Assembly: GCF_000828055.2 (NCBI RefSeq)
Contig: NZ_CP010523.2
Coordinates: 3,100,001 to 3,164,000 of the forward strand
Origin: Klebsiella variicola
GTDB taxonomy: Bacteria; Pseudomonadota; Gammaproteobacteria; Enterobacterales; Enterobacteriaceae
Reading direction: 5' to 3'
Length of the DNA: 64,000 nt
Shown here in pieces: positions 1 to 64,000 of the stretch. The translations under genes were made by a program, and so were the position numbers. The notes below the pieces were generated by a model. That model saw only the letters and a program-made list of their open reading frames with translations, searched no databases and had not been told where the DNA came from. The number at the start of each line of letters is the position of its first letter. Position 1 is the stretch's first letter.

Positions 1-1168
1 CAGCAAAGCGGGCCACGAACAGCTCCGTCAGCGGCATAATGTCCTGCGGGCAGTCGCGCAGCGGCGGCAGATACAGCGTCAGGACGTTGAGGCGATAGTA
101 GAGATCTTCGCGGAACAGCCCTTTCTGCACCAGTTCGACCAGGTTTTTCTGCGTCGCGCAGATCACCCGCACATCGACGTGCACTTCATGATCCTCGCCA
201 ACTCGGCGGAAGGTGCCGTCGTTGAGGAAGCGCAGCAGCTTAGTCTGCATTCGCGGCGACATCTCGCCAATTTCATCCAGCAGCACCGAGCCGCCGTTGG
301 CCTGCTCGAAGAAGCCCTTCTTACCCTGCAGCGCGTCGCCAAACAGCTCGCTCTCGACCGCGTCCTCGGGAATGGAGCCGCAGTTGAGCGCCAGATAAGG
401 TTTGCCCGCCCGCGGGCTGGCCAGATGGCAGGCATGGGCCAGCAGATCTTTGCCGGTACCTGTGTCGCCGACAATCAGCAGCGGCGCGCTGAGCATCGCC
501 AGCTTGCGCGCTTGCTCCACCACGTGGCGCATTTTCGGCCCCACCGCGAGGATCTGGCTGAAGGCGCTAGTGTCCTGGCTGGTCATGGTCTGCAGCTGGC
601 GTCCCATGCGCACGGTTGAGCGCAGCATCGCTACGGCGCCGGTCAGCACCCGTTCGTTATGCTCCCCTTCCAGATAGACCGGGGTCACTTCCAGCAGATA
701 GTTCTGTCCATTCACCACCACATGCTCCGCATGCGTCTCCTGCGGGCTGCTCTCCAGCCAGCGCTGAACGTTAAAATCGGCGATCAACTGGGCCACCGGA
801 TGGTTGCGCAGCTTCGCCTGGCTTTGGCCAAACAGCAGGCAGCTGGCGGGGTTGGCCAGTTCCACCCTGCCTTTGGTATCCAGCGACAGCACCGGCTCCG
901 GCATCGCCACCAGCAGCGCGCTGAGCGCCAGGTGTTCACGCTCAGACGGCATCCACGGCACGGTGCGCACGTCTGTCACGCCGGCGATACGGCGGATCTC
1001 TGCCATCAGGCTGCTGAACGTGGCGAACTCCAGTTCGGCAAAATTGAGGTAAATTCGGCCTATAGGGTCAATATCGATACCACGTAGATCAATGCCGCGC
1101 AGCACCAGCAAATCGAGCAATTCACGAGTCAGACCGAGACGGTCTTCACAAAAGACTTCAAGACGCAT
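1..1168 (-). CDS. tyrR: TyrR, aromatic amino acid transcriptional regulator (3' end cut off)
   Basis: Reading leftward from an ATG at 1168, the first 389 codons of TyrR run off the window edge, so about 120 C-terminal residues including the HTH are missing. The N-terminus starts MRLEVFCEDRLGL and is the ACT-type ligand domain. A PAS-like segment follows, then a sigma54-activator-type AAA+ domain with Walker A GDTGTGKD and an ESELFG motif. TyrR controls aromatic amino acid biosynthesis and transport genes in response to tyrosine, phenylalanine and tryptophan; unlike true sigma54 activators it has lost the GAFTGA loop, and here the corresponding segment reads GDALQGKKG. The frame is open throughout, so the gene appears intact apart from the window edge. 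Confidence 0.95.
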   Translation of the reverse strand, partial: MRLEVFCEDRLGLTRELLDLLVLRGIDLRGIDIDPIGRIYLNFAELEFATFSSLMAEIRRIAGVTDVRTVPWMPSEREHLALSALLVAMPEPVLSLDTKGRVELANPASCLLFGQSQAKLRNHPVAQLIADFNVQRWLESSPQETHAEHVVVNGQNYLLEVTPVYLEGEHNERVLTGAVAMLRSTVRMGRQLQTMTSQDTSAFSQILAVGPKMRHVVEQARKLAMLSAPLLIVGDTGTGKDLLAHACHLASPRAGKPYLALNCGSIPEDAVESELFGDALQGKKGFFEQANGGSVLLDEIGEMSPRMQTKLLRFLNDGTFRRVGEDHEVHVDVRVICATQKNLVELVQKGLFREDLYYRLNVLTLYLPPLRDCPQDIMPLTELFVARFA

Positions 1169-1339
1169 GGGAGTGTTCACCCTAAAAGTGCCAATGACGG
1201 GAGAATAATAGGACAGGAATGAGTTTTCGGGAAGCTAACTGTCAACAATTATTGACAGCATGGCGGAAAAATGGGCGTTGTGCCGTAAAGTCAGGCGGTC
1301 AGTGGTTAAATGAACGCCTGGGCGAGCCGGGATCCAACC

Positions 1340-1378
1340 TGCCCGGTAGGCCGGGCAAGGCGAAGCCGCCGCCCGGCA
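1340..1378. repeat. REP-type palindromic repeat
   Basis: Between tyrR and ycjF the sequence tGCCCGGTAGGCCGGGC is followed by AAGGCGAAGCCGCCGCCCGGCA, forming a GC-rich stem. It resembles the intergenic REP elements common in Klebsiella. The rest of the 227-bp gap should carry the tyrR promoter and the ycjF 3' flank. Confidence 0.7.
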
Positions 1379-1395
1379 ATGTCTCTGAGCGGAGG

Positions 1396-2457
1396 TTACT
1401 TCTCCGGACTGGTTTTGCTTTTCTGCAGGGTCTCTTTCAGCTGCCCAATCAGCTCGCGACGAAAATCGCCGAGCCGCGGTTTATCATCGGCAATCCACGG
1501 TAGCGGGCGGCACAGCTCCATCGCCTTGATCCCGAGGCGGGCGGTCAGCAGTCCGGCACCGATGCCCTGTGCGGCGCGCGCCGACAGCCGGGCCGCCAGA
1601 TCCTGCGACATCCAGTCCATCCCCACCTCGCGCACCAGTTCGCTGGCGCCAGCGAAAGCGATATTCAGCAACACCAGGCGAAACAGTCGCAGACGACTGT
1701 AATACCCGAGCTCAATGCCGTACAACGTGGCAATTCGGTTGATCAGCCGCAGGTTACGCCAGGCGATAAACGCCATATCCACCAGCGCCAGCGGGCTGAC
1801 GGCAATCATCAGCGTCGACTCCGCCGCAGAACGGCTGATTTCCCGCCGCGCCTGGGCATCCAGCACCGGCTGCACCAGCTGCGCATAAAGGCTCACCACT
1901 TCCCGGTCGCTTTGCGTTTCGTGGATCGCGGCATACCAGCGCTGCAGCGCCGGATGCGACTGATCCAGACCCGCCTGCTGCGCCAGCTTTTCACAAAAGG
2001 CTTTCGCTTTACCGACCGCGTGACTGTGCAGCATATCGCGCGCTTCATCGCGTTCGTGGGCGCGCTGGCGCAGTCGCCACAGACGGCGCCACTCGGTGGC
2101 CACCGATCCGACGCCGGCCCCGACGATCAGCGCCCCGGCGACGCAGCCGCCCAGCGCAATCCAGTCCTGGGTCTGCCAGGCGTTAGCCGTCCACTGCACG
2201 CCTTGCGCCACGACGCTGACGCCGAAGATCGCCAGTCCGGCGCTGACCATCCGCCGCCACAGGCTGCGTTTGGGTCGCAGGACCGACTCCACCACCGCTT
2301 CCGCCGCTCCCTCTTCCTCTTCGCCGGTCACCAGCCGCGCTGGCGCGAAGTTGTCCGCCTCAAGGCGGTCAAAGGCGCGCGCGCTTTTCAGCGGCGGAAT
2401 TTTTTCCGCTTGCAGCGGACCATCAAAATCAATCCGCGGTTTTAACGGTTCGCTCAT
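1396..2457 (-). CDS. ycjF: YcjF, inner-membrane protein of the UPF0283/DUF697 family
   Basis: A 353-residue protein closely matching enterobacterial YcjF from its start ([15 protein letters not shown]) to its end. An acidic N-terminal region of about 65 residues is followed by two hydrophobic segments around residues 70-115. A charged region ([18 protein letters not shown]) and a C-terminal DUF697-like domain follow. Its ATG overlaps the stop of ycjX by 4 bp, so the two are translationally coupled and lie downstream of the psp genes, as in E. coli. The biochemical function is unknown; membership of the phage-shock/envelope-stress regulon is inferred from family knowledge and position. Confidence 0.93.
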
Positions 2458-3851
2458 CGCAGTTTATCTCCAATCAAAAATTCCAGCGCCGCGTCGAGGC
2501 GAATGTGCGGCAAAGGCCGATCGACATCCATGACCTGCGGACGAAAGTTTTCAAACTGAAATCCCTGCTGCTGCCAGAAGGCCTGGCCCGGCAGACGCGC
2601 CGGCACCTCGCCGGGATAGATGGTCAACGGCTGGCCGTCGCTCAGCCGATCGCCGCGCAGGGCGGGAATTTTCTCGCCATTCACCTCAATCAGCCCGCTC
2701 TGGGTCGCCTGAATGGACGCCAGCCCCAGGCAATCCATACTGATCCCCTCAAAGGCGGCGTTCTGCCACGCGTCCTGAATCAACTGCTGCAGGAGCGACA
2801 CCATATTGCTGTGCTGATCGACCGTGACGTGGTCAGCTTTGGTGGCGGCAAACAGCAGCTTGTCGATAACCGGCGAAAACAACCGGCGAAACAAGGTGCG
2901 CTGCCCGTAATGGAAACTTTGCATCAGCTGGGTCAATGCCAGACGCATATCGTTAAAGGCCTGCGGCCCGCTGTTGAGCGGCTGCAGACAGTCCACCAGC
3001 ACAATCTGCCGGTCGAAGCGCAGGAAGTGCTCTTTGTAGAACCCCTTCACCACCCTTTCGCAATAGTATTTGTAGCGTTCGCGCAGCATGCCGGCGTTGC
3101 TGTGTTTATCGGCCTGCGCCAGCTTGGCTTCGCCGATGGCGTCGACGTCGGGCCACGGGAAAAACTGCAGCGCCGGCGCGCCCGCCATTTCACCGGGCAG
3201 GACAAAGCGCCCGGGCTGGATAAAGTGCAACCCTTCGCGCTTACAGGCGTGCAGATAGTCCGTCCAGGCAGCGGCGATATCTGCCAGACGGGCCTCATCG
3301 GCAGGGGCCAGCGGATCCAGCCCGGCGCACAACTGCCGCCAGCGGGCCGACCACTCCGCACGCTGTCCCTGCAGGAGCCCGGTCATCTGTCGTGACCAGC
3401 TCAGATAATCCTGTGCCAGCATCGGCAGGTCGAGCAGCCACTCGCCCGGATAGTCGACGATCTCCAGATACAGCGTGGAGGTATCTTTAAAATGGCGCAG
3501 CAGGGAGTCATTCGAACGGTAGCGCAGCGCGAGACGGATCTCGCTCACCCCGCGCGTCGGGGTTGGCCACATGGGGGGCTGGCCGAACAGCTGGGCCAGC
3601 CCTTCGTCGTAGGTGAATCGGGGAATGCCAAAGTCCCGCTGCGGCACGCGCTTGACGCCGAGCAGCCGCTCTTCGCGTGCGGCGCTCAGCAGGGGCAGGC
3701 GGGCGCCCGTGTGGATATTTAATAGTTGATTGACCAGCGCGGTGATAAACGCCGTTTTACCGCTCCGGCTCAGGCCGGTCACCGCCAGACGTAAATGCCG
3801 GTCAACCCCGCGGTTGACCAGCGCATTCAATTCAGTTTTCAGTCGCTTCAT
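2454..3851 (-). CDS. ycjX: YcjX, P-loop GTPase-like stress protein (DUF463)
   Basis: A 465-residue YcjX-family protein. The N-terminus carries a Walker A-like motif, [10 protein letters not shown] (about residues 26-35), consistent with nucleotide binding. It then contains [12 protein letters not shown], a conserved DUF463 stretch resembling a switch region. Length and sequence agree with the enterobacterial family. It precedes ycjF with a 4-bp overlap and follows pspD at about 100 bp. In E. coli ycjXF responds to envelope and heat stress; the cellular role is not established. No frameshift or odd composition is seen. Confidence 0.94.
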
Positions 3852-3953
3852 CGCCAGTCCGTTATGCCCTGAAGGTATGTCTCGTCATCATAAGCTATCT
3901 GCCGGGGATAAGCAGGACAACGTTAATCCTTTTGCGCCTTCCCCACGGCGGCA

Positions 3954-4184
3954 TTATTTCATCCCGCGCGTGACGCGGTTGGCCAGCCGGCTGAGCAGCG
4001 GCTCCAGCGCCACCGCCAGCAGCATTTTCAGCGGCCGACGCGCGACCGATTTAACCGCCCAGCCGGCAACGCCCGCCGGGCCGTAACGCAGCGCGGTCAG
4101 CAGCGCCAGCTTACCGACGATTTTCAGACCGGGCTTCACCTGCTGCCCGGCGCGTTGCCATTTGCTATTCATGCGTTGCCTCAC
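3954..4184 (-). CDS. pspD: PspD, phage shock protein D
   Basis: A 76-residue basic protein starting [20 protein letters not shown] when read from the internal Met, or [10 protein letters not shown] from the first ATG at 4184. It contains a hydrophobic central segment ([10 protein letters not shown]) and a basic tail. It is the last gene of the pspABCD operon, 16 bp after pspC. PspD is a peripheral inner-membrane protein of the Psp response with no essential role known. The exact start is uncertain (4184 or 4172). Confidence 0.88.
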
Positions 4185-4200
4185 TCGTTAAAAACAGGAT

Positions 4201-4560
4201 TTACAGCTGGCGAAAGCGGCTGCGCAGCGTAAAGGTGTCGGAGGTCACATACCGCTCCATTTCACGCAGGCGCTGTTCACCGGAGGCCAGTTCGGCATCC
4301 ACGGCGGCCAGCAGATCGCCATTGCTCGGCGCCTTGTGACCGTACAGTTCACTGTCCGGCATCGGATCCAGAGCAAAAGTCAAAATGATGTAGGCCACCA
4401 GGACAAAGAAAAAGAGGCCGAAAATCATCGCCAGCACGGTAATCAGACGCACCAGCTTCACCGGGACATCAAGATGCTGAGCAATGCCCGCGCAAACGCC
4501 CTTCACCATCCCGCGCTGCGGGATACGCCACAGTTTTTTATTCAGATCCAGTCCGGCCAT
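4201..4560 (-). CDS. pspC: PspC, transmembrane phage-shock regulator
   Basis: A 119-residue PspC-domain protein. The N-terminal PspC domain (LWRIPQRGMVKGVCAGIAQHL) leads into a strong membrane segment at about residues 38-63. A cytoplasmic or periplasmic C-terminal half ending RSRFRQL follows. PspC and PspB sense inner-membrane stress and bind PspA, releasing PspF. Its ATG overlaps the last base of pspB, giving tight coupling. The gene is intact and of normal length. Confidence 0.95.
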   Translation of the reverse strand: MAGLDLNKKLWRIPQRGMVKGVCAGIAQHLDVPVKLVRLITVLAMIFGLFFFVLVAYIILTFALDPMPDSELYGHKAPSNGDLLAAVDAELASGEQRLREMERYVTSDTFTLRSRFRQL

Positions 4561-4784
4561 TATTTGTCTCTCCAGTTCGGATGTTCAGCATCCAGGATCG
4601 CTTCCAGCGCCTGAATACGTTCGCGCATCCGCTTCGCGTCATCGGTCAACTGCAGCAGCCGTTGCTGCTCATTTTGCGTCAGACTGCCGTTGGCGCCGCG
4701 ATTGTTGTAGTGCAGCCACAGCCAGACCGGCAGAACAAACAGCACAAACAGCGTCAGCGGAATGGCGAGAAAAAGCATGCTCAT
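4560..4784 (-). CDS. pspB: PspB, inner-membrane phage-shock protein
   Basis: A 74-residue protein with an N-terminal membrane anchor (LFLAIPLTLFVLFVLPVWLWL) followed by a leucine-rich amphipathic helix (LLQLTDDAKRMRERIQALEAIL). This is the standard PspB layout: a bitopic membrane protein that cooperates with PspC to activate the response. It sits 55 bp downstream of pspA in the psp operon and ends in the first base of pspC. Confidence 0.95.
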   Translation of the reverse strand: MSMLFLAIPLTLFVLFVLPVWLWLHYNNRGANGSLTQNEQQRLLQLTDDAKRMRERIQALEAILDAEHPNWRDK

Positions 4785-4839
4785 GTGTACTCCTTACAGG
4801 GGGTGAGCCGCGGCGCAACGCCGCGCCGCGCAATCATAC

Positions 4840-5541
<702 letters not shown>

Positions 5542-5560
5542 TCACCTGTGGCTTAGCTAA

Positions 5561-5576
5561 TACAAATGACGTGCCA
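5561..5576 (-). promoter_or_regulatory. sigma54 promoter of pspA
   Basis: On the minus strand TGGCAC, 5 bp and TTGTA match the -24/-12 consensus TGGCAC-N5-TTGCA. It lies about 53 bp upstream of the pspA start and faces the operon. The 100 bp between here and pspF should hold the PspF and IHF sites, which I did not resolve. Confidence 0.85.
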
Positions 5577-5675
5577 ACTTTTTATCTTATTGATTTTAAA
5601 CAGAGTGGTTGCGAATTGTGCAGGGCATTGCTACAGTCACCTGGTTAATCACACTACTTAATGGCGAAATTAATC

Positions 5676-6650
5676 ATGGCGCAGTACAAGGATAATCTGC
5701 TGGGCGAGGCCAACAGCTTTCTCGAGGTGCTGGAACAGGTTTCCCGGCTGGCCCCGCTGGATAAACCGGTGCTGGTCATCGGCGAGCGCGGCACCGGGAA
5801 AGAGCTTATCGCTAACCGTCTCCACTACCTCTCCAGCCGCTGGCAGGGACCGTTTATCTCGCTGAACTGCGCGGCGCTGAACGACAATTTGCTCGATTCG
5901 GAACTATTCGGCCACGAAGCCGGGGCCTTCACCGGGGCCAGCAAGCGCCATCCCGGGCGCTTCGAGCGCGCCGACGGCGGGACGTTATTTCTTGATGAGC
6001 TGGCGACGGCGCCGATGCTGGTGCAGGAGAAGCTGTTAAGAGTGATTGAATATGGCGAGCTGGAGCGCGTGGGCGGCAGCCAGCCGCTGCAGGTCAACGT
6101 CCGGCTGGTGTGCGCCACCAACGCTGACCTGCCGCGGATGGTGGAAGAAGGCCATTTTCGCGCCGACCTGCTCGACCGTCTGGCCTTCGACGTGGTGCAG
6201 CTTCCGCCGCTACGTGAACGGCAGAGCGACATCATGCTGCTCGCCAACCAATTTGCCATTCAGATGTGCCGCGAGCTCGGTTTGCCGCTGTTTCCCGGCT
6301 TCAGCGAACGTGCCACCGCAACGCTGCTCGGCTACCGCTGGCCGGGGAATATTCGTGAACTGAAGAATGTCGTCGAGCGCTCGGTCTATCGCCACGGCGA
6401 CAGCGAGCACGAGCTGGACGCCATTATCCTCAACCCTTTCCGTCAGACCGCGGCCTCCGTGCCGGAGGCCGCGTCCGGGGACGAGCTGCCCGCTCTGCCG
6501 CTGGATTTGCGCGATTTTCAGCTCCAGCAGGAAAAACGCCTGCTGCAGCGGAGTCTGCAGCAGGCGAAGTATCATCAGAAGCAGGCGGCGGAGCTGCTGG
6601 GGTTAACCTATCACCAGCTCCGCGCGCTACTGAAAAAACATCAGCTGTGA
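5676..6650 (+). CDS. pspF: PspF, sigma54-dependent activator of the psp operon
   Basis: A 324-residue enhancer-binding protein starting MAQYKDNLLGEANSF; the start at 5676 matches family N-termini, whereas the track-style start five codons upstream does not. It lacks a receiver domain, as PspF does. The AAA+ domain shows Walker A GERGTGKE, the sigma54-contacting GAFTGA loop, Walker B GGTLFLDE and arginine fingers in FRADLLDRL. A C-terminal Fis-type HTH ends AAELLGLTYHQLRALLKKHQL. It is divergent from pspA and overlaps the MFS gene tail-to-tail by 10 bp. Its activity is held down by PspA. Confidence 0.96.
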   Translation: MAQYKDNLLGEANSFLEVLEQVSRLAPLDKPVLVIGERGTGKELIANRLHYLSSRWQGPFISLNCAALNDNLLDSELFGHEAGAFTGASKRHPGRFERADGGTLFLDELATAPMLVQEKLLRVIEYGELERVGGSQPLQVNVRLVCATNADLPRMVEEGHFRADLLDRLAFDVVQLPPLRERQSDIMLLANQFAIQMCRELGLPLFPGFSERATATLLGYRWPGNIRELKNVVERSVYRHGDSEHELDAIILNPFRQTAASVPEAASGDELPALPLDLRDFQLQQEKRLLQRSLQQAKYHQKQAAELLGLTYHQLRALLKKHQL

Positions 6651-8032
6651 GAGGCGCGCGGCAGCAGCAGCGCGCTCACCGCCATCGCCCCCAGGCATAA
6701 GACGGCGTTAAACCACAGGGCATACTGGGCGGCATGGGCCATGCCCAGCGGCAAAAACAGCGCGAAAAGTGACGCCGTCACGGCAATACCCATCGCCCCG
6801 CCCAGCGAGCTGCCCATCTTGTAGATCCCCGAGGCGACGCCGATTTTGTTCTCCGGCGCGTTGGCCACCGCCGTATCCGTTGAGGGTGTGGCGTAGCAGC
6901 CCAGCCCGAGGCCAAACAGCACGTTGCTGGCGAACACCACCCCGATATACAGCGCCTTATCGAGAAAAGTGCAGGATATCAGGCCGATGGCAATCGCGGT
7001 CAGCACCGGCCCGGCCATCATCGGCAGCCGGGCGCCATAGCGCTGCAGCAGCTTCTCGCCCACCCGGATCATCGCCAGGACGGTCACCAGATAGCCGAGG
7101 GTCATCATCCCGCTCTCCAGCGGCGTCAGGTGGTGCCCCTGCTGCAGCCAGATGCTGGCGATCATCATGGTGCCAATCGCCCCATTGAGCAGAAAGTTCG
7201 ACAGCACTGCCGCGCCGTAGGCCCGGTTACGAAACAGCGCAAAATCAATCAGCGCCGCCTCGCCTTTGCGCATGCCGTTGCGGATAAATACCGCCCCCGC
7301 CGCCAGCGCCCCGACCAGCATGGTCAACGACAGCGGACTGCTCCATCCCCAGCCATGGCCCTTGCTGATAAACAAATTCACCAGCACCAGCGCGGCAATC
7401 AGGCTCAGCAGACCGCCGACGTCCAGCTTATGCTGGCTGGCGCTGGCGCTGCGGCTCTCCGGCGTGCCGCGCAGCAAAAACAGCGCCAGCAGAGCGACGG
7501 CAATGGAGAAGACGAAGATCCAGCGCCAGCCGAGCCCGGTGGCAATGGCTCCGCCAACGAAGGAACAGAGACCGCTGCCGCCCCACGAGCCGATGACCCA
7601 GAAGCTGACCGCCCGCTGCCGCGCACGCCCCTCATACCAGGTCTTAATCAGCGCCAGCGTCGCCGGCATAATGCACGCCGCCGACAGCCCCTGCAGCACC
7701 CGGCCGGCCAGGAACAGCCCCGGCCCCTGAGCGACCACCAGCATGGCGCTGCCGACGATACTCAGCCCCAGTCCGAGGGTGGTCATCCGCATCCGGCCAA
7801 ACTTGTCCGCCAGGCCGCCGCTGGCGACCACGAAACAGCCGCTGAACAGCGCGCTGAGACTGACGGCCAGGGTTAAGGTTTCAAGGGAGATATCAAGACT
7901 GCTTTTCATCGCCGGCACCACGTTAATCACCGACTGGGCAAACAGCCAGAAGGTTAAAACGCTTAGCACAATCCCCACCAGCAGGCGATCGCTGCCGACA
8001 AAGGGGGTGTCGCTCACGGTGACAGTGCTCAT
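6641..8032 (-). CDS. MFS transporter of the DHA2/EmrB-QacA type
   Basis: A 463-residue very hydrophobic protein with about 14 predicted membrane segments. It has the MFS motif-A-like loop GGLADKFGRMRMT and a motif-C-like segment around GSWGGSGLCSFVGGAIATGLGWRW, both typical of drug:H+ antiporters. The substrate cannot be told from sequence. It lies 25 bp downstream of the M20 amidohydrolase in the same direction, so the two probably form an operon controlled by the divergent AraC-type regulator. That suggests import or export of a compound processed by the hydrolase. It is intact. Confidence 0.85.
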   Translation of the reverse strand: MSTVTVSDTPFVGSDRLLVGIVLSVLTFWLFAQSVINVVPAMKSSLDISLETLTLAVSLSALFSGCFVVASGGLADKFGRMRMTTLGLGLSIVGSAMLVVAQGPGLFLAGRVLQGLSAACIMPATLALIKTWYEGRARQRAVSFWVIGSWGGSGLCSFVGGAIATGLGWRWIFVFSIAVALLALFLLRGTPESRSASASQHKLDVGGLLSLIAALVLVNLFISKGHGWGWSSPLSLTMLVGALAAGAVFIRNGMRKGEAALIDFALFRNRAYGAAVLSNFLLNGAIGTMMIASIWLQQGHHLTPLESGMMTLGYLVTVLAMIRVGEKLLQRYGARLPMMAGPVLTAIAIGLISCTFLDKALYIGVVFASNVLFGLGLGCYATPSTDTAVANAPENKIGVASGIYKMGSSLGGAMGIAVTASLFALFLPLGMAHAAQYALWFNAVLCLGAMAVSALLLPRASHS

Positions 8033-8057
8033 CGCATGGCCCTCCTGTTTCCGGTGA

Positions 8058-9227
8058 TTAACGCAAATAGTGTTCCGCCAGACCGCACCACAGCGCCGCC
8101 CCGGTCAGCAACAGCGCGTCGTTGAAGTCATAGCCCGGGTTATGGACCATGCAGCGATCCGGCTCATCGCCAGCGCCGATGGTGAAATAACTGCCATGCG
8201 GGTGCTGTTCCAGCATGAAGGCAAAATCTTCACTGCCCATAAACGGCTTCACCTCGCCCACCTGCTCTGCGCCAAACAGCGATGTCGCCACCTCCCGCAC
8301 CATCGCGTTGGCCGCCGGATCGTTACGCAATACCGGGCTGCCGTTGACGTGCGTCAGCGTGGCCGTGGCGTTGAAGCTCTCCGCCTGAGCCACGGCGATA
8401 TCATGGATCCGCTGCAGCACGGTCTCGCGCACCTGCTCATTGAGGGTGCGCACCGTGAGCTTCATCAGCACGTGATCGTTAATGATATTGGGCGCGTGTC
8501 CGGCCTGGATGCTGCCGACGGTGACCACCGCCGGTTCGAACGGGGTGATATTCCGCGAGACGATCGACTGCAGCGCGAGGGTGATATGGCAGGCGACCAG
8601 CGTGGCATCCACGGTATGCTCCGGTACCGCGCCGTGGCCGCCAACGCCTTTCACCTCAATATGCAGCGTATCGGAGGAGGCCATCATCGCCCCGTCGCGC
8701 AGGCCGATCTTGCCCAGCGGCTGACCCGGCATATTGTGCAAGCCGAAGATGGCATCGCAGGGGAACCGGTCAAACAGACCGTCCTCGACCATCACTCGCC
8801 CGCCGTACAACAGCTCTTCCGCGGGCTGGAAAATCAGCTGCAGCGTCCCGGTAAACTGGCGGGTGCGCGCCAGATATTCAGCCGCGTAGAGCAGCGTGGT
8901 GGTGTGCCCGTCATGGCCGCAGCCGTGGAAACGCCCGTCAACCTGGCTTGCCCACGGCTTCCCGCTCCGCTCCTGCATCGGCAGGGCATCCATATCCGCC
9001 CGCAGGCCGAGGCGTTTTTTTCCGTGGCCGACGCGCAGCGTGCCCACCACTCCGGTGCCCGCCAGGCCGCGGTGAACCTCGTATCCCCACTCGCCAAGCA
9101 GTCGAGCGACCTCATTGCTGGTTTGATGTTCTTCAAAGCCGATCTCCGGCTGCTGGTGGAACTGGCGACGCAGGGCAATAAATTGCGCCTCGTTGACCTG
9201 CAAGGCTTCAAGCAACGGATGTGTCAT
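8058..9227 (-). CDS. M20 family amidohydrolase / aminoacylase
   Basis: A 389-residue M20D metallohydrolase (IAA-amino acid hydrolase/hippuricase type). The start at 9227 (MTHPLLEALQVNEAQF) is preceded by AGGA and is preferred to the upstream ATG at 9260. It shows the metal-binding motif HGCGHDGHTT, the FQPAEELLYGG segment with the catalytic and metal-ligand glutamates, and the C-terminal GSEDFAFML metal ligand region. Such enzymes remove acyl groups from N-acyl amino acids in the cytoplasm. It is the probable first gene of an operon with the MFS gene and is divergent from the AraC regulator across a 171-bp control region. The exact substrate is unknown. Confidence 0.88.
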   Translation of the reverse strand: MTHPLLEALQVNEAQFIALRRQFHQQPEIGFEEHQTSNEVARLLGEWGYEVHRGLAGTGVVGTLRVGHGKKRLGLRADMDALPMQERSGKPWASQVDGRFHGCGHDGHTTTLLYAAEYLARTRQFTGTLQLIFQPAEELLYGGRVMVEDGLFDRFPCDAIFGLHNMPGQPLGKIGLRDGAMMASSDTLHIEVKGVGGHGAVPEHTVDATLVACHITLALQSIVSRNITPFEPAVVTVGSIQAGHAPNIINDHVLMKLTVRTLNEQVRETVLQRIHDIAVAQAESFNATATLTHVNGSPVLRNDPAANAMVREVATSLFGAEQVGEVKPFMGSEDFAFMLEQHPHGSYFTIGAGDEPDRCMVHNPGYDFNDALLLTGAALWCGLAEHYLR

Positions 9228-9398
9228 TTTTGTTATTCCTGTGTTGTGTTTGCACGACACTTTCGAGTTTATGCGGGTGAAACAGCTTTCAGGTGCGCTT
9301 TTTTGTTTTATATTGACGAGAAATCAATGACTGTTTTTCATACATATCAGTTATGACAAAAAATAACGGGTTGTTTTTTGTCTGCGGAGGAGTGTCAC

Positions 9399-11732
9399 GT
9401 GGAGCAGCATTCAGGCGACTTTAGCGTCACCGTGCGCGATGTACGTCAGTTGAACCAGACAGAAGGCGATCTGCTGACGCTGCTATGGGTGCTGGAGGGG
9501 AGCGTAAATCTGACGGAGGCGGAAGGTGTGCCGCAGCCGCTCGCCGCCGACGAGCTGGCGATCGTTAACCGCAACCGTCGCTGGAGTCTGCGCAGCGCCG
9601 GTACCAACGCAGTGATGATCCTGACCCTTTCCGCCAGCTGGCTGACCCGCCTTGACAGCGCTTTTTTTGCTGTCGACTATCAGATAACGCCGCGCACCCG
9701 GGATGCGGAGGACGGCCTGCGCCGCCTGATGCGCCAGCTGCTGGTGAGCGGCCTGGTCAAGCATCCCGGCCATTACCGACTGGAGGCCAACCGCTGGCTG
9801 AGTGAGATAGCGCTCCTGCTGGCCACGCGCTTCAGCCAGCCCATCGCCTCCACGCCGCGCCGCGGAGCGGAGAACTGGAGCCGGCGAATAGCCAGCGTGG
9901 TGGCGCGGATCGACGCCAACTATCAGCGCCGCTTCTCGTTGCAGGAGGTGGCGGCAGCGGAATTTGTCTCCGAGGCCTGGCTGTCACGCTTATTTCACAA
10001 AGAAGTCGGGGTGAGTTTTGTTCAGTACCTCACCGCGCTGCGCCTGCGCCACGCCGCCGATCAGTTGTTGACCACCCGCAAACCCGCCCAGCAAATCGCC
10101 CGCGAACAGGGGTTCGCCAGTACCCGTATGATGAGCGATCTGTTTAAGCGCCAGCACGGCGTGACGCCGCGCCAGTATCGTGAACAGCATCCCCGGGAGC
10201 TTGCCCGACCGCGTCCGCCGCAGGCCGACCGCTGGCAGCTGGTCGCTGTCGACCGGCTCTATGCTCGCCTCAATGAACCGGAACCACGCGACCGGGAAAG
10301 TCCCCCGCTGCCGATCAATCCGCCGCAGACCCGGGAGATCAACCTGCACGATCGCCCGGCGCGCGCCGCTGTGCTGCGCCATACCCGGATGGTGGTGACC
10401 GTGCGCGAGCTGGACGACCTGCTACGGGAGGATGTGCGCCGGGAACTGGAGCAGCTGCACCGCGCCCTGCCGGTGTATGCCATCGATATCAACGATCCCT
10501 TTCTCAGCAGCCGGCTGTTCGGCACCGGCTGGGACGATCCGCAGATGGCCGGCTACGCCTGCTGGTATAACCTGCAGCAGATTTTTAGCTGGCTGGCGGC
10601 GATGGGCTGGAACGTGATCCTCCACACCGGCGTCACCACCCGCAGCGACCTGCTGCAGCGGTTTCTGCTGCTCGCCGCCAACCATTTTCCGCCGGCCACG
10701 CTCAACAGCTGGCGCTTTGTCTGGCACTGGTCGCCGCAGGCCAGCGAAGCGACCCGCCAGGCGGCCTGGCGCCAGCAGCGCGAGGTTCTTCACCGCCTGC
10801 TGCCGCAGCCGCAGCTGGGGATCTGGCACCGCTTTGCTCCCAGCGATCCCGGTAACGATCCGTTGTTTCACTCACCGCTGCTGGCGGAGGCGGATTTTCT
10901 CGCCTGCCAGGCAGATGCCAACGAACAACTGGATCTGGCGCAGGCAGACAGCAGCCGCCTGGCCTCCAGCGAACATTATCCGCTGCACAAGCTGCGGCAG
11001 ATCCACAGCGCCCTGCGCCAGCGACAGCTTAACCTGCCGCTGTGGCTGCTCTCCTGGAATACCCTGACCGGCGATACGCGGGATACCAACGGCCGCTTTT
11101 TTCGCGGCGCGCTGTTGATGGATAATCTGCTGGGGGTGGCGGACCAGGTCTGGCTGGCGGGCTTCTGGTTAAATTCAGGCCTCCAGGGCGAAGCCCGCGC
11201 TAACGGGAAGCTCGATACCTCCAGCCTGGCGCTGCACTATCTGCACGGGCTGCCTCGCCCGGTTTACTGGGTACTGTGGCTCTGGCGGCGGCTGCGCGGC
11301 GAGATCCTGTTTCAGGATAAAAACCTGCTGTTGCTTCACCACCAGGGGCACTACCAGCTGCTGCTGCGCAATACGGTGGTCTACAATCCCTGGCTCTCCA
11401 GCGAAGCGGCCTTTATCCAGCGTTTCAGCCAGCCCTACAGCGTGCGGCTGCAGGGCCTGGAGGGCGGCTGGCGCGTCAAACAGCACCTGTTCGATCAGCA
11501 TCATGGCGCGTTATTCCCGCTGGTCGACGCCTTTCGCAGCCGCAGCGGCCCCGACGATGAGGATTACCAGTGGTTGATGCATCGGGCTCGTCCGGCGCTC
11601 AGTGTGGAAGATGCCCGGCTTGACGGACACTGGCTGCGGGTCGACTCGCTGGAAAGCAACGCTTTGGCGCTGTACGAATTTACGCCTCAGCGCGCTCCCG
11701 GCGAGGATCCCGCCCCCGCAAGCAATCCGTGA
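9399..11732 (+). CDS. AraC-family regulator fused to a large C-terminal glycosidase-like domain
   Basis: About 777 residues. A GTG start at 9399 is preceded by GGAGGAG, which is better placed than the TTG at 9378. Residues 1-120 are a cupin-like sensor region. An AraC HTH pair follows at about residues 165-270 (SLQEVAAAEFVSEAWLSRLF and AQQIAREQGFASTRMMSDLF). The remaining 500 residues resemble the GH39/beta-xylosidase-like extension found in some AraC proteins; I saw no clear catalytic acid pair, so it may only bind a ligand. It is divergent from the amidohydrolase-MFS pair and is its likely regulator. It overlaps the next gene tail-to-tail by 46 bp. Confidence 0.8.
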   Translation: MEQHSGDFSVTVRDVRQLNQTEGDLLTLLWVLEGSVNLTEAEGVPQPLAADELAIVNRNRRWSLRSAGTNAVMILTLSASWLTRLDSAFFAVDYQITPRTRDAEDGLRRLMRQLLVSGLVKHPGHYRLEANRWLSEIALLLATRFSQPIASTPRRGAENWSRRIASVVARIDANYQRRFSLQEVAAAEFVSEAWLSRLFHKEVGVSFVQYLTALRLRHAADQLLTTRKPAQQIAREQGFASTRMMSDLFKRQHGVTPRQYREQHPRELARPRPPQADRWQLVAVDRLYARLNEPEPRDRESPPLPINPPQTREINLHDRPARAAVLRHTRMVVTVRELDDLLREDVRRELEQLHRALPVYAIDINDPFLSSRLFGTGWDDPQMAGYACWYNLQQIFSWLAAMGWNVILHTGVTTRSDLLQRFLLLAANHFPPATLNSWRFVWHWSPQASEATRQAAWRQQREVLHRLLPQPQLGIWHRFAPSDPGNDPLFHSPLLAEADFLACQADANEQLDLAQADSSRLASSEHYPLHKLRQIHSALRQRQLNLPLWLLSWNTLTGDTRDTNGRFFRGALLMDNLLGVADQVWLAGFWLNSGLQGEARANGKLDTSSLALHYLHGLPRPVYWVLWLWRRLRGEILFQDKNLLLLHHQGHYQLLLRNTVVYNPWLSSEAAFIQRFSQPYSVRLQGLEGGWRVKQHLFDQHHGALFPLVDAFRSRSGPDDEDYQWLMHRARPALSVEDARLDGHWLRVDSLESNALALYEFTPQRAPGEDPAPASNP

Positions 11733-12532
11733 ATTTTGCGCTGGCTCTCCGTCGTCGCCGGGTTGAAAACCAGCAGCGACAGATCGGGGCGGCCTTCCAC
11801 GGCAAAAGAGGTGAACTCCAGATCGAGCGGGCCCATCTGCGGATGGTGAATGCGCTTATAGCCTTCTCCGTGGCCGGCGACGTCATGGCTTTGCCAGAAA
11901 CGGGCGAACTCAACGCTCTGCTGCGTGAGTTCAGCGATCAACTGGTCAGTTTCCGTCGTCGCCCCCATCCGGGTGACGTCGGCGCGAAAAGCGTTGACGA
12001 TAAGCTGCCCCACCGTCTGCCAGTCCTCCAGCGTGCAGCGGGCTTCAGGTCGGGTAAACAGGCGACGCAGTACGTTGCGCTCCGCCAGCGGTAGCTGGCT
12101 GTAGTCGGTCAGCACCCTGGCCGCCGCGGCGTTCCAGGCGATGACGTCCCAGCTGGCGGTGCGGATAATCGCCGGAATAGTAAAAGCGTCAAGCACCCGC
12201 TGCAGCCGCGGCGTCATATCATCTGTCACCGTCAGACGCGTCTGCGGCGGATGGCCAAAGGCGAGAATAAACAGATGCTCGCGCTCCGGGGTGGTCAGCC
12301 GCAGACCGCAGGCGATCCGCTCCAGCACCTCGCGGGAGGGCGCCCCGCCGCGCCCCTGTTCAAGCCAGGTATACCAGGTCGGGCTGATACTGGCGAGCTG
12401 CGCGACCTCTTCGCGGCGCAGCCCCGGCGTGCGCCGGCGTCCCGCCGGGAAGCCAAACGTCGCCGGATCGAGGCGCTGGCGCCGGGCGCGGAGAAAATCG
12501 CCTAAAGCATGGTTGTCAGAAGTGTTCATCAT
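11687..12532 (-). CDS. XRE-family regulator with MmyB-like ligand domain
   Basis: A 281-residue regulator. An N-terminal XRE HTH begins with the hallmark LGDFLRARRQRLDP and contains RTPGLRREEVAQLASISPTWYTWLEQG. The C-terminal domain from about residue 100 is of the MmyB type (fatty-acid/small-ligand pocket), with MTPRLQRVLDAFTIPAIIRT and IVNAFRADV. In this family the regulator commonly represses an adjacent divergent oxidoreductase gene. Here an SDR gene starts 104 bp away in the opposite direction, so that pairing is the best inference. Confidence 0.85.
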   Translation of the reverse strand: MMNTSDNHALGDFLRARRQRLDPATFGFPAGRRRTPGLRREEVAQLASISPTWYTWLEQGRGGAPSREVLERIACGLRLTTPEREHLFILAFGHPPQTRLTVTDDMTPRLQRVLDAFTIPAIIRTASWDVIAWNAAAARVLTDYSQLPLAERNVLRRLFTRPEARCTLEDWQTVGQLIVNAFRADVTRMGATTETDQLIAELTQQSVEFARFWQSHDVAGHGEGYKRIHHPQMGPLDLEFTSFAVEGRPDLSLLVFNPATTESQRKIHGLLAGAGSSPGAR

Positions 12533-12636
12533 CTGCCTGTGGGTTCTGCCTGTTAGAATTTATACCCCGATAATGTCTCTACTTTTATAGTATGACATCG
12601 CAGGTAGGATACGCCTGAAACCCGTTCAGGAGATCC

Positions 12637-13545
12637 ATGATGCGTATATTTCTTACCGGCGCGAGCGGATTTATCGGCTCACGTATTCTTCCGGCCCTGC
12701 AGGCGTCGGGCCATCAGGTTATCGGCCTCGCGCGCAGCGACACCGCAGCGCAGACCCTGAAAGCGGCAGGCGTCGAGGTGCACCGCGGCACGCTGGACGC
12801 CCCGGACTCGCTACTGGCTGGCGTCGAGGGCGCTGACGCGGTGATCCATACCGCCTTCGACCACGACTTCAGCCGCTTTGCCGCCAACTGCGAGAAAGAC
12901 CGCCAGGCGATCCTGACCATGGGTCGGGCGTTGCAAGGCAGCGCGCGGCCGCTGGTCATCACCTCCGGCACATTGATGGGCGACGACGGGAGCGGCGTCC
13001 CGGCCCGGGAGTCGTTCTTCAACTCAGGGCACCCCAGCCCGCGCACCGCCTCTGAGCTCGCCGGTCAGCAACTGCTGGAGGCGGGAGTGGATGTTCGGGT
13101 GGTTCGCCTGCCGCAGGTACATGACACCGTGCGCCAAGGGCTACTGACCAGCTATATCGAACGCGCGGTCGCCAACGGGGCGGTGGCCCTGCGCGGCGAG
13201 GGAAGCAACCGCTGGTCCGCCGCCCATGTCAATGACGTCGCGCGACTGTACGTTAGCGCCCTGCTGCAGGGCGCGGCCGGCGAGCGCTACCATGCGGTGG
13301 ACGAAGAGGGGATCGCGTTACGCGATATTGCTACGGTAATTGCTCAGGGATTAAACCTGCCGCTGACCCACCTGGATGAGTCGCAGGTCGACGCCTGGTT
13401 CGGCTGGTTTGCGCCGTTTACCGCCCTTGACCTGCGCGCCAGCTCAGCATGGACCCGTGAGCGATTGCAGTGGCAGCCGGTTGGCCCCGGGCTGCTGGAG
13501 GACCTGCGGAATATGGATTACCAAAAAGTGACGTTGTCACGATAA
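12637..13545 (+). CDS. NAD-dependent epimerase/SDR-family protein
   Basis: A 302-residue extended/atypical SDR protein. The nucleotide-binding motif TGASGFIGS sits at residues 8-16 and a YHAVDEEGI segment in the C-terminal half is typical of this subfamily. The usual YxxxK catalytic pair is not evident (the region reads RTASELAGQ), as in atypical SDRs. An SD sequence AGGAG lies 8 bp before ATGATG. It is divergent from the XRE regulator, its likely repressor. The substrate is unknown. Confidence 0.85.
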   Translation: MMRIFLTGASGFIGSRILPALQASGHQVIGLARSDTAAQTLKAAGVEVHRGTLDAPDSLLAGVEGADAVIHTAFDHDFSRFAANCEKDRQAILTMGRALQGSARPLVITSGTLMGDDGSGVPARESFFNSGHPSPRTASELAGQQLLEAGVDVRVVRLPQVHDTVRQGLLTSYIERAVANGAVALRGEGSNRWSAAHVNDVARLYVSALLQGAAGERYHAVDEEGIALRDIATVIAQGLNLPLTHLDESQVDAWFGWFAPFTALDLRASSAWTRERLQWQPVGPGLLEDLRNMDYQKVTLSR

Positions 13546-13878
13546 GCGAGCGAAACCCTCTGTTTAATTTTCTGACGGGCTCGCCCTCTGCCCGTCAGTC
13601 CCTCTGCTTTCTCCCCGCTATACTGAATATATCTCCCCGGCGTCAGCGTCTGTTTCATCGTCTGGCAAACCGCGGCCAAACAGACCTGACTGGCGATATC
13701 GGCGATAAAAAGTTACCATGTTTCAATATACAGACTCGGTTCCGCTACTATTTTAATCAATTGACTGAATACTATACGCTCCCGGTAACCGCATTATCCC
13801 TCAGGCTTGTTGAAGGCGGTGGTGAATGTCTATAAATCTTAATAAGATAGAGTTCAACTCTATAATCAAACAGAAAAT
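13546..13878. other. 333-bp intergenic region upstream of sapA
   Basis: No convincing gene. A hairpin CTGACGGG...CCCGTCAG at 13572-13598 follows the SDR gene and is probably its terminator, though no long T-run follows it. The downstream half becomes AT-rich toward sapA (13740-13870) and should hold the sapA promoter. Confidence 0.6.
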
Positions 13879-15522
13879 ATGCGCCTGAAATTGTCATCTC
13901 TCCTGGCAGCCGTTTCCCTGCTGTGTGGGCAGGCCTTTGCCGCCCCTGTGCTCCCTGACCGCGCCGATATCCGCGACAGCGGTTTCGTCTATTGCGTCAG
14001 CGGCCAGGTGAATACCTTTAATCCGCAGAAAGTCAGCAGCGGCCTGATTGTCGATACGCTGGCCGCTCAGATCTACGATCGTCTGCTTGACGTCGATCCC
14101 TATACCTACCGGCTGGTCCCCGAGCTGGCGGAGAGCTGGGAAGTCCTTGATAACGGCGCCACCTACCGCTTCCACCTGCGCCGCCATGTCCCGTTTCAAC
14201 GCACGGCATGGTTTACCCCGACGCGGGACTTCAACGCGGATGATGTGATTTTTACCTTTGGTCGTATTTTTAACCGCGACCATCCGTGGCACAACGTCAA
14301 CGGCAGCAGCTTCCCTTACTTCGACAGTCTGCAGTTTGCTGACAGCGTGGAGAGTGTGCGTAAGCTGGATAATCAGACCGTGGAGTTTCGCCTCAAGCGG
14401 CCGGACGCCTCGTTCCTCTGGCATCTGGCCACTCACTATGCGTCAATTACCTCTGCCGAATATGCCGCCCGCTTAACGCAAGACGACCGCCAGGAGCAGC
14501 TGGATCGCCAGCCGGTCGGTACCGGTCCGTTCCAGTTGTCCGAGTACCGCTCCGGGCAATATATCCGTCTGCAGCGTCACCCCGACTACTGGCGCGGCAA
14601 ACCGTTGATGCCGCAGGTGGTGGTGGACCTCGGCTCCGGTGGTACCGGCCGACTGTCGAAACTGCTCACCGGGGAATGCGACGTGCTGGCCTGGCCCGCC
14701 GCCAGCCAGCTGACGATCCTGCGCGACGATCCGCGCCTGCGCCTGACGCTGCGCCCGGGAATGAACATTGCCTGGCTGGCCTTCAACACCGCCAAGCCGC
14801 CGCTGGACAACCCTGAGGTGCGGCATGCGCTGGCGCTGGCTATTAACAACCAGCGCCTGATGCAGTCCATCTACTACGGCACCGCAGAGACGGCGGCATC
14901 CATGCTACCGCGCGCCTCGTGGGCCTACGATAACGACGCTAAAATTACTGAGTACAATCCCCAGGAAGCCCGCGCCCGCCTGAAGGCCCTGGGGCTGGAA
15001 AATCTGACCCTCAAGCTGTGGGTGCCCACCAGCTCTCAGGCATGGAACCCCAGCCCGCTGAAAACGGCGGAGCTGATCCAGGCGGATATGGCGCAGATTG
15101 GCGTCAAGGTGATCATCATGCCGGTGGAGGGGCGCTTCCAGGAGGCGCGGCTGATGGACATGAACCATGACCTGACGCTCTCCGGCTGGGCGACGGACAG
15201 TAACGATCCGGACAGTTTTTTCCGGCCGCTGCTGAGCTGCGCGGCGATCGCCTCACAAACCAACTTTGCCCACTGGTGCAACCGGGAATTTGATGACGTG
15301 CTGCAAAAAGCGCTGCTTTCGCAACAGCTCTCCTCGCGGATGGACGCTTACAAAGAGGCACAGCGGATCCTCGCCCGCGAACTGCCGGTCCTGCCGCTGG
15401 CCTCCTCGCTGCGTTTGCAGGCCTATCGCTATGATATGAAAGGCCTCGTGCTGAGCCCCTTCGGTAACGCTTCGTTCGCTGGCGTATCGCGGGAGAAAAC
15501 CGAAGAGGTGAAAAAACCATGA
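13879..15522 (+). CDS. sapA: SapA, periplasmic peptide-binding protein of the Sap ABC system
   Basis: A 547-residue solute-binding protein of the SBP_bac_5 (oligopeptide) family. A signal peptide [21 protein letters not shown] is followed by a mature start at APVLPD. It contains the family signature region around [22 protein letters not shown]. SapA binds peptides, including antimicrobial peptides, and delivers them to SapBC with SapDF as ATPases; it is linked to resistance to host defence peptides and to potassium uptake. It overlaps sapB by 4 bp. The operon downstream is interrupted by the prophage at sapC. Confidence 0.95.
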
Positions 15523-16484
15523 TTATTTTTACCCTGCGTCGTCTGCTGTTGCTGCTGGTCACCCTCTTTTTTCTGACCTTTATCGGCTTCAGCCTGAGTT
15601 ATTTCACCCCTCATGCGCCGCTACAGGGCGCCTCCCTGTGGAATGCGTGGCTGTTCTGGTTTCAAGGGGTGCTGCACTGGGATTTTGGCGTCTCCAGCAT
15701 TAACGGCCAGTTGATTTCTGAGCAGCTGCGCGAGGTGTTCCCGGCGACCATGGAGCTGTGCATCCTCGCCTTCGGCTTTGCCCTGCTGATTGGCATTCCG
15801 GTGGGCATGATCGCCGGCGTAATGCGCAACAAATGGCCTGATACCCTGATCAGCGCCGTCGCGCTGGTTGGTTTCTCGATCCCGGTGTTCTGGCTGGCGC
15901 TGCTCCTGACCCTCTTCTTCTCGCTGACTCTTGGCTGGTTTCCGGTCTCTGGCCGCTTCGATCTGCTGTATGAGGTGAAAACCGTCACCGGTTTTGCGCT
16001 GATTGACGCATGGATCTCGGACTCGCCATGGCGCCATGAGATGATCGTCAGCGCCGCACGGCATATGGTGCTGCCGGTGCTGACCCTGGCGGTGGCGCCC
16101 ACCACCGAGGTGATCCGCCTGATGCGCATCAGCACCAGCGAAGTGTATGACACCAACTATGTCAAAGCGGCTGCCACCCGCGGCGTGTCGCGACGCAAAA
16201 TTTTACTGCGCCATGTACTGCACAACGCCCTGCCGCCGGTGATCCCGCGCCTCGGCCTGCAGTTTTCCACCATGCTCACCCTGGCGATGATCACCGAGAT
16301 GGTGTTCAGCTGGCCCGGACTGGGACGCTGGCTGATCAACGCGATCCGCCAGCAGGACTATGCGGCGATTTCCGCCGGCGTCATGGTGATTGGCGCACTG
16401 GTCATTATCGTCAACGTGATTTCCGATATCCTCGGTGCCATGGCTAACCCGCTGAAACATAAGGAATGGTATGCCCTACGATAG
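15519..16484 (+). CDS. sapB: SapB, inner-membrane permease of the Sap ABC system
   Basis: A 321-residue DppB/OppB-type permease with six membrane segments. The conserved EAA loop is seen around [27 protein letters not shown]. It ends ...[12 protein letters not shown] at 16484, overlapping the first 14 bp of sapC, as in intact sap operons. It is complete. Because its partner SapC is interrupted right behind it, the Sap permease may be lost or depend on a phage-supplied sapC start at the far prophage end. Confidence 0.94.
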
Positions 16485-16500
16485 CAGCTACAAAATAAAT
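16471..16500. other. Probable prophage attachment junction in sapC
   Basis: Host coding sequence matches sapC up to about 16485 and phage-like AT-rich sequence follows. The att core should therefore include part of ATGCCCTACGATAGC. The second copy and the integrase are outside the window, so the core length cannot be fixed here. Confidence 0.65.
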
Positions 16501-16515
16501 GATTTTATCAATTAA
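16471..16515 (+). pseudogene. sapC: sapC 5' stub (MPYDS...) cut by the prophage
   Basis: The sapC start codon lies within the end of sapB as normal and the first residues MPYDS match SapC. The frame then reads SYKINDFIN and stops at 16515, where native SapC would continue for nearly 300 residues. The change coincides with a sharp rise in AT content. The remainder of sapC is expected beyond the right edge of the window. Confidence 0.85.
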
Positions 16516-16593
16516 AAACAATTGGTTAAATTTTAAAATCGTGCGATTTTACTGACTTTAATACACAATTTTGTACACTTTATTTTTACGTCC

Positions 16594-16628
16594 ACTCCGA
16601 CAGTCCTTGGTTAGAAAACTGTCGGAGT
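16594..16628. terminator. Hairpin between att and cargo gene
   Basis: Perfect 10-bp stem ACTCCGACAG / CTGTCGGAGT with a 15-nt loop. No T-run follows, so it may be a structural or regulatory hairpin in the leader of the PIN gene instead of a true terminator. Confidence 0.45.
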
Positions 16629-16660
16629 AACTTCTTCCGCTCCGTGTTAAGGTGATACAT

Positions 16661-17770
16661 ATGGAACTAATCACTCGTCTTGTTTACATCGATACCTCTG
16701 CTTATGAACGAAAGCATTTTCAATTTGGTCTATACATTCTTGAAAAACTACAATCTTTCGCATCGAATGGTAAGGTTCATGTGCTTATAACTGACATAAC
16801 GCGAAAAGAAATCGAAGCACACATCCGGAAAAAGGTTGAAGAGGCTCTAAGAGAGCTAGAAAAGTACAAAAAACAATACGCACCTATATTGAGGACATCA
16901 AAAGGAAGTATTGGAGACGGTTTGTTTATCAAGCCTAACTTAGAAGAAGTCACAATCGAAGCTCTTGAAAGTTTTTCAAATTTCTTAGCAAGTGAAGGTG
17001 TTGAGGAAATAACCGTAAATAACGTTAGTCCATTATTGGTTTTCGAAAAATACTTTTCTAATGCTCCACCATTTGATCAACCAGGCAAAAAAAAAGAGTT
17101 CCCTGATGCATTCACTCTTGAAGCGGTAAACAATATAGCTGTCAAACGTAATCATAAAGTTTATATTGTAAGCGAAGACAATGATTTAATTTCAGCATGT
17201 GAGCACAACCCAAATTTCCTACATCTCATTAGTATTCAAAGTCTTATCGACATGCTTATTCGCAATGATGAACAGTTAGATGATGTGGTTTCTTTCGCTG
17301 ATGGGATCTTTAATAAACTGCACCCAGCCATTATTGACTCCATTCGACAGTATATCAATGAAATAGAATTTATAGCTGAAGGTTCGGAATACCAAGAAAT
17401 TGAAATTGATCAAGTTGAAATAAAAGATATAAAGTTAACATCCTCTAATCTTACAGATGTATCAAAAGAATCTGCAATTTACGACTTATCTGCAATGGTT
17501 ACAATTGAAGCAGTGTTTCGTTTTCCTGATTACGAACGTTCACCTTGGGACCCTGAAGATAAAGCTTATGCTTTCGTATTTGAATCAACGGCTCTCTTTA
17601 GCTTTAATGAATCAATAAGCTTAAATGTTGAAATAGGGTTTCATGATGGAATAAGAGAGAATGCAGAAATTCAAAGTTTTATCTTGGATGAAGATTATAT
17701 TATTTTAGACACAGAAAATGGAACATTAATTAGTCAGGCTGATAATTATTTTGATGACGACCATGAATAA
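16661..17770 (+). CDS. PIN-domain protein (DUF4935-like), prophage cargo
   Basis: 369 residues from an ATG at 16661, preceded by AAGGTG at good spacing. The N-terminal half looks like a PIN nuclease of the DUF4935 type: an acidic residue in VYIDTSAYE (D11), a second acidic cluster in ITDITRKEIEAH, then FPDAFTLEAV and VSEDNDL near residues 150-185. These would form the metal-binding acidic site of a PIN RNase. The C-terminal 170 residues are unassigned and acidic. Composition is AT-rich unlike the neighbouring host genes. It lies alone between the att site and a broken yedK-like gene, a position where temperate phages keep accessory (often defence) genes. Function is inferred. Confidence 0.65.
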   Translation: MELITRLVYIDTSAYERKHFQFGLYILEKLQSFASNGKVHVLITDITRKEIEAHIRKKVEEALRELEKYKKQYAPILRTSKGSIGDGLFIKPNLEEVTIEALESFSNFLASEGVEEITVNNVSPLLVFEKYFSNAPPFDQPGKKKEFPDAFTLEAVNNIAVKRNHKVYIVSEDNDLISACEHNPNFLHLISIQSLIDMLIRNDEQLDDVVSFADGIFNKLHPAIIDSIRQYINEIEFIAEGSEYQEIEIDQVEIKDIKLTSSNLTDVSKESAIYDLSAMVTIEAVFRFPDYERSPWDPEDKAYAFVFESTALFSFNESISLNVEIGFHDGIRENAEIQSFILDEDYIILDTENGTLISQADNYFDDDHE

Positions 17771-17881
17771 TAAATAATTTTCATTGGTAAGCAGTTTATA
17801 ATGAACGTCACTAAACTGCTAACAACTACATCGTCCAGAGCCTCACCTTCTATGCTTTCAGTATGACTACTGGCGATGAAC

Positions 17882-18351
17882 ATGTGTGGACGATTTGCCC
17901 AACCACAGACACGCGAAGAATACTTGGCTAATATTGCAGAACAAACTGAACGTGACCTCACCTACGATCTAGAACCAATTGGCCCTACAACATGGCGCCA
18001 AGGACAAAGGTTTTGCTCATGAGCGAATGTGATGAACAACAGCATCTCGAACCCATTCACTGGGGCTATGCACTGGGATGGTGGGATAAACCACCGCTGA
18101 TTAATGCACGAGTTGAGACCGCTGCGGCCGATCAGGGGCTTGTCGATATTCATGACCACCGGCCGCTGGTCCTGGTACCAGAAGCGGCCAAGGAATGGAT
18201 GAGGCAGGATATCGGAGGGAAAGAGGTGGAGAAAATAATTGCTGATGGTGCTGTGCCAGCGGACCATTTCACCTGGCATCCCGTCTCCCGTGCGGTGGGG
18301 AACGTTAAGAATCAGGCGCCGGAATTAATTGAAGCTATTGAGCGCCTATAA
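17882..18351 (+). pseudogene. yedK: Broken SRAP/YedK-like gene (abasic-site DNA crosslink protein)
   Basis: Starts MCGRFAQPQTREEYL, with the Cys2 that SRAP proteins use to crosslink abasic sites in ssDNA. After EPIG the frame is lost by one missing base near 17975 and resumes in another frame with KVLLMSECDEQQHLEP and GWWDKPPLINARVETAA. It then jumps directly to ADQGLVDIHDHRPLVL, which in the YedK family lies about 70 residues further on. The missing part normally carries a catalytic-site glutamate. The C-terminus HPVSRAVGNVKNQ is intact. So the gene has both a frameshift and an internal deletion and cannot make a normal protein. Confidence 0.85.
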
Positions 18352-18615
18352 ATTCATAATGTCCGCAATGTGTCAAGCGGACATTTGTATACGCGACAAT
18401 TTTGAATTTTCTAAGTAAAACTGGACTTCCTACGGAGTATGGAGGCCTCTAGAAATAATCATTTTAAAGTCCGTTAACATTTGGTAATATGTATTCGATA
18501 GCTATCTTTATTTCCTATCTCCACTACGGTTCTGAGATAGGAAAGTTGATATGGATGTCGTAATGATGACGACACCAATGGTGTTCTGTTTGTCGCTGAT
18601 AAAAGCTGAGGTCTC

Positions 18616-19581
18616 ATGATTAATGTATTTATATCCTATGCAAGAGAAGATGTTTTAATTGCAAAAAAACTAACCGAAGAGCTTAGTCGATATGATTACA
18701 ATGTATTTTTGGACCAACAATCGATTCGGCTTGGGTCTCATTGGCAAGAGGATATACTAAAGCATTTAAAAAACGCTGATGTATTTATCGCACTTGTTAC
18801 TGAACATAGCGATAAGTCTTACTATTTTAATATAGAGGTTACTGGTGCTATATCCTATGTTGCTAATAGCAATCGGGATAAGCTTGTTTTGCCAGTGGTA
18901 CTGGATAAAGAAGCTCTTAATGATAGTGATCTTGGGGCGTTCCAGGCATTATTCGCACGTTCTGATGATATGACAAACCTCGTTAATGAAATTGTAAATG
19001 CTATCAGCCGCTTCGAAGGAGCCCGAGTAGCTCAGGAAGAGAGAAAAGAAATTCGAGCAAAAGTTCTTAAAGATGAATCAGCCGATTATATAAGTGAAAC
19101 AATTGAGGATCTTAAGGCGCGCGAAAAAGATGGTCGTCAATTATCTTCAAGATGGCATTTTGCTGGATATGGGGCATTAGTAGCTTCTGTCATTTTCGTA
19201 TTAATTCTTTGGTTTTTAGCTGAGCGTTCATTTGTAGAATCACCTCTTGATACTACTAGACTGATTTTCGATGCTATTAAAGGTGTAACAGTTGTAGCGT
19301 TACTTTTGGGCTTGGCAAGGTATTCATTTTTAATGGCAAAAACGCATCAATTAGAAGCTTTGAAGAATGCCGATCGACTGCACGCAATTTCGTTCGGGAA
19401 GTTCTATATGCGCGTTTTTTCTACGCAAATATCTCAAACTGAATTGAAAGAAGTATTCCAACATTGGAATACTTCAGGGGCTTCAGATTTGTCGCATCTT
19501 GATGTAGATAAAATTGATTCACGATTTATTGAACTCTTTGGGAAAATCTCTGAAAAATTTGATATTAAAAATAAATCTTAA
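18616..19581 (+). CDS. TIR-domain protein with two membrane segments
   Basis: A 321-residue protein. Residues 1-135 form a bacterial TIR domain: it begins MINVFISYAREDVLIAKKL, has LDQQSIRLGSHWQEDI, and shows a candidate catalytic glutamate E74 in YYFNIEVTGA. A linker with charged helices follows. Two hydrophobic segments at about 183-204 and 213-238 and a C-terminal cytoplasmic domain of about 80 residues complete it. The ATG follows GAGGTCTC. AT-rich and flanked by non-coding DNA, it stands alone as cargo. Bacterial TIRs degrade NAD or make signalling nucleotides in antiphage defence; the membrane part suggests an effector or sensor. No partner gene of Thoeris or CBASS type is adjacent. Confidence 0.75.
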   Translation: MINVFISYAREDVLIAKKLTEELSRYDYNVFLDQQSIRLGSHWQEDILKHLKNADVFIALVTEHSDKSYYFNIEVTGAISYVANSNRDKLVLPVVLDKEALNDSDLGAFQALFARSDDMTNLVNEIVNAISRFEGARVAQEERKEIRAKVLKDESADYISETIEDLKAREKDGRQLSSRWHFAGYGALVASVIFVLILWFLAERSFVESPLDTTRLIFDAIKGVTVVALLLGLARYSFLMAKTHQLEALKNADRLHAISFGKFYMRVFSTQISQTELKEVFQHWNTSGASDLSHLDVDKIDSRFIELFGKISEKFDIKNKS

Positions 19582-19858
19582 CTAAAGATTCTACTTATCA
19601 AGACTAGCAATCAAGTTAAGTCCGTTCCTCGCTCAAGCTGTGTGAAAACGTTTGTGATTGCAGAAACAGCCAAGAGCAGAGCTGAAAAACGCACTCATAC
19701 GTAAAATCTGACGCTGCTTGAGCAGTCGAACGGTTCTAGATTTTGCATAGCCTCACGCACTTCGGTGCTCGGTCTGAGTTTTCACTCGGTCTGCGCTCTG
19801 AACGGACTCCTGTAGGAGTAGAATCGGCGATAGTACAATGCAATACTGATGGGCTGAA

Positions 19859-21124
19859 TCACCTGACTTTGAGCAAGTCACTATATCTCGTGGTGTACCG
19901 AGGCGAAAGCATTTCTCGCTTCATCTGCCAGGCAGTCTGGATCCCTTGTCCTGCAAAATACAGCGTTCCCCTTCCGTCCTTTGCGTTGAGTTGGTCGAGA
20001 ACGTCCATTAGCTTGTCGCTGTTCTTCCGTGGTGCGTTATCATCGAAGAGATTAAGTTGCGCTACGCCCTGGCTGTAGAAATCTCCAAGCATTACACCTG
20101 CTTTCTGATAACGATGTCCGTCTCGCCAGATTGCATCGAGGCATTTCGTCGCCGCGGTGATGATGTCCCGGCTGTCCTGGGTCGGCGTTAGCAGCTTTAC
20201 CGATATGCTGTTTCCGTAATAGGGTTCATTCAGAGCAAAGGGGCTGGTTTTGACGAATGCAGAGATAAAGCGGCAGTACTGATGCTCGCCACGGAGTTTC
20301 TCCGCGGCACGGGATGCGTATAAGCATATCGCCTGGCGCATCTCTTCGTAGGTGGAAATCCGCTCCCCAAAGCTGCGACTACAGACAATCTCCTGCTTTA
20401 CCGGCGCGAACTCCTCCAGACCGAGACAGGGTTCCCCGCGTAGCTCCCGCACGGTTCGCTCCAGAACCACATTAAAATGCTTTCGGATAAAACGGATATC
20501 GGTATCCGCCAGTTGAAGTACCGTTTTAATCCCCATGGCCTCCAGTTTTTTACTGATGCGGCGCCCGACGCCCCAGACCTCATCCACCGGAAGCAAAGCC
20601 ATCAACTTCCTCTGCCTTTCCAGATTAGACAGATCCACCACTCCTCCGGTCTGTCGCTGCCACTGTTTCGCAGCGTGATTGGCCAGCTTTGCCAGGGTTT
20701 TAGTCTGGGCTATGCCGACGCCGACCGTGAGGTGCGTCCTGCGCAGAACCGTCTCGCGAATTTCCCTGCCAAAGTCGGTAAGGTCGCGACAATTCCGAAC
20801 TCCTGTAAGGTCGCAAAATGCCTCATCAATACTGTAAATTTCGCAGCGTGGAGAGAGTTCCTCCAGTGTTGTCATCACTCGGTTGGACATATCGGCATAA
20901 AGCTCATAGTTGCTGCTAAACGCGATAATACCGTGCCGGCGAAACATGTCCTTTTGCTTGAAATAAGGCTCACCCATTTTGACGAAGGGCTTCGCCTCTG
21001 GCGAACGGGCGATCACACAGCCGTCGTTGTTTGACAGAACGACCACCGGACGCCCTTTCAGGTCAGGACGAAATACGGTCTCGCACGATGCGTAAAATGA
21101 GTTCACATCGCAAAGTGCAAACAT
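19859..21124 (-). CDS. umuC: UmuC-like Y-family DNA polymerase V subunit
   Basis: A 421-residue UmuC homologue of normal length, starting MFALCDVNSFYASCETVFRPDL with the catalytic-site Asp of the Y-family palm. It carries the second acidic motif in YSIDEAFCDLTG. It performs translesion synthesis with cleaved UmuD during SOS. It begins 1 bp after the umuD stop, forming an SOS operon under the LexA box at 21568. Downstream, 19582-19858 holds no gene I can support. Confidence 0.92.
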   Translation of the reverse strand: MFALCDVNSFYASCETVFRPDLKGRPVVVLSNNDGCVIARSPEAKPFVKMGEPYFKQKDMFRRHGIIAFSSNYELYADMSNRVMTTLEELSPRCEIYSIDEAFCDLTGVRNCRDLTDFGREIRETVLRRTHLTVGVGIAQTKTLAKLANHAAKQWQRQTGGVVDLSNLERQRKLMALLPVDEVWGVGRRISKKLEAMGIKTVLQLADTDIRFIRKHFNVVLERTVRELRGEPCLGLEEFAPVKQEIVCSRSFGERISTYEEMRQAICLYASRAAEKLRGEHQYCRFISAFVKTSPFALNEPYYGNSISVKLLTPTQDSRDIITAATKCLDAIWRDGHRYQKAGVMLGDFYSQGVAQLNLFDDNAPRKNSDKLMDVLDQLNAKDGRGTLYFAGQGIQTAWQMKREMLSPRYTTRYSDLLKVR

Positions 21125-21125
21125 C

Positions 21126-21545
21126 TCAGCCAGCCGATTTGATGATGTAAGTTACGACCCCGAACACATCGAGAGTATCCTCGCTACCGACGACTATTGG
21201 CGAATATGCAGGGTTCATTGGGTTAAGCTGAACCCGTGGATGCAGCTGCAGCTTCTTAACGGTAAATTCCCCATCCACAGCAGCAATAACGATATCGCCA
21301 TGAACTGCTGTCCTTGAGCTATCCACAACCAGAAGATCCCCTTCCCCTATACCGGCGTCTTTCATGCTGTCACCGGCGGCTTTGACAAAATACGTCGCAC
21401 TGGGGTGATTGATTAGTAACTCATTCAGGTCTATGCGTTGCTCAACGTAATCCTGTGCAGGGCTTGGAAAACCACATTGCACAATGTCACTGTACAACGG
21501 GATCAGCATGATCTCACGTAACTCAACGGGCGTGTAAAACTGCAT
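21126..21545 (-). CDS. umuD: UmuD-like SOS protein, Pol V accessory and self-cleaving subunit
   Basis: 139 residues from the ATG at 21545 ([14 protein letters not shown]); upstream in-frame codons overlap the LexA box and are unlikely. The Cys24-Gly25 cleavage bond (QCGFPSP), Ser60 in [10 protein letters not shown] and Lys97 in EFTVKKLQL give the full self-cleavage machinery of LexA/UmuD proteins. After RecA-stimulated cleavage UmuD' joins UmuC as Pol V. It is the first gene of the umuDC pair carried by the prophage. Confidence 0.92.
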
Positions 21546-21567
21546 AATTGACTCGCTCAGATTGATA

Positions 21568-21583
21568 CTGTTTTTATATACAG
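21568..21583. promoter_or_regulatory. LexA box of umuDC
   Basis: CTGTTTTTATATACAG matches CTG-N10-CAG exactly and lies 23 bp upstream of the umuD start, extended by flanking TA...TA symmetry. Confidence 0.9.
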
Positions 21584-21763
21584 TAGTTTTAACAGAGCGA
21601 CAGATCAATATAGGTTCTGGCTATCAATTTATGTCATTGCCGTAACACATTGATGTAACGAGTAAGGTAAGTCTTAAAGTGTTTTCAGACCTTAGCTGTT
21701 TGATGGTTTTGCGAACAATGCGAGGTTAAAATTTTTCAGCTATGGCAATGCTTTCATAGCAAA

Positions 21764-21806
21764 TTGCTCACCTGCGATCTCTTGCATACGGTACGCAGGT
21801 GAGCAA
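21764..21806. terminator. Long hairpin behind the invertase gene
   Basis: Perfect 13-bp stem TTGCTCACCTGCG / CGCAGGTGAGCAA, immediately downstream of the invertase stop. No T-run, so termination is plausible but not certain. Confidence 0.5.
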
Positions 21807-21808
21807 AC

Positions 21809-22357
21809 TTAACCGGCTGGAAAATATTTATAAATCGTCTTCACTCCCACTCCTATCACATCGGCTACCTGCTGCCTGGTAGCGCCGTTCTCCAGCATTC
21901 TGCGGCACCGCTCCACAACCTCAGTGGTCATTACCCGGCGGCGTCCGCCTACTCTCCCCTGCTCCCTCGCTGCGGCTAAACCGGCTCGGGTACGCTCGAC
22001 GATCAGCTCGCGCTCCATTTCCGCCAGGGCGCTCATGACGTGGAAGAAAAAGCGGCCTGCTGGCGTACTGGTATCGATGCTGTCGGTCAGGCTGCGGAAA
22101 TTCACCCCGCGCGCCTGCAGCTCCGACACGAGCGTAATCAGATCGCGTACGCTGCGGCCCAGCCGATCCAGCTTCCAGACCACCAGCACATCACCCGGGC
22201 GGAGCCGCCGCAGCGCTCGCTTTAACCCTGGCCGCCGGGAATTTTTCCCGCTGGCCATATCCTCAAAAACCAGCTCACATTCTGCACGGATCAGCGCGTT
22301 TTTCTGTAAATCGAGGTTTTGATCCCCGGTTGATACCCTCGCATAGCCAATCAGCAC
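21809..22357 (-). CDS. Gin/Hin-type serine DNA invertase
   Basis: A 182-residue small serine recombinase close to Gin, Hin and Cin. Nucleophile Ser9 is in YARVSTGDQN. Catalytic arginines lie in RRPGLKRAL and WKLDRLGRS. LTDSIDTSTPAGRFFFHVMSALAEMERELI is the dimer/E-helix region diagnostic of invertases. A C-terminal HTH reads RQQVADVIGVGVKTIYKYFP. It starts 43 bp from the left 26-bp crossover site of the tailspike cassette, as Gin and Cin do beside their fibre segments, so it is its dedicated invertase. Family members need a Fis-bound enhancer; I could not locate one with confidence. Confidence 0.93.
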   Translation of the reverse strand: MLIGYARVSTGDQNLDLQKNALIRAECELVFEDMASGKNSRRPGLKRALRRLRPGDVLVVWKLDRLGRSVRDLITLVSELQARGVNFRSLTDSIDTSTPAGRFFFHVMSALAEMERELIVERTRAGLAAAREQGRVGGRRRVMTTEVVERCRRMLENGATRQQVADVIGVGVKTIYKYFPAG

Positions 22358-22400
22358 TATCTAACTCCTTGAAATAGCTGATTGTAAAAAGCCGCGGCCA

Positions 22401-22531
22401 TTCGCTCAAACCCTCGTTTGGGCGAACGCCTTTTTTGGAGCAAAAAACATGGCCTTTAACCCGGAGCTGGGGAGCACGTCTCCCGCTGTGTTGCTCGATA
22501 ACGCCGAGCGTCTGGATAAGCTGGTCAATGG
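22401..22531. repeat. Left inverted repeat of the invertible cassette with crossover site
   Basis: 131 bp that reappears inverted at 27356-27486 with only a handful of mismatches. Its outer 26 bp (22401-22426) form an imperfect palindrome, TTCGCTCAAACC - CT - CGTTTGGGCGAA, with the 12-2-12 layout and AAACC core of Gin/Hin/Cin sites. The repeat goes on through the RBS (TTTTGGAG), start codon and first 27 codons of the tailspike gene. Confidence 0.92.
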
Positions 22532-24200
22532 GTCCGAGCTGACTGAGCCGGATCGCGCTGGCGTTGAGCTGGATACCTGGCGCGGAATGATGGCGAAAAA
22601 TGATCAGGTTACTGAAGACGCCCGCAAAAGTATTACTGCGCTGGGATTACCCTATTCGACATTATCGGAAGCACAGGCAGCCGTGAACAATGGTCAGATA
22701 CCGGTGAACTCAGTTTGCTATGTCCGCAGCACTGACGACGCAGTAGCAATTGAGTATTTAAATGAAGCCGGAACACTGGTACCCACCGGGAATGTGTTGC
22801 CCTCAGAAGAAACCATCGACAAAAAGCTCAATCAGCGACTCGTCCCGGGTCAATACCTGTCGACATGGTTTCCTGTTTTTTTCGACAGAAACGGAAATGT
22901 TTACGCGTGGTTTGATGGCGGACGTTGGGACGTTGCTGATTTTGGCGCTAATGCACGAACAATCATTGAATCAGTACCTAACGCCTGGGCACAAAAATTT
23001 CTCCCCCAGGGAGACTACTCTCCAAATTACTTTCCGTTTGTTCACGACAGAAATGGAAATGTTTATGCATGGTTCCATAACGGTATGTATGACGGTTATG
23101 GATTTGGGCCAAATATTGAAAAGTATATCTTAAATCTTGTCGGTGGGGCTTCTGCAAAATCAGACAGTTCATTTATTGAAGGAGACCAGTATAAGTTCAA
23201 CTTTAAAAAAGGTCGTGTTTTCAGTGGGCAGGCAGCGAGTGTTAATACCGCATTTTTTGGTGACTCATGGAACGAAAAAAACACGATTCCACAATCATTA
23301 ATTAATGTTCTTGGTGGGATATATAAAGACCCGGCCTGGATAAGTTGCTCTAACCGCGCTGATGGTGTCATGGCTGGCATATCGCCTGTCGTTGCAACAA
23401 ACTTTACGAAATATGATGGAGGGAGTAATAACACGAACCCGCCACCGTATGGATGCGGACCTGATGGGAATGGGTATTACAATAACAATACTGTTGGGTC
23501 TCTGGCCTGGACCGGTATTACAGCAACCGATCTTTCAGTTTTCTATTATGATGGTTCCGGTTCGTTTACCATCACAATTGATGGCGGCACACCTATAACA
23601 GTCAATGGTGCGAACACCGGAGCAGCTAAAAAGCACGATATCAGTGGGCTATCCGCAACAGCCCATAGCGTAACGATTCAGAGCCTGGGAAGTGGGGTTG
23701 TATCCATTTTGGGGATGTATGGAAAGAACAGCGCTGTGCGTTCCGGCGTAACGGTTTCAAGGATGGGGAATGGCGGGGCTATAGGAAGTGATTTCTTTAA
23801 TTTTTCTGAGTGGATCAAACCTGTTGCACAGTATCTCGATATTGATTTGTTGTTCGTCATCCTTGGTACAAACGATTTCAGGTTAAGCAAGGGGACAACG
23901 CAATATAAAAATGGTCTGGTGGAAATAATTACAAAGTTTCGGGAAGCTACGCCCGGTATCTGTATTTGCCTGGTGTCACCGGGTCGCTGTAATGCAACTG
24001 GTACTCCAGCTCTGTCAGAGTACGATGCTGTCATGCGTGAACTGGCTGTTGAGTATAACGTCAACTTCATTAGTGGATATCAGCTATTCCCGAAAACGTA
24101 CGATAACAGCAATGGGGCCTGGGAGGATGGTTTGCACCTGAGCTCTCTTGGCGCATATATATTGACAAATAAAATCAAAAACGAATTTTTTCAGGAGTAA
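22449..24200 (+). CDS. Alternative (silent-orientation) tailspike B, SGNH-hydrolase type
   Basis: 583 residues. The N-terminus MAFNPELGSTSPAVLLDNAE is shared with tailspike A through the inverted repeat, and similarity persists weakly to about residue 115. Two repeats follow, each with the phrase DRNGNVYAWF (about residues 140 and 200). The C-terminal half is an SGNH hydrolase: FFGDSW with Ser273, ILGTNDFR, and D560-x-x-H563 in DGLHLSS. Such domains on phage spikes deacetylate surface polysaccharides. It points away from the late operon and has no visible promoter, so it should be silent until inversion places it behind the tail-tip gene. It is followed 2 bp later by 24203-24961. Confidence 0.85.
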   Translation: MAFNPELGSTSPAVLLDNAERLDKLVNGSELTEPDRAGVELDTWRGMMAKNDQVTEDARKSITALGLPYSTLSEAQAAVNNGQIPVNSVCYVRSTDDAVAIEYLNEAGTLVPTGNVLPSEETIDKKLNQRLVPGQYLSTWFPVFFDRNGNVYAWFDGGRWDVADFGANARTIIESVPNAWAQKFLPQGDYSPNYFPFVHDRNGNVYAWFHNGMYDGYGFGPNIEKYILNLVGGASAKSDSSFIEGDQYKFNFKKGRVFSGQAASVNTAFFGDSWNEKNTIPQSLINVLGGIYKDPAWISCSNRADGVMAGISPVVATNFTKYDGGSNNTNPPPYGCGPDGNGYYNNNTVGSLAWTGITATDLSVFYYDGSGSFTITIDGGTPITVNGANTGAAKKHDISGLSATAHSVTIQSLGSGVVSILGMYGKNSAVRSGVTVSRMGNGGAIGSDFFNFSEWIKPVAQYLDIDLLFVILGTNDFRLSKGTTQYKNGLVEIITKFREATPGICICLVSPGRCNATGTPALSEYDAVMRELAVEYNVNFISGYQLFPKTYDNSNGAWEDGLHLSSLGAYILTNKIKNEFFQE

Positions 24201-24202
24201 TT

Positions 24203-24961
24203 ATGCCTATTACAGCCATTTTACTTGATATGAACGGTCCCGTCATACCGGGGATGAAAACCCTTGATGACTTTACTATTTCAAACTGGTTCGTCGGGCT
24301 CCCGGATGTCAGTGCAACACCACTCTCGGGTTATTATTTTGGAGAGCCAGCGCCAGATATCACTTATAACTCCTATAACAAAAACGCTCCGGCCGTCATC
24401 AATGGTTCTCTGAATAATGCTGACGGTTATATCTCTGTTAACAATACTGACTATCTGGATACAAGCCAGAAAGCACCTCTGACGCTGACAATCTGTGGTG
24501 TGGCTAAACGGAATGCCGGCGGGGCCTCGCTGAATGCCCATATGATCGCAGATTTTTCAGGAAGCGGTTCAGTAGCGAGTGGCTTTTCAATTGGCTTCAC
24601 GAACGTGAGCGGAAATCTCTTTTGTGTAGGCCAGAATAATGGCCAGTCCTCCGCAGGGTATGCCTATGCAGCATTCCCGGCATCAATTGCCGTAGGTGAT
24701 CTGTTCGCGTTTGCTGCCTCGATAACCCAGGGGACAGTAACCGTTGATATTTACAACCCGCAGACCGGGGCACTGATATCATCATCAGCTGCTTTCCCTG
24801 GTACCCGAGTGGCCGGAACAAATAATGTCCTGCTGGGGAGGAAAACTGATAACAACAACGAAACAACGACCAAGTATATCAAGTCGGTTTTGTTGATGGA
24901 GGGCGTGCTTACTTCAGCAGAGAAGGTTTCTGTTTCACAGTTCTTATTATCTATGGATTAA
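24203..24961 (+). CDS. Tailspike-associated protein with a LamG/concanavalin-like domain
   Basis: A 252-residue protein starting 2 bp after the tailspike B stop and thus moving with it. The first 100 residues mention no known motif. The rest, ending LLMEGVLTSAEKVSVSQFLLSMD, has the look of a LamG-like jelly-roll carbohydrate-binding domain. It may be a second receptor-binding subunit or a partner needed only with spike B; tailspike A has no equivalent gene. Function is inferred from position and fold impression. Confidence 0.55.
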   Translation: MPITAILLDMNGPVIPGMKTLDDFTISNWFVGLPDVSATPLSGYYFGEPAPDITYNSYNKNAPAVINGSLNNADGYISVNNTDYLDTSQKAPLTLTICGVAKRNAGGASLNAHMIADFSGSGSVASGFSIGFTNVSGNLFCVGQNNGQSSAGYAYAAFPASIAVGDLFAFAASITQGTVTVDIYNPQTGALISSSAAFPGTRVAGTNNVLLGRKTDNNNETTTKYIKSVLLMEGVLTSAEKVSVSQFLLSMD

Positions 24962-24989
24962 AAAACTCCCCCGGAGGCACGCCGGGGGA
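24960..24989 (-). terminator. Late-operon terminator inside the invertible segment
   Basis: On the minus strand, TCCCCCGG - loop - CCGGGGGA is followed by a T6 run. It ends transcription coming through tailspike A and abuts the end of the opposing gene. Confidence 0.85.
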
Positions 24990-25122
24990 AAGGTGATAAA
25001 TGACATTATTGCTGTGTGCGTCTTTGCGCACGGTGTATCTTCCAAGAAAATTCCTGGTGTTTCCAGATTTTTCTTGCCCGGCTGAGTGCAGCAGGTTTAA
25101 GGCAGCGACAATGGACTGGTAT

Positions 25123-27438
25123 CTAACCTACCAGTTTCTGAAGGGCTGCAAGCCGATCGGTTATCAGTGAGGAAATACGCACGGGGCCCGCGTCCGCATT
25201 GAGGTGGATGCGGGACGGATTTGTATCCCCCTCGGTTAACAAAAAACTGGTGCTATTGAATTTTGTCCAGCCACAGTCAGCGTTAAGGTCTATTAGGGGG
25301 AATCCATATCGCAATGCTACGGCGCGTATCGCCGCCGCATAGTCAGAAACCCGCCCATAGCCATTTGTTTCACCGTCAACCCATGCCGCTGAGCGTGGAG
25401 AATCATAGTCCCCATTGAACGGTGTGGCCCACAGGATAGGTTTTGTTGGGGACCGCGCACGTAACTTCTGAGCGATGATGTTCAGCGCACCATAAACAGT
25501 TGTGTTTACTGTGTCGGTGATAGTTCCAATCGGAATATTTTGCGCCCAGTCATTTGTCCCCCACGGGCCACAAATCCACGCCGCTGCTGATGTGTCCAGG
25601 GCATTAATTCGCACATCGTCACACATGCTGATTTGCGTTGACGAGCTATCCGGTTTGGCTATTTTCGAACCACCGACCCCGTGATTCAGAAAAGTGCAGC
25701 CCAGTTCTGCCGCGACAAGAGGTTGCCATTTGTTATAAGCAACGTTGCTGTCACCCATCACATCGATGACTTTTCCAGACCACGGACTGACCGTGCTACC
25801 ACCGGGAACGACTACATATTTTTTGGCAATAATGGGGACGGCTATACGGGTGGTGATCCCGATTTTGGCGGTGCCGGAAGGAGGTGTCAGCTCGTAATCG
25901 GTGTAGTCCACCGATTCTGTAGTACCGTTCCCTTCGGTGCCGATAACCGTCCCGGCACTGTTCATATACACCGCGAGCGAAACTCCACTGCCGTTAACCC
26001 TCGCTGTGACTTTCCAGCGGTCTCCTGCTGTGTAATTAAAAATTGCACAGTCAAATGCAGCATTTGCCACCACACTGCCATCAGCACGGTTTATATATGC
26101 TCCTGAGGTAATCGTGACGTCCTGTTTAATAAAATCATATACAAGAGAGTCCTCTATTGTTTGTACCCTGACATCCAGAGAATCGATCGATGCCAGTACT
26201 GTGGCCGTCTCAACGACAGCAAGTTTTTTAACAGCAATTTCCGCAGAATTACGACCGGTTATACCGATCTGTGTTGTCCCGGCAGGAATGTTAAGACGAT
26301 AATTTGTATACTGCTGCGGGGTTGCCGTTCCCCGCCCTTCAACACCCAATACCATCCCGGCGCTGTTCATGTACACGGCCAGAGCAGTCGCCGATCCTGT
26401 CACAAGGGCTGTCACCAGCCAGCCATCCCCGTCGGAATGCGGAATGATTGCGCAGTTCAGCGCAGAGTTATCAGTGATGGCCCCTGTAGTTGGGTTGATA
26501 AATTTCCCGACTTGCCAGGCAGCTGCATAAGCATAACCAACAGAGATAGCCCCCTGGAGCGCATCGACGCGTGATGTTAACCCCGAAATACCGGATGATA
26601 TGACGGCTGACAGATAAGTTTTATCCGGCGTGGCGCGAACAAAATCAGGCTGAATAGCCCCCAACGCAGCAGCATAAGCACCGACCTTAAATATCCCTGC
26701 CGTAGTATTTTCAACCCGGATCCTGACGTAGGATGCGCCGGATGGAATGACATCTGTGATAACCGGCGTATTTATACCGGCGGCCAGAGCAAGCTGTGAT
26801 TTAGACGAAATAACAGCGCCCGCGGTGGACATCCAGAAAATATGGAACTTAGCACCGGCATCCTGGAACCACGCCAGTACGGAAAAGGTTAACTTATCAC
26901 CAACCCTTACAGGCAGGCGGGCAAGGTCATAATATTTATCTGCAGACCATACGCCGGAATACTGTGCCACTGGAGTCGGTAACGGAATATTGGCATCAGT
27001 AGTGCTGAAAGTGACCACTGCTCCGCGATACCAGTCCCACGCACCGAATTTAGGATCATTTGCTGAATATTCATTCAGAGCATCAAACAGAATGTTCGCC
27101 CCGCGTAGCGAAGAATAAGATGGCATTTTCCGCCCGGTAGGCTGCAGCGTACCGGAGTTATTGATCACTTCTACAGCTAAAGCGCTGTCATCCGGGCTGC
27201 GGTAATACGTGGTCGACCCCACCGGAATATTCGCGATGTCCGCCTGTGCCGCCGCCAGTGTCATGTACTGGCGACTCAGCGGGATTAGATTTTGATGGAT
27301 TCCACGCCATGAGTACAGCGGATCACCTGCGCGGTCGGGAACGGTGGCCGCATCTCCATTGACCAGCTTATCCAGACGCTCAGCGTTATCAAGCAGCACA
27401 GCGGGAGACGTGCTCCCCAGCTCCGGGTTAAAGGCCAT
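25123..27438 (-). CDS. Active-orientation tailspike A, SGNH-hydrolase type
   Basis: 771 residues. It has the same N-terminal adaptor as tailspike B. A beta-rich domain (about 110-255) and two tandem repeats of roughly 100 residues follow (about 300-410 and 435-550), each with LAVYMNSAG and IGIT. The C-terminal SGNH hydrolase contains VMGDSN with Ser564, NHGVGGSK, GTNDW and IHLN with His745. The usual DxxH aspartate is replaced: the residue three before the His is Ser742. It starts 78 bp after the tail-tip gene in the same direction, so it is the spike currently expressed in the late operon. The likely job is binding and de-acylating capsule or O-antigen. Confidence 0.85.
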   Translation of the reverse strand: MAFNPELGSTSPAVLLDNAERLDKLVNGDAATVPDRAGDPLYSWRGIHQNLIPLSRQYMTLAAAQADIANIPVGSTTYYRSPDDSALAVEVINNSGTLQPTGRKMPSYSSLRGANILFDALNEYSANDPKFGAWDWYRGAVVTFSTTDANIPLPTPVAQYSGVWSADKYYDLARLPVRVGDKLTFSVLAWFQDAGAKFHIFWMSTAGAVISSKSQLALAAGINTPVITDVIPSGASYVRIRVENTTAGIFKVGAYAAALGAIQPDFVRATPDKTYLSAVISSGISGLTSRVDALQGAISVGYAYAAAWQVGKFINPTTGAITDNSALNCAIIPHSDGDGWLVTALVTGSATALAVYMNSAGMVLGVEGRGTATPQQYTNYRLNIPAGTTQIGITGRNSAEIAVKKLAVVETATVLASIDSLDVRVQTIEDSLVYDFIKQDVTITSGAYINRADGSVVANAAFDCAIFNYTAGDRWKVTARVNGSGVSLAVYMNSAGTVIGTEGNGTTESVDYTDYELTPPSGTAKIGITTRIAVPIIAKKYVVVPGGSTVSPWSGKVIDVMGDSNVAYNKWQPLVAAELGCTFLNHGVGGSKIAKPDSSSTQISMCDDVRINALDTSAAAWICGPWGTNDWAQNIPIGTITDTVNTTVYGALNIIAQKLRARSPTKPILWATPFNGDYDSPRSAAWVDGETNGYGRVSDYAAAIRAVALRYGFPLIDLNADCGWTKFNSTSFLLTEGDTNPSRIHLNADAGPVRISSLITDRLAALQKLVG

Positions 27439-27486
27439 GTTTTTTGCTCCAAAAAAGGCGTTCGCGCAAACGAGGGTTTGAGCGAA
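27356..27486. repeat. Right inverted repeat of the invertible cassette with crossover site
   Basis: Inverse copy of 22401-22531. The 26-bp crossover site is at 27461-27486; read on the minus strand it is TTCGCTCAAACC - CT - CGTTTGCGCGAA, one base different from the left site and with an identical central dinucleotide, as recombination requires. Confidence 0.92.
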
Positions 27487-27515
27487 AGATAAAGTTGAAA
27501 GGGTTTTTTTTGGTA

Positions 27516-30500
27516 TTAAGCAGCGTCGCCGGGGTATGTGGCGTCGTCGTACTGGTAGAACGATTCGAGGTATTCTTTAGCGGTGACCTGACAGGTTCCG
27601 TCTGACTGCGGAGCGATCTCCTCTACAATGGCGTCGTAGACGTGGCGCGTTGAGCCGCAGAACACCAGGCGGATCGGCTCGATGGTTGCCGACGACAGGT
27701 CAACCCGCATGGGATCATCAAACTCGCTCAGGTGCGGGACTGACAGCTGAAAATCACCCACCCTGCTCGCCACCATCAGCCCGGATGCAGAGCCATCCTG
27801 ATAGCGGATCAGCGCGCGGGGATTTTCGAAAGACCAGTCCAGCGGCTCCGTAACGGTGAACGTTGTCACGCCACCAGCCGTTGTCATCGCCTCCACCAGA
27901 CAGGAAATCGTGTTGTTACCCGGAATATCATCCGTGAGCACGATGCGATCTCCCGTGTTGTAGCAAAGCGCGTCCAGCTCGGTTGTGGTCTGGAACGTCA
28001 CCCGCTGCTGCAGGTATTTCATCAGGCGACGCATCCCGATTTGGTAGGCGTGATCCTGATTGAGTACCCCATCGAGTTTGTAGTTTTCGATTTTCACCGG
28101 CGTGGGATTATCAGGCGTCCGGCATTTAACGGTCTCCTCTGCCCAGGTGACGCCATTGATGTACGTCACGTCGACGCCATCAAAATCATCGTCGGACGGT
28201 ACGGTAAATCCGCTCTGCAGCTCCTCCACCATCTCATGCGGGGTGATCACGCCGGTCCAGGGCTTAACCCCTTCCCTGTTTACGGTAGCCAGACCATCAC
28301 TCAGCAGAAAACGTGACTTCCCGGCATTGGCTATCTTCTGCAGCATTTCCAGCGCTGAGATACTGTCGCCCGTGGCAAAATCGAAATTTTCGCCCCGTGG
28401 CGTCCAGTATGCGGATTCCAGCGCGTTGATGGTGTCGACATCCATCTCCAGCCCCAGCGAGTTTCCGACATGCAGCAGAGCACCCGAGATAGTTCTGGCC
28501 GTTCCTGAGTCATAGGCGCGCGTGGCCACAACGTTTACACGTCGGTCCGACTGCGCCGCCAGCTTCCCGCCAGTCTCGACGGTCACCGCCATCAGCGACA
28601 CGCCGGGATAGGATGAAGGGCGCGTCAGCAGTCGCCCGCGCAGTGCCTGCCAGTACATACTGTCTCGCGCGTTGTTTGATCCCTGCTCATTGCGCCGACG
28701 GCAGCGAACCTCTACCAGCCCCGGAGAGCTGAGGGTGATCCGCTCAGTGAAACCTAACCCGTTGACGTTTTTCAGCGCATACTCGCCCTGGTGACTCAAC
28801 CACCCCGATCCGGAACCGTAGACGCGATACTGTATCTCCCACTCCACGTGGCGGATCCGTTTTTTGCCCTTACTGTCAAAGCCACAGATGCCGTTCGGGA
28901 AGGAGAAATTCACCTCGAATGCATCCACCACTTCATTCTCAGGGCAAACCAGGAACGGCCCCAGCCAGCTCAGCGTGTCGTTAAGACCAGTGGCCTCATA
29001 GTCGATCATCGTCCGGGCGGAGAATCCCGGCCATGACTCATCAACGGCACCGGAAACCAGGCGCGCAACCGTCGCCGTCGTGCCGTCGGCAGAGACAATC
29101 CGGTACTCATTCCCGCGGTGAGCAAGTGAAAGCCGTTGCACCCCCTCAGGCATGCCGGAAAAGGCTGTTCCCGTGGCGCTGTTATAGGCAAGCGTCACAT
29201 TCGCCGTTACCGCCGGGCTGCCGCCGGTTGATGCCGTGCCGGAGGTGTAAACCGGGGCATCACCGAAAACAGCTGCAGGCAGCGAAGAGGACGTGATCGC
29301 CCCACCCGCGAACGGACTGGCCGACTCGGTTATCAGTACAGTTCCGCCGTTATCCTGCGCAACCAGGCCGGAGCCAGTGAGTCCCTCAGTGATGGCCGCC
29401 AGCAGTCCCGACATAGAGACGTAGTTAGCCACCAGCGACACCGGGTAGGTAACCCCCTGCCAGGTGATCGTGAACGTGCTGGAGCTGGTCGAAAAGTCGT
29501 AGGTGGTCGGGGCCGCACTGGCCTGTACTTTTGCCGCACTTCCCCCGGTGCCGGGCACCGCAGCCTGACCTGGGGTATATGACGCGATAAACAGATCGTA
29601 ATCGACAGAGTTAAACCCCAGCGTCACCGGCATACCAACCAACGGCGCGATCTCCGTCAGCAGCGGGCTGGCGATAACGCTGTATCCGGCCGCCGAAGTG
29701 ATCTGGTAGTTAGCCGGGGCTTTCAGTTCGACCACGGCGCCAGCGACCCAGCTGGGCGGCAGCGCGTTATCGTCATTATCGTCATCATCATCCGTATCCA
29801 GCCCGGTAAACGTCACGCTCGATCCGGAGACGGTCATGCTGTCTGCGATAATGTCGTCTGCGTCCGGCGACGTCTGGGCCATATCCAGCCCGGTGCCGGA
29901 TGACGTCCCGCCCACTTCGGTGGAGTTGACCCAGTTTTCGCTGCGCTCATCACCGGAAACGTCCGCGCCTGGCGGGTAATGGGTGCTGCTGAATCCCGGT
30001 AGCGTTGAAGCCGGCGTACTGCCAACCCGGATATCGCCATTGGTATAAATCAGATCACCGATACCGAGACACAGCAGCATCTGGACGCGCATTTTCGTAG
30101 GATCGGCGGCATCAAACCGGGTAACCGGCTGCACCACATAATCAGGGTAGATACGCACCCGGCCAAACACCTCACGAATGGCATCACCGAGTTTTGCCGT
30201 ATTTGCCTTTGCCGGGTTCAGGTCGAGACTCCGCCCTGTGGATGAGGTATAGCCGCCCGTATCGATGTTGCTCATCATAAACAGCGAATAGGCTGCTGCG
30301 GCAACGGAGATACCGACACCTATCCACGCAATGGTCGCGGCCTCCAGCCCGAAGGGGACCGGATAAAGCCGGACATCACTATCAGGGCGAATCACACACT
30401 TAGCCCACTCGCCTGGCGGAATTAACAGCCCCTCAACCTCAACGGTCAGCGGTGGAACATCCAGATCCTCGTAGCCTTCAACATTTGCCACCAGCCAGCT

Positions 30501-30578
30501 GCGAATGCTGGTTACACCATGCTCATGCGTTTCGAGTGGCTCACCGGGAAGCCGGGACGGGTAAAAACGAATGGTCAT
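27516..30578 (-). CDS. Tail tip / host-specificity protein (lambda J-like)
   Basis: A 1020-residue virion protein at the position of lambda J. An N-terminal beta-grasp-like region with membrane-like segment (GLEAATIAWIGVGISVAAAAYSLFMMSN, about 76-104) precedes LGDAIREVFGRVRIYPDYV, typical of large tail-tip proteins. A long middle region with an Asp-rich stretch (DTDDDDDNDDN) and a C-terminal tail-hub-like part ending in YLESFYQYDDATY follow. It forms the central tip hub to which the switchable spike presumably attaches. It overlaps the upstream NlpC-like gene by 4 bp and is intact. Confidence 0.82.
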   Translation of the reverse strand: MTIRFYPSRLPGEPLETHEHGVTSIRSWLVANVEGYEDLDVPPLTVEVEGLLIPPGEWAKCVIRPDSDVRLYPVPFGLEAATIAWIGVGISVAAAAYSLFMMSNIDTGGYTSSTGRSLDLNPAKANTAKLGDAIREVFGRVRIYPDYVVQPVTRFDAADPTKMRVQMLLCLGIGDLIYTNGDIRVGSTPASTLPGFSSTHYPPGADVSGDERSENWVNSTEVGGTSSGTGLDMAQTSPDADDIIADSMTVSGSSVTFTGLDTDDDDDNDDNALPPSWVAGAVVELKAPANYQITSAAGYSVIASPLLTEIAPLVGMPVTLGFNSVDYDLFIASYTPGQAAVPGTGGSAAKVQASAAPTTYDFSTSSSTFTITWQGVTYPVSLVANYVSMSGLLAAITEGLTGSGLVAQDNGGTVLITESASPFAGGAITSSSLPAAVFGDAPVYTSGTASTGGSPAVTANVTLAYNSATGTAFSGMPEGVQRLSLAHRGNEYRIVSADGTTATVARLVSGAVDESWPGFSARTMIDYEATGLNDTLSWLGPFLVCPENEVVDAFEVNFSFPNGICGFDSKGKKRIRHVEWEIQYRVYGSGSGWLSHQGEYALKNVNGLGFTERITLSSPGLVEVRCRRRNEQGSNNARDSMYWQALRGRLLTRPSSYPGVSLMAVTVETGGKLAAQSDRRVNVVATRAYDSGTARTISGALLHVGNSLGLEMDVDTINALESAYWTPRGENFDFATGDSISALEMLQKIANAGKSRFLLSDGLATVNREGVKPWTGVITPHEMVEELQSGFTVPSDDDFDGVDVTYINGVTWAEETVKCRTPDNPTPVKIENYKLDGVLNQDHAYQIGMRRLMKYLQQRVTFQTTTELDALCYNTGDRIVLTDDIPGNNTISCLVEAMTTAGGVTTFTVTEPLDWSFENPRALIRYQDGSASGLMVASRVGDFQLSVPHLSEFDDPMRVDLSSATIEPIRLVFCGSTRHVYDAIVEEIAPQSDGTCQVTAKEYLESFYQYDDATYPGDAA

Positions 30579-30955
30579 TGCCAGAACTCCACTTTGACAA
30601 ATCGCCGCTTAAACCGCGGCAACGGCAGAAAGGTGACGTTCGTTCCCGGATTGCATTCCGCCACATGCAGCAGACCATCGATACTGACCACGATCCCTAC
30701 GTGGGTGACAGTCGACCCGGAATAACAGGCCACCCCGGCCCCTTCGCAGGGTTCGCAGCGCTCAAGGGTAAGCATCATCCGGCGCGCTTCCCGGTCGAGG
30801 CCGCCGTCGTCTTTGGTTACCCCGGCAAAATCGGGCCAGACGGGTAAATTCAGGTCGCGGCGTATCTCATTCACAATGCCGAAACAGTCGAGTTGCGGGT
30901 ATACGCGCCCGCCCTTCAGCCAGATGACTGAACGGTATTTATCAGGGTTAAACAT
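30575..30955 (-). CDS. NlpC/P60-like tail assembly protein (lambda K-like)
   Basis: A 126-residue cysteine-peptidase-type protein: the nucleophile Cys is in QLDCFGIVNEI and the His in VTHVGIVVSIDG, about 68 residues apart, as in NlpC/P60 folds. Tail-tip K proteins process or open peptidoglycan during DNA entry. The ATG at 30955 overlaps nothing and follows AAGGAACC. It ends overlapping the tip gene. Confidence 0.8.
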   Translation of the reverse strand: MFNPDKYRSVIWLKGGRVYPQLDCFGIVNEIRRDLNLPVWPDFAGVTKDDGGLDREARRMMLTLERCEPCEGAGVACYSGSTVTHVGIVVSIDGLLHVAECNPGTNVTFLPLPRFKRRFVKVEFWQ

Positions 30956-30964
30956 TGGGGTTCC

Positions 30965-31447
30965 TTAGCTGATATAACGCAGTCCGGGGAATACAGGTAG
31001 CGTGTAGCGGTAACGCGGCCAGGCGGTATCAAGGATATTCATATAACCTGCGGTAATCTGCACCTCTGTCGCCGTCCAGGAGCCCGACTTGATTTTCAGC
31101 GTATACGGCACTTCCGCAGGGGCCGCTAAATCCGTGGAGATATAACGCCGGTACGTCAGCGATGCAGGCAATCTGTTAGCCAGGGCATTGCGGATCGCCG
31201 TGGACACAACACCATCGATATTGCACAGGGCAAATTTCAAATCTTGCGTACCGTCCGCATTGCGCGCCGGCAGCGCAATGTCTATCGCACAGGCTGAAAA
31301 CGTTACGGTATCGCCGTTCTCCGTCGTTGCCGTGATGTTCTCGTAACCCTGGCAAAGGTAGTGAACATCAGAGCCAATGGTGATCTGCAGCGTTTCAATG
31401 ATCACCTCCGGTCCGCTGCTGGCGTAGAGGCGTTTAATCTGCGTCAT
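30965..31447 (-). CDS. Minor tail protein (DUF1833-like)
   Basis: A 160-residue protein between the tail assembly and upstream minor tail gene; start overlaps the preceding gene by 14 bp. Sequence features such as FSACAIDIALPARNADGTQDLKF and GYMNILDTAWPRYRYT resemble DUF1833 minor tail proteins that replace lambda L in many enterobacterial siphophages. Role: tip assembly, inferred from order. Confidence 0.7.
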   Translation of the reverse strand: MTQIKRLYASSGPEVIIETLQITIGSDVHYLCQGYENITATTENGDTVTFSACAIDIALPARNADGTQDLKFALCNIDGVVSTAIRNALANRLPASLTYRRYISTDLAAPAEVPYTLKIKSGSWTATEVQITAGYMNILDTAWPRYRYTLPVFPGLRYIS

Positions 31448-31907
31448 GCTTCGGCCACTCCTTATTCAGCGCAATATCCAGCAGTGAGCTGCCGACGATC
31501 CATTCCGGGTAATTACCCCATGGGGCAGGAGCAAGGGGGCGTTCCCATAATTCAAGCGTCGCTGTGTACTTCCAGTAAATCGGGGCCACCAGTACCGGTC
31601 CCTGATAAATATCTGTAAAGCGGCATTTGTAAAACTTAATGCCTGCCGGCGTCTGCAGCTTCATCATGAACCATGCAGCCCCGTCAGATAACGCATCACG
31701 GAACCAGGACTCAAACGCCAGGCCCTGCGCATCGGTTTCCATAAACCAGGTGATGCTGGCCTGCGTCGGCGTGGACGTAAAAGCTCGCCTTTGCCTCGCG
31801 CGACCGGTGGTTAACTGGGTTCGTTTTAACGGGCTTACAGGCTGAAATCCGTATCCTTCCTGTAATGGCATAGGGAGGCTGTCATGTGGGTAGTAGATAT
31901 CAGTCAT
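31434..31907 (-). CDS. Minor tail protein (lambda M-like position)
   Basis: A 157-residue protein between the tape measure and the DUF1833-like gene. The motif YSPLKRTQ-like segment (FQPVSPLKRTQLTTGRARQR) and WF segments suggest a tip-complex component. No catalytic motif. It is in the expected place and strand for the tail-tip cluster, hence the call; family name is uncertain. Confidence 0.65.
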   Translation of the reverse strand: MTDIYYPHDSLPMPLQEGYGFQPVSPLKRTQLTTGRARQRRAFTSTPTQASITWFMETDAQGLAFESWFRDALSDGAAWFMMKLQTPAGIKFYKCRFTDIYQGPVLVAPIYWKYTATLELWERPLAPAPWGNYPEWIVGSSLLDIALNKEWPKHDAD

Positions 31908-31964
31908 GCAGTCTCCCGGTAAAGTATCTCGAATAAAATTTCACCATTAACCTCAGGAGGGTAT

Positions 31965-32231
31965 TCATTTCAGAATAAAGCACTATGGAATCGAAGAAAT
32001 CTCTGATTTTTTGGTTAAAATTAACGAAGATAAAAATCTTATTAAATCGAAACAAACACACAAGGCGATATATTTATCAACTCACCTCAAGAGCTAAAAG
32101 AAATCAAAAAAAAACAGCATTATCAATATATTAATTTTATTGACTTTAATATGAGCTTACATTGTTTCGGCACAGCCCCATATCAAAATAAAAAATGGCG
32201 ATGCGCCGACAGGCAATATACGTCAATGTGA
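31965..32231 (+). pseudogene. AT-rich remnant of an opposite-strand gene
   Basis: On the plus strand a protein-like stretch runs through HYGIEEISDFLVKINEDKN, then continues in another frame as GDIFINSPQELKEIKKKQ and ends near 32231 with RCADRQYTSM. The change of frame lies around 32045-32070. No start codon with RBS is seen, so this looks like the 3' end of a foreign gene left between tail genes. It covers most of the otherwise empty 31908-32222. Family not recognised. Confidence 0.35.
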
Positions 32232-32558
32232 CTGCTTGTTTAAAAGCAACTCCTGAAGAAGAAGCGCAATAGAAACAAAGATCAAAACCCCACAAAAAAC
32301 AATTTTTGCAAAATCATAGTTAAACACGGTTGTAAGCGTATCATTATTATATAAGTGATTATGCCTATAGGAATAAGTTGTGTAGATATCATCGCATATT
32401 TCAAGAATTCCACCGACTATCAAAACAAGCCAAAGAAATGAAAACTTCACTCGGACCTCCTTACGTTTACGTCTCCTATTGAAGATAAGCCCGCCAATAA
32501 AAAGAGGAATCATAAAAGCTATAAAGTCTTTAAATGTAAATGTTAACAACGCTTCCAT
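32223..32558 (-). CDS. Small inner-membrane protein inserted between tail genes
   Basis: About 111 residues from the ATG at 32558, which is preceded by AAGGAT. Three hydrophobic segments (FIAFMIPLFIGGLIF, FLWLVLIVGGILEI and VFCGVLIFVSIALLLQELLL) are separated by a basic stretch RRRKRKEVR. AT-rich compared with the tail genes on either side. I do not recognise it. Membrane proteins in this position are usually lysogenic-conversion or exclusion genes. Confidence 0.6.
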   Translation of the reverse strand: MEALLTFTFKDFIAFMIPLFIGGLIFNRRRKRKEVRVKFSFLWLVLIVGGILEICDDIYTTYSYRHNHLYNNDTLTTVFNYDFAKIVFCGVLIFVSIALLLQELLLNKQSH

Positions 32559-32641
32559 TAATAAGATCCTTGTGTTTTCTTGCACCTACTCAGATTGTTA
32601 GACTTACCTACCTAATCAAGTCTCAGCTAATGCAGTTTAGC

Positions 32642-35519
32642 TTACCTAGGACCGTGTCGTGTATAGTTTCCTTTTAGAGCGTTGCCAAAAGCCCCTTGTG
32701 GCATGGTAACCTCCTTTGTGAGTTCACCTTTTAACTGCCTGGAAAGCAGTCGATTATTCTGATTGAGTGTAGCGCTCAACTGCTCCGGAGTAATACCCTG
32801 GAGATGAAACTCCTGATTAATCGGCGCGTGTACAGTTGTTTGCCTACGGTTATCGCTGTTAACGTTCTGAACACCAGTACCAAACCCTGTACGCCCCAGA
32901 GTTGCATCAAGCGGTTGGCCATTTCGAAGTGCCTCAAGCTGAGACACGCCGATCCGGTTCGTTGACGCCTGGTCAAAGACGTACTCTCCTTTGTGAACAA
33001 TACCTGCGGGCTGATACTTGCTACCGGGGCCGGTGTAACCGCCGGAGGCGAAGCCAACTCCTGAAACAGCCTGGATATTTGAGACGATACTGGCAGTCTG
33101 CGCAGCGATTGAGGCCATAGCGATGATGTTGGCCGGATAAGGCGCGCTTACTGCCCCACTTGCTATAGCCTGCTGGATTTTCACCATAGAGTCAGCGATA
33201 GCGAATGCCTTGCTCGCAGCAAAAGCAACCTTGTAGATTGCCGATTGCTCACCAAACCCCGTTCGCATGATGTCGGCGGTACTGTCAAACAAAGACTGCG
33301 TGGCCGCAGATATGATGGTGTTTTTCTGAGCCTCGATGACCTGATTTGCATCCGCTGCACGCTGACGAATCGACGTCATTCTGGCCTCACCCTCGGCAGT
33401 TATTTCGCCGGCCTTCGCATAAGCTTCCTCCTGAGCTGCCAGCCAGCGCTGGAGCTCCTGCTGCGCCTGGTCATATTCATTGATTTGCCCCTGCATCCCC
33501 TCAAAAGTTCCAGAAAGTCGCCCTCCTGTGGGTGTCAGGTTTCCTACAACATTACGAACCGTCGAGGGCAGTTGCATATCGGTGTTTTGATAAATATCTG
33601 CCCGCGTTTTTTCATATTCACCGGGTTTAAGTTGCCCCGTTGCTTTGGCCTTCTCCAGCAGTTCAAGACGGGTTTTAAGCAGATCGTTGGTCCGCTCATC
33701 CTTCGTCTTTACCTGTTCCTGCATCTTCCGGTAATCGTCCAGGGTTTTTACGGAATTTTGCAGTGCCTCCTGCTGCTTATACGCCTGGAGGATTTCATCT
33801 GAACGGGAAAGAATCGACTTCTGGTCAGCGGTGAGCTGCGTTTTAGATTTGAGGTCAGCAATCTGCTGCTCGAACTTGATACGAGCCTGTGTCGCGCTGT
33901 TAAGCTTGTCACTGGCATCCAGCTGGGACTGCATGGCAGCAGTCTGCTGGTTTATCTGATCAAGCAGCCGGGTTGCTGCGTCCTCGGTATATGTTTTACT
34001 CTTTGGCGTCTTGGGTGGTTTCGGATCTTTGTACATCTCGTTAATACGAGAAACATTTTTTGAATATTGCTCTGCAGTAATTGCGCCTGCCTTCAGGAAC
34101 TCGCTTTGCTGCTTAATGGCTTTATTGCGCTTATCCGCATTGCTCAGATATTGCTGGTTAACGCGATCTGCTTCCTGCTGCGTTTTAATTCTTTGCTGTT
34201 CAGCTTTGTCATGACTACTGATTATTTCAGTTAAAACGCCTTCTGTTGTGATTTGAGATTGCAGATTATTTAGCTCATCTTCGAGTTCAGCCTTTCTTCC
34301 ACCAAAAAAATAGCTTCCGCCTGCAGCCTTATCTATCCAATCTAATTCCTTACGAATTTGAGAGATCCGCTCGGTGCCGGTTTGCTCGCGACCTATATCA
34401 AGCATGGCATCCCATGCTCCTTTAGCCGTTTAGCAAGCGAGTCCCAAGCACGTTCAAGAATCCCCAAATTCTGATGAATATCGTTCGCGCGCTGCTGCAT
34501 GGCATTGGCGTAAGCATCAGTAGCCACCCGTGCAGCATCCTGCTGATTACCTTCATCCTGCAGTGCTTTAATCTGGTTGTAGGTTGCCAGTGTCAGAAAG
34601 TGGTACTGGTCGTTAAGTTTGGTAATGGCCGCAACCGGGTCAGCAGCAATGTCGTTGAAATCACCCACCAGCTTTTCAGTGGCGATGCCTGTGGCTTCAC
34701 TGATTTCAACCACGGCAGTTGTTACTCGTTCCAATGACTCTGCAGCCACTTTCCCGGATGAAACTATCTGGTTAAGTGTGGCTGCGGTCACGCCAGTAGT
34801 TGAGTTGGCAACTACTGAAACCCGAGCGGCCATATCTGCTAGTTGCCCGGTGGTTTTACCAACAAGATTACCGTTAAGGGTCAATGATTTATAGAACTCG
34901 TCCTGCTCCTGAGAGCCTTTGTAATAGGCCAGCCCAAGAACACCGACAGCCGCGGCAGCCAGAGTGACAGGATTAATCAACCCCAGCACATACCCGCCAA
35001 CACCTTTAATCGCGGGGCCAATACCGCCGAACATATCTTTCAACTGCCCGCCCTGCTGCATAAGCACCATAAACGGCGACTGACCCGTAGATAAGCCGAC
35101 GATAATGTCAGTCATCTGCGCCGGGATCATGCGCATGGCAAAGGCAGTCTGTGCGGCAGATTGTCCGGTTTTGCTAAGGTCGTCGCGAAATCCAGTTAGC
35201 CTGTTTCGTGTTTCCTCGATTTTCTTTGAATAAAGATCGAATGTATCGGTATCTACCATCCCCTTTGATTTGAATTTCGCAAGATCTTGCTGTTGTTTAT
35301 CCAGTTTATTCAGAGCTGCGTTTACCGGGTCAATTCGATCTAAGAGTTCAGAAGAGAATGTTTTTCTTCATCAGTAGCCTTTGTCACTTTCCCTGCACTG
35401 GTAACAGCACGTTCGCCTGCCTGCGTCATTTTTACCAGTGCAGTTGCGAGATTGTCAGCCTGCTTTTCTGCCCCGGAGCTATCAATCACAATGGCCAGGC
35501 GGGAGGTTTGTTCTGTCAT
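32642..35519 (-). pseudogene. Tape measure protein gene broken by two frameshifts
   Basis: Three successive open segments make one lambda H-like tape measure. 35519 down to about 35345 begins [21 protein letters not shown] second runs to about 34425 and contains RMIPAQMTDIIVGLSTGQSP, the classic start of the TMP domain. A third reaches 32642 and is coiled coil, with SGGYTGPGSKYQPAGIVHKGEYVF near its end. The joins are near 35345 (one base missing before GAACTCTTAG) and near 34420 (AAAGGAGC where AAAAGGAGC would keep frame). With both repaired the protein would be about 958 residues. TMP sets tail length and helps DNA entry. Confidence 0.85.
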
Positions 35520-35538
35520 TTAGCTATCTCCGGGCAAT

Positions 35539-35567
35539 AAAAAACCCCGCCGTAGCGAGGTTTTTTT
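35539..35567. terminator. Terminator between zinc-ribbon gene and tape measure
   Basis: A-run, CCCCGC, CGTA, GCGAGG and T7 form a hairpin that can work both ways. On the minus strand it would end transcription of the accessory gene at 35621-36031. Confidence 0.7.
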
Positions 35568-35620
35568 ACGAATACAATATGTTGATAGTTATATTATCGA
35601 AACGGGTTCACTGGTAATAC

Positions 35621-36031
35621 TCAGGTCTGTTCAATATCACTTCCACAGTGTTTACATTTAATGGCCTCTTTGCGGATAGGCTCGGCGCAGAAAGGACATT
35701 TTTTATACTCACCAGACTCACCATTAAGCACTGCTCGGCGTTCAGATGTAGACGATGATAAGACAATAAGAAGACCAAGAATCGGCGCAATAAATGCAGT
35801 AAAACCAGCGATAACGCCGTTTCCATTTGTGATATTTGATGCTAAAACGACCAAGCCGAAGCCTATAGCACACATACCAATAAGATAAAGGAACGCAATA
35901 CCTAACCCATTTCGTTTTGCAGCAATAACTGCTACAACAATAACTGCTAGCCCAAAAAGCATAAAACCTAAAAGCGGTTCCACATCCCCATCCCCATCCC
36001 CATCATTAACATTTTGCTCACAGGTTAGCAA
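35621..36031 (-). CDS. Membrane protein with C-terminal zinc ribbon (moron)
   Basis: A 136-residue protein. Several hydrophobic segments at residues 20-95 are followed by a zinc ribbon CPFCAEPIRKEAIKCKHCG near the C-terminus (two CxxC pairs). A short Gly-Asp repeat (DGDGDGD) sits near the start. It is inserted between the tail chaperone and the tape-measure genes and has its own terminator, so it is an accessory gene probably expressed from its own promoter in the lysogen. Function is unknown. Confidence 0.72.
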   Translation of the reverse strand: MLTCEQNVNDGDGDGDVEPLLGFMLFGLAVIVVAVIAAKRNGLGIAFLYLIGMCAIGFGLVVLASNITNGNGVIAGFTAFIAPILGLLIVLSSSTSERRAVLNGESGEYKKCPFCAEPIRKEAIKCKHCGSDIEQT

Positions 36032-36063
36032 CAGGAATAGATGGAGACAATGAAATGACTACT

Positions 36064-36891
36064 TCAATTTTTGCCTGTTCTTTTCTGCTCTTCGGCCCAC
36101 TCAGCCCTCCAGGCATCATCGAGAGCCAGTATCGCCGCGTCAAACTCAATGCGGTCGATCAGGATGGTGCGCGATGCCAGGTAAAGCTCAATATCGTTTC
36201 AGGGATAGAGGGAGCGGCACTCCGGCCATGCCGGCATACTTTCTGCCGCGCGATATCATGGCGTAAGCGTTGAAGGATCTCCCCAGTGACTGCATCGATT
36301 TCGGGCTCTTGGAATGGGCGGGAGATTTTAGTTTTCTCCCTGCGCCACTTTGCTTTGTCACCCTGTTCGCCGGCGAATTCCTTTAGCCACTTTTTGGGCC
36401 TCTATGGCTTTTTTTACGGTTTCCTGAGTCTGCTGCTCCTTACCCTGAGCAATATTCGCCGCCTCAGCCAGAATAAGCCAGTACAGAGAGGGGTTTTTGC
36501 TTCAGTAACGCAACACCACGCTCCGGTGTATACGCTACGGCCGTCTCCGTACCATCCACCAGCTCCCCCACGCCTTCCCAGTCTTTCAGAAGAAAGCGCG
36601 CGCAATTGTCGATGAGAAGATCATCAACCGAGTCAATCTCGCCCACACTGGCGAGATCGAAAGCATCCGTACCGACCTGGTAGCTCGCGTCCATTTTTGT
36701 CGATATGGCGCCGCACCAGCGCATTGCGTGAAGCGGTATTGTGGATTCTCGCTTACTGGCCACCAGCAGACGGAGTTTAAATAGCGCCTTCGTCTTCCGG
36801 CGTGAAATTTCTTTTTACTTCCTGCTGGCTTTTTGTAAGGGAAAAACCAGCGTTCTCCGTTCAAATCAATTTGAGAAGAAATAATCAGCAT
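36064..36891 (-). pseudogene. Tail assembly chaperone region (G/GT-like), riddled with indels
   Basis: Starts with ATG at 36891 after GGGAG. The conceptual product moves between frames: MLIISSQIDLNGE, then SLTKSQQEVKRNFTPEDEGA, then SKRESTIPLHAMRWC through ERGVALLKQ, then LILAEAANIAQGKEQQTQE, then WLKEFAGEQGDKAKWRREK and finally LASRTILIDRIEFDAAILAL. At least five shifts are needed; several fall at A5 runs (near 36390 and 36495). One shift just after EAQK could be the natural programmed G-to-GT frameshift, the rest cannot. Position between tail tube and tape measure fits the chaperones that load the tape measure. Confidence 0.7.
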
Positions 36892-36901
36892 AAAGACTCC
36901 C

Positions 36902-36936
36902 AAAAAAGCCCGATCCGCGATGAATGCAGAACGGGC
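36902..36936 (-). terminator. Possible terminator after the tail tube gene
   Basis: Minus strand GCCCGTTC - loop - GATCGGGC followed by T6; one mismatch in the stem. It would tune expression between tail tube and chaperones. Confidence 0.55.
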
Positions 36937-36944
36937 CAGGTAAA

Positions 36945-38119
36945 TTAAGGCACGGTAACGGTGATTTCAGACGTTGCGGTAAAGGTGCGGGCCTTACCGG
37001 TGATGATTGCAGTACCGGCTTGCGTTACGTGTGACTTTCGCTGTTTTCTGCCCGGTAGAAACCACGCTGGCGATAGTCGGATCCGATGTCGTCCACTGGA
37101 CGGCATCAGTTGAATCAACTGGCGTAAGCGTGGCGGTTTAACGTCACAGTAGATCCCACTGCTCCAGTTGAAGTGGCTGGCGCAACACTGATTGCCGTCG
37201 CCGGCACTTTGGGAACGCGGGTGATAGTTGGCGGAGTATTGGCCGCGGTGATATCCAGCTGAACCTGAACAATGTCAGTGCTCCCCGCATCCGGCCAGTC
37301 GCCAGAGATCTGCACTTCCGGGAAATCGAAGGTATAGGCGCCTTCAGCATTCTCCAGGGTGAAGCTAAACGGCACCGTTTCGCCGGTGAACGTTTTTTTG
37401 TAAACCTCCCAGGCTGCCTTTGACCATGACAGCGTGATTTGACCTGACGGGGTAAAGGTTGTCGGAATGTTGGCGCCGGCGAACGCCGAACCGGTACCGA
37501 TGCAGCGCTGAGTCTGCATATTGTTGTTGAACTGAATGTTAAAGGTGTCGACGCAGAAGCCTGTCCCGCCATCAACACCATTCAGCCGGATGTTCGTGAC
37601 CTCCTTGAAGGAGTAACGCAGCGCCCCCGCTAAATCCACTGGCGTGGTGAAATAGCTGGTATCGTCCCCCTTCGTCTCCCAGTCCAGCCCTGCAAATGTA
37701 ATGGTTGCAGTGATATCACCATCGGCCGGGATTTCCATCTGGAAGGTGCCAACCTGACAACCGCGGGCAATCTGGGCGATCCCCACATCACTGGCAAAAG
37801 TCGCCACGGAGAACGTAATGCGACCATTACCCATCGTCAGCACGTTATTTACCCATTCGGAACCGAAGCAGCTGGCAAGAAAATCATCATGCTGGTTCCA
37901 GCGAAACCGCGTGCCGACATCGCCGCCGACATCCACTGTGCCGCGTGAAACACCCTGCGCCATGCGGTCACCAGCGATTTCGTCATTATCATTGGTGTTC
38001 TGCGTTGGTTTCAGACCAAATGAAGAACGACGCAGCAGGTTCCACGCCCCTGCTGTAGGCGTGATTCCTGGTGTTGTCTCGCGAATAAACGCGGCTACTA
38101 CTTTTGCACCTGAGCTCAC
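36945..38119 (-). pseudogene. Major tail tube protein with Ig-like (Big_2) C-terminus, two frameshifts
   Basis: A GTG start at 38119 follows GGAGG. The first 290 residues are a tail tube protein with no break. From about residue 300 (VPATAISVAPATSTGAVGST) a Big_2 Ig-like domain begins, as on lambda V. It is interrupted near 37138 (TTAAACC where TTAACC keeps frame) and near 37025 (CACACG where CACCG would keep frame). The restored tail reads TPVDSTDAVQWTTSDPTIAS and ends EITVTVP at 36945. The tube domain itself could still be made without a full Ig domain. Confidence 0.75.
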
Positions 38120-38142
38120 AGGAGCCTCCTGTTTTTTGTGCG

Positions 38143-38535
38143 CTACAGAGCGCGATAAGGAATTTGAAGATTGAGCTGTAACCAGCCATCGGTCTCACCC
38201 GCCGGCACAGCAGAAACAGCGAAATAACTCAGCTTTCCGTCGTCCTTAAACTCGAATAGCTCCGTTAGCTGGTCGGCCGTTCGGGAGATAAGCAACGTCC
38301 CGGATCCGACCGGAACAAACAGCTGAATGATGAGTAAGCCCGTCCTGTGGACGACTGGCCCATCCCCGATCTCGGTTGCGCCAGCCTGTCCTGCAATGTT
38401 GGTGAGGCGGGCCCAGATATCGCGGTTGCTGGGGTCAAATACAGGACCATTGGGATAATCCACCGCATCAGAGGCAATAGCGGTCTGTGCCGCCATTCGG
38501 GAAATGACAGCGTTTCTGATTTCTGTAAGGGTCAT
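38143..38535 (-). CDS. Tail terminator / completion protein (DUF4128-like)
   Basis: A 130-residue protein starting MTLTEIRNAVISRM, upstream of the tail tube gene in the standard head-to-tail order. The pattern (short N-terminal helix, then a beta-rich region with HRTGLLIIQLFVPVGSGTLL) resembles DUF4128 and lambda U-type terminators that cap the tail tube. It overlaps the previous gene by 4 bp. Confidence 0.72.
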   Translation of the reverse strand: MTLTEIRNAVISRMAAQTAIASDAVDYPNGPVFDPSNRDIWARLTNIAGQAGATEIGDGPVVHRTGLLIIQLFVPVGSGTLLISRTADQLTELFEFKDDGKLSYFAVSAVPAGETDGWLQLNLQIPYRAL

Positions 38536-39083
38536 TTGTAGGCCTGAATCACACCATTAAACGAGACGGCATAGACGCCTGTCGGCGCTTGCGTTGAGTG
38601 GCCATTCTCCAGAGGCACGGAGTAAGGCAGGTTCGACTGGATGTAAATCACCGAGTAGGCTGGCGCCTGGTCAATAATATTTTTGCCATTAAGAAACGTC
38701 ATTGTCCCACGCGGATCCGGCTCGGTCGGGACGGAGTGATCGGGTTCGCCGATGCTGACAAAATGCGATGCCCTGAAGGTTCCTGCGCGATACTCAGCCG
38801 GCCGCCTGATATCCATGCTGTCATTAACACGGACTTTCTTTCTGAGACGGCCTGTCTTTGTCAGGTTGGCAGGATCGGCATAAAGAGATTCGTTCCATTC
38901 CCCAACAGCTTTGTTGTATTGAACCGCGGTCGCGTTGATGGCCCACAGCTCCGGGTTTCCTACCGGCGACCGCTGAACGATTTCATTCAGCAGCTGAATG
39001 GCGATTGTCCGCTGGCGTAGTTTGACATCTTCGGCCACCAGCCCGGCGAATGCCGCCGGGTCAATGTTCCAGCCCTTAGCCAT
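38532..39083 (-). CDS. Tail completion / neck protein (HK97 gp10-like)
   Basis: 183 residues from the ATG at 39083 (MAKGWNIDPAAFAGL); the longer upstream frame lacks an RBS and was rejected. It has a basic RLRKKVRVND segment and ends in PLENGHSTQAPTGVYAVSF, a pattern seen in HK97 gp10/lambda Z type neck proteins. Acts at head-tail joining by position. Function inferred. Confidence 0.7.
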   Translation of the reverse strand: MAKGWNIDPAAFAGLVAEDVKLRQRTIAIQLLNEIVQRSPVGNPELWAINATAVQYNKAVGEWNESLYADPANLTKTGRLRKKVRVNDSMDIRRPAEYRAGTFRASHFVSIGEPDHSVPTEPDPRGTMTFLNGKNIIDQAPAYSVIYIQSNLPYSVPLENGHSTQAPTGVYAVSFNGVIQAYK

Positions 39084-39084
39084 A

Positions 39085-39480
39085 TCACGCCCTCCGCAGT
39101 TGAATGGAGTACGCAGCGCCAGCAGAGTCGGCAGAAGCGGTGATGACCTCGTAGCGCTGAAGCTCACCCGTAATCGGATCCGGTGCGGTGATGATATGCC
39201 CGACGGCCGGCTTATCAGTCACCTCGTTAACCAGGGCGGTTAGCTTCACATCACCATGCAGAATGTTAACGCCATCGATACGGCGCAGTTTATAGCGCGC
39301 CAGCACTCCACGCCCCGAGTAAGTCACCTGTGTTTCAGTGCCGGTTTCCGTTACCGGGTCCCATGCACCCCGAACGGTGTATGACCCAGTGAAATCCTTA
39401 ACGGCATCCTGCAGGTCTGTATCGAAGGCTGCGGCGACTTCAGTTTGGAGTTCGTCACGAATGCCCATTGCACCCACCAA
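39085..39480 (-). CDS. Head closure / head-tail joining protein
   Basis: A 131-residue protein starting MGIRDELQTEVAAAFDTDLQ with SYTVRGAWDPVTETGTETQ and a C-terminal beta-rich part ending YSIQLRRA. This is the typical shape of stopper/head-closure proteins in this order. It lies 1 bp upstream of the neck gene. Family assignment is tentative. Confidence 0.65.
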   Translation of the reverse strand: MVGAMGIRDELQTEVAAAFDTDLQDAVKDFTGSYTVRGAWDPVTETGTETQVTYSGRGVLARYKLRRIDGVNILHGDVKLTALVNEVTDKPAVGHIITAPDPITGELQRYEVITASADSAGAAYSIQLRRA

Positions 39481-39688
39481 TAGGCTGCTGAGGTTTAACG
39501 ATCACTGTACCGTGGAGTTTGCGGGTATAAATTTCGCCGTTGCGCTTAACCCGCAGCGGGAGCGGAGCAAACTCAACAACGCCCTTTGCCGGGTTTGCAT
39601 AAACGACATGTCTGATCGGGTTTCCATTCACAAACACATCGCGAGGACCGAGCCCGTCACCGGCATAATGCACATCCGGATTTTGCAT
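39455..39688 (-). CDS. Small structural-cluster protein
   Basis: A 77-residue protein in the head-tail joining cluster, overlapping the next gene by 26 bp. It contains DVFVNGNPIRHVVYANPAKG and LPLRVKRNGEIYTRKLHG, suggesting a compact beta fold. I do not recognise the family. Translational overlap on both sides argues that it is real. Confidence 0.6.
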   Translation of the reverse strand: MQNPDVHYAGDGLGPRDVFVNGNPIRHVVYANPAKGVVEFAPLPLRVKRNGEIYTRKLHGTVIVKPQQPIGGCNGHS

Positions 39689-39697
39689 GTTACCCCC

Positions 39698-39952
39698 TTA
39701 CCGCCGCTCAATATGAGCATGAATAAAGTCAGTTTTAAGCGACTCCATAGCACCAACCATCACATAGGGGCGCCCACCGTTATGCCAGCAATCAATCGCG
39801 TTACCCTCATCATCAAGCAGTATCACTGCGACGCTGTGGCAGCCGCCGTTTTTGGCTCGCTCCAGAGCCTGTTTCAGCAGGCGAATAACCTGGTCGTTAT
39901 CAATGTTGTGATGGCTGGGCTTTTGGAATGGGACCACCTTCAAATCGGACAT
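39698..39952 (-). CDS. Hypothetical phage protein in head-tail cluster
   Basis: An 84-residue protein starting MSDLKVVPFQKPSHHNIDND with LLKQALERAKNGGCHSVAVILLDDEGNAIDCWHNG. The sequence recalls small enzymes or antirestriction-like proteins of the same size in other prophages, but I cannot name it. It ends 9 bp before the next gene and starts 1 bp after the upstream one, so it belongs to the late operon. Confidence 0.6.
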   Translation of the reverse strand: MSDLKVVPFQKPSHHNIDNDQVIRLLKQALERAKNGGCHSVAVILLDDEGNAIDCWHNGGRPYVMVGAMESLKTDFIHAHIERR

Positions 39953-39953
39953 A

Positions 39954-40349
39954 TCACGCCCTCACAAAGAACGTCTGGAAAGGGTTAATCATCCGCGGTT
40001 TGAGCATATCCAGCGCCAGTTGCAAATCAGGATCGAGTAATTCAGTGCTGGTGGTTGAAAGCTCGGCAAAAGTGCGGGAAACCTTCACATCGTCGGCCTC
40101 AACGCTTTTGCTCGTCACCACGCCGGAATCTGTTTTTTGCTGATACAGATTGCCTGCAGCGGCTACGGAAGCGATAAACGCTCCGGCCTGCTTAACTTCT
40201 TCGGGGATATCCTCCGGCTCGATATCCTGAAGGTTCAGCGCCGTCATCCAGGTATTTGCCTGTAGCACGGCTTTACCCTTTTTGTCGGCGGCAGCCCAGG
40301 TATCCCCCAGCAACTCGTCAACATCCTGGATTGTTATATAAACGGTCAT
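39954..40349 (-). CDS. Head-tail connector (adaptor) protein
   Basis: A 131-residue mainly helical protein beginning MTVYITIQDVDELLGDTWAA, with DPDLQLALDMLKPRMIN near the end. This fits the adaptor proteins (gp6/gp15-like, sometimes annotated DnaT-like) encoded after the capsid in many siphophages. Position after the capsid and Ig-like ORF supports it. Confidence 0.7.
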   Translation of the reverse strand: MTVYITIQDVDELLGDTWAAADKKGKAVLQANTWMTALNLQDIEPEDIPEEVKQAGAFIASVAAAGNLYQQKTDSGVVTSKSVEADDVKVSRTFAELSTTSTELLDPDLQLALDMLKPRMINPFQTFFVRA

Positions 40350-40389
40350 CGGATCCTCACCAAAAGAAACGGGGCTTTCGCCCCGTCAG

Positions 40390-40670
40390 TTAACCACCCG
40401 CTGGAGCAGTGAACGCGATCGCTTCAGTTGTTTTCACCACGTCGTCAACGGTAGCCGTCACCGTGAAGGAGCCAGCCGTATCAGAGGTGAGTTTCACGGT
40501 CGAGCCACCAGCAGACCCTGTCTGTGACGTCGAAGCACTTAGCGTGCCGCCAGTAGACGTCCACGCCACAGCTGCCCCGGAGACTCCGGCACCATTTCTG
40601 GTGTACTTGAGCGAAACGGTCACCGCGTCGGTACTGTCAGCAGTTGCGGAAGTTTTATCCACTGACAGGG
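40390..40670 (-). CDS. Ig-like (Big_1) domain ORF, probable frameshift extension of the capsid protein
   Basis: About 90 residues that are nearly all one bacterial Ig-like domain: SVDKTSATADSTDAVTVSLK, then AAVAWTSTGGTLSASTSQTG and FTVTATVDDVVKTT. It lies in the -1 frame relative to the major capsid gene. Its frame is open back through the capsid stop codon to the G5 run at 40676-40680. It has a possible GTG start at 40662 but only a distant SD. The simplest reading is a capsid decoration made by -1 frameshifting. Ig domains on phage virions are thought to help bind cell-surface or mucus carbohydrates. Confidence 0.75.
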
Positions 40671-41624
40671 TTACTCCCCCGCAGGGGCTTCCAGCTTAAT
40701 CAGTACGCCTGCAGTGGATTTGTTACTGGTGAAATGTTTCTTCCAGTTCGCGCCAGTGCCGATTTTGGTCAGGTCAGGGTTAGCGCCCTTCGTCTCATCC
40801 CAGCTGTAACCCAGCAGTTCAACGTTAACCGTACCCTCTGCGCGATAACCCACTGCGAGGTTTTCCTGGTTGTTGATGTCGTAAGAACGGAAGCCCGGAG
40901 CCTGTGATTCCGTTACAGATACCGCACCAGCCACCAGACCAAGAATCGCGTCAACCGGCATGGTGTCAGTTACCAGCACCGGTTTACCCAGCGTACCTGG
41001 CTGTCCGCCATAAACAACCACGCCAGCTTCTTCGTAAATTTTGTTATCGATAGCCTGATCAACAATGTCGAAATAGGTCGTGGAATGCATAACGAACAGC
41101 GCAACACGGTTAAATTTATCGCCGTATTTACGCAGGCCACGGGTCAGCGTTTTCTTACCATCAGTGGCAATATCCGCTGATACAGTCATGTCAGCATTTG
41201 CGCCAATAGCTGCAACAAGGCCCTGTAGGGCATACTTGATATACCCTTCAAGCGTTGCATCAGCGACGTCGACGCCGATCACCTCGGAGAATTCGCTAAC
41301 GTCGCGACCCCGACGTTTAAACGCCTCCTCCGTGGTTTCATACGGGCCGTATTTCCACGGCGCCTTGACGCTGACAGATTCGCCAGCACCGATTTTTTTA
41401 CCCGTTACCGGGTCGGTAGAGTTAACGTCGCGTGATTCGATAGAGCCACCAACTTTATAGAAGGTGCGCTTGCGAAAATCACCCTCGATCAGTTCGTTGT
41501 CGAGAATGATTGCGCCGTTTGAAGCGGCGTTGAAGACTTCCAGATTATCCTGGCGACGTTCAAGAAACGCAGTCTGCGCGAGGTCATCATAGATAATCAG
41601 GTCGTTGTTTACGGTCGTAGACAT
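40671..41624 (-). CDS. Major capsid protein
   Basis: A 317-residue protein starting MSTTVNNDLIIYDDLAQTAFL. Features typical of HK97-fold capsids include EGDFRKRTFYKVGG and FNRVALFVMHSTTYFDIVDQ and the late C-terminal part with GYRAEGTVNVELLGYSWDE. It follows the scaffold gene by 10 bp, with the expected order scaffold-capsid-connector. It ends at a G-run that may allow read-through into an Ig-like domain. Confidence 0.85.
   Translation of the reverse strand: MSTTVNNDLIIYDDLAQTAFLERRQDNLEVFNAASNGAIILDNELIEGDFRKRTFYKVGGSIESRDVNSTDPVTGKKIGAGESVSVKAPWKYGPYETTEEAFKRRGRDVSEFSEVIGVDVADATLEGYIKYALQGLVAAIGANADMTVSADIATDGKKTLTRGLRKYGDKFNRVALFVMHSTTYFDIVDQAIDNKIYEEAGVVVYGGQPGTLGKPVLVTDTMPVDAILGLVAGAVSVTESQAPGFRSYDINNQENLAVGYRAEGTVNVELLGYSWDETKGANPDLTKIGTGANWKKHFTSNKSTAGVLIKLEAPAGE
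40674..40682 (-). promoter_or_regulatory. Candidate -1 programmed frameshift site at the capsid gene end
   Basis: Minus strand GCG GGG GAG, followed directly by the TAA stop. A glycine tRNA on GGG can re-pair on GGG one base back, giving GGA GTA ACC and continuing into the Ig-like frame. Confidence 0.55.
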
Positions 41625-41634
41625 TGATTAGTCC

Positions 41635-42420
41635 TTACTTAGGCAATTTGAGATAGGCCTGCTGGCCATGTTTGCGGATGTAGTCCGCTTTGTCGCTTGA
41701 GCTCATTTCTGAACGTTTCAGACTACCGCCACCGCCACCGGGTTTATGACCACCAGCCCCAGAGCCTTCGGCGCGCGGGAACAGGTGCGGGGCCGTCTCT
41801 TTCAGAGATTGAGCCCACTCAACCGGGGTGAGCGGAGTTTTTCCGTCTTTACCGAACAGAACATCGCCATTTGCATCAACTGCTACGGCCTCGCCTTCGT
41901 CGTTGAGCTGGAATGTGCCTTTAGCACGAAGAATCAGATCGTCGGATGCTTCTGGCAGCGCGCCAGCCTTAAGCGCTGCGCTGCGGATAGCATCACCCAG
42001 GACACGATCACGGAATTTGTTGGAGAACGCTTCCGCCTTTTCAGCGCGTTCATTAGCGGCTTTGATTTGCTTATCAACATCAGCACGTAGCCGCTCAGTG
42101 CGTTTATCCAGTACCTCGTCAATTTTCCCGGCGGCGATCAGTTGCGCCTCTTCATCATCAGAGAAACGCTGGAGAATAGTTTTCACCGCGTCAGGATCGA
42201 TACCTTCAAAACGCTTAAGCGACTCAGTGGACTCTTTGAGCTTACCGAGTAACTCACTATTTTTATTTTTCAGGCCTGAAACCTGAGCACTGACCTGCTC
42301 ATCGATCAGCTTTTGGATTTCCGGCGTAATCTCGGGCGCACCACTACCGGATCCACCGCCATCACCACCTTCACCACCAGCTGCCGAATAATATTTAATG
42401 AGCATGTTACGAATAAGCAT
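41635..42420 (-). CDS. Capsid scaffolding protein
   Basis: A 261-residue hydrophilic, helical protein. After a Gly-rich start (AAGGEGGDGGGSGSG) comes a long charged coiled-coil region (RTERLRADVDKQIKAANERA) and a Gly-rich linker (AGGHKPGGGGGS) before a basic C-terminus. The shape and position between the portal/morphogenesis and capsid genes match scaffold proteins. The start at 42420 has AAGGGGA 5 bp upstream. Confidence 0.78.
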   Translation of the reverse strand: MLIRNMLIKYYSAAGGEGGDGGGSGSGAPEITPEIQKLIDEQVSAQVSGLKNKNSELLGKLKESTESLKRFEGIDPDAVKTILQRFSDDEEAQLIAAGKIDEVLDKRTERLRADVDKQIKAANERAEKAEAFSNKFRDRVLGDAIRSAALKAGALPEASDDLILRAKGTFQLNDEGEAVAVDANGDVLFGKDGKTPLTPVEWAQSLKETAPHLFPRAEGSGAGGHKPGGGGGSLKRSEMSSSDKADYIRKHGQQAYLKLPK

Positions 42421-42504
42421 GTTGTCCCCTTGGGATAGTTACTGTGGGCCTGGCCCAATAAAAAAGGCCGCCCGAAGGCAGCCTGATTGAATAAGATATG
42501 TTGG

Positions 42505-43629
42505 TTAAAGCCTGGCGTTTCTGAATGCCTGATCATCCTTTGAGCGCAACTGGTCCAGCGTCAGCCACTCGCCTCTGTCGTTGTAGAACTCATCGGGAGA
42601 CATGCCGCCATCACGAATCAGCCTGGCGCGCGTTTCTCCGACAATCTCAGCTTGTCGCGTGAACGACTGCCGGGAGAACCAGTCCTGGTAATTCGTATCA
42701 GCCGGAACCTGTCCATCCATGCTGGCGCGCGAGCTATCCTTGATTTCGCCGACTTTGATACCCAACTCCTCGGACGATTTCAGGATGTAAGTTTCAGTGC
42801 TCCGACAGCAAAAGTGGATTTTTCCAGGCCCCTGCAAATAAGGCACCTTGTGCCCTATCGGTTTATTATCCAGCGTGTACTTGAGACGGTCGCGGATCCG
42901 ACAATCCTTTGATGTCCGGTTATCCAAAGTAGATAACCACTGCTTACCCTTCAGAATGTCGTCGTTCGCCGACGCAAAGCTTTGCCTGGCTGTCGATGCA
43001 AGATGCCCTACTGCCGTTTTTGCAATGCTGGCTGCATTGGCCCGGCTCATCTGCAGCGCGCCATCCTGGTAACCACGATTAGCATGGCCACGGACCTTTT
43101 TTGCGATTTGCTCCTGCGTATCGCCCAGCAGGAATCCCTGCCGCACCGTATTGGATATGCGCGCCATCCGATCAGCTTCGAGGTTGCTGGCCCATTCACT
43201 CAGCAAACGTCCCTGGAATGGACGCCCCATCGCCGCGGCATAAACCGCATCCGGGGAGATGCCCACCAGCGGATGAAGAGCAAGAACATCGTCGGGAATA
43301 GCAAACTGGAAGAGGCTCATCTGAAAAGTGGCTTCGTGCTTCGCCAGTTCCTGCAACTCGGCAGTAAGAGCTGCATACATCGACTGTATCGCATCCTTGT
43401 TTATTGCCCTGACGCTTACCAGTAACGCTTCCAGCCTAGAAAGGGTAAAGCTCTCGGCGTCCAGCGTATCAATAGCCACCAGCAACCTTGCGGTAAGTTC
43501 GGCGTCGCTGTCATTCAGGACTTTTATCATCCTGTTGGCAACGCCGGTACTGTAGCGACTCACCCATATAGCGTGGGCTATGGATTCATCCTGCAGTTTG
43601 TCATTCGCCGTTGCCATTATTGCCACCAA
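42505..43629 (-). CDS. Phage head morphogenesis protein (Mu gpF / SPP1 gp7-like)
   Basis: A 374-residue protein. The C-terminal part, with TAVGHLASTARQSFASANDD and WLSTLDNRTSKDCRIRDRL followed by PYLQGPGKIHFCCRSTE, is the Mu-F-like minor head domain with its conserved Cys/His pattern. The N-terminal 200 residues are helical. It is a minor capsid protein involved in DNA ejection and overlaps the portal gene by 29 bp. Confidence 0.85.
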   Translation of the reverse strand: MVAIMATANDKLQDESIAHAIWVSRYSTGVANRMIKVLNDSDAELTARLLVAIDTLDAESFTLSRLEALLVSVRAINKDAIQSMYAALTAELQELAKHEATFQMSLFQFAIPDDVLALHPLVGISPDAVYAAAMGRPFQGRLLSEWASNLEADRMARISNTVRQGFLLGDTQEQIAKKVRGHANRGYQDGALQMSRANAASIAKTAVGHLASTARQSFASANDDILKGKQWLSTLDNRTSKDCRIRDRLKYTLDNKPIGHKVPYLQGPGKIHFCCRSTETYILKSSEELGIKVGEIKDSSRASMDGQVPADTNYQDWFSRQSFTRQAEIVGETRARLIRDGGMSPDEFYNDRGEWLTLDQLRSKDDQAFRNARL

Positions 43630-45001
43630 TCAGGTTAGGCGCGCCGTTACGAATAGCGTCAATGACAGTTTCAGGGTCATCAGCGGGATCTATCAGGTCA
43701 AGCCTCTGCAGAGCTCTGACCATATCCGTGTCGCGAATCGCACCGTACTGCCAGGCATTGACGATTGCCGTTACCATGCCGGATTCTGCGACTTTGGCGA
43801 TAAACTCCTGATTGATGCTGTAACGGTATTCCTCGCCTTTTATGCCGAGATATCTGGCGCACCAGCCGAGCGCCAGCGTATAGGCCTCCGAGACATTGGA
43901 AACGCAAATGCCGAGCACCGATGTGGATGCGGTTTGCTCGCCGCTGGATTGCGTGGCGGTTTTAACCGCGCCGTTCTGCTCGATAAGCCGGGCGCCAAGC
44001 TGAACAGAATAATCACGCTTACTGTCCATCGCCTCTTTAGCCAGGGTGTTTGGTTGCGCCTGAGCATAGGTAAAACTCCCCTCCTTCGGTAGCAGGAATG
44101 GAGAACGAGAACCGACACGAATTCCCTTATCCTGCAGCCAGTCACGCCAGGCGGTATCAAGCCCGGAAATCACCGGCTGAACCTGACCGCAGAAAAATAC
44201 GCTGTCTTCGTAATCCGCCGAATTTCGATAATGACCAAGGTTAATTTCAACGAGGGCGGCTAATGGCGACTCGTCGATGCTGGGATCGTTATTTTGTGCA
44301 CCAACGAAGGTAAAGGGGATCTCATCCCAAAAATCCTCACCTTTAGGCTTCGGGTGATACTCAGAATCGACGGAAAAAGACCCTGCATCGGCCGACTTTC
44401 GCCACACCCTGCAGATAAACTTGCCGTCCTCCAGGGCAAGTTCCCGATACTGGATTTCATCCTTGTACGCAAAACCATCTTCCTTTTCCATGCATTCGCG
44501 TAAAACCACCAGCACCAGTTGATCGCGTCCATTGATGCGTTTGGTGCGCCAGTTAATGATGCTTTCCGCCTGATAACGAAGGATGATCGCCTCGTCGGTC
44601 TCAGCTGCATAATCCGTATAAAGCCCCTCGCGCGCGGCCTCCAGAATATTTTCTGTAACCTGCTGGGACTGCTGATAAATGCTGGCACCAGCACCATCGG
44701 CGTTATCACGAAGATAATTCAGTTTATCCGGCGCGGTCATGGTCGGGTCTTTTCTGAATGCCAGCCCCAGTAACCCCACCTTTGTATTGCCCGTTATCGC
44801 GTAGAAAACGGCGCGCTGAATGTAATCAGCATTGCGCTTTTTATTGCGTGCAGACTTATCGGACGGATCCAGAAAAGGGAGGTATTCATTCCCGGCGGTC
44901 TTTACAGCATCAGCCCCTTTGCACACGTCACGAATTTTTTTCCACACGGGCATCGCCGCCCTGACCTCAGGGCGAACATAAGTAATATCGTTATTGGCCA
45001 T
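43601..45001 (-). CDS. Portal protein (DUF4055)
   Basis: A 466-residue portal of the DUF4055 type, beginning MANNDITYVRPEVRAAMPVW. Typical segments are YIQRAVFYAITGNTKVGLLG and INWRTKRINGRDQLVLVVL, with a C-terminal QNGAVKTATQSSGEQTASTS region. It forms the dodecameric ring through which DNA is packaged. The ATG at 45001 is the last base of TerL, giving tight coupling. Confidence 0.85.
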   Translation of the reverse strand: MANNDITYVRPEVRAAMPVWKKIRDVCKGADAVKTAGNEYLPFLDPSDKSARNKKRNADYIQRAVFYAITGNTKVGLLGLAFRKDPTMTAPDKLNYLRDNADGAGASIYQQSQQVTENILEAAREGLYTDYAAETDEAIILRYQAESIINWRTKRINGRDQLVLVVLRECMEKEDGFAYKDEIQYRELALEDGKFICRVWRKSADAGSFSVDSEYHPKPKGEDFWDEIPFTFVGAQNNDPSIDESPLAALVEINLGHYRNSADYEDSVFFCGQVQPVISGLDTAWRDWLQDKGIRVGSRSPFLLPKEGSFTYAQAQPNTLAKEAMDSKRDYSVQLGARLIEQNGAVKTATQSSGEQTASTSVLGICVSNVSEAYTLALGWCARYLGIKGEEYRYSINQEFIAKVAESGMVTAIVNAWQYGAIRDTDMVRALQRLDLIDPADDPETVIDAIRNGAPNLIGGNNGNGE

Positions 45002-46308
45002 CAGAATGTCGTGTCCAGTGAAATAGAGAATGCAGGTCGAACGATTGGGAATTGCTTCACAATGAAGTAACCGGCGCCATCGTTGGGGTGATCGTTATCG
45101 CTCTTTTTATCCGGCTCGCCGTTTTTATCCCACACCTGTTGTTCCAGGCAGTCGGCATAGACCGGGCAACGGGCCACATTCACCTTGTACCGGCGATCGC
45201 CATTACCATTGCAGAACATGGCGTTCATGGAGTTGATGCGGTCCTTTACCGGCGGGTTAGCATCATCAACGATGACGTTAAATCCAGCCTGTCGGAGCTG
45301 CTCAATATCTGTTTTGCTGGCGTTGTTTGATTTCCTGGAGTCACCAGAGGCATCCGGGTAAATATAAATCTCGCGGACCTTGCGGTAGTCACCGTCGGCA
45401 TACAGCCAGAAACGTTCCTTGATGATGCGTATCATGTCTGGCGTATCGTAAGCGTTGATAATCTCTGTTACCGCGTGTGGTAAGCCGAGCCGCAATACAT
45501 GGACGATCCCGGCCATCTTCCCGACGTTGAAATCCATCCCGATATACAGCGCTTCACCTGGCTGCTCTTCCTCACTGGAATTATTCAGCACTCTGTCGAA
45601 CTGATGATAAATGGTGCCGCTGGTCAGGTTAGTAAACTGGCCGTTCAGATATGCCTTGATCAATTCCGGCGGGTAACTCGCCAGAAGCGAAGGAATATAG
45701 TCATCCGGCAGGTTCTTTTCGTTGTCGAATGTCGAAGCCTGTACCAGACCATACATCGACCTCAGTCCAGGCTTTTCCCTCACAGCCTTAACAAACTGGT
45801 TATAGACGAACTTAAATCCTTCAGGTGTGGTAGTCACGTCAATGCCATTACGCAGACCATCAACCTTATAACGCATACGCGCGATTATTTTTCGCCACGC
45901 CTGACGCGCCTTATCCGCTTTCAGAACGTCGAGTTCATCCACCAGCGCATTGCCTATTTTAAAGCCTACTATCGTGTCGGGCTTTTCCATCGACCGACAA
46001 ATTGTCGTGCCGCGGTACTGGCGCCCATTGTAGAAATGGACCTCTTTGTTGCTTTCAACGATTTTGACTTTCAGTCCCCAGTCGTGAGCAACTTCTTCCA
46101 CCGTGGGGTAGAAAATATCGCGGATCTGAGGATAAGTCGGGGCAAAGTAGCCCTGGTTTATTTTGGGGAACTCCCAGAACCCTTTGCATATTCCACCGCA
46201 GCCAACCCATGTCTTACCGGATCCAAAACCAGCTACATAGGCTTTGAACTTCTGCTGCATAGCCAGAAAACGAGCCTGGGGAACGTTAAGCGTCGGAGCT
46301 ATCGCCAT
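45001..46308 (-). CDS. Terminase large subunit
   Basis: A 435-residue packaging ATPase-nuclease. Walker A is AGFGSGKTWVG (about residues 29-39) and Walker B is NALVDELD. The nuclease domain carries acidic residues in YIGMDFNVGKMAG, IYPDASGDSRKS and NDHPNDGAGYFIV. It is intact. Its start overlaps the end of TerS by 23 bp. Confidence 0.92.
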   Translation of the reverse strand: MAIAPTLNVPQARFLAMQQKFKAYVAGFGSGKTWVGCGGICKGFWEFPKINQGYFAPTYPQIRDIFYPTVEEVAHDWGLKVKIVESNKEVHFYNGRQYRGTTICRSMEKPDTIVGFKIGNALVDELDVLKADKARQAWRKIIARMRYKVDGLRNGIDVTTTPEGFKFVYNQFVKAVREKPGLRSMYGLVQASTFDNEKNLPDDYIPSLLASYPPELIKAYLNGQFTNLTSGTIYHQFDRVLNNSSEEEQPGEALYIGMDFNVGKMAGIVHVLRLGLPHAVTEIINAYDTPDMIRIIKERFWLYADGDYRKVREIYIYPDASGDSRKSNNASKTDIEQLRQAGFNVIVDDANPPVKDRINSMNAMFCNGNGDRRYKVNVARCPVYADCLEQQVWDKNGEPDKKSDNDHPNDGAGYFIVKQFPIVRPAFSISLDTTF

Positions 46309-47290
46309 CCTCTTCCCTCAATCGCGCATCGACTACGTTGATATTGATCGCAACTGGCGTTGGTTCGTCATCTTCCGGGTCAGCGGCCAGCTCTTTACGG
46401 AGCTTGTCGATCTCCAGCTGCCGGCGCTCGATTTCAATCTGCTGTAGACGCTGGGCGAATTCACTATCAGCCAGGCCGAGACGCTTCATTACCGCTTCGA
46501 ACATTCGTTCGCGGCTGATAGCGGTTATCTCAACGCCGTTCTTTCCGAGCTTCACGCCGGAATAGGCAAGCGCAGCATCTGGCGCCAGCTTGCGCGTATC
46601 GGCGAAGAAAGGCTGTCCTATGCCATCGCCGCTGCAGCGAGGACATTTCGGGTTAGGTGCGCTGGTGTGGTCGTAACCGTAGCCGCCATCATCCAAAGGC
46701 TCTCGACGTTTTCGCTCAAGTGCCTCGAGGCGTTTCTCTTCGTACTCTACGGCATCGCGCCACTGATACTGATGACCGAAGCCCCAGCAGTAACGGCAGC
46801 TCCCGCGGCGATACTGAGAAAGCTGATTGGCATCGAAGGTTGCCAGGCGCCACATCTGCTCAAGCACTTCATCAGCGCTACCGAGCGTGCGCACAATCGA
46901 CGCTTTCTGCTGCTGCGCAATGGCCTGCGCAACTGAAGTTTTCTGAAGCAGCTGATAACCAATTTGTTCAGCAGTCTTCTTGCTATATCCGGCACGGATG
47001 GCGGCCTGTGTGGCGTTGTTGTCCTTCAAGTATTCCGCGACAAATAAGCGTTGTTGAGCAGTAAGACCATCATCGTCCACCAGCTCTTCTGCGCATTTTT
47101 CCTTTTGTGCAGTGCGCACTTTTTTCTGCGCACTTTTTTGCGCAGTTTGCGCAGAAGGCTTCTTGATATATCGACGGGCGGTAGCGTAGTTCAGTCCCTG
47201 CGCTTTACACCAATCCTTCGGTGATACGCCGGTTGCGGCATGGTCGGACAGGAACCGTTGCTGAAGCTCGCCCCAGTCCGGTTTTGCCAT
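46286..47290 (-). CDS. Terminase small subunit
   Basis: A 334-residue DNA-recognition subunit. The N-terminus contains one HTH-like region (GVSPKDWCKAQGLNYATARRY) and a second, LTAQQRLFVAEYLKDNNATQAAIRAGYS, the classic terminase_2/TerS domain. Between lie repeats of AQK/TAQK. A CRYC...CPRCSG pair suggests a zinc-binding insertion in the middle. It is the first gene of the late structural operon on this strand. Confidence 0.85.
   Translation of the reverse strand: MAKPDWGELQQRFLSDHAATGVSPKDWCKAQGLNYATARRYIKKPSAQTAQKSAQKKVRTAQKEKCAEELVDDDGLTAQQRLFVAEYLKDNNATQAAIRAGYSKKTAEQIGYQLLQKTSVAQAIAQQQKASIVRTLGSADEVLEQMWRLATFDANQLSQYRRGSCRYCWGFGHQYQWRDAVEYEEKRLEALERKRREPLDDGGYGYDHTSAPNPKCPRCSGDGIGQPFFADTRKLAPDAALAYSGVKLGKNGVEITAISRERMFEAVMKRLGLADSEFAQRLQQIEIERRQLEIDKLRKELAADPEDDEPTPVAININVVDARLREEDGDSSDA
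47090..47160. repeat. TGCGCA repeat cluster within terS
   Basis: Five copies of TGCGCA in about 70 bp, separated by T-rich spacers, inside the 5' part of the terminase small subunit gene. In many pac phages the packaging start lies in terS, so this is a candidate TerS binding array. Confidence 0.4.
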
Positions 47291-47384
47291 TAGTACCTCT
47301 AGTTTTCATTCGATTTAAGAACGATAATGTTGAGAGGTTTTTTTGTTCTCAACGAAAAAGTACTTTTATGCAGGAGATTGATTT

Positions 47385-47879
47385 ATGAGCAAAGAGAGCG
47401 GGTTGATGGAGGTTTTCATATCACGGCCTAATTGGCTACCTGAAGAATTAAAAGATGCTTTAGGAAAATTTGACGACACACTCCCAGATTTAATGATGTA
47501 CGGCAATACAATTGGGATTAGTCAACCATGCTTACAAACACCCTTTGATGATATTGTTGAGCTAATGACTCGATGTGAATGTGTAATTATATTCGCCTTA
47601 CCCCAGATATACATAACTGCTGGCTCCATTAAAGAAAATAAAGTTAATAACGTTGTTTTACCTACTGAATGGAATCAGATAGAGACAGCCATCGCTCTAT
47701 CATTAAAAAAGCCAACCCTTGTCTTACTCCACAAAGATGTACAAGCCAGAGGCTTATTAGAACGAGGGGCTGCCAATGTTTTTATTCACACTGTCGACAC
47801 ATCAAAAAACGACTGGATTGATAGTGTCAAACCTATACTGGAGCACTTAAAAGAGAAAGCTTATAGAGCAAAAAAATGA
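47385..47879 (+). CDS. Unrecognised opposite-strand cargo protein with Rossmann-like look
   Basis: A 164-residue protein with a good SD (AGGAG) before the ATG. It is AT-rich and faces against the late operon. Pieces such as MEVFISRPNWLPEELKDAL, RCECVIIFALPQIYI, TEWNQIETAIALSLKKPTLV and RGAANVFIHTVD suggest an alpha/beta fold of the TIR or nucleoside-deoxyribosyltransferase kind, with a conserved-looking Glu in QIETAIAL. I cannot assign a family. It sits where an older metallopeptidase gene has been cut off, so it was probably acquired. Confidence 0.55.
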   Translation: MSKESGLMEVFISRPNWLPEELKDALGKFDDTLPDLMMYGNTIGISQPCLQTPFDDIVELMTRCECVIIFALPQIYITAGSIKENKVNNVVLPTEWNQIETAIALSLKKPTLVLLHKDVQARGLLERGAANVFIHTVDTSKNDWIDSVKPILEHLKEKAYRAKK

Positions 47880-48014
47880 GCTACCGACACTTAATAGTAC
47901 AACAGGGAACTCGATTTGCTTGTCGAAGACACTGCGTGCGGATGCAGCTCTGCTAACAGGCAGGCATACTATCAATGAAATACTATTTTCCAGCTTAAAC
48001 TGTTCGAATGCTGC

Positions 48015-48164
48015 AGGGTTATGGATTCGGCCCTCTTCGGAGAGGATGTTCTGATTTACCCATTCGCCGATTTCGGTAGCAGGGATCAGCCGGGTATACG
48101 GCAGCCAGTTTTCGCTAGTGAAGTTGACGGGAGGGAATGGTCGGCGATCTTCAGTTTCTGCCAT
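48015..48164 (-). pseudogene. 5' fragment of a phage metallopeptidase-domain gene
   Basis: The 50-residue stretch MAETEDRRPFPPVNFTSENW through NILSEEGRIHNP resembles the N-terminus of the putative metallopeptidase protein encoded near terminase in many lambdoid phages. After RIHNP the sequence diverges, and the HExxH-bearing part is absent. The cargo gene at 47385 lies just beyond, suggesting replacement. Confidence 0.6.
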
Positions 48165-48339
48165 GCAGAACATTCCTCTGGAATGCTCGACGTTGTCCAA
48201 CACGTTAGACAGCCTGTCATAATTAGTGGCGAGGATAAGAGGGGAAAGAAGGCTGGTTCGGGCAAAGACTCATCGCGACAGGTATTAGTGGCGAGTATAG
48301 AAGAGGAATCGTCCTCTTCTCTTTCTCAAAGGAGGCTAC

Positions 48340-48456
48340 ATGCACAAACCACTCATCAAACTCTTTCTGATTAAACTATTGTTTTCTGAGTTTTTTCAGC
48401 GATTCACATTGAGCCTAGCTCACTATTATCTGACCGGCTATCCTCTATACTTCTAA
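48340..48456 (+). CDS. Possible 38-residue hydrophobic peptide
   Basis: ATG at 48340 is preceded by AAAGGAGG, a near-perfect SD at 6-bp spacing. The peptide MHKPLIKLFLIKLLFSEFFQ... ends YPLYF and is hydrophobic and basic, like small membrane toxins or phage leader peptides. It overlaps the 3' end of the opposite-strand 48404-48640. No homologue is recognised; evidence is the RBS and composition only. Confidence 0.35.
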   Translation: MHKPLIKLFLIKLLFSEFFQRFTLSLAHYYLTGYPLYF

Positions 48457-48640
48457 TCCCCGCCTTATCCAGATTGCACCGACCCAGCGCAGAGTAAAGC
48501 TTCGCGTTTAACTCCAGACTAGCCTGCCACGTGAACGGAACCTCCATTCCGGGGATCGGTGTGTCTTCTCTAAGGTCAGCCCTTATCGGGACAACAGCGA
48601 CTGCCTGATGCAGATAACCTGCTGAACACATACCAGACAA
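48404..48640 (-). CDS. Rz1/LysC-like lysis protein remnant
   Basis: A 78-residue frame with VVPIRADLREDTPIPGMEVP and LNAKLYSALGRCNLDKAGIR. This resembles the C-terminal part of LysC/Rz1-type outer-membrane spanins (P-rich segment, then L-x-AL-x-CN-DKAGI). No clear signal peptide or lipobox is present at the start. It lies 2 kb from the working lysis genes at 50582-51874, so it looks like a relic of another lysis cassette. Confidence 0.45.
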   Translation of the reverse strand: MSGMCSAGYLHQAVAVVPIRADLREDTPIPGMEVPFTWQASLELNAKLYSALGRCNLDKAGIRSIEDSRSDNSELGSM

Positions 48641-48767
48641 AGCTCGGTCTTTTCATTCTGGGTTAGTGAAGTTCTCAGGAGATTCTGGCCTTAACCGAAT
48701 ACTCATAAGTATATATCAATATAACTCTTTGAATTTAATTATATTTTAAAACAATTGATGATGGGTG

Positions 48768-49247
48768 TTATTTACACATGCCAAATAGTGGCTCGGTCTT
48801 AATTATTTGCATAATCTCTTCATGAGCTTCATGATTGCTAATCTCCGAATCCCTATATCTTTTATATATATCTGAAATATTGTTAAGGATTCGTGATGCA
48901 TGACCTCTAGTCCTTACATCATGCATCATAAGGGTAGAAACATATAGGTTTTGGTGCTCATCGAAAACATTCTTTGCCCTAGCCATATGAGAGTCGTTTT
49001 CCTTAACCTTCATATATTGTGGCGCGAAAATAAGTGAGTTGTGATACCTAAAAGCTGCAACCCTAAAGTTCTTTAACTCCTTCGCCTCTTCCTGCTTACG
49101 CCAGACATTGATAGCCAGAAAACCAACAATAGCAGCCGTTAAAGTAGCCATTGCTGACACCCAAGCTCCAATCATCGACCAAAAACCCCATTCAGCTGCA
49201 TCCCGTTCCGCTATCAATGATTCATATGAAATGTATTCTGCGTTCAT
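48768..49247 (-). CDS. Membrane-anchored hypothetical protein
   Basis: 159 residues from ATG 49247 (MNAEYISYESLIAERDAAEW), preceded by GGGGTGATC; the longer frame from 49331 is less likely. One strong membrane segment (GAWVSAMATLTAAIVGFLAINVW) at about residues 24-46 is followed by a helical, mostly charged cytoplasmic part. AT-rich. I do not recognise it; single-TM proteins of this size in prophages are often exclusion or lysogenic-conversion factors. Confidence 0.6.
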   Translation of the reverse strand: MNAEYISYESLIAERDAAEWGFWSMIGAWVSAMATLTAAIVGFLAINVWRKQEEAKELKNFRVAAFRYHNSLIFAPQYMKVKENDSHMARAKNVFDEHQNLYVSTLMMHDVRTRGHASRILNNISDIYKRYRDSEISNHEAHEEIMQIIKTEPLFGMCK

Positions 49248-49593
49248 GATCACCCCATGCAATTTAGGATGATTGTATCGAAAAACATTATCGAAGCCAC
49301 TCAATGAATGGATCCTGTAACGCTTTGCCACTATCCGAAGTGGCCACGCTCATGCCCTTGAGTTGCTGTCGCATCATCGCCGCTTATAACCGGTGCGCGT
49401 TTGGCGCTCGCGCCGCTTTACCGGAGCTTGTTTTGATATAAGAACCTTGACCCGTCACTACACAGGCTCGCTCTATGGCGACTCAGGCCAGCATCATGAC
49501 TGCTGCATTGCCTTTCGGCTACGGTTTATCCGCTTATTGCTTCATTGCTTTATCCTCGGATGGGGTTAGTTGGTGATTTATCCCTTAGTGGGA
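49248..49593. other. 346-bp region without a supported gene
   Basis: GC-rich in the middle, with short hairpins (CCACT...AGTGG near 49340 and GGCGC...GCGCC near 49403). No frame has an RBS and a credible protein. Possible promoter for the flanking minus-strand genes. Confidence 0.4.
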
Positions 49594-49887
49594 TTAACAG
49601 TCAGAATCTGTCCGGGCAACTGCGCGGCATGCCCACATACAGGCTTCCTGCATTTTGGTGCGGGCGATTGCCAGGCTACGCATAGCTTCATCAATCTCCC
49701 GAGCCTGCTCAGCGCTTAACATTGCTGGGCCATTACGGACAGCCAACAATTCACCTCGCTCGGTATCAAGCAAACTACAGAAGTGGCGGCTGACGCCTTT
49801 AAGGCGGTTCATTCGCTCAATGTCGCCAGCGGTTAATGTGCGGTAGCCCTTTACTGTGCTGCCGTCCTGCGGTTTTGCTTCACTCAT
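49594..49887 (-). CDS. Acb2/Tad1-like small helical phage protein (cyclic-nucleotide sponge candidate)
   Basis: A 97-residue protein. After a short tail comes KGYRTLTAGDIERMNRLKG, then two helices and the closing block MRSLAIARTKMQEACMWACRAVA. This order (GYR-x-L-T, E-x-x-x-x-N, then R-x-L-A-x-A-x-T-x-x-Q, ending R-A-V-A) matches my memory of the Acb2/Tad1 hairpin family, known to bind cyclic nucleotides and blunt CBASS and Thoeris. The usual C-terminal Pro-x-Phe is replaced by RTDSDC. Likely a counter-defence protein; not confirmed by search. Confidence 0.6.
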   Translation of the reverse strand: MSEAKPQDGSTVKGYRTLTAGDIERMNRLKGVSRHFCSLLDTERGELLAVRNGPAMLSAEQAREIDEAMRSLAIARTKMQEACMWACRAVARTDSDC

Positions 49888-49972
49888 TTCATACCCTTTT
49901 CGGTTGTACCTGGTTTGCTTTTACTAGCTCGTAGGTGGATATTGTTGGGAAGGAAAGCATGGAGATAACCAA

Positions 49973-50155
49973 ATGAAACAGATACTATTTACATGGTTTG
50001 CTTTTACAAATACCTATGCCTGCATTACCGCCAGCATTAATGTGAACAACTCGCTAATGCTTAATTCAGCTGTGCCGTGGATTGTTGGGGTTTCTCTTGG
50101 AGTAATCACCAATTACTTATTGGCTAAAACACTGAAGGAAAGCGGATTTCTGTAG
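49973..50155 (+). CDS. Small two-helix membrane protein
   Basis: 60 residues with GGAG 10 bp before the ATG. Two hydrophobic segments (ILFTWFAFTNTYACITASI and VPWIVGVSLGVITNYLLA) make it an inner-membrane hairpin. It is on the opposite strand to the lysis genes. No family recognised; it may be an accessory holin-like or exclusion peptide. Confidence 0.45.
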   Translation: MKQILFTWFAFTNTYACITASINVNNSLMLNSAVPWIVGVSLGVITNYLLAKTLKESGFL

Positions 50156-50192
50156 CCCTGCAGGTTGCTGGCCAGGTTACTTCTTAACGCTG

Positions 50193-50357
50193 TCAGGCAT
50201 GGCTAACCAGTTCAACCAAGTCTTTGAAGTCCTGGCACATATCCAGTCGATGACCATGATCGTCGACAAAGTTGTAGCTGTTGAATAGTTTTACGATCTC
50301 CTCGGGACTCTTCCCACTCAAAAGAGGAAACCGTTTTGAATCGTCAACCTGTTTCAT
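50193..50357 (-). CDS. Small hypothetical protein overlapping the KTSC gene
   Basis: 54 residues from the ATG at 50357 (MKQVDDSKRFPLLSGKSPEE), preceded by GGAG at 8 bp. It ends DLVELVSHA. The 5' ends of this gene and the plus-strand KTSC gene overlap by 22 bp, so only one is well transcribed at a time or both are regulated together. Function is unknown. Confidence 0.5.
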   Translation of the reverse strand: MKQVDDSKRFPLLSGKSPEEIVKLFNSYNFVDDHGHRLDMCQDFKDLVELVSHA

Positions 50358-50551
50358 CTTCAAATCTCCATTCAGTTGGTTACGACCACGCCACTTCAAC
50401 TCTGGAAATTGCATTCCATAGCGGTGGCATTTATCAATACGCAAGGGTTCCATCTACCGTATACACAGCACTAATGAATGCGTCGTCAAAAGGCCAGTAT
50501 TTTGATGCCCACATCAAAAAAGCTGGCTACCCTTACCGCAAAGTTGGGTGA
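50336..50551 (+). CDS. KTSC-domain protein
   Basis: A 71-residue protein that is almost entirely a KTSC domain: NLHSVGYDHATSTLEIAFHS, GGIYQYARVPSTVYTALMNA and SKGQYFDAHIKKAGYPYRKV. KTSC domains are also found joined to lysyl-tRNA synthetase-like proteins and alone in phages; their function is not established. It is followed by a terminator at 50559-50583. Confidence 0.8.
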   Translation: MNRQPVSSSNLHSVGYDHATSTLEIAFHSGGIYQYARVPSTVYTALMNASSKGQYFDAHIKKAGYPYRKVG

Positions 50552-50558
50552 GTAATCT

Positions 50559-50583
50559 AAGCGAGGCTTGGCCTCGCTTTTTT
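50559..50583. terminator. Terminator after KTSC gene
   Basis: AAGCGAGGC - TT - GGCCTCGCTT followed by a T6 run on the plus strand; the A-run on the other side lets it also limit the minus-strand lysis transcript. Confidence 0.88.
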
Positions 50584-51049
50584 ATCTGAGGCATTGCGTA
50601 TGAATATAGTCCTGCAGGGCTCTCAGGGCTGTTTGGTCGCTGATGATTCCGGACCGGATACCGAGAACGTTTCGTCCAGCAACTGCAGAGAGTTCGACGG
50701 TGGCATCATCGCCCATGCTGGCGGCGCCGGCGGTTTGGGTTGGGGCTGACACTGGACACTTGCCTTTGACGAGCACCCGACCACCATTATCAAGCTTACG
50801 CTGCAGAGCATCATTTTCAGCTTTTGCATCGGCTAATTCCTTCGTGTATTTGGCATCGAGCGCTGCAACATCGCGCTGCCGAGTTGTCATGTCGGTGATG
50901 GTCTCGTTCACAAGGTTTAGCGCTTTAACCTTCTCGTCACGCTGCCTTTTGAACTCGGTGGCGTTGTCGTGGTAGTGACTGGTCAGCCAGCCGAGGCTGA
51001 CTAACAGGCAGATCACAACAGCGCTGATAATGGCGGTTAATCGGCTCAT
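50582..51049 (-). CDS. Rz: Rz-like i-spanin
   Basis: A 155-residue inner-membrane spanin. An N-terminal anchor (IISAVVICLLVSLGWLTS) leads to a periplasmic coiled coil (DAKYTKELADAKAENDALQRK) and a C-terminus with AVAGRNVLGIRSGIISDQTA and TQC that closely follows lambda Rz. It fuses the membranes in the last step of lysis with Rz1, which is nested in another frame at 50623-50829. It overlaps the endolysin stop by 4 bp. Confidence 0.9.
   Translation of the reverse strand: MSRLTAIISAVVICLLVSLGWLTSHYHDNATEFKRQRDEKVKALNLVNETITDMTTRQRDVAALDAKYTKELADAKAENDALQRKLDNGGRVLVKGKCPVSAPTQTAGAASMGDDATVELSAVAGRNVLGIRSGIISDQTALRALQDYIHTQCLR
50623..50829 (-). CDS. Rz1: Rz1-like o-spanin lipoprotein nested in Rz
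   Basis: 68 residues in the +1 frame within Rz. The signal peptide MQKLKMMLCSVSLIMVV is followed by the lipobox GCSSK, closely matching lambda Rz1. A proline-rich stretch QPQPKPPAPPAWAMMPP follows. It is a lipid-anchored outer-membrane partner of Rz. The C-terminal tail is longer than in lambda. Confidence 0.88.
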   Translation of the reverse strand: MQKLKMMLCSVSLIMVVGCSSKASVQCQPQPKPPAPPAWAMMPPSNSLQLLDETFSVSGPESSATKQP

Positions 51050-51570
51050 TTCACACCTTCCAGACAGAGCTGTTTCTCTGCTGCGCGACGAGTCACAAGG
51101 CCGGGAATAACTTTCCCACCACCGTACGCCCAGCGAGGGAACTGGTTACATGCCTGCGTAACATGACCTTTCACGAGTAGCGCAAACAATGTCGATTTCT
51201 GCATATTGGCGCAGCCTGCGTTAAAGGTGATCGACGTTACCGCTGAAAATGTGTTGTCGCTCAGCCGTCGGCCATTGCCATAGGTATTTACGCAACGCTC
51301 GGCCTCAAGGATGTTTCTTTCCCAGTCAGCGGCGATCTGCTTGTCAGTTTTGCGCACACCGGGTTTAACTCCGTGTGTGTTTCCGATGCCATCGGTTAGC
51401 ACAGCTGCCGGGCAGACATAGGGATCACGCCGACAACCTTCAGCGTTGCCAATCAGATCGAGCCCACGCTCGTTGGTACGCACGTGACCAGCATTAAGCA
51501 CTATTGCGATAATCGCTGCCACAGAACAAACCGCGCCGGTGGTACCGGCTCTTTTAGTCAACTGCGCCAT
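51046..51570 (-). CDS. SAR endolysin, P21/P1-type lysozyme (GH24)
   Basis: A 174-residue muralytic enzyme. A weakly hydrophobic signal-arrest-release segment lies at about residues 10-28 (TTGAVCSVAAIIAIVLNAG). The catalytic triad E44-x8-C53-x5-T59 in NAEGCRRDPYVCPAAVLTDG fits the E-x8-C/D-x5-T rule of R21-type lysozymes. It degrades peptidoglycan once released from the membrane by the pinholin or membrane collapse. It overlaps the holin gene by 17 bp. Confidence 0.92.
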   Translation of the reverse strand: MAQLTKRAGTTGAVCSVAAIIAIVLNAGHVRTNERGLDLIGNAEGCRRDPYVCPAAVLTDGIGNTHGVKPGVRKTDKQIAADWERNILEAERCVNTYGNGRRLSDNTFSAVTSITFNAGCANMQKSTLFALLVKGHVTQACNQFPRWAYGGGKVIPGLVTRRAAEKQLCLEGVK

Positions 51571-51874
51571 CGTTGTTTATCCTGTTCATTGATTCTGTGA
51601 TCACTTCAGCAGACGATGGGCGCTCACGAACTGGTTTCTGCTGCACGCCATGGAGATAATCAGCCAGCAACTGCGTTCGCTTACTGTCTTCGTTTCGCTC
51701 TTTCCGCGCATCCATTCTCCCCAACACAAACGACGCGAGAGAAATCACCACGCCGATGAAACCAAAGAGGATATAAACCATGTCCTGAGTAGTGATCCCC
51801 AGCATTGAGGCAACAGCAGCCAACCACGCAAAGAAATGGGTAACGATATTCTCGTTCTGATTGTTCATTTTCAT
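51554..51874 (-). CDS. Phage holin
   Basis: About 106 residues from the ATG at 51874 (MKMNNQNENIVTHFFAWLAA), preceded by GGAGGTGGAG. Two hydrophobic stretches, FFAWLAAVASMLG and VYILFGFIGVVISLASFVLG, are followed by a charged C-terminus (GRMDARKERNEDSKRTQ). It controls lysis timing for the downstream SAR endolysin. The start may be 51868 instead. Confidence 0.82.
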   Translation of the reverse strand: MKMNNQNENIVTHFFAWLAAVASMLGITTQDMVYILFGFIGVVISLASFVLGRMDARKERNEDSKRTQLLADYLHGVQQKPVRERPSSAEVITESMNRINNDGAVD

Positions 51875-52054
51875 AGTCTCCACCTCCGGGCTAACGGGGT
51901 GCTGTTTGAATTAGGGGGGCAGGCCCATCGGGCTAATTGAACAACGAGACTTATCGATAATGATTCCCGTGGGCCTGAAAAAAGTAAGGCTACGCAAAGC
52001 GCAGCCTTCAAACGATGTTTTCCTTTGCTTACTTAAACGCCTTATTCATGGCGT

Positions 52055-52078
52055 AAAAAAGCCCGCCTGAAGGCGGGC
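52055..52078 (-). terminator. Terminator upstream of the lysis genes
   Basis: Minus strand GCCCGCCT - TC - AGGCGGGC followed by T6. Because it lies in front of the late genes it may be one of the sites that Q antitermination overcomes. Confidence 0.85.
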
Positions 52079-52465
52079 AGAAAGTAGGCATTCTAGGTAG
52101 TAACGAATCGAAGGCACTCCTAATAGTCCGAGCTACCGATTTACCAGGAAGCATTCACTTTTGCCGTTACGTTCTATAAACATAGAAGGGCAACCGCAAA
52201 AGTAAACCTGCCATAAATCTTAAATATGTTTAGTGGCAATGTGGTGCCGGGTGCCTCCCGATGAGCATGCCCCAGTCGGCATGGCCCGCGCTGCATTTAC
52301 AGGTTTCTGTAACTGACTGGTCGCCCCTCCGCATAGGGGGATTCACCACATCAATACGTTATGCTGCAAACATAGCCAGCGTCAATACAACGACTGTGAA
52401 AGACGCCGATATTACGGCTGCCATCACAGCGAACAGCACTGTCGAACAGCTACCAATCGCAGGCA

Positions 52466-52490
52466 TAAAAAACCCGCATTTTATGCGGGT
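52466..52490 (-). terminator. Terminator behind yagU
   Basis: Minus strand ACCCGCAT - AAA - ATGCGGGT followed by T6, 20 bp after the yagU stop. Confidence 0.85.
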
Positions 52491-52509
52491 CTGGCTTTTA
52501 CAGCCTGGA

Positions 52510-53136
52510 TTATCTGAATGCTGAATTCAGAGAAACCTCAGCATCAGGTTCGTGCGTAATTCTGTTTCTGAGATCCCGGCGAATTATCTCAATTGACCAG
52601 AACCACACCAGATGTCCAAATATTTCAGAAACGTTTTCATACCATGGTAGTTCGAACAACGGTGGGGTTAGGCCCATAAGCGGGAACGAAATCATATGGA
52701 CAAACAGTTGTGCGAGTGCACCTGCAAGCAAACCCTGCCACAGCTTGATTTTTGGAAACACCTCAGCAACTACACAATACCCAACCGCAAACACGATGGA
52801 GAATATGATATGCGTTACACCCACCCAGTTAAACACATGTCCGGCGAAGGTATAGACAGCCGCATTTGGATCGGCTAACCCTAACCAGTCACGCAGAAAA
52901 ATATAAGGAGGGTTAAGGAAGTTTCTGGAACAATCAATTTGCCCGGCAGTTCGAATTAATGACTCTGGTCCACAGGCACTGGTAAACATGTCGACAGGGC
53001 TACGAGGTGGTAATGGTACTTCAGCACCCCATTTAACAAATGCAGAAACCACCCCAGAAATAAGCCCGATAAACAATGCAACGCCATAATGCCGTCTGCG
53101 AGGTTCGGTTCGCACAAAAATATCTTTTAACGCCAT
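52510..53136 (-). CDS. yagU: YagU-family inner-membrane protein carried by the prophage
   Basis: A 208-residue DUF1440 protein very like E. coli Yag[40 protein letters not shown] and [19 protein letters not shown], with four or so membrane segments and the family C-terminus [11 protein letters not shown]. YagU is linked to acid resistance in E. coli. It sits between Q and the lysis genes with its own terminators on both sides, which marks it as a moron expressed independently. It is intact. Confidence 0.88.
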
Positions 53137-53241
53137 AAGACCATCACCTATAAAGAATATTTACAGTTTCTTAATATTCCTTAAGATTGGCGCATGGCAT
53201 TTTGATTCAGATCACACTTTATAGCCGATTTCAGGCATTTG

Positions 53242-53277
53242 TTTTCAAAAACACAAAACCCTGCAGTAGCAGGGTTT
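53242..53277 (-). terminator. Terminator downstream of Q
   Basis: Minus strand AAACCCTGC - TACT - GCAGGGTTT followed by a T-rich run. Located between Q and yagU, it is in the position of tR', where early-terminated late transcripts stop until Q acts; pR' should be at 53280-53380. Confidence 0.75.
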
Positions 53278-53387
53278 ATATGAATGATTCGTTCAGGCGT
53301 TTTATTCCACGATTCAAAATATACACGACAACTTCGGACAAAATCAAGTATCGTGCGCTTAAAATGCAAAATAATGGGACCATTTAC

Positions 53388-54203
53388 TCAATCAGCTGTT
53401 GCTCGTTGAAATTCTTTATCTGCCTTCTCCTCTTCCTTCCAGCATTGGTCCACCAGCGCATCGCAGAAAGGTTTCCAGTTGCGTGTCCATGTTCTGATGT
53501 GCAGGTCTGGGATAAGCGTCAGAATCGCTTTATAAGCAGCAGTAGACGGCATCGTTGAAAAACCATTCCCCGAACAGCGCTCACAGATTTTATATACCGG
53601 AGCTCCCTGCTCTTTTGTCGCTTTGCGGTCGAGAACCTGGCCTGTACCACCGCAGCGGCAGCGTGCGTTTATCTTTCCCTTACCGTCACAAGCTTCACAT
53701 TGAGCGCTTATGCTGGCTGTTACTTCAGTCCACTTATCCCAGTCGGAAGGACGGACAGCACGGGATTTTTTCGCCCAATATGGAGCTTTGCCCCACGGGT
53801 TAGAGACTTTGCGTTCCGTAGTGGTTGTTTCAATTTTCCCGGTGCCATTGCATACCCTGCAGGCTCCCGTTGTTTCCGCGGACCGGGAATACTCCGCAAA
53901 AGCAAACTTCGCCAAAATCAGGCAGCAGTGCCCCAGCTCTTTACCCGCGGTTTTGCGTACGTTCTTCGGTGCGGTTTCAATCGCATACCGCGCTAGCGCC
54001 TGGACGGCCAACTGCTCATCCGCCTTGCTGATGCCAGCCTTTCCGAAGAAAGCGGCCAGGCCGAAGCGCGCACGACTGCTGGTGGTACCGATAGCCGCCA
54101 TAACATCTGTTCCGGTCAGGCGATTTGGTGTTGTGCTTTTCACGTCGTCGCTGATGTGCATACCCTGAGGGCTGAAATGTTTTAAGGATGCTTCGAGTTT
54201 CAT
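53388..54203 (-). CDS. Q: Q-like late antitermination protein with zinc-finger repeats
   Basis: 271 residues from the ATG at 54203 (MKLEASLKHFSPQGMHISDD). It belongs to the larger lambdoid antiterminator family that carries DnaJ-like zinc repeats: CRVCNGTG, CEACDGKG, CRCGGTG and CERCSGNG. It modifies RNA polymerase at pR' so that the late genes to the left are read. It overlaps the YbcO-like gene by 4 bp. Confidence 0.88.
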   Translation of the reverse strand: MKLEASLKHFSPQGMHISDDVKSTTPNRLTGTDVMAAIGTTSSRARFGLAAFFGKAGISKADEQLAVQALARYAIETAPKNVRKTAGKELGHCCLILAKFAFAEYSRSAETTGACRVCNGTGKIETTTTERKVSNPWGKAPYWAKKSRAVRPSDWDKWTEVTASISAQCEACDGKGKINARCRCGGTGQVLDRKATKEQGAPVYKICERCSGNGFSTMPSTAAYKAILTLIPDLHIRTWTRNWKPFCDALVDQCWKEEEKADKEFQRATAD

Positions 54204-54496
54204 GCTTTCAGTAACCCCTCTTGTTTCCATATAGCCAAAGTTCTGAGCACGCCTTCTGCATGCATCAGGCGCAGTTCGTCGCGGGTGTAATCGGTGGTTC
54301 TCTTTCTGCCATCAATGAGATCGTGGCAAGCACTGCAGGCAATTGCCCCTTGGGTATCGTCCGGCTTGCATCCAGTTCCGCAGGTTCCCGCCAGACGGTA
54401 ATGCGCCAGTACGCTGGTTTCCGGATTGCCATTACAGTGCCCGGGAATACGTACTGTGCATTCGCGGCCTCGGGCCGCTTTACGTAGGTTCGCCAT
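54200..54496 (-). CDS. YbcO-like HNH-type nuclease (DUF1364)
   Basis: 98 residues from the ATG at 54496 (MANLRKAARGRECTVRIPGH), which matches DLP12 YbcO; the longer frame is rejected. CNGNPETSVLAHYRLAG and IACSACHDLIDGR contain the Cys and His metal ligands of this structure-specific nuclease family. Found in nin-type regions of lambdoid phages, probably aiding recombination or DNA processing. Confidence 0.85.
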   Translation of the reverse strand: MANLRKAARGRECTVRIPGHCNGNPETSVLAHYRLAGTCGTGCKPDDTQGAIACSACHDLIDGRKRTTDYTRDELRLMHAEGVLRTLAIWKQEGLLKA

Positions 54497-54498
54497 AC

Positions 54499-54705
54499 TC
54501 ACCCCCACATCCTGTTGCGCCAGCGAGAGTCTGGCCGCGGCGGTTTTTTGTCCTCCACCAGCTGCGCGCTGACGGTCCATGTCATAAAGTCAGGGTTTAA
54601 GCTTCGTTCGACCTTTACGCCCCGCTGACGATATCTCGCTACCAATTCTTCGGCCTGCTGCGTTGTGCATTCGAGATGGTGAAACCATGAGTATTTCATC
54701 GGCAT
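54499..54705 (-). CDS. Small nin-region protein
   Basis: 68 residues starting MPMKYSWFHHLECTTQQAEE, its ATG overlapping the TGA of the DUF1367 gene. The segment RGVKVERSLNPDFMTWTVSAQL is typical of a small conserved lambdoid protein of unknown function found next to DUF1367. Overlap on both sides supports it as real. Confidence 0.65.
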   Translation of the reverse strand: MPMKYSWFHHLECTTQQAEELVARYRQRGVKVERSLNPDFMTWTVSAQLVEDKKPPRPDSRWRNRMWG

Positions 54706-55301
54706 CACCCCGCAAAGCTTAAAAGCTGGTTTGCGGCGTTCTCAGCTTCCTGCAGGCTGTTGAACGAACGAGAGAGGATCCACCGCCAGAGAACATCGAG
54801 CGATGCTTTGTACAGTTCCTGGAATTCGCATTCGTCCATGCTGGCGAAAGAAATGCTGCGAGGGTGTTTTTTCAGTGTGCCATCCGGCAGCTGAATGGCG
54901 TCATAGTGGCCGGCTTCAACGATGACCCACGCCCGGTAAGCATCGAAAGATTTGCAAATACTGATATAGCCGGATCGCTTCTCGGCTATTCGGTCGAGAT
55001 ATTGCCCGGCGGCATCAAGTAACGCCGATTCACTCCCGCCATATGCAGCAAGGTATTTGGCGTAACCTGTGATAAGCCTGCGCTCGTTAGACGAGATCGC
55101 CCCGCCGGTAGGTTCCCAATATTCAAAGCCGAGATTGAGTAAAGCAAAATAGCGGCGGTGAAACGCCGGATTGCGGACAAGCTTAAAGTCGGCCTCCAGA
55201 ACGGAACCGAGCTTGCATTTTGATTGCAAGAAATCGCTGGTCTCCTGCGTGGCAGGGATCAGTAAACCTTGTGACTGCTTTATTAAGTGCAATTGCGCCA
55301 T
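54705..55301 (-). CDS. DUF1367 family phage protein
   Basis: A 198-residue DUF1367 protein starting MAQLHLIKQSQGLLIPATQE. LGSVLEADFKLVRNPAFHRR and FHRRYFALLNLGFEYWEP are the family hallmark; AISFASM-type segment and WRWILSRSFNSL end it. Located in the nin region where NinB-type recombination genes occur; its role is unknown but a DNA-recombination accessory is possible. Confidence 0.82.
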   Translation of the reverse strand: MAQLHLIKQSQGLLIPATQETSDFLQSKCKLGSVLEADFKLVRNPAFHRRYFALLNLGFEYWEPTGGAISSNERRLITGYAKYLAAYGGSESALLDAAGQYLDRIAEKRSGYISICKSFDAYRAWVIVEAGHYDAIQLPDGTLKKHPRSISFASMDECEFQELYKASLDVLWRWILSRSFNSLQEAENAANQLLSFAG

Positions 55302-55336
55302 GGTTTCTCTCCGTGGCGCAGTAGGTCAACGGTTGT

Positions 55337-55570
55337 TCAGGCCGTTGATTTCATATTATCAGAAGGCGGGATAACCCGGTAGCCGAGGCGATGCAGAAAA
55401 CTGGTCATTGCGTTGAGATTAAATACTCCCTCGTCCTCAAGCAGTGGTCGCATAGAAGTAACACCATTTGCCGTGTATACCAGAACCCGGCCTGCTGTCC
55501 TGATGCTGCCAACAACTTCACCTGTAGAACGTTTAACCAGATCGTAGTACTCATTACTCTCATTGCGCAT
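55337..55570 (-). CDS. LexA-controlled 77-residue protein (antirepressor candidate)
   Basis: A small protein starting MRNESNEYYDLVKRSTGEVV after a strong SD (GGGAGG). A perfect LexA box lies 29 bp upstream, in the promoter. The sequence (GRVLVYTANGVTSM, MTSFLHRLGYRVI) is unfamiliar and is not DinI. Because the prophage CI-like repressor lacks a self-cleavage domain, an SOS-induced small protein that inactivates it, as in Gifsy and 186 phages, would be needed for induction. That makes this gene a candidate antirepressor. This is inference from regulation and context only. Confidence 0.7.
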   Translation of the reverse strand: MRNESNEYYDLVKRSTGEVVGSIRTAGRVLVYTANGVTSMRPLLEDEGVFNLNAMTSFLHRLGYRVIPPSDNMKSTA

Positions 55571-55598
55571 CCCTACCTCCCGGAAGCAAAACCATATA

Positions 55599-55614
55599 CT
55601 GTGTTTTTATACAG
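55599..55614. promoter_or_regulatory. LexA box of the 55337-55570 gene
   Basis: CTGTGTTTTTATACAG fits CTG-N10-CAG, flanked by TA and TA. It lies in an AT-rich promoter region just upstream of the gene start. Confidence 0.88.
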
Positions 55615-56239
55615 TATAAATTAATGTTAAATCACTTACATGTGAAAATTTCACGGTAGCGGAAGATATGATGGCAGATGAAGATCGTCCTACAAGCCCC
55701 TATTTTCAAAGGAGATAATCAAAATCGAAACTTTGGTGCTTTTGTTTATTTTTACCGGTTGACGGAGGTAAAAGCTTTGCACGTTGGCCAAAAGCATATT
55801 TTGTGTGTTGTACAAGTCCCTATTTGATCAATGCAGTGATGAAATAGCAAAATATGATATTTAGTTAAAGTAACCGAAGGTTTTGCAGCATTAAAATCCA
55901 AATTATTTGGAAATATCCATATGACATATTGCACCGTCCTTCTGACAAAAGATGGGTAATGGTTAATAACAAGGAACAAGAGTTAATAAACACGGATGCA
56001 GGTTTGGTTAATTAGGTGGAACTTCTGGTGTTCTGCCTGCCATCCTCCTGATAGTGTGCGCCAGGACGAAAGCGACTCCTTATCGCAGGCAAGGCGGAAG
56101 CGAAGCTTAAGAAATCGTCGTGGTAGTTGTTGTCGCACGCGTTACTTCCAGAAAGCTAAAGTGCTTTATGTAGAGCGCAGAAGTCACCGGAGTTGTTCAA
56201 GCTCCGATGACATGGTTATGGCTGGTTGATAACGTAAAA
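55615..56239. other. 625-bp region without a supported gene
   Basis: AT-rich to about 55990, then GC-richer. Open frames of 75-77 codons on both strands lack an RBS and recognisable protein character. It may be the debris of a lost nin-region gene; nothing firmer can be said. Confidence 0.4.
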
Positions 56240-56473
56240 TCAATTTAATGGCTTCGGTTTATAAAGCTTGATCGCTTCCTCAAGTGATTCCTGTTTTATC
56301 TCGCTCTGGTGGGCAACCAGATAGTTTTCTCCTTCGTACGGATACACTGTTAAAGAATATTTTTCATTCTCTAAAACTATGGACCGTATTTCAGGAGGGA
56401 TTCTTCCAACATATGGCTGGCAAGTAACGTAAGAATCGAATTCGCCGCGAAAAACTAAAATTTGTCGCTCCAT
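56240..56473 (-). CDS. Small hypothetical phage protein
   Basis: 77 residues starting MERQILVFRGEFDSYVTCQP, with an AAGGAGAG SD before the ATG. KYSLTVYPYEGENYLVAHQS gives it a beta-rich look and the end EEAIKLYKPKPLN is helical. It is AT-rich with a good RBS. Family not recognised. Confidence 0.5.
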   Translation of the reverse strand: MERQILVFRGEFDSYVTCQPYVGRIPPEIRSIVLENEKYSLTVYPYEGENYLVAHQSEIKQESLEEAIKLYKPKPLN

Positions 56474-57004
56474 TACTCTCCTTATTTTTTATTCAATTCT
56501 ACCATTTCGATGTAGCGCGCATCGCTCGCTCGCGGAAGTTGTAAGCTCTGCTCGCGGTAGTAGCTAACTCGCTCCATGAGGTACTCGCGCAAGCGCTGGT
56601 ACCGCTAGTTCTATCTTGCTGTGTTTTTCCCCCAGAGTCTAGTTCCACTAGTATCCCAGAAATCTGCCTGGCAACCCAACCTTGACACCTCCCGATGACC
56701 ACCACAAACAGCCTTGGCAAAAACACTAGTGTCCTTTTTATGGCACAACCTAATCACGCCCCAGGACCGTGATAACCGTAGTTCCAGTGCAAGTTTGGCG
56801 GTGGCAGTTATTCCCTTTCTGACCATCGCCCTTTTTACAGCAGGACGACATTGCGATGACTTCATGCTGTAAATCCTGTGACACCCAGCCAAGGACGGCA
56901 CTTTCCATCGTCCCTGTTTCGCCCGGTTCGTCAGGGCATTTTTTTGCCTGGTGACTGAGTGCTACCATAACGGTATACTGCCATAAAAAACATATGGGAT
57001 TATC
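56474..57004. other. 531-bp region without a supported gene
   Basis: Several overlapping minus-strand frames of 72-96 codons (56611-56968) contain phrases such as HREVSRLGC that hint at a degenerate hok-like locus, but no hydrophobic Hok peptide is present. I treat the region as non-coding or decayed. Confidence 0.35.
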
Positions 57005-57751
57005 ATGTTAGAATCACTTAAAGAATTCACGACATCGACATTCAACACAGCAATGAATCGCGTTAAAAACCCTGCATTCGGTGCCTTCGCAATTTCATGG
57101 TGCGCATTTAACTGGAAGCAAATACTTTATTTGTTTTTTGCTGATAATGGGATTTACTACAAAATAGAATACATTTCACAAAATAGCAACTGGTGGAACG
57201 TAATTGTATTCCCTGCATTGTCGTCACTTATTTTATGCTTTGCACTCCCGTGGATTAATAATGCTATAACAAAATTGCAAAGCAAACCTCTTGATAATGC
57301 AGATTCAATCGATAACTTCAAACAGGCTAGAATGATTCAACGCGCTACAAGATTACAGCGATTGAAAGCCAAGCATGACGTGACCTATGAAAAAGTTAAA
57401 ACTGGTGACGAGAAAAAAATTCAAAAAATGAAAGAAGAAATTACAGAATCACAATCAAGAATGGGAGAAATAACAAAGGAGAGAGATGAACTTTCCCTAC
57501 ATCTTTCACAAGAAAAAGCTAAACTCAATCATGCTCTGGGGGAAAATAGCGCATACCAGGAAAGATATAAATCAATGGAAAATGAACTCAATAAGGTTAA
57601 TGATGAAAACCGCGAATTAGAATCACTCCTTGATTATAATATGCAATTTACACTTGGTAGTTCAACAGTCCCTGATGCAGTCAAAGCGCACCTAATAGAG
57701 GTTCATAATAGGGCTATAGAATTAGGGTTAATCGGGACAAGAAAAAAATAA
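57005..57751 (+). CDS. Membrane protein with long coiled coil, opposite-strand cargo
   Basis: A 248-residue AT-rich protein. N-terminal amphipathic part (MLESLKEFTTSTFNTAMNRV), then two membrane segments (GAFAISWCAFNWKQILYLF and VIVFPALSSLILCFALPW) at about residues 27-45 and 64-85. A long charged coiled coil (about 100-205) and a short C-terminal helix complete it. It lies alone on the plus strand between early genes of the other strand, with no RBS stronger than ATTATC. Such membrane-coiled-coil proteins in prophages can block superinfection; function is not established. Confidence 0.6.
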   Translation: MLESLKEFTTSTFNTAMNRVKNPAFGAFAISWCAFNWKQILYLFFADNGIYYKIEYISQNSNWWNVIVFPALSSLILCFALPWINNAITKLQSKPLDNADSIDNFKQARMIQRATRLQRLKAKHDVTYEKVKTGDEKKIQKMKEEITESQSRMGEITKERDELSLHLSQEKAKLNHALGENSAYQERYKSMENELNKVNDENRELESLLDYNMQFTLGSSTVPDAVKAHLIEVHNRAIELGLIGTRKK

Positions 57752-57808
57752 AAAATAAATCCCGCCCACGGGTCATACTAGCTGCTCACGTTGGGCGGTT
57801 TTCCTCCG

Positions 57809-57947
57809 TCATTGAGTTTTCCAGTAGGTTTCCATCCCCTGCGCCTTCTCAAGCGCCTCTACCAGCTCTATGGTCTCCGCTGGGGAAAGATGCTCACCAC
57901 ATTCAGCGTTTTTTGGCTGTCTGCGCCAGTTCGGTGATTTCAATCAT
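57809..57947 (-). pseudogene. Short Ea22-like gene with a one-base frameshift
   Basis: Starts MIEITELAQTAKK at 57947. The frame then stops, but in the next frame AECGEHLSPAETIELVEALE and KAQGMETYWKTQ continue to a stop at 57809. The switch sits on an A6 run (57908-57913); five A would give an intact 45-residue Ead/Ea22-like protein. Either true decay or a homopolymer error. Confidence 0.6.
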
Positions 57948-58182
57948 GGCTGGCCTCCTCGTGCAGCTGCGCGGCAATGCACGAAAAAAATGACTCCCAC
58001 GTATGACTGTTAAGAGCTGATGCAAATGCCGCGTTAAGAATTGCAGCATCACAGCCGTCATCGGTATAGAGCGCGATTTTTTTCTTCAGACGCGCTTTGG
58101 CTTCCTGCAGTTGCATACCCCGGCAGGCGCGCGGGATATACTCAGCAATTTGAGCGATACATTTTTCGTTCTGTTTAAACAT
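57940..58182 (-). CDS. Hypothetical early phage protein
   Basis: An 80-residue protein starting MFKQNEKCIAQIAEYIPRAC, helical, with LQEAKARLKKKIALYTDDGC in the middle. It overlaps both neighbours by 8 bp, which supports co-translation in the early operon. Family unknown. Confidence 0.6.
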   Translation of the reverse strand: MFKQNEKCIAQIAEYIPRACRGMQLQEAKARLKKKIALYTDDGCDAAILNAAFASALNSHTWESFFSCIAAQLHEEASHD

Positions 58183-58378
58183 GCTTCACCCCGATAGGCT
58201 TGATGGTGTCCAGCAGCAGCCGGCGGCGCGTATTTTCTGCAAAGTGACGGCGCCCGGTTTCTTTGTGGTAAAACTCGTTTTTGCCAACGACCCACATCCG
58301 CTCTGTCTGGTGAAGTTTTTTTACCTGCGGACCGTCTTTTGTGATCACGGTGCCGGTATGGGTTTTCACAATTGTCAT
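58175..58378 (-). CDS. Hypothetical early phage protein
   Basis: 67 residues from the ATG at 58378 (MTIVKTHTGTVITKDGPQVK), preceded by GGGAGG at good spacing. QTERMWVVGKNEFYHKETGR suggests a small beta-rich DNA- or protein-binding fold. It overlaps both adjacent genes by 4-8 bp. Not recognised. Confidence 0.62.
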   Translation of the reverse strand: MTIVKTHTGTVITKDGPQVKKLHQTERMWVVGKNEFYHKETGRRHFAENTRRRLLLDTIKPIGVKHV

Positions 58379-58743
58379 AAGGCCTCCCGTGATGACGATG
58401 CCGGCGTACAGGTAAAAATCATTTCCTGAATATCGAGGAAACGCTGGAATACAGGACAACCAAGCAGGCTGTAATTCATCCCTGACGCTGCCTTTGGCAC
58501 CATCCCTAACCGTTTCATGTCAAAATCGATGACGGCGCGCTGATCACGGAACAATCCCAAACGACCATGCCGGACAACCTCGCCGGTCGCTTCTGCTTCG
58601 GAAAAATACCGCTGGACAGTAGCGCGGCTCAGACCCAGTTTGTTCATTGCCTCGGCGGTCGTGAGGCGCCCCTGATGCCTGGTGATCCGAATCACTGCGC
58701 GGACGTACTCTCTGCGCTCAATTGCTGACAATGCTCTAGCCAT
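58375..58743 (-). CDS. DUF977-family winged-helix protein
   Basis: 122 residues from the ATG at 58743 (MARALSAIERREYVRAVIRI). The HTH segment GRLTTAEAMNKLGLSRATVQ with RYFSEAEATGEVVRHGRLGL and FRDQRAVIDFD are the DUF977 signature. These are small DNA-binding proteins next to replication genes of lambdoid phages. The role in replication or regulation is unproven. Confidence 0.82.
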   Translation of the reverse strand: MARALSAIERREYVRAVIRITRHQGRLTTAEAMNKLGLSRATVQRYFSEAEATGEVVRHGRLGLFRDQRAVIDFDMKRLGMVPKAASGMNYSLLGCPVFQRFLDIQEMIFTCTPASSSREAL

Positions 58744-58750
58744 ACATACC

Positions 58751-59500
58751 TCACTTAACGACACGCAAATGGCGCACGTTTTTGCGATAGCTGTCCCATT
58801 CAAAATTCACCCACATACCGCCGTCCATCTGGAGACGGTCAAGGATCCGCATACCCAGTGTTTCCTTCAGCGATTCATAGTTCAGGTTGGTTAGGATGCC
58901 GACAGGTCGCATGGAGGACAGCCGGCGATCGATAACCTGATTCAGGATGACTTTTTCACCGCTGCTTCCGCGCTGAATACCCACCTCATCCAGAATAAGC
59001 AGGTCCACATGGCACAAGTCGTCCAGCAAGGACGCCTCTGACTGCCCGCCGTCATAACATTCCCGAACACGCAGCATGAGATCCGGAATGGTTACCACCA
59101 GCACAGAGCGGCCACCAGCCAGCAGGTGATTTCCGATTGCTGCCGCCAGATGGTTTTTCCCGGTGCCCGGCGCTCCGCTGAATACGAAACTCGCAAACCC
59201 AGAGCCGAAATGCTGCGCATAACTTTTCGCCATCGAGAGCGCCCGACGCTGGCCTTCCGACTCAACCTGATAGTTCGCGAATGTGCAGCCGCGGTGCAGA
59301 TCCTGAATTCCTGCACGTCCAAAGATGTTCTCTGCACGTGCGCGCTGGTTTTGTTTTTCCAGTCCCTCACAGCGCTTACGGCCTTCTTCGGCTTGCCAGG
59401 CACGCCATTCATCAACGCTGCCGAATTTTGGCTGAACACCAGGGGGAATGAGTTTTTTCAGTCGTTCCAGTGCATTCCCGGTACCAATCATGTTTTTCAT
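58751..59500 (-). CDS. DnaC-like helicase loader
   Basis: A 249-residue AAA+ ATPase: Walker A SGAPGTGKNHLAAAIGNHLL, Walker B LLILDEVGIQRGS and sensor region GILTNLNYESL. Its N-terminal 80 residues are variable, as in phage DnaC/P proteins. It loads the host DnaB helicase at the phage origin. It follows the replication gene by 2 bp. Confidence 0.9.
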   Translation of the reverse strand: MKNMIGTGNALERLKKLIPPGVQPKFGSVDEWRAWQAEEGRKRCEGLEKQNQRARAENIFGRAGIQDLHRGCTFANYQVESEGQRRALSMAKSYAQHFGSGFASFVFSGAPGTGKNHLAAAIGNHLLAGGRSVLVVTIPDLMLRVRECYDGGQSEASLLDDLCHVDLLILDEVGIQRGSSGEKVILNQVIDRRLSSMRPVGILTNLNYESLKETLGMRILDRLQMDGGMWVNFEWDSYRKNVRHLRVVK

Positions 59501-59502
59501 CG

Positions 59503-60390
59503 CTACCCCCTGAATCCCGATGGGATGGTTTTGTCAGGTTCCGAAATCTGATTGGGATCTCGTGCGCCTGGCGCCTGCTGAATCGCCCACGGCTCGCTGA
59601 AATGCATACCAGGGCCAAAAAACGTTTTCGCCTGTTTCACGTACTGCGTGTTCAGGATTCCCTCGGCTTTAACGAAAGCCGCGTAACGTTCCACGCCGGA
59701 GAGGATTTCCGCCGTAGTGGTTCCATCCCTGATTCGGGCATTCCAGGCTTTGAAGGCATCGGATTTGCTGTTACCACCTGCCCGCCGGGGATAAACCGAC
59801 CAAACCTGCTCGAACTCATTCGGGTATATTTTTTGGGGTTCAGGTATTTCGCGTTCGTCCTGGTTCTGATCGTCTGGAGGTGTGGCGGAGCCATGCCCCG
59901 AACTATCTTCTTCCTGATCCTGTTCCTGCTCCTGATCCTGTTCCTGGTTAAGGAACGGTTCGAGAACCCTTTCGGAACCCTTTAGTTTTGCGATACCAAT
60001 GTGGGATATTGCCGAGGCTAAAACCCGCGCCAGCTCTGGCTTCACCGTAGATTTGTCCGGGACCTGATCAAACAAACGAAGTGCTGCAATTCCCTGGTTT
60101 GGGTTTTCAACTGAATTCCAGGTTAGAAAGTTACGAATTAGCACCCATTTCGATGACGAATCACGCGTTGCGAAACCGTTAGCCGATAGCTCATCAAACC
60201 CTTTCGAAACCCTTTCAGGAGTCCAGGCTAAGTCTTCCGAAACGTATCCATCAGGCAGCCGGAAACACCCAATCATGTTCGTGTGTTGCCCGGTGAGCAG
60301 ATACAGTGCCAGCAACCTGGCATCATCCGATACCCGGCGCATTCCATCGCTTATCCAAAATGATGTATGCACCTTGCCGTAATCACGCAT
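59503..60390 (-). CDS. Phage replication initiation protein (O/YdaU-like)
   Basis: A 295-residue protein starting MRDYGKVHTSFWISDGMRRV. The N-terminal 100 residues are a winged-helix DNA-binding region with RVSDDARLLALYLLTGQHTN and FLTWNSVENPNQG. A Gln/Asp/Glu-rich linker (EQDQEQEQDQEED) is encoded by tandem repeats, which could serve as origin iterons like lambda ori inside O. A C-terminal FEQVWSVYPRRAGGNSKSDA domain binds the loader or helicase in related proteins. Confidence 0.85.
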   Translation of the reverse strand: MRDYGKVHTSFWISDGMRRVSDDARLLALYLLTGQHTNMIGCFRLPDGYVSEDLAWTPERVSKGFDELSANGFATRDSSSKWVLIRNFLTWNSVENPNQGIAALRLFDQVPDKSTVKPELARVLASAISHIGIAKLKGSERVLEPFLNQEQDQEQEQDQEEDSSGHGSATPPDDQNQDEREIPEPQKIYPNEFEQVWSVYPRRAGGNSKSDAFKAWNARIRDGTTTAEILSGVERYAAFVKAEGILNTQYVKQAKTFFGPGMHFSEPWAIQQAPGARDPNQISEPDKTIPSGFRG

Positions 60391-60407
60391 AGAGACCCCG
60401 TTGTTGC

Positions 60408-61202
60408 TTAAACTGGTGTGTTTTCATCACCAAGCACCCACAGCAAAGCCGCTGCGTATTCGCCGCTGGCGGTTTGAAGTTGCAGGGTGATTTCCTTACG
60501 GGATTTGAGACGCGGCTTTGTGTCGCCGAGGACAGCGCGCTGACGGCGAGCTTTCTCGTGGCCAGTTACACCCTCTGCCGCTGCCTCTAACTGTTTGACC
60601 GTTTCCCGTTGCTTTTCCGGTGGCATATCGACCAGCTGACGCGCTTGAGTGACAGTGACTTTTCCAGCCTCAACCGCCGCCTGGACGGCCTGCGTTGCAT
60701 CCAGTAGAGCCACGGTTGCCTGTACCGTTTTTACGCTGCAGCCAAAAAGCAGGGCAATGTCATTTTCGTCATGACCGTATTCCATTTGCTGAGCCATTTT
60801 TTTGGCCCGGCCCAGTGGGGTGTCTGGTTGCGTTATCTCGTTTTCGCTGACCATGTATTTGGCCATTTGAATTGCTGAGCCGCGCTTAGCTATACCTGGT
60901 ACCGGCCAGGGTTCCAGCCCTGCCCGTTTTCTCCTGGCGTTTGCTTCCTTAGCGTTCTTTACGCGCTGCCGACCTGCCACCACGCAGGTTTTCCCTGTCT
61001 CCGGGTCCTTCCACACGATAATCGGTTCGAGTACCCCAAGTTCCATGATGTTGAGGATCACAGCTTCACTAAGCGGTAGGTGTACTCTTTCGTCGTACAG
61101 CGGGTGTGTTGTATCGGTAACCAGATGCAAACTTTCCGGTTCGAAAAACAGAACATTGCTTTTGCCGCTGGCGCCGTATGCGTCGATAGAATTTTTAGCC
61201 AT
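60408..61202 (-). CDS. ParB/Srx-domain phage protein
   Basis: A 264-residue protein with an N-terminal ParB-like nuclease/CTPase-type domain (LSEAVILNIMELGVLEPIIV and CVVAGRQRVKNAKEANARRK) and a KorB/HTH region (DENDIALLFGCSVKTVQATV). Related proteins occur in the early region of Rac-type lambdoid prophages. It may act in partition or replication control, unproven. Lies 17 bp upstream of the initiator gene. Confidence 0.82.
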   Translation of the reverse strand: MAKNSIDAYGASGKSNVLFFEPESLHLVTDTTHPLYDERVHLPLSEAVILNIMELGVLEPIIVWKDPETGKTCVVAGRQRVKNAKEANARRKRAGLEPWPVPGIAKRGSAIQMAKYMVSENEITQPDTPLGRAKKMAQQMEYGHDENDIALLFGCSVKTVQATVALLDATQAVQAAVEAGKVTVTQARQLVDMPPEKQRETVKQLEAAAEGVTGHEKARRQRAVLGDTKPRLKSRKEITLQLQTASGEYAAALLWVLGDENTPV

Positions 61203-61331
61203 GGGCGCCCCCGTTATTGAAATTCAGTTGGTTCGTGTTCATAATTTCCCCTGTGAATTGATCCAGTTAATTCGCAACGAAAGCCGTAGGTGTTGCAGCA
61301 CCGCGGCTTTCACCTTTTTTGATATTCCCCA

Positions 61332-61868
61332 TTACAGAGCTCCCAGCATTGAAGTGACAATGGCCATCAGTGGCGCTGTTAACTCCGGGTCTATGCGGAA
61401 CATCTCGACTATTCCCTCGCTCAGTTCTTTCAGCTTCTGATGGCGTGGTGCCCCCATAGCAACGGCAACCTTCGCTTCGCTGGTTTCTTTCTCCAGACGA
61501 GCCAGTCGGGACATAAAACTCTCTTCGGGCAATAAGCGGTGACGGTACTCCAGCGGAAGAACGGCCATGATTGCCGGAGTAAGAAGACGAACGTACTCGC
61601 GATAGCGCTCAGACTCGGCCGGGTTGTCCAGGTAGCGAAAAAGCTTCTGTCGGGCTCGGCTTATGTCTTCAGGAAAGTCGATCTCCTCGCCACCCTGGTT
61701 CCGCCACTCATCGATGATATGTGCCGACACAACATCCTGACCTTCAGCCGCTGCCCAGGCGCGAACGGCGGAGCGAATGTTGTCGTGCTCTGCCATTATC
61801 GGCTGATTTCGCTTTATCAAAGCGCCAGTCTTGAATCCGGTATTTTGTTGAAAGGACATGATATGCAT
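61332..61868 (-). CDS. YdaT-like early regulator (CII position)
   Basis: A 178-residue protein of the YdaT family, from ATG 61868 preceded by GGAAGG. AEHDNIRSAVRAWAAAEGQD and QKLFRYLDNPAESERYREYV are characteristic. In Rac the ydaS-ydaT pair takes the cro-cII place and overexpressed YdaT is toxic. It is the second gene of the pR operon, 2 bp after the ydaS-like gene. Confidence 0.8.
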   Translation of the reverse strand: MHIMSFQQNTGFKTGALIKRNQPIMAEHDNIRSAVRAWAAAEGQDVVSAHIIDEWRNQGGEEIDFPEDISRARQKLFRYLDNPAESERYREYVRLLTPAIMAVLPLEYRHRLLPEESFMSRLARLEKETSEAKVAVAMGAPRHQKLKELSEGIVEMFRIDPELTAPLMAIVTSMLGAL

Positions 61869-61870
61869 GG

Positions 61871-62098
61871 TCAGCCTTCCTGTTTCGGCAGGCCGTCTGT
61901 TGGATTTGGATAGAGATCTGGGCGCAATTCGTGGGGAGTTACGCCTGTTATGTTGAAAATAGGGAAGATGTAGCTTGGCGGGACGATCCCATGATTCCGA
62001 TTCTTCCAGTGACTAACGGACATACTAGTTACACCAAGCGCAATACTTAGTTTCCTAGCTGAACCAGCGGCTTTTATTGCTTTATCTAGTGCGGACAT
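61871..62098 (-). CDS. YdaS/Cro-like regulator
   Basis: A 75-residue HTH protein starting MSALDKAIKAAGSARKLSIA with LGVTSMSVSHWKNRNHGIVP, the YdaS/Cro fold. SD CAGGAG precedes the ATG. It is the first gene rightward of the immunity operators in phage sense and probably binds the same 15-bp sites as the CI-like repressor, opposing it. Confidence 0.85.
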   Translation of the reverse strand: MSALDKAIKAAGSARKLSIALGVTSMSVSHWKNRNHGIVPPSYIFPIFNITGVTPHELRPDLYPNPTDGLPKQEG

Positions 62099-62122
62099 GA
62101 GTTTCTCCTGTTTAACAACAAG

Positions 62123-62151
62123 AGTAAACCACAGATTTATACTCTATGCAA
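62123..62151 (-). promoter_or_regulatory. pR-type promoter for the ydaS operon
   Basis: Minus strand TTGCAT (62146-62151), 17 bp, TTTACT (62123-62128). Both boxes overlap operators at 62125 and 62149, so repressor binding would shut it off. Confidence 0.7.
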
Positions 62152-62187
62152 ATTCTGGATTTATTGTGTGTATAAACCAAATATTTA
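62125..62187. promoter_or_regulatory. OR-like array of three 15-bp operators
   Basis: TAAACCACAGATTTA (62125-62139), CAAATTCTGGATTTA (62149-62163) and TAAACCAAATATTTA (62173-62187) begin exactly 24 bp apart. They are partly palindromic (TAAAyC...GATTTA). They lie in the 99 bp between the divergent ydaS-like and cI-like genes and match three sites at 63626-63687. Confidence 0.8.
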
Positions 62188-62197
62188 CAATGATTCT

Positions 62198-62581
62198 ATG
62201 AGAAAAGAAGAACCCAACCTCGTTCTGGTAGAACGCCTTACCGAGATCACTGATCGCGGCGTTACCAAGGCAGACATGGCACGAATAGCTGGAGTCACCC
62301 CTCAGGCCGTGAACGGCTGGTTCAAGAAAGGCGTGATTAGTAAGAAATCAGCACTAGCAATAGCCGACGCTGTTGGTATTTCTGTCGCCTGGCTACTCGG
62401 AGAAGACGTTGGTGAGAAAGACGGACTTAAGCCGGATGAACAGCGTCTACTAGAGCTCTATCGCCAACTGCCAGAAGAAGAACAGCAGAACATATTGCGG
62501 ATTGTGTCGTTGCGGCTGAAGGAACTCGATGAGCTGTATGCAAAGTATATGGGGCGAAGGATAAAGGGTGATGCAGAGTAG
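62198..62581 (+). CDS. Short CI-like prophage repressor without peptidase domain
   Basis: 127 residues from the ATG at 62198 (MRKEEPNLVLVERLTEITDR); a GTG 30 bp upstream would overlap the third operator. The HTH VTKADMARIAGVTPQAVNGW with KKGVISKKSALAIADAVGIS and VAWLLGED is clear. The C-terminal 60 residues are helical (LLELYRQLPEEEQQNILRIV) and there is no S24 Ser/Lys self-cleavage domain. So SOS induction by RecA-driven cleavage is not expected. TATAAA at 62171 probably serves as its -10 box, giving a very short leader. Confidence 0.85.
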   Translation: MRKEEPNLVLVERLTEITDRGVTKADMARIAGVTPQAVNGWFKKGVISKKSALAIADAVGISVAWLLGEDVGEKDGLKPDEQRLLELYRQLPEEEQQNILRIVSLRLKELDELYAKYMGRRIKGDAE

Positions 62582-62614
62582 ACGGGTTACAAACAGAACT
62601 ACCAGGGGAGTGAA

Positions 62615-63082
62615 GTGATAAATTCTACTGCTAAAATTGCATATGCTTATGTTTCTAGAGATCATCACTCCATCCATGAAGATAGCTTTTTAGCTCCAAC
62701 ACCGTATCTTTTTTTACCGGATAACGAGACGATACTTCACGTTACTATTGAATTCGGTCTTATCGGTCTAAGTGATGATCATTTTTACTCTTTATTTACA
62801 AGATTCTACGACTCGCAAGGAATTGAGGTTGGCTACCCTAACGACATAACCGAACCTAATAAGTATGCGACTTTTTTTGCTAAAACTGGTGAGTTTGCTC
62901 TTTCCACCTCTTCGACCGAAAGATTCAGGGTCGAAGGTAACGGTTACTACAGAGTTGCGATCACATTGTATGAGTATGGTTCTGAATACAAAGATAAAGA
63001 TTTAACAACTTTATGTGATTCGGCAAACATTGCGCACACATATGATATTTATGTGGCAGTAGCGTCAGAATGGAGTGAGTAA
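62615..63082 (+). CDS. First gene of a rex-like operon behind cI, unknown function
   Basis: 155 residues with a GTG start preceded by AGGGGAG. The protein is beta-rich (ILHVTIEFGLIGLSDDHFYS, SSTERFRVEGNGYYRVAITL) with no signal peptide or known motif. It is AT-rich, 33 bp after the repressor and 1-bp overlapped (TAATG) with the next gene, so it is expressed in the lysogen with cI. By position it corresponds to rexA of lambda; sequence similarity to RexA is not evident. Confidence 0.65.
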   Translation: MINSTAKIAYAYVSRDHHSIHEDSFLAPTPYLFLPDNETILHVTIEFGLIGLSDDHFYSLFTRFYDSQGIEVGYPNDITEPNKYATFFAKTGEFALSTSSTERFRVEGNGYYRVAITLYEYGSEYKDKDLTTLCDSANIAHTYDIYVAVASEWSE

Positions 63083-63489
63083 TGGGTTCCATTATAAAAA
63101 TAACGAAATATAGCAAAGCTTCTCACCTTGCAGATCGAGACACAAGCCCTCATCATAATGATCATGATGGCGGCGATGGAGGTGGTGGTATGCTTGAAGT
63201 TCGAGTTGCTAAATTAGAAGCCAACGTTGAAGATATTAAGGCTAATCTGGCTGAAGCGAGGTCAGACATAAGAAATCTGGTTGGTACAACCTCCGCTACC
63301 AAGACAGATGTTTCGACAATTTTACAAAAACTCGTTGATATTGATGAAAAATTAGCCAAAAAGGCTGGAGAGGATTTTGTTAATTCACAGGTTAGCGGCT
63401 TGAAAGTATGGATGCTTGGTATCCTCTTGCTTTCTATAGCCATGCCTGTGATTACACTCCTAGTAAATCTCTACATGAAAAAACCTTAA
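63082..63489 (+). CDS. Coiled-coil membrane-anchored protein, second gene of the rex-like operon
   Basis: 135 residues. A His/Asp/Gly-rich stretch (HHNDHDGGDGGGG, about residues 25-37) is followed by a coiled coil (MLEVRVAKLEANVEDIKANL) and a C-terminal membrane segment (WMLGILLLSIAMPVITLLVNLY). The layout resembles XhlA-type membrane-bound proteins. With its upstream partner it looks like a soluble-sensor plus membrane-effector pair as in RexA/RexB. A terminator follows at 63564-63587. Confidence 0.65.
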   Translation: MGSIIKITKYSKASHLADRDTSPHHNDHDGGDGGGGMLEVRVAKLEANVEDIKANLAEARSDIRNLVGTTSATKTDVSTILQKLVDIDEKLAKKAGEDFVNSQVSGLKVWMLGILLLSIAMPVITLLVNLYMKKP

Positions 63490-63563
63490 CCAGGTCAAAG
63501 AGACGAGTTTTCATACCCATATTAATCCATATACTCATTCCTACAGCGCCAATCTCCCAACTC

Positions 63564-63587
63564 CCGACCATAGTGTCGGTTTTTTTT
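63564..63587 (+). terminator. Terminator of the cI operon
   Basis: CCGAC - CATAGT - GTCGG followed by T8. It ends the immunity transcript before the pL region. Confidence 0.85.
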
Positions 63588-63625
63588 GCCTGCGATTCAC
63601 TGGCTATCTCTCAAAAACGCTTATG

Positions 63626-63687
63626 CAAACCTGTGATTTACACTACATATAAACCCATTATTGACATAATAGTAAACCAGTGATTTA
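63626..63687. promoter_or_regulatory. OL-like array of three operators
   Basis: CAAACCTGTGATTTA (63626-63640), TAAACCCATTATTGA (63650-63664) and TAAACCAGTGATTTA (63673-63687), spaced 24 and 23 bp, match the OR-like sites at 62125-62187. The last two overlap the -35 and -10 region of pL. Confidence 0.78.
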
Positions 63688-63689
63688 AT
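63661..63689 (+). promoter_or_regulatory. pL-type promoter
   Basis: TTGACA (63661-63666), 17 bp, TTTAAT (63684-63689). It points into the left-arm genes and is covered by two operators. Confidence 0.82.
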
Positions 63690-63836
63690 CAGGCTTACCA
63701 AGACGCACCGCGAACCACCCAGGCATGGAGCCCACGAAGTAGCTGCCGGCGGCATACGAATCACCGGATGAGGTGGAGAGATTAACGCGCAGTAGGTTCA
63801 AACGTTCCGCTGGCCGGCGACAAGGCAGAGGTTGAA

Positions 63837-63935
63837 ATGAGTAAGCACGGCATCAGAGCCATGGTCATTTCGGCAGTAATTGGACTCTTCATCTGGATTG
63901 CGCTCTTCAGCGCGCTGCGGGAGTTATTTCTATGA
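63837..63935 (+). CDS. 32-residue membrane peptide in the left-arm operon
   Basis: MSKHGIRAMVISAVIGLFIW... with a single hydrophobic segment and a C-terminus ELFL. It overlaps the next start codon (ATGA). SD AGAGG lies 6 bp upstream. It is 150 bp behind pL. Family unknown. Confidence 0.55.
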   Translation: MSKHGIRAMVISAVIGLFIWIALFSALRELFL

Positions 63936-64000
63936 TTGATTTCGCACGCAAACCCGCTCGTCAGCAGGCTGTTCGTTTAAGTCCGCTGTCAGCTTTCATC
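63932..64000 (+). CDS. Left-arm early gene, cut by window edge
   Basis: ATG at 63932 overlaps the previous stop; the visible 23 codons read MIDFARKPARQQAVRLSPLS and continue past the edge. Too short to classify. Confidence 0.5.
   Translation, partial: MIDFARKPARQQAVRLSPLSAFI

What the first reader, a model, noticed from the sequence alone, without database searches (positions are those of the whole stretch)
22401..27486. Invertible tailspike cassette with its own Gin-type invertase
Seen in sequence: 131-bp inverted repeats at 22401-22531 and 27356-27486 flank two convergent tailspike genes, and a Gin/Hin-type invertase gene starts 43 bp outside the left repeat. Only the spike next to the tail-tip gene is co-directional with the late operon. 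Known: Mu, P1 and e14 switch fibres this way. Inference: the phage alternates between two surface-polysaccharide specificities, so a lysogen population would release mixed host-range particles. Klebsiella capsule diversity makes this a strong selective setting.
Basis: partly seen in the sequence, partly recalled or inferred. Interest (0 to 1): 0.93.

Follow-up and report, generated by a model that had tools for sequence, protein, structure and literature searches.

The report
Phage switch swaps whole tail spikes
A prophage in a Klebsiella chromosome holds two complete tail-spike gene sets in a DNA segment bounded by short inverted sites beside a Gin-like invertase gene, and related prophages hold the same segment the other way round, so the phage likely flips it to change which spike, and probably which surface sugar, it uses.

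Summary
Two 26-bp palindromic sites (22401-22426 +, 27461-27486 -), the only two in the 5.52-Mb genome, bound a 5.1-kb segment with two convergent spike cassettes; a Gin/Cin-type invertase gene begins 43 bp outside. Inversion is visible in relatives: among 99 two-site modules, 18 groups share a whole segment and 12 of the 18 show both orientations. One pair is identical over 9.7 kb of flank and differs by a flipped 5,551-bp segment. The window's own segment lies opposite in L034 and L030 (95.3%, 93.0%). Unlike Mu and P1, the site lies upstream of the start codon, so a whole spike with its own attachment domain and ribosome-binding site is swapped, not a C-terminus. The 131-bp repeat is incidental. 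Relatives with nearly the same invertase use a second site type inside the spike gene, Mu-like. Both spikes carry SGNH-esterase domains; cassette A adds a lectin-like gene. Host-range switching, Fis dependence and flipping in this strain are untested, and the tape-measure gene here is split, so this prophage may be defective. A real, widespread, new variant of a known kind.

The parts
21809..22357 (-). Gin/Cin-type serine DNA invertase, 182 aa
   Evidence: Pfam Resolvase 1.7e-49 and HTH_7; PHROG_125 DNA invertase 1.3e-86; Gin structure 4m6f E 4.1e-72 with the Ser of YxRVST kept; 68.5% identical to P1 Cin
22401..22426 (+). 26-bp crossover site, invertase side, centre CT
27461..27486 (-). 26-bp crossover site, J side, centre CT; differs from the other at base 21
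22401..22531 (+). left arm of the 131-bp repeat: site, leader, start codon and first 28 codons of spike A
27356..27486 (-). right arm of the 131-bp repeat: the same parts of spike B
22449..24200 (+). spike A, 583 aa, invertase side (predicted silent orientation): attachment domain plus SGNH esterase body
   Evidence: PF13472 1.6e-12; GDS, GTND and DxxH motifs; AlphaFold model pLDDT 79.8, best PDB match Ape1 O-acetylesterase 8gkd, TM 0.79 by target, 0.50 by query
24203..24961 (+). second gene of cassette A, 252 aa, predicted jelly-roll lectin-like fold
   Evidence: no Pfam match; PHROG_34046, function unknown; model pLDDT 87.8, pTM 0.84, PDB matches at TM about 0.5-0.6 by query
25123..27438 (-). 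spike B, 771 aa, J side (predicted expressed orientation): attachment domain, repeats, SGNH domain
   Evidence: PF13472 1.1e-10; GDSL-like 7bxd E 8.7e-11; GDS and GTND kept, the Asp of DxxH not
27516..30578 (-). tail-tip protein J, 1020 aa
   Evidence: PHROG_469 tail protein 6e-295; Pfam FNIII-A_GpJ
22250..22333 (.). candidate recombinational enhancer inside the invertase gene
   Evidence: synonymous diversity dips here across 88 distinct invertase genes (lowest 12-codon window 22292-22327; 0.120 against mean 0.336; permutation p 0.002). No pair of Fis-like motifs at 44-52 bp spacing found
22381..22409 (-). promoter-like site of the invertase, -35 overlapping the left crossover site
   Evidence: where promoter-like sites are no more frequent than in shuffles; the -10 hexamer is kept in 84 of 84 class I and 15 of 15 class II modules
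24966..24990 (-). terminator-like hairpin after spike B, between the convergent cassettes

Best explanation
A 5.1-kb segment with two whole tail-spike cassettes lies between two inverted 26-bp sites, the same segment sits in the opposite orientation in related prophages, and the adjacent Gin-like serine invertase likely flips it so that one cassette at a time is placed behind the tail-tip gene J and would be expressed. Shown: the anatomy; both orientations in relatives; for one pair of prophages, a perfect flip in otherwise identical DNA; a crossover inside the site in the informative Mu-like pairs. Inferred: that this invertase does it (by relationship, adjacency and joint loss), that the J-side cassette is the expressed one (no promoter was mapped), that Fis and an enhancer within the invertase gene are needed, and that the two spikes remove acetyl groups from different surface polysaccharides. 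Because the site precedes the ribosome-binding site and start codon, each cassette brings its own leader, attachment domain and any second gene, so the alternatives need share only 26 bp.
For: Invertase identity. Sites; always inverted where two occur (84 of 84 class I modules; 17 of 17 two-site stretches in a separate pattern scan, 0 direct). Orientation: 19 opposite and 17 same class I pairs, 2 and 3 class II; 12 of 18 groups show both. L020 (E. coli MRSN346595) against L074: inside 5,551 bp at 100% inverted, flanks 3,591 and 6,131 bp with 0 mismatches; L098 against L106 (5,833 bp) and L208 against L210 (4,798 bp) also 100% inside. Window opposite to L034 and L030; spike A next to J in E. 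coli 3426, with another partner. Crossover: in L208/L210 bases 6-7 stay with the flank and 16, 21, 26 move with the cassette; L198/L199 agree (6-7 against 21-22). No side preference: 24 of 29 multi-member spike families occur on both sides, 22.6 (sd 2.0) expected for random orientation. Joint loss: invertase intact in 80 of 84 two-site modules and 1 of 17 that lack the invertase-side site.
Against: No reads of this strain were available; flipping here is not shown. No second Fis motif at the known spacing. For L084/L118 and L086/L118 (about 93% pairs; L084 and L086 are near-identical, so about one observation) base 21 stays with the flank, against a simple crossover. Joint loss of site and invertase can be one deletion, as they lie 43 bp apart. 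Six of 18 groups show one orientation only. The tape-measure gene of this prophage is split. The module counts come from similarity-fetched, partly capped lists.
Confidence: 0.86

Rival explanations
1. The host's RecA recombines the long repeats; the invertase is a bystander.
For: The window has 131 bp of 97% identical inverted repeat, enough for homologous recombination.
Against: Flipped pair L098/L106 is 100% identical inside although its arms stop matching at base 27; in class II the crossover maps within bases 8-15 of the site; anchors of the two spikes of a module are no more alike than those of different modules (0.473 against 0.442, 436 of 2000 permutations as high); 80 of 84 two-site modules keep an intact invertase.
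Confidence: 0.05
2. In this strain the module is a relic: the switch still exists but the prophage no longer makes particles, so the switch has no effect here.
For: The tape-measure gene is open in two different frames of 595 and 324 aa, where L035 and L097 have one frame of 959 aa and L034 one of 979.
Against: Invertase, both spikes and J are each uninterrupted. A single split frame can be an assembly error. The isolated phage KPP5665-2 has the same module with both sites.
Confidence: 0.3
3. The invertase-side cassette is mainly a spare part for exchange between prophages; flipping is rare and host-range switching is not its main use.
For: 58 distinct family pairs in 76 modules and up to 7 partner families per spike family: partners are reshuffled often. 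Whole segments are shared between prophages whose J regions are only 67-72% identical.
Against: Both sides are populated as for random orientation, and an otherwise identical pair differs by the flip alone over the 15 kb compared, so flipping is frequent relative to point mutation there.
Confidence: 0.15

Closest known systems
Phage Mu G segment (Gin) and phage P1 C segment (Cin)
   Same: Invertase family (Gin E 4.1e-72; Cin 68.5%), invertase outside the segment, 26-bp sites, tail adhesin genes inside.
   Different: There, by the published and recalled account, the crossover lies inside the fibre gene and only the C-terminal part changes; here it is upstream of the start codon and the whole gene changes.
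E. coli EC958 prophages Phi1, Phi2 and Phi4 (PMC4134206; passages read)
   Same: 26-bp sites, invertase, both orientations seen (by PacBio); alternating major and minor fibre genes, as in cassettes with a second gene.
   Different: Segments of 2-3 kb, constant N-terminal part with switched 3' part, collar-type fibres; about half of the reads were inverted for Phi1.
Class II relatives found here (for example L135, L208, L210)
   Same: Same invertase lineage (L135 99% at protein level) and the same J side.
   Different: Centre TG, J-side site inside the spike ORF, invertase-side spike without a head: the Mu/P1 layout.
p15B Min and bifidobacterial Rin shufflons (PMC6109161; passages read)
   Same: Receptor-binding protein switched by inversion.
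   Different: More than two sites with several C-terminal parts; Rin uses a tyrosine recombinase.
SGNH receptor-binding proteins of Klebsiella prophages (PMC13123978; abstract passages and other passages read)
   Same: SGNH-domain tail proteins, two of them shown there to be active esterases.
   Different: The paper's main text holds no word beginning with invert, recombinase, invertase, phase variation or shuffl.

Membership tests
Gin/Hin/Cin serine DNA-invertase systems | small serine recombinase with catalytic Ser and C-terminal HTH | tested here: met
Gin/Hin/Cin serine DNA-invertase systems | two inverted 26-bp dyad sites with an identical, non-palindromic 2-bp centre | tested here: met
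   centre CT in both sites here; CT in 101 of 101 J-side and 84 of 99 invertase-side sites, TG in the other 15
Gin/Hin/Cin serine DNA-invertase systems | enhancer with two Fis sites, about 100 bp from one site in Hin (PMC3798978, passages) | tested here: inconclusive
   synonymous constraint at the expected place, no Fis pair at the expected spacing
Gin/Hin/Cin serine DNA-invertase systems | both orientations occur | tested here: met
   in relatives; not testable in this strain, no reads held
Mu/P1-type tail-fibre C-terminus switch | crossover inside the fibre gene; constant N-terminus, switched C-terminus | tested here: not met
   site 22401-22426 precedes ATG 22449, site 27461-27486 precedes ATG 27438; met in class II relatives
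SGNH/GDSL esterase tail spikes | SGNH domain with catalytic motifs | tested here: met
   PF13472 above cut-off in both; all three motifs in A, DxxH Asp missing in B
SGNH/GDSL esterase tail spikes | esterase activity on the host polysaccharide | not testable with these tools
   needs protein and capsule

The most novel reading that the evidence does not exclude
The 26-bp site is a universal socket: a pool of at least 55 spike families, each with its own attachment domain and often a partner lectin gene, circulates between prophages of Klebsiella and its neighbours through one shared crossover address, and at any time about half of the spike genes in these prophages are silent. This would blur the link between prophage spikes and host capsule type. 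The same invertase lineage has moved its address between whole-gene and C-terminal swapping.
Probability: 0.35. Interest if true: 0.75.

Novelty: new variant of a known kind. Interest (0 to 1): 0.6.

Why it matters
A 2026 study of Klebsiella prophages found SGNH receptor-binding proteins to be very common, no capsule predictor for nearly a third of the K-loci, and 5 of 14 active depolymerases aimed at a capsule type other than their host's (PMC13123978, abstract passages). An invertible pair in which one spike is silent would yield such mismatches: a lysogen's capsule reflects the spike that was ON at infection, while the genome also carries the OFF spike. That is testable by scoring orientation before associating spikes with capsules. 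The layout also shows that a Gin-type switch can exchange whole adhesins that share only a 26-bp address.

Tried and rejected
Rejected: the 131-bp repeat as the working element. Rejected: matched evolution of the two attachment domains within a module (18 of 76 identical, mean no higher than between modules). Withdrawn: I first thought that the flanks of L020/L074 differ by about 1%; one search shows that those mismatches came from the arms, the flanks being identical over the stretch compared. Withdrawn: the homology-start test is uninformative, because the conserved site makes every match begin at base 1; one search replaced it and shows that in 83 of 208 pairs with a shared cassette body and different partner the first 30 codons are under 80% identical, so exchange also happens inside the anchor; only 8 of 104 same-position pairs look like exchange at or near the site with a changed flank.

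Led nowhere: spike B in genome contigs (16 pattern matches, none confirmed); a Fis pair; PDB sequence match for spike A (one chance hit at E 0.036); L005 tape-measure protein against the window (no hit). Promoter-like sites: 9 found, 9.3 expected. Pfam on one member of each of 20 further spike families (clusters 3 to 22 by size): SGNH/SASA-type matches in 8 of 20, of which 4 pass the curated cut-off; beta-helix in 1; no Pfam match in 11.

Papers: nine searches listed no paper on an invertible whole-spike cassette in Klebsiella siphoprophages; the library is open-licence PMC only, so this is weak evidence of absence. Eight papers were seen as passages by term search; none was read whole.

Full report
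WHAT IS THERE. In window 21809-30578, on the minus strand, J (27516-30578) is followed by spike B (25123-27438). Facing it on the plus strand are spike A (22449-24200) and a 252-aa gene (24203-24961), then the invertase (21809-22357, minus). The two arms of 131 bp (97%) contain, in order, a 26-bp palindrome, a leader with a T-run, GGAGC and an A-run, the ATG and the first codons. The palindrome, TTCGCTCAAACC-CT-CGTTTGGGCGAA on the left and with one changed base on the right, occurs nowhere else in the window or the 5.52-Mb genome, and the genome has no second match to this invertase. The host flank is Klebsiella: its best three records are K. pneumoniae at 94.3%, though records very near the window may be hidden.

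THE FAMILY. I pooled 214 loci (two searches returned the best 80 of 149 and of at least 595 confirmed places, so this is a capped sample) plus the window. Of these 215 entries 147 hold both the end of J and an invertase, always with the invertase on J's strand and beyond the cassettes; 116 are distinct. Of the 116, 84 are class I (both sites, centre CT), 17 have only the J-side site, and 15 are class II. In class II the centre is TG, the J-side site is inside the spike ORF and the invertase-side spike has no head. Class I segments are 4.8-8.4 kb. In genome contigs, two class I sites with J occur in Enterobacter sp. JUb54 and Raoultella sp. BIGb0138, and two class II sites with J in K. spallanzanii, among 79 loci. 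The isolated phage KPP5665-2 has the module with both sites; its J is annotated 'kinase' and one spike 'flagellar biosynthesis protein'.

INVERSION IS SEEN. Comparing whole segments (over 85% covered), 19 class I and 2 class II pairs lie in opposite orientation, 17 and 3 in the same. Grouped, 12 of 18 families of segments show both orientations. L020 (E. coli MRSN346595) and L074 are identical over 3,591 bp and 6,131 bp of flank and over the 5,551-bp segment, which is flipped; L021 differs from L074 by one flank base. L098/L106 and L208/L210 are 100% inside, with 620 bp and 1,500 bp of nearest flank also identical, although farther flanks diverge. The window's own pair of cassettes lies flipped in L034 (95.3%) and L030 (93.0%).

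WHERE IT CROSSES OVER. In L208/L210 bases 6 and 7 of the site stay with the flank and bases 16, 21 and 26 go with the cassette; L198/L199 agree (6-7 against 21-22). So the exchange lies within bases 8-15, around the centre. In class I, base 21 goes with the cassette in L035/L048 but stays with the flank in L084/L118 and L086/L118, pairs of about 93% identity; mutation or conversion could explain the latter, but it is a contrary datum. In 10 of 17 modules printed the arms differ from base 27, so only the 26 bp are a perfect repeat there.

NO PREFERRED SIDE. 159 of 168 arms carry a spike of at least 300 aa; they fall into 55 families at 50% body identity. Of 29 families with two or more members, 24 occur on both sides, 22.6 (sd 2.0) being expected if each module were oriented at random. 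113 of 159 spikes are followed by a second gene, mostly 224-281 aa; 19 of 113 are detectably related to the window's 252-aa protein, 21 after one iteration.

INVERTASE AND CONTROL. The invertase is Gin/Cin-like. Across 88 distinct invertase genes synonymous diversity falls from a mean of 0.336 to 0.120 near codons 11-22 (permutation p 0.002), 86-121 bp inside the left site; the Hin enhancer lies about 100 bp from its site (PMC3798978). No Fis pair at the usual spacing was found. The -10 hexamer before the invertase is kept in all 84 class I and 15 class II modules, and its -35 would overlap the site, which would allow the invertase to repress itself (inference). The invertase is intact in 80 of 84 two-site modules and 1 of 17 without the invertase-side site (Fisher p 5e-14), though one deletion may remove both.

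WHAT THE CASSETTES ARE. Both spikes have an SGNH domain above Pfam's cut-off. The model of A resembles the Ape1 O-acetylesterases (8gkd, TM 0.79 by target, 0.50 by query), with GDS, GTND and DxxH present; B lacks the Asp of the last motif. The 252-aa protein models as a jelly-roll, concanavalin-like fold (pLDDT 87.8; matches at TM 0.5-0.6). SGNH spikes of Klebsiella prophages have been shown elsewhere to be esterases (PMC13123978). That A and B act on different capsules is an inference.

MECHANISM. Late transcription would run through J into the J-side cassette and likely stop at the hairpin 24966-24990 (predicted). The invertase would pair the two sites and exchange strands at CT, turning the segment. 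Because the site precedes the leader and ATG, the swap is of whole genes. This differs from Mu, P1 and the EC958 prophages, where a constant N-terminus receives a new C-terminus, while class II relatives with nearly the same invertase keep that older-looking layout; which came first was not tested.

LIMITS. No reads of this strain; no binding or activity data; the sample is similarity-driven and capped; the tape-measure gene here is in two frames, so particle release from this lysogen is doubtful until checked.

Noticed in passing
32645-35367: Tape-measure gene open in two frames (595 and 324 aa) that overlap near 34396-34429; L035, L097 (959 aa) and L034 (979 aa) have one frame. Frameshift or assembly error.
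   Followed up: partly
22427-22451 and 27436-27460: After the site, a T-run (at least 4 T within 14 nt in 165 of 168 arms, background 5.5%) and an A-run frame the GGAGC ribosome-binding site. The RNA could form the site hairpin plus U-tract (terminator-like) or a U-A hairpin with the ribosome-binding site at its loop.
   Followed up: partly
19859-21608: umuDC-like pair beside the invertase, with the LexA-box-like TACTGTTTTTATATACAGTA at 21566; several relatives carry the same pair there.
   Followed up: partly
18616-19581: TIR-domain protein (PF13676 7.6e-21; weak matches to TIR defence models) at the edge of the prophage, possibly a defence gene.
   Followed up: partly
60408-61202: ParB-like partition protein (PHROG_1033 3.8e-69) beside a helicase-loader-like gene.
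   Followed up: no
L032 and L053: Two contigs of one IMG genome (2808606809) carry the same two cassettes at 99.1% in opposite orientation, with flanks only 92.6% and 94.5% identical: perhaps two prophages of one cell sharing a segment.
   Followed up: partly
L003, L005, L023, L025, L027-L029, L063, L080, L082, L088, L107, L108, L114, L127, L128, L133: 17 modules with only the J-side site, 16 with a broken invertase: apparently locked versions.
   Followed up: partly
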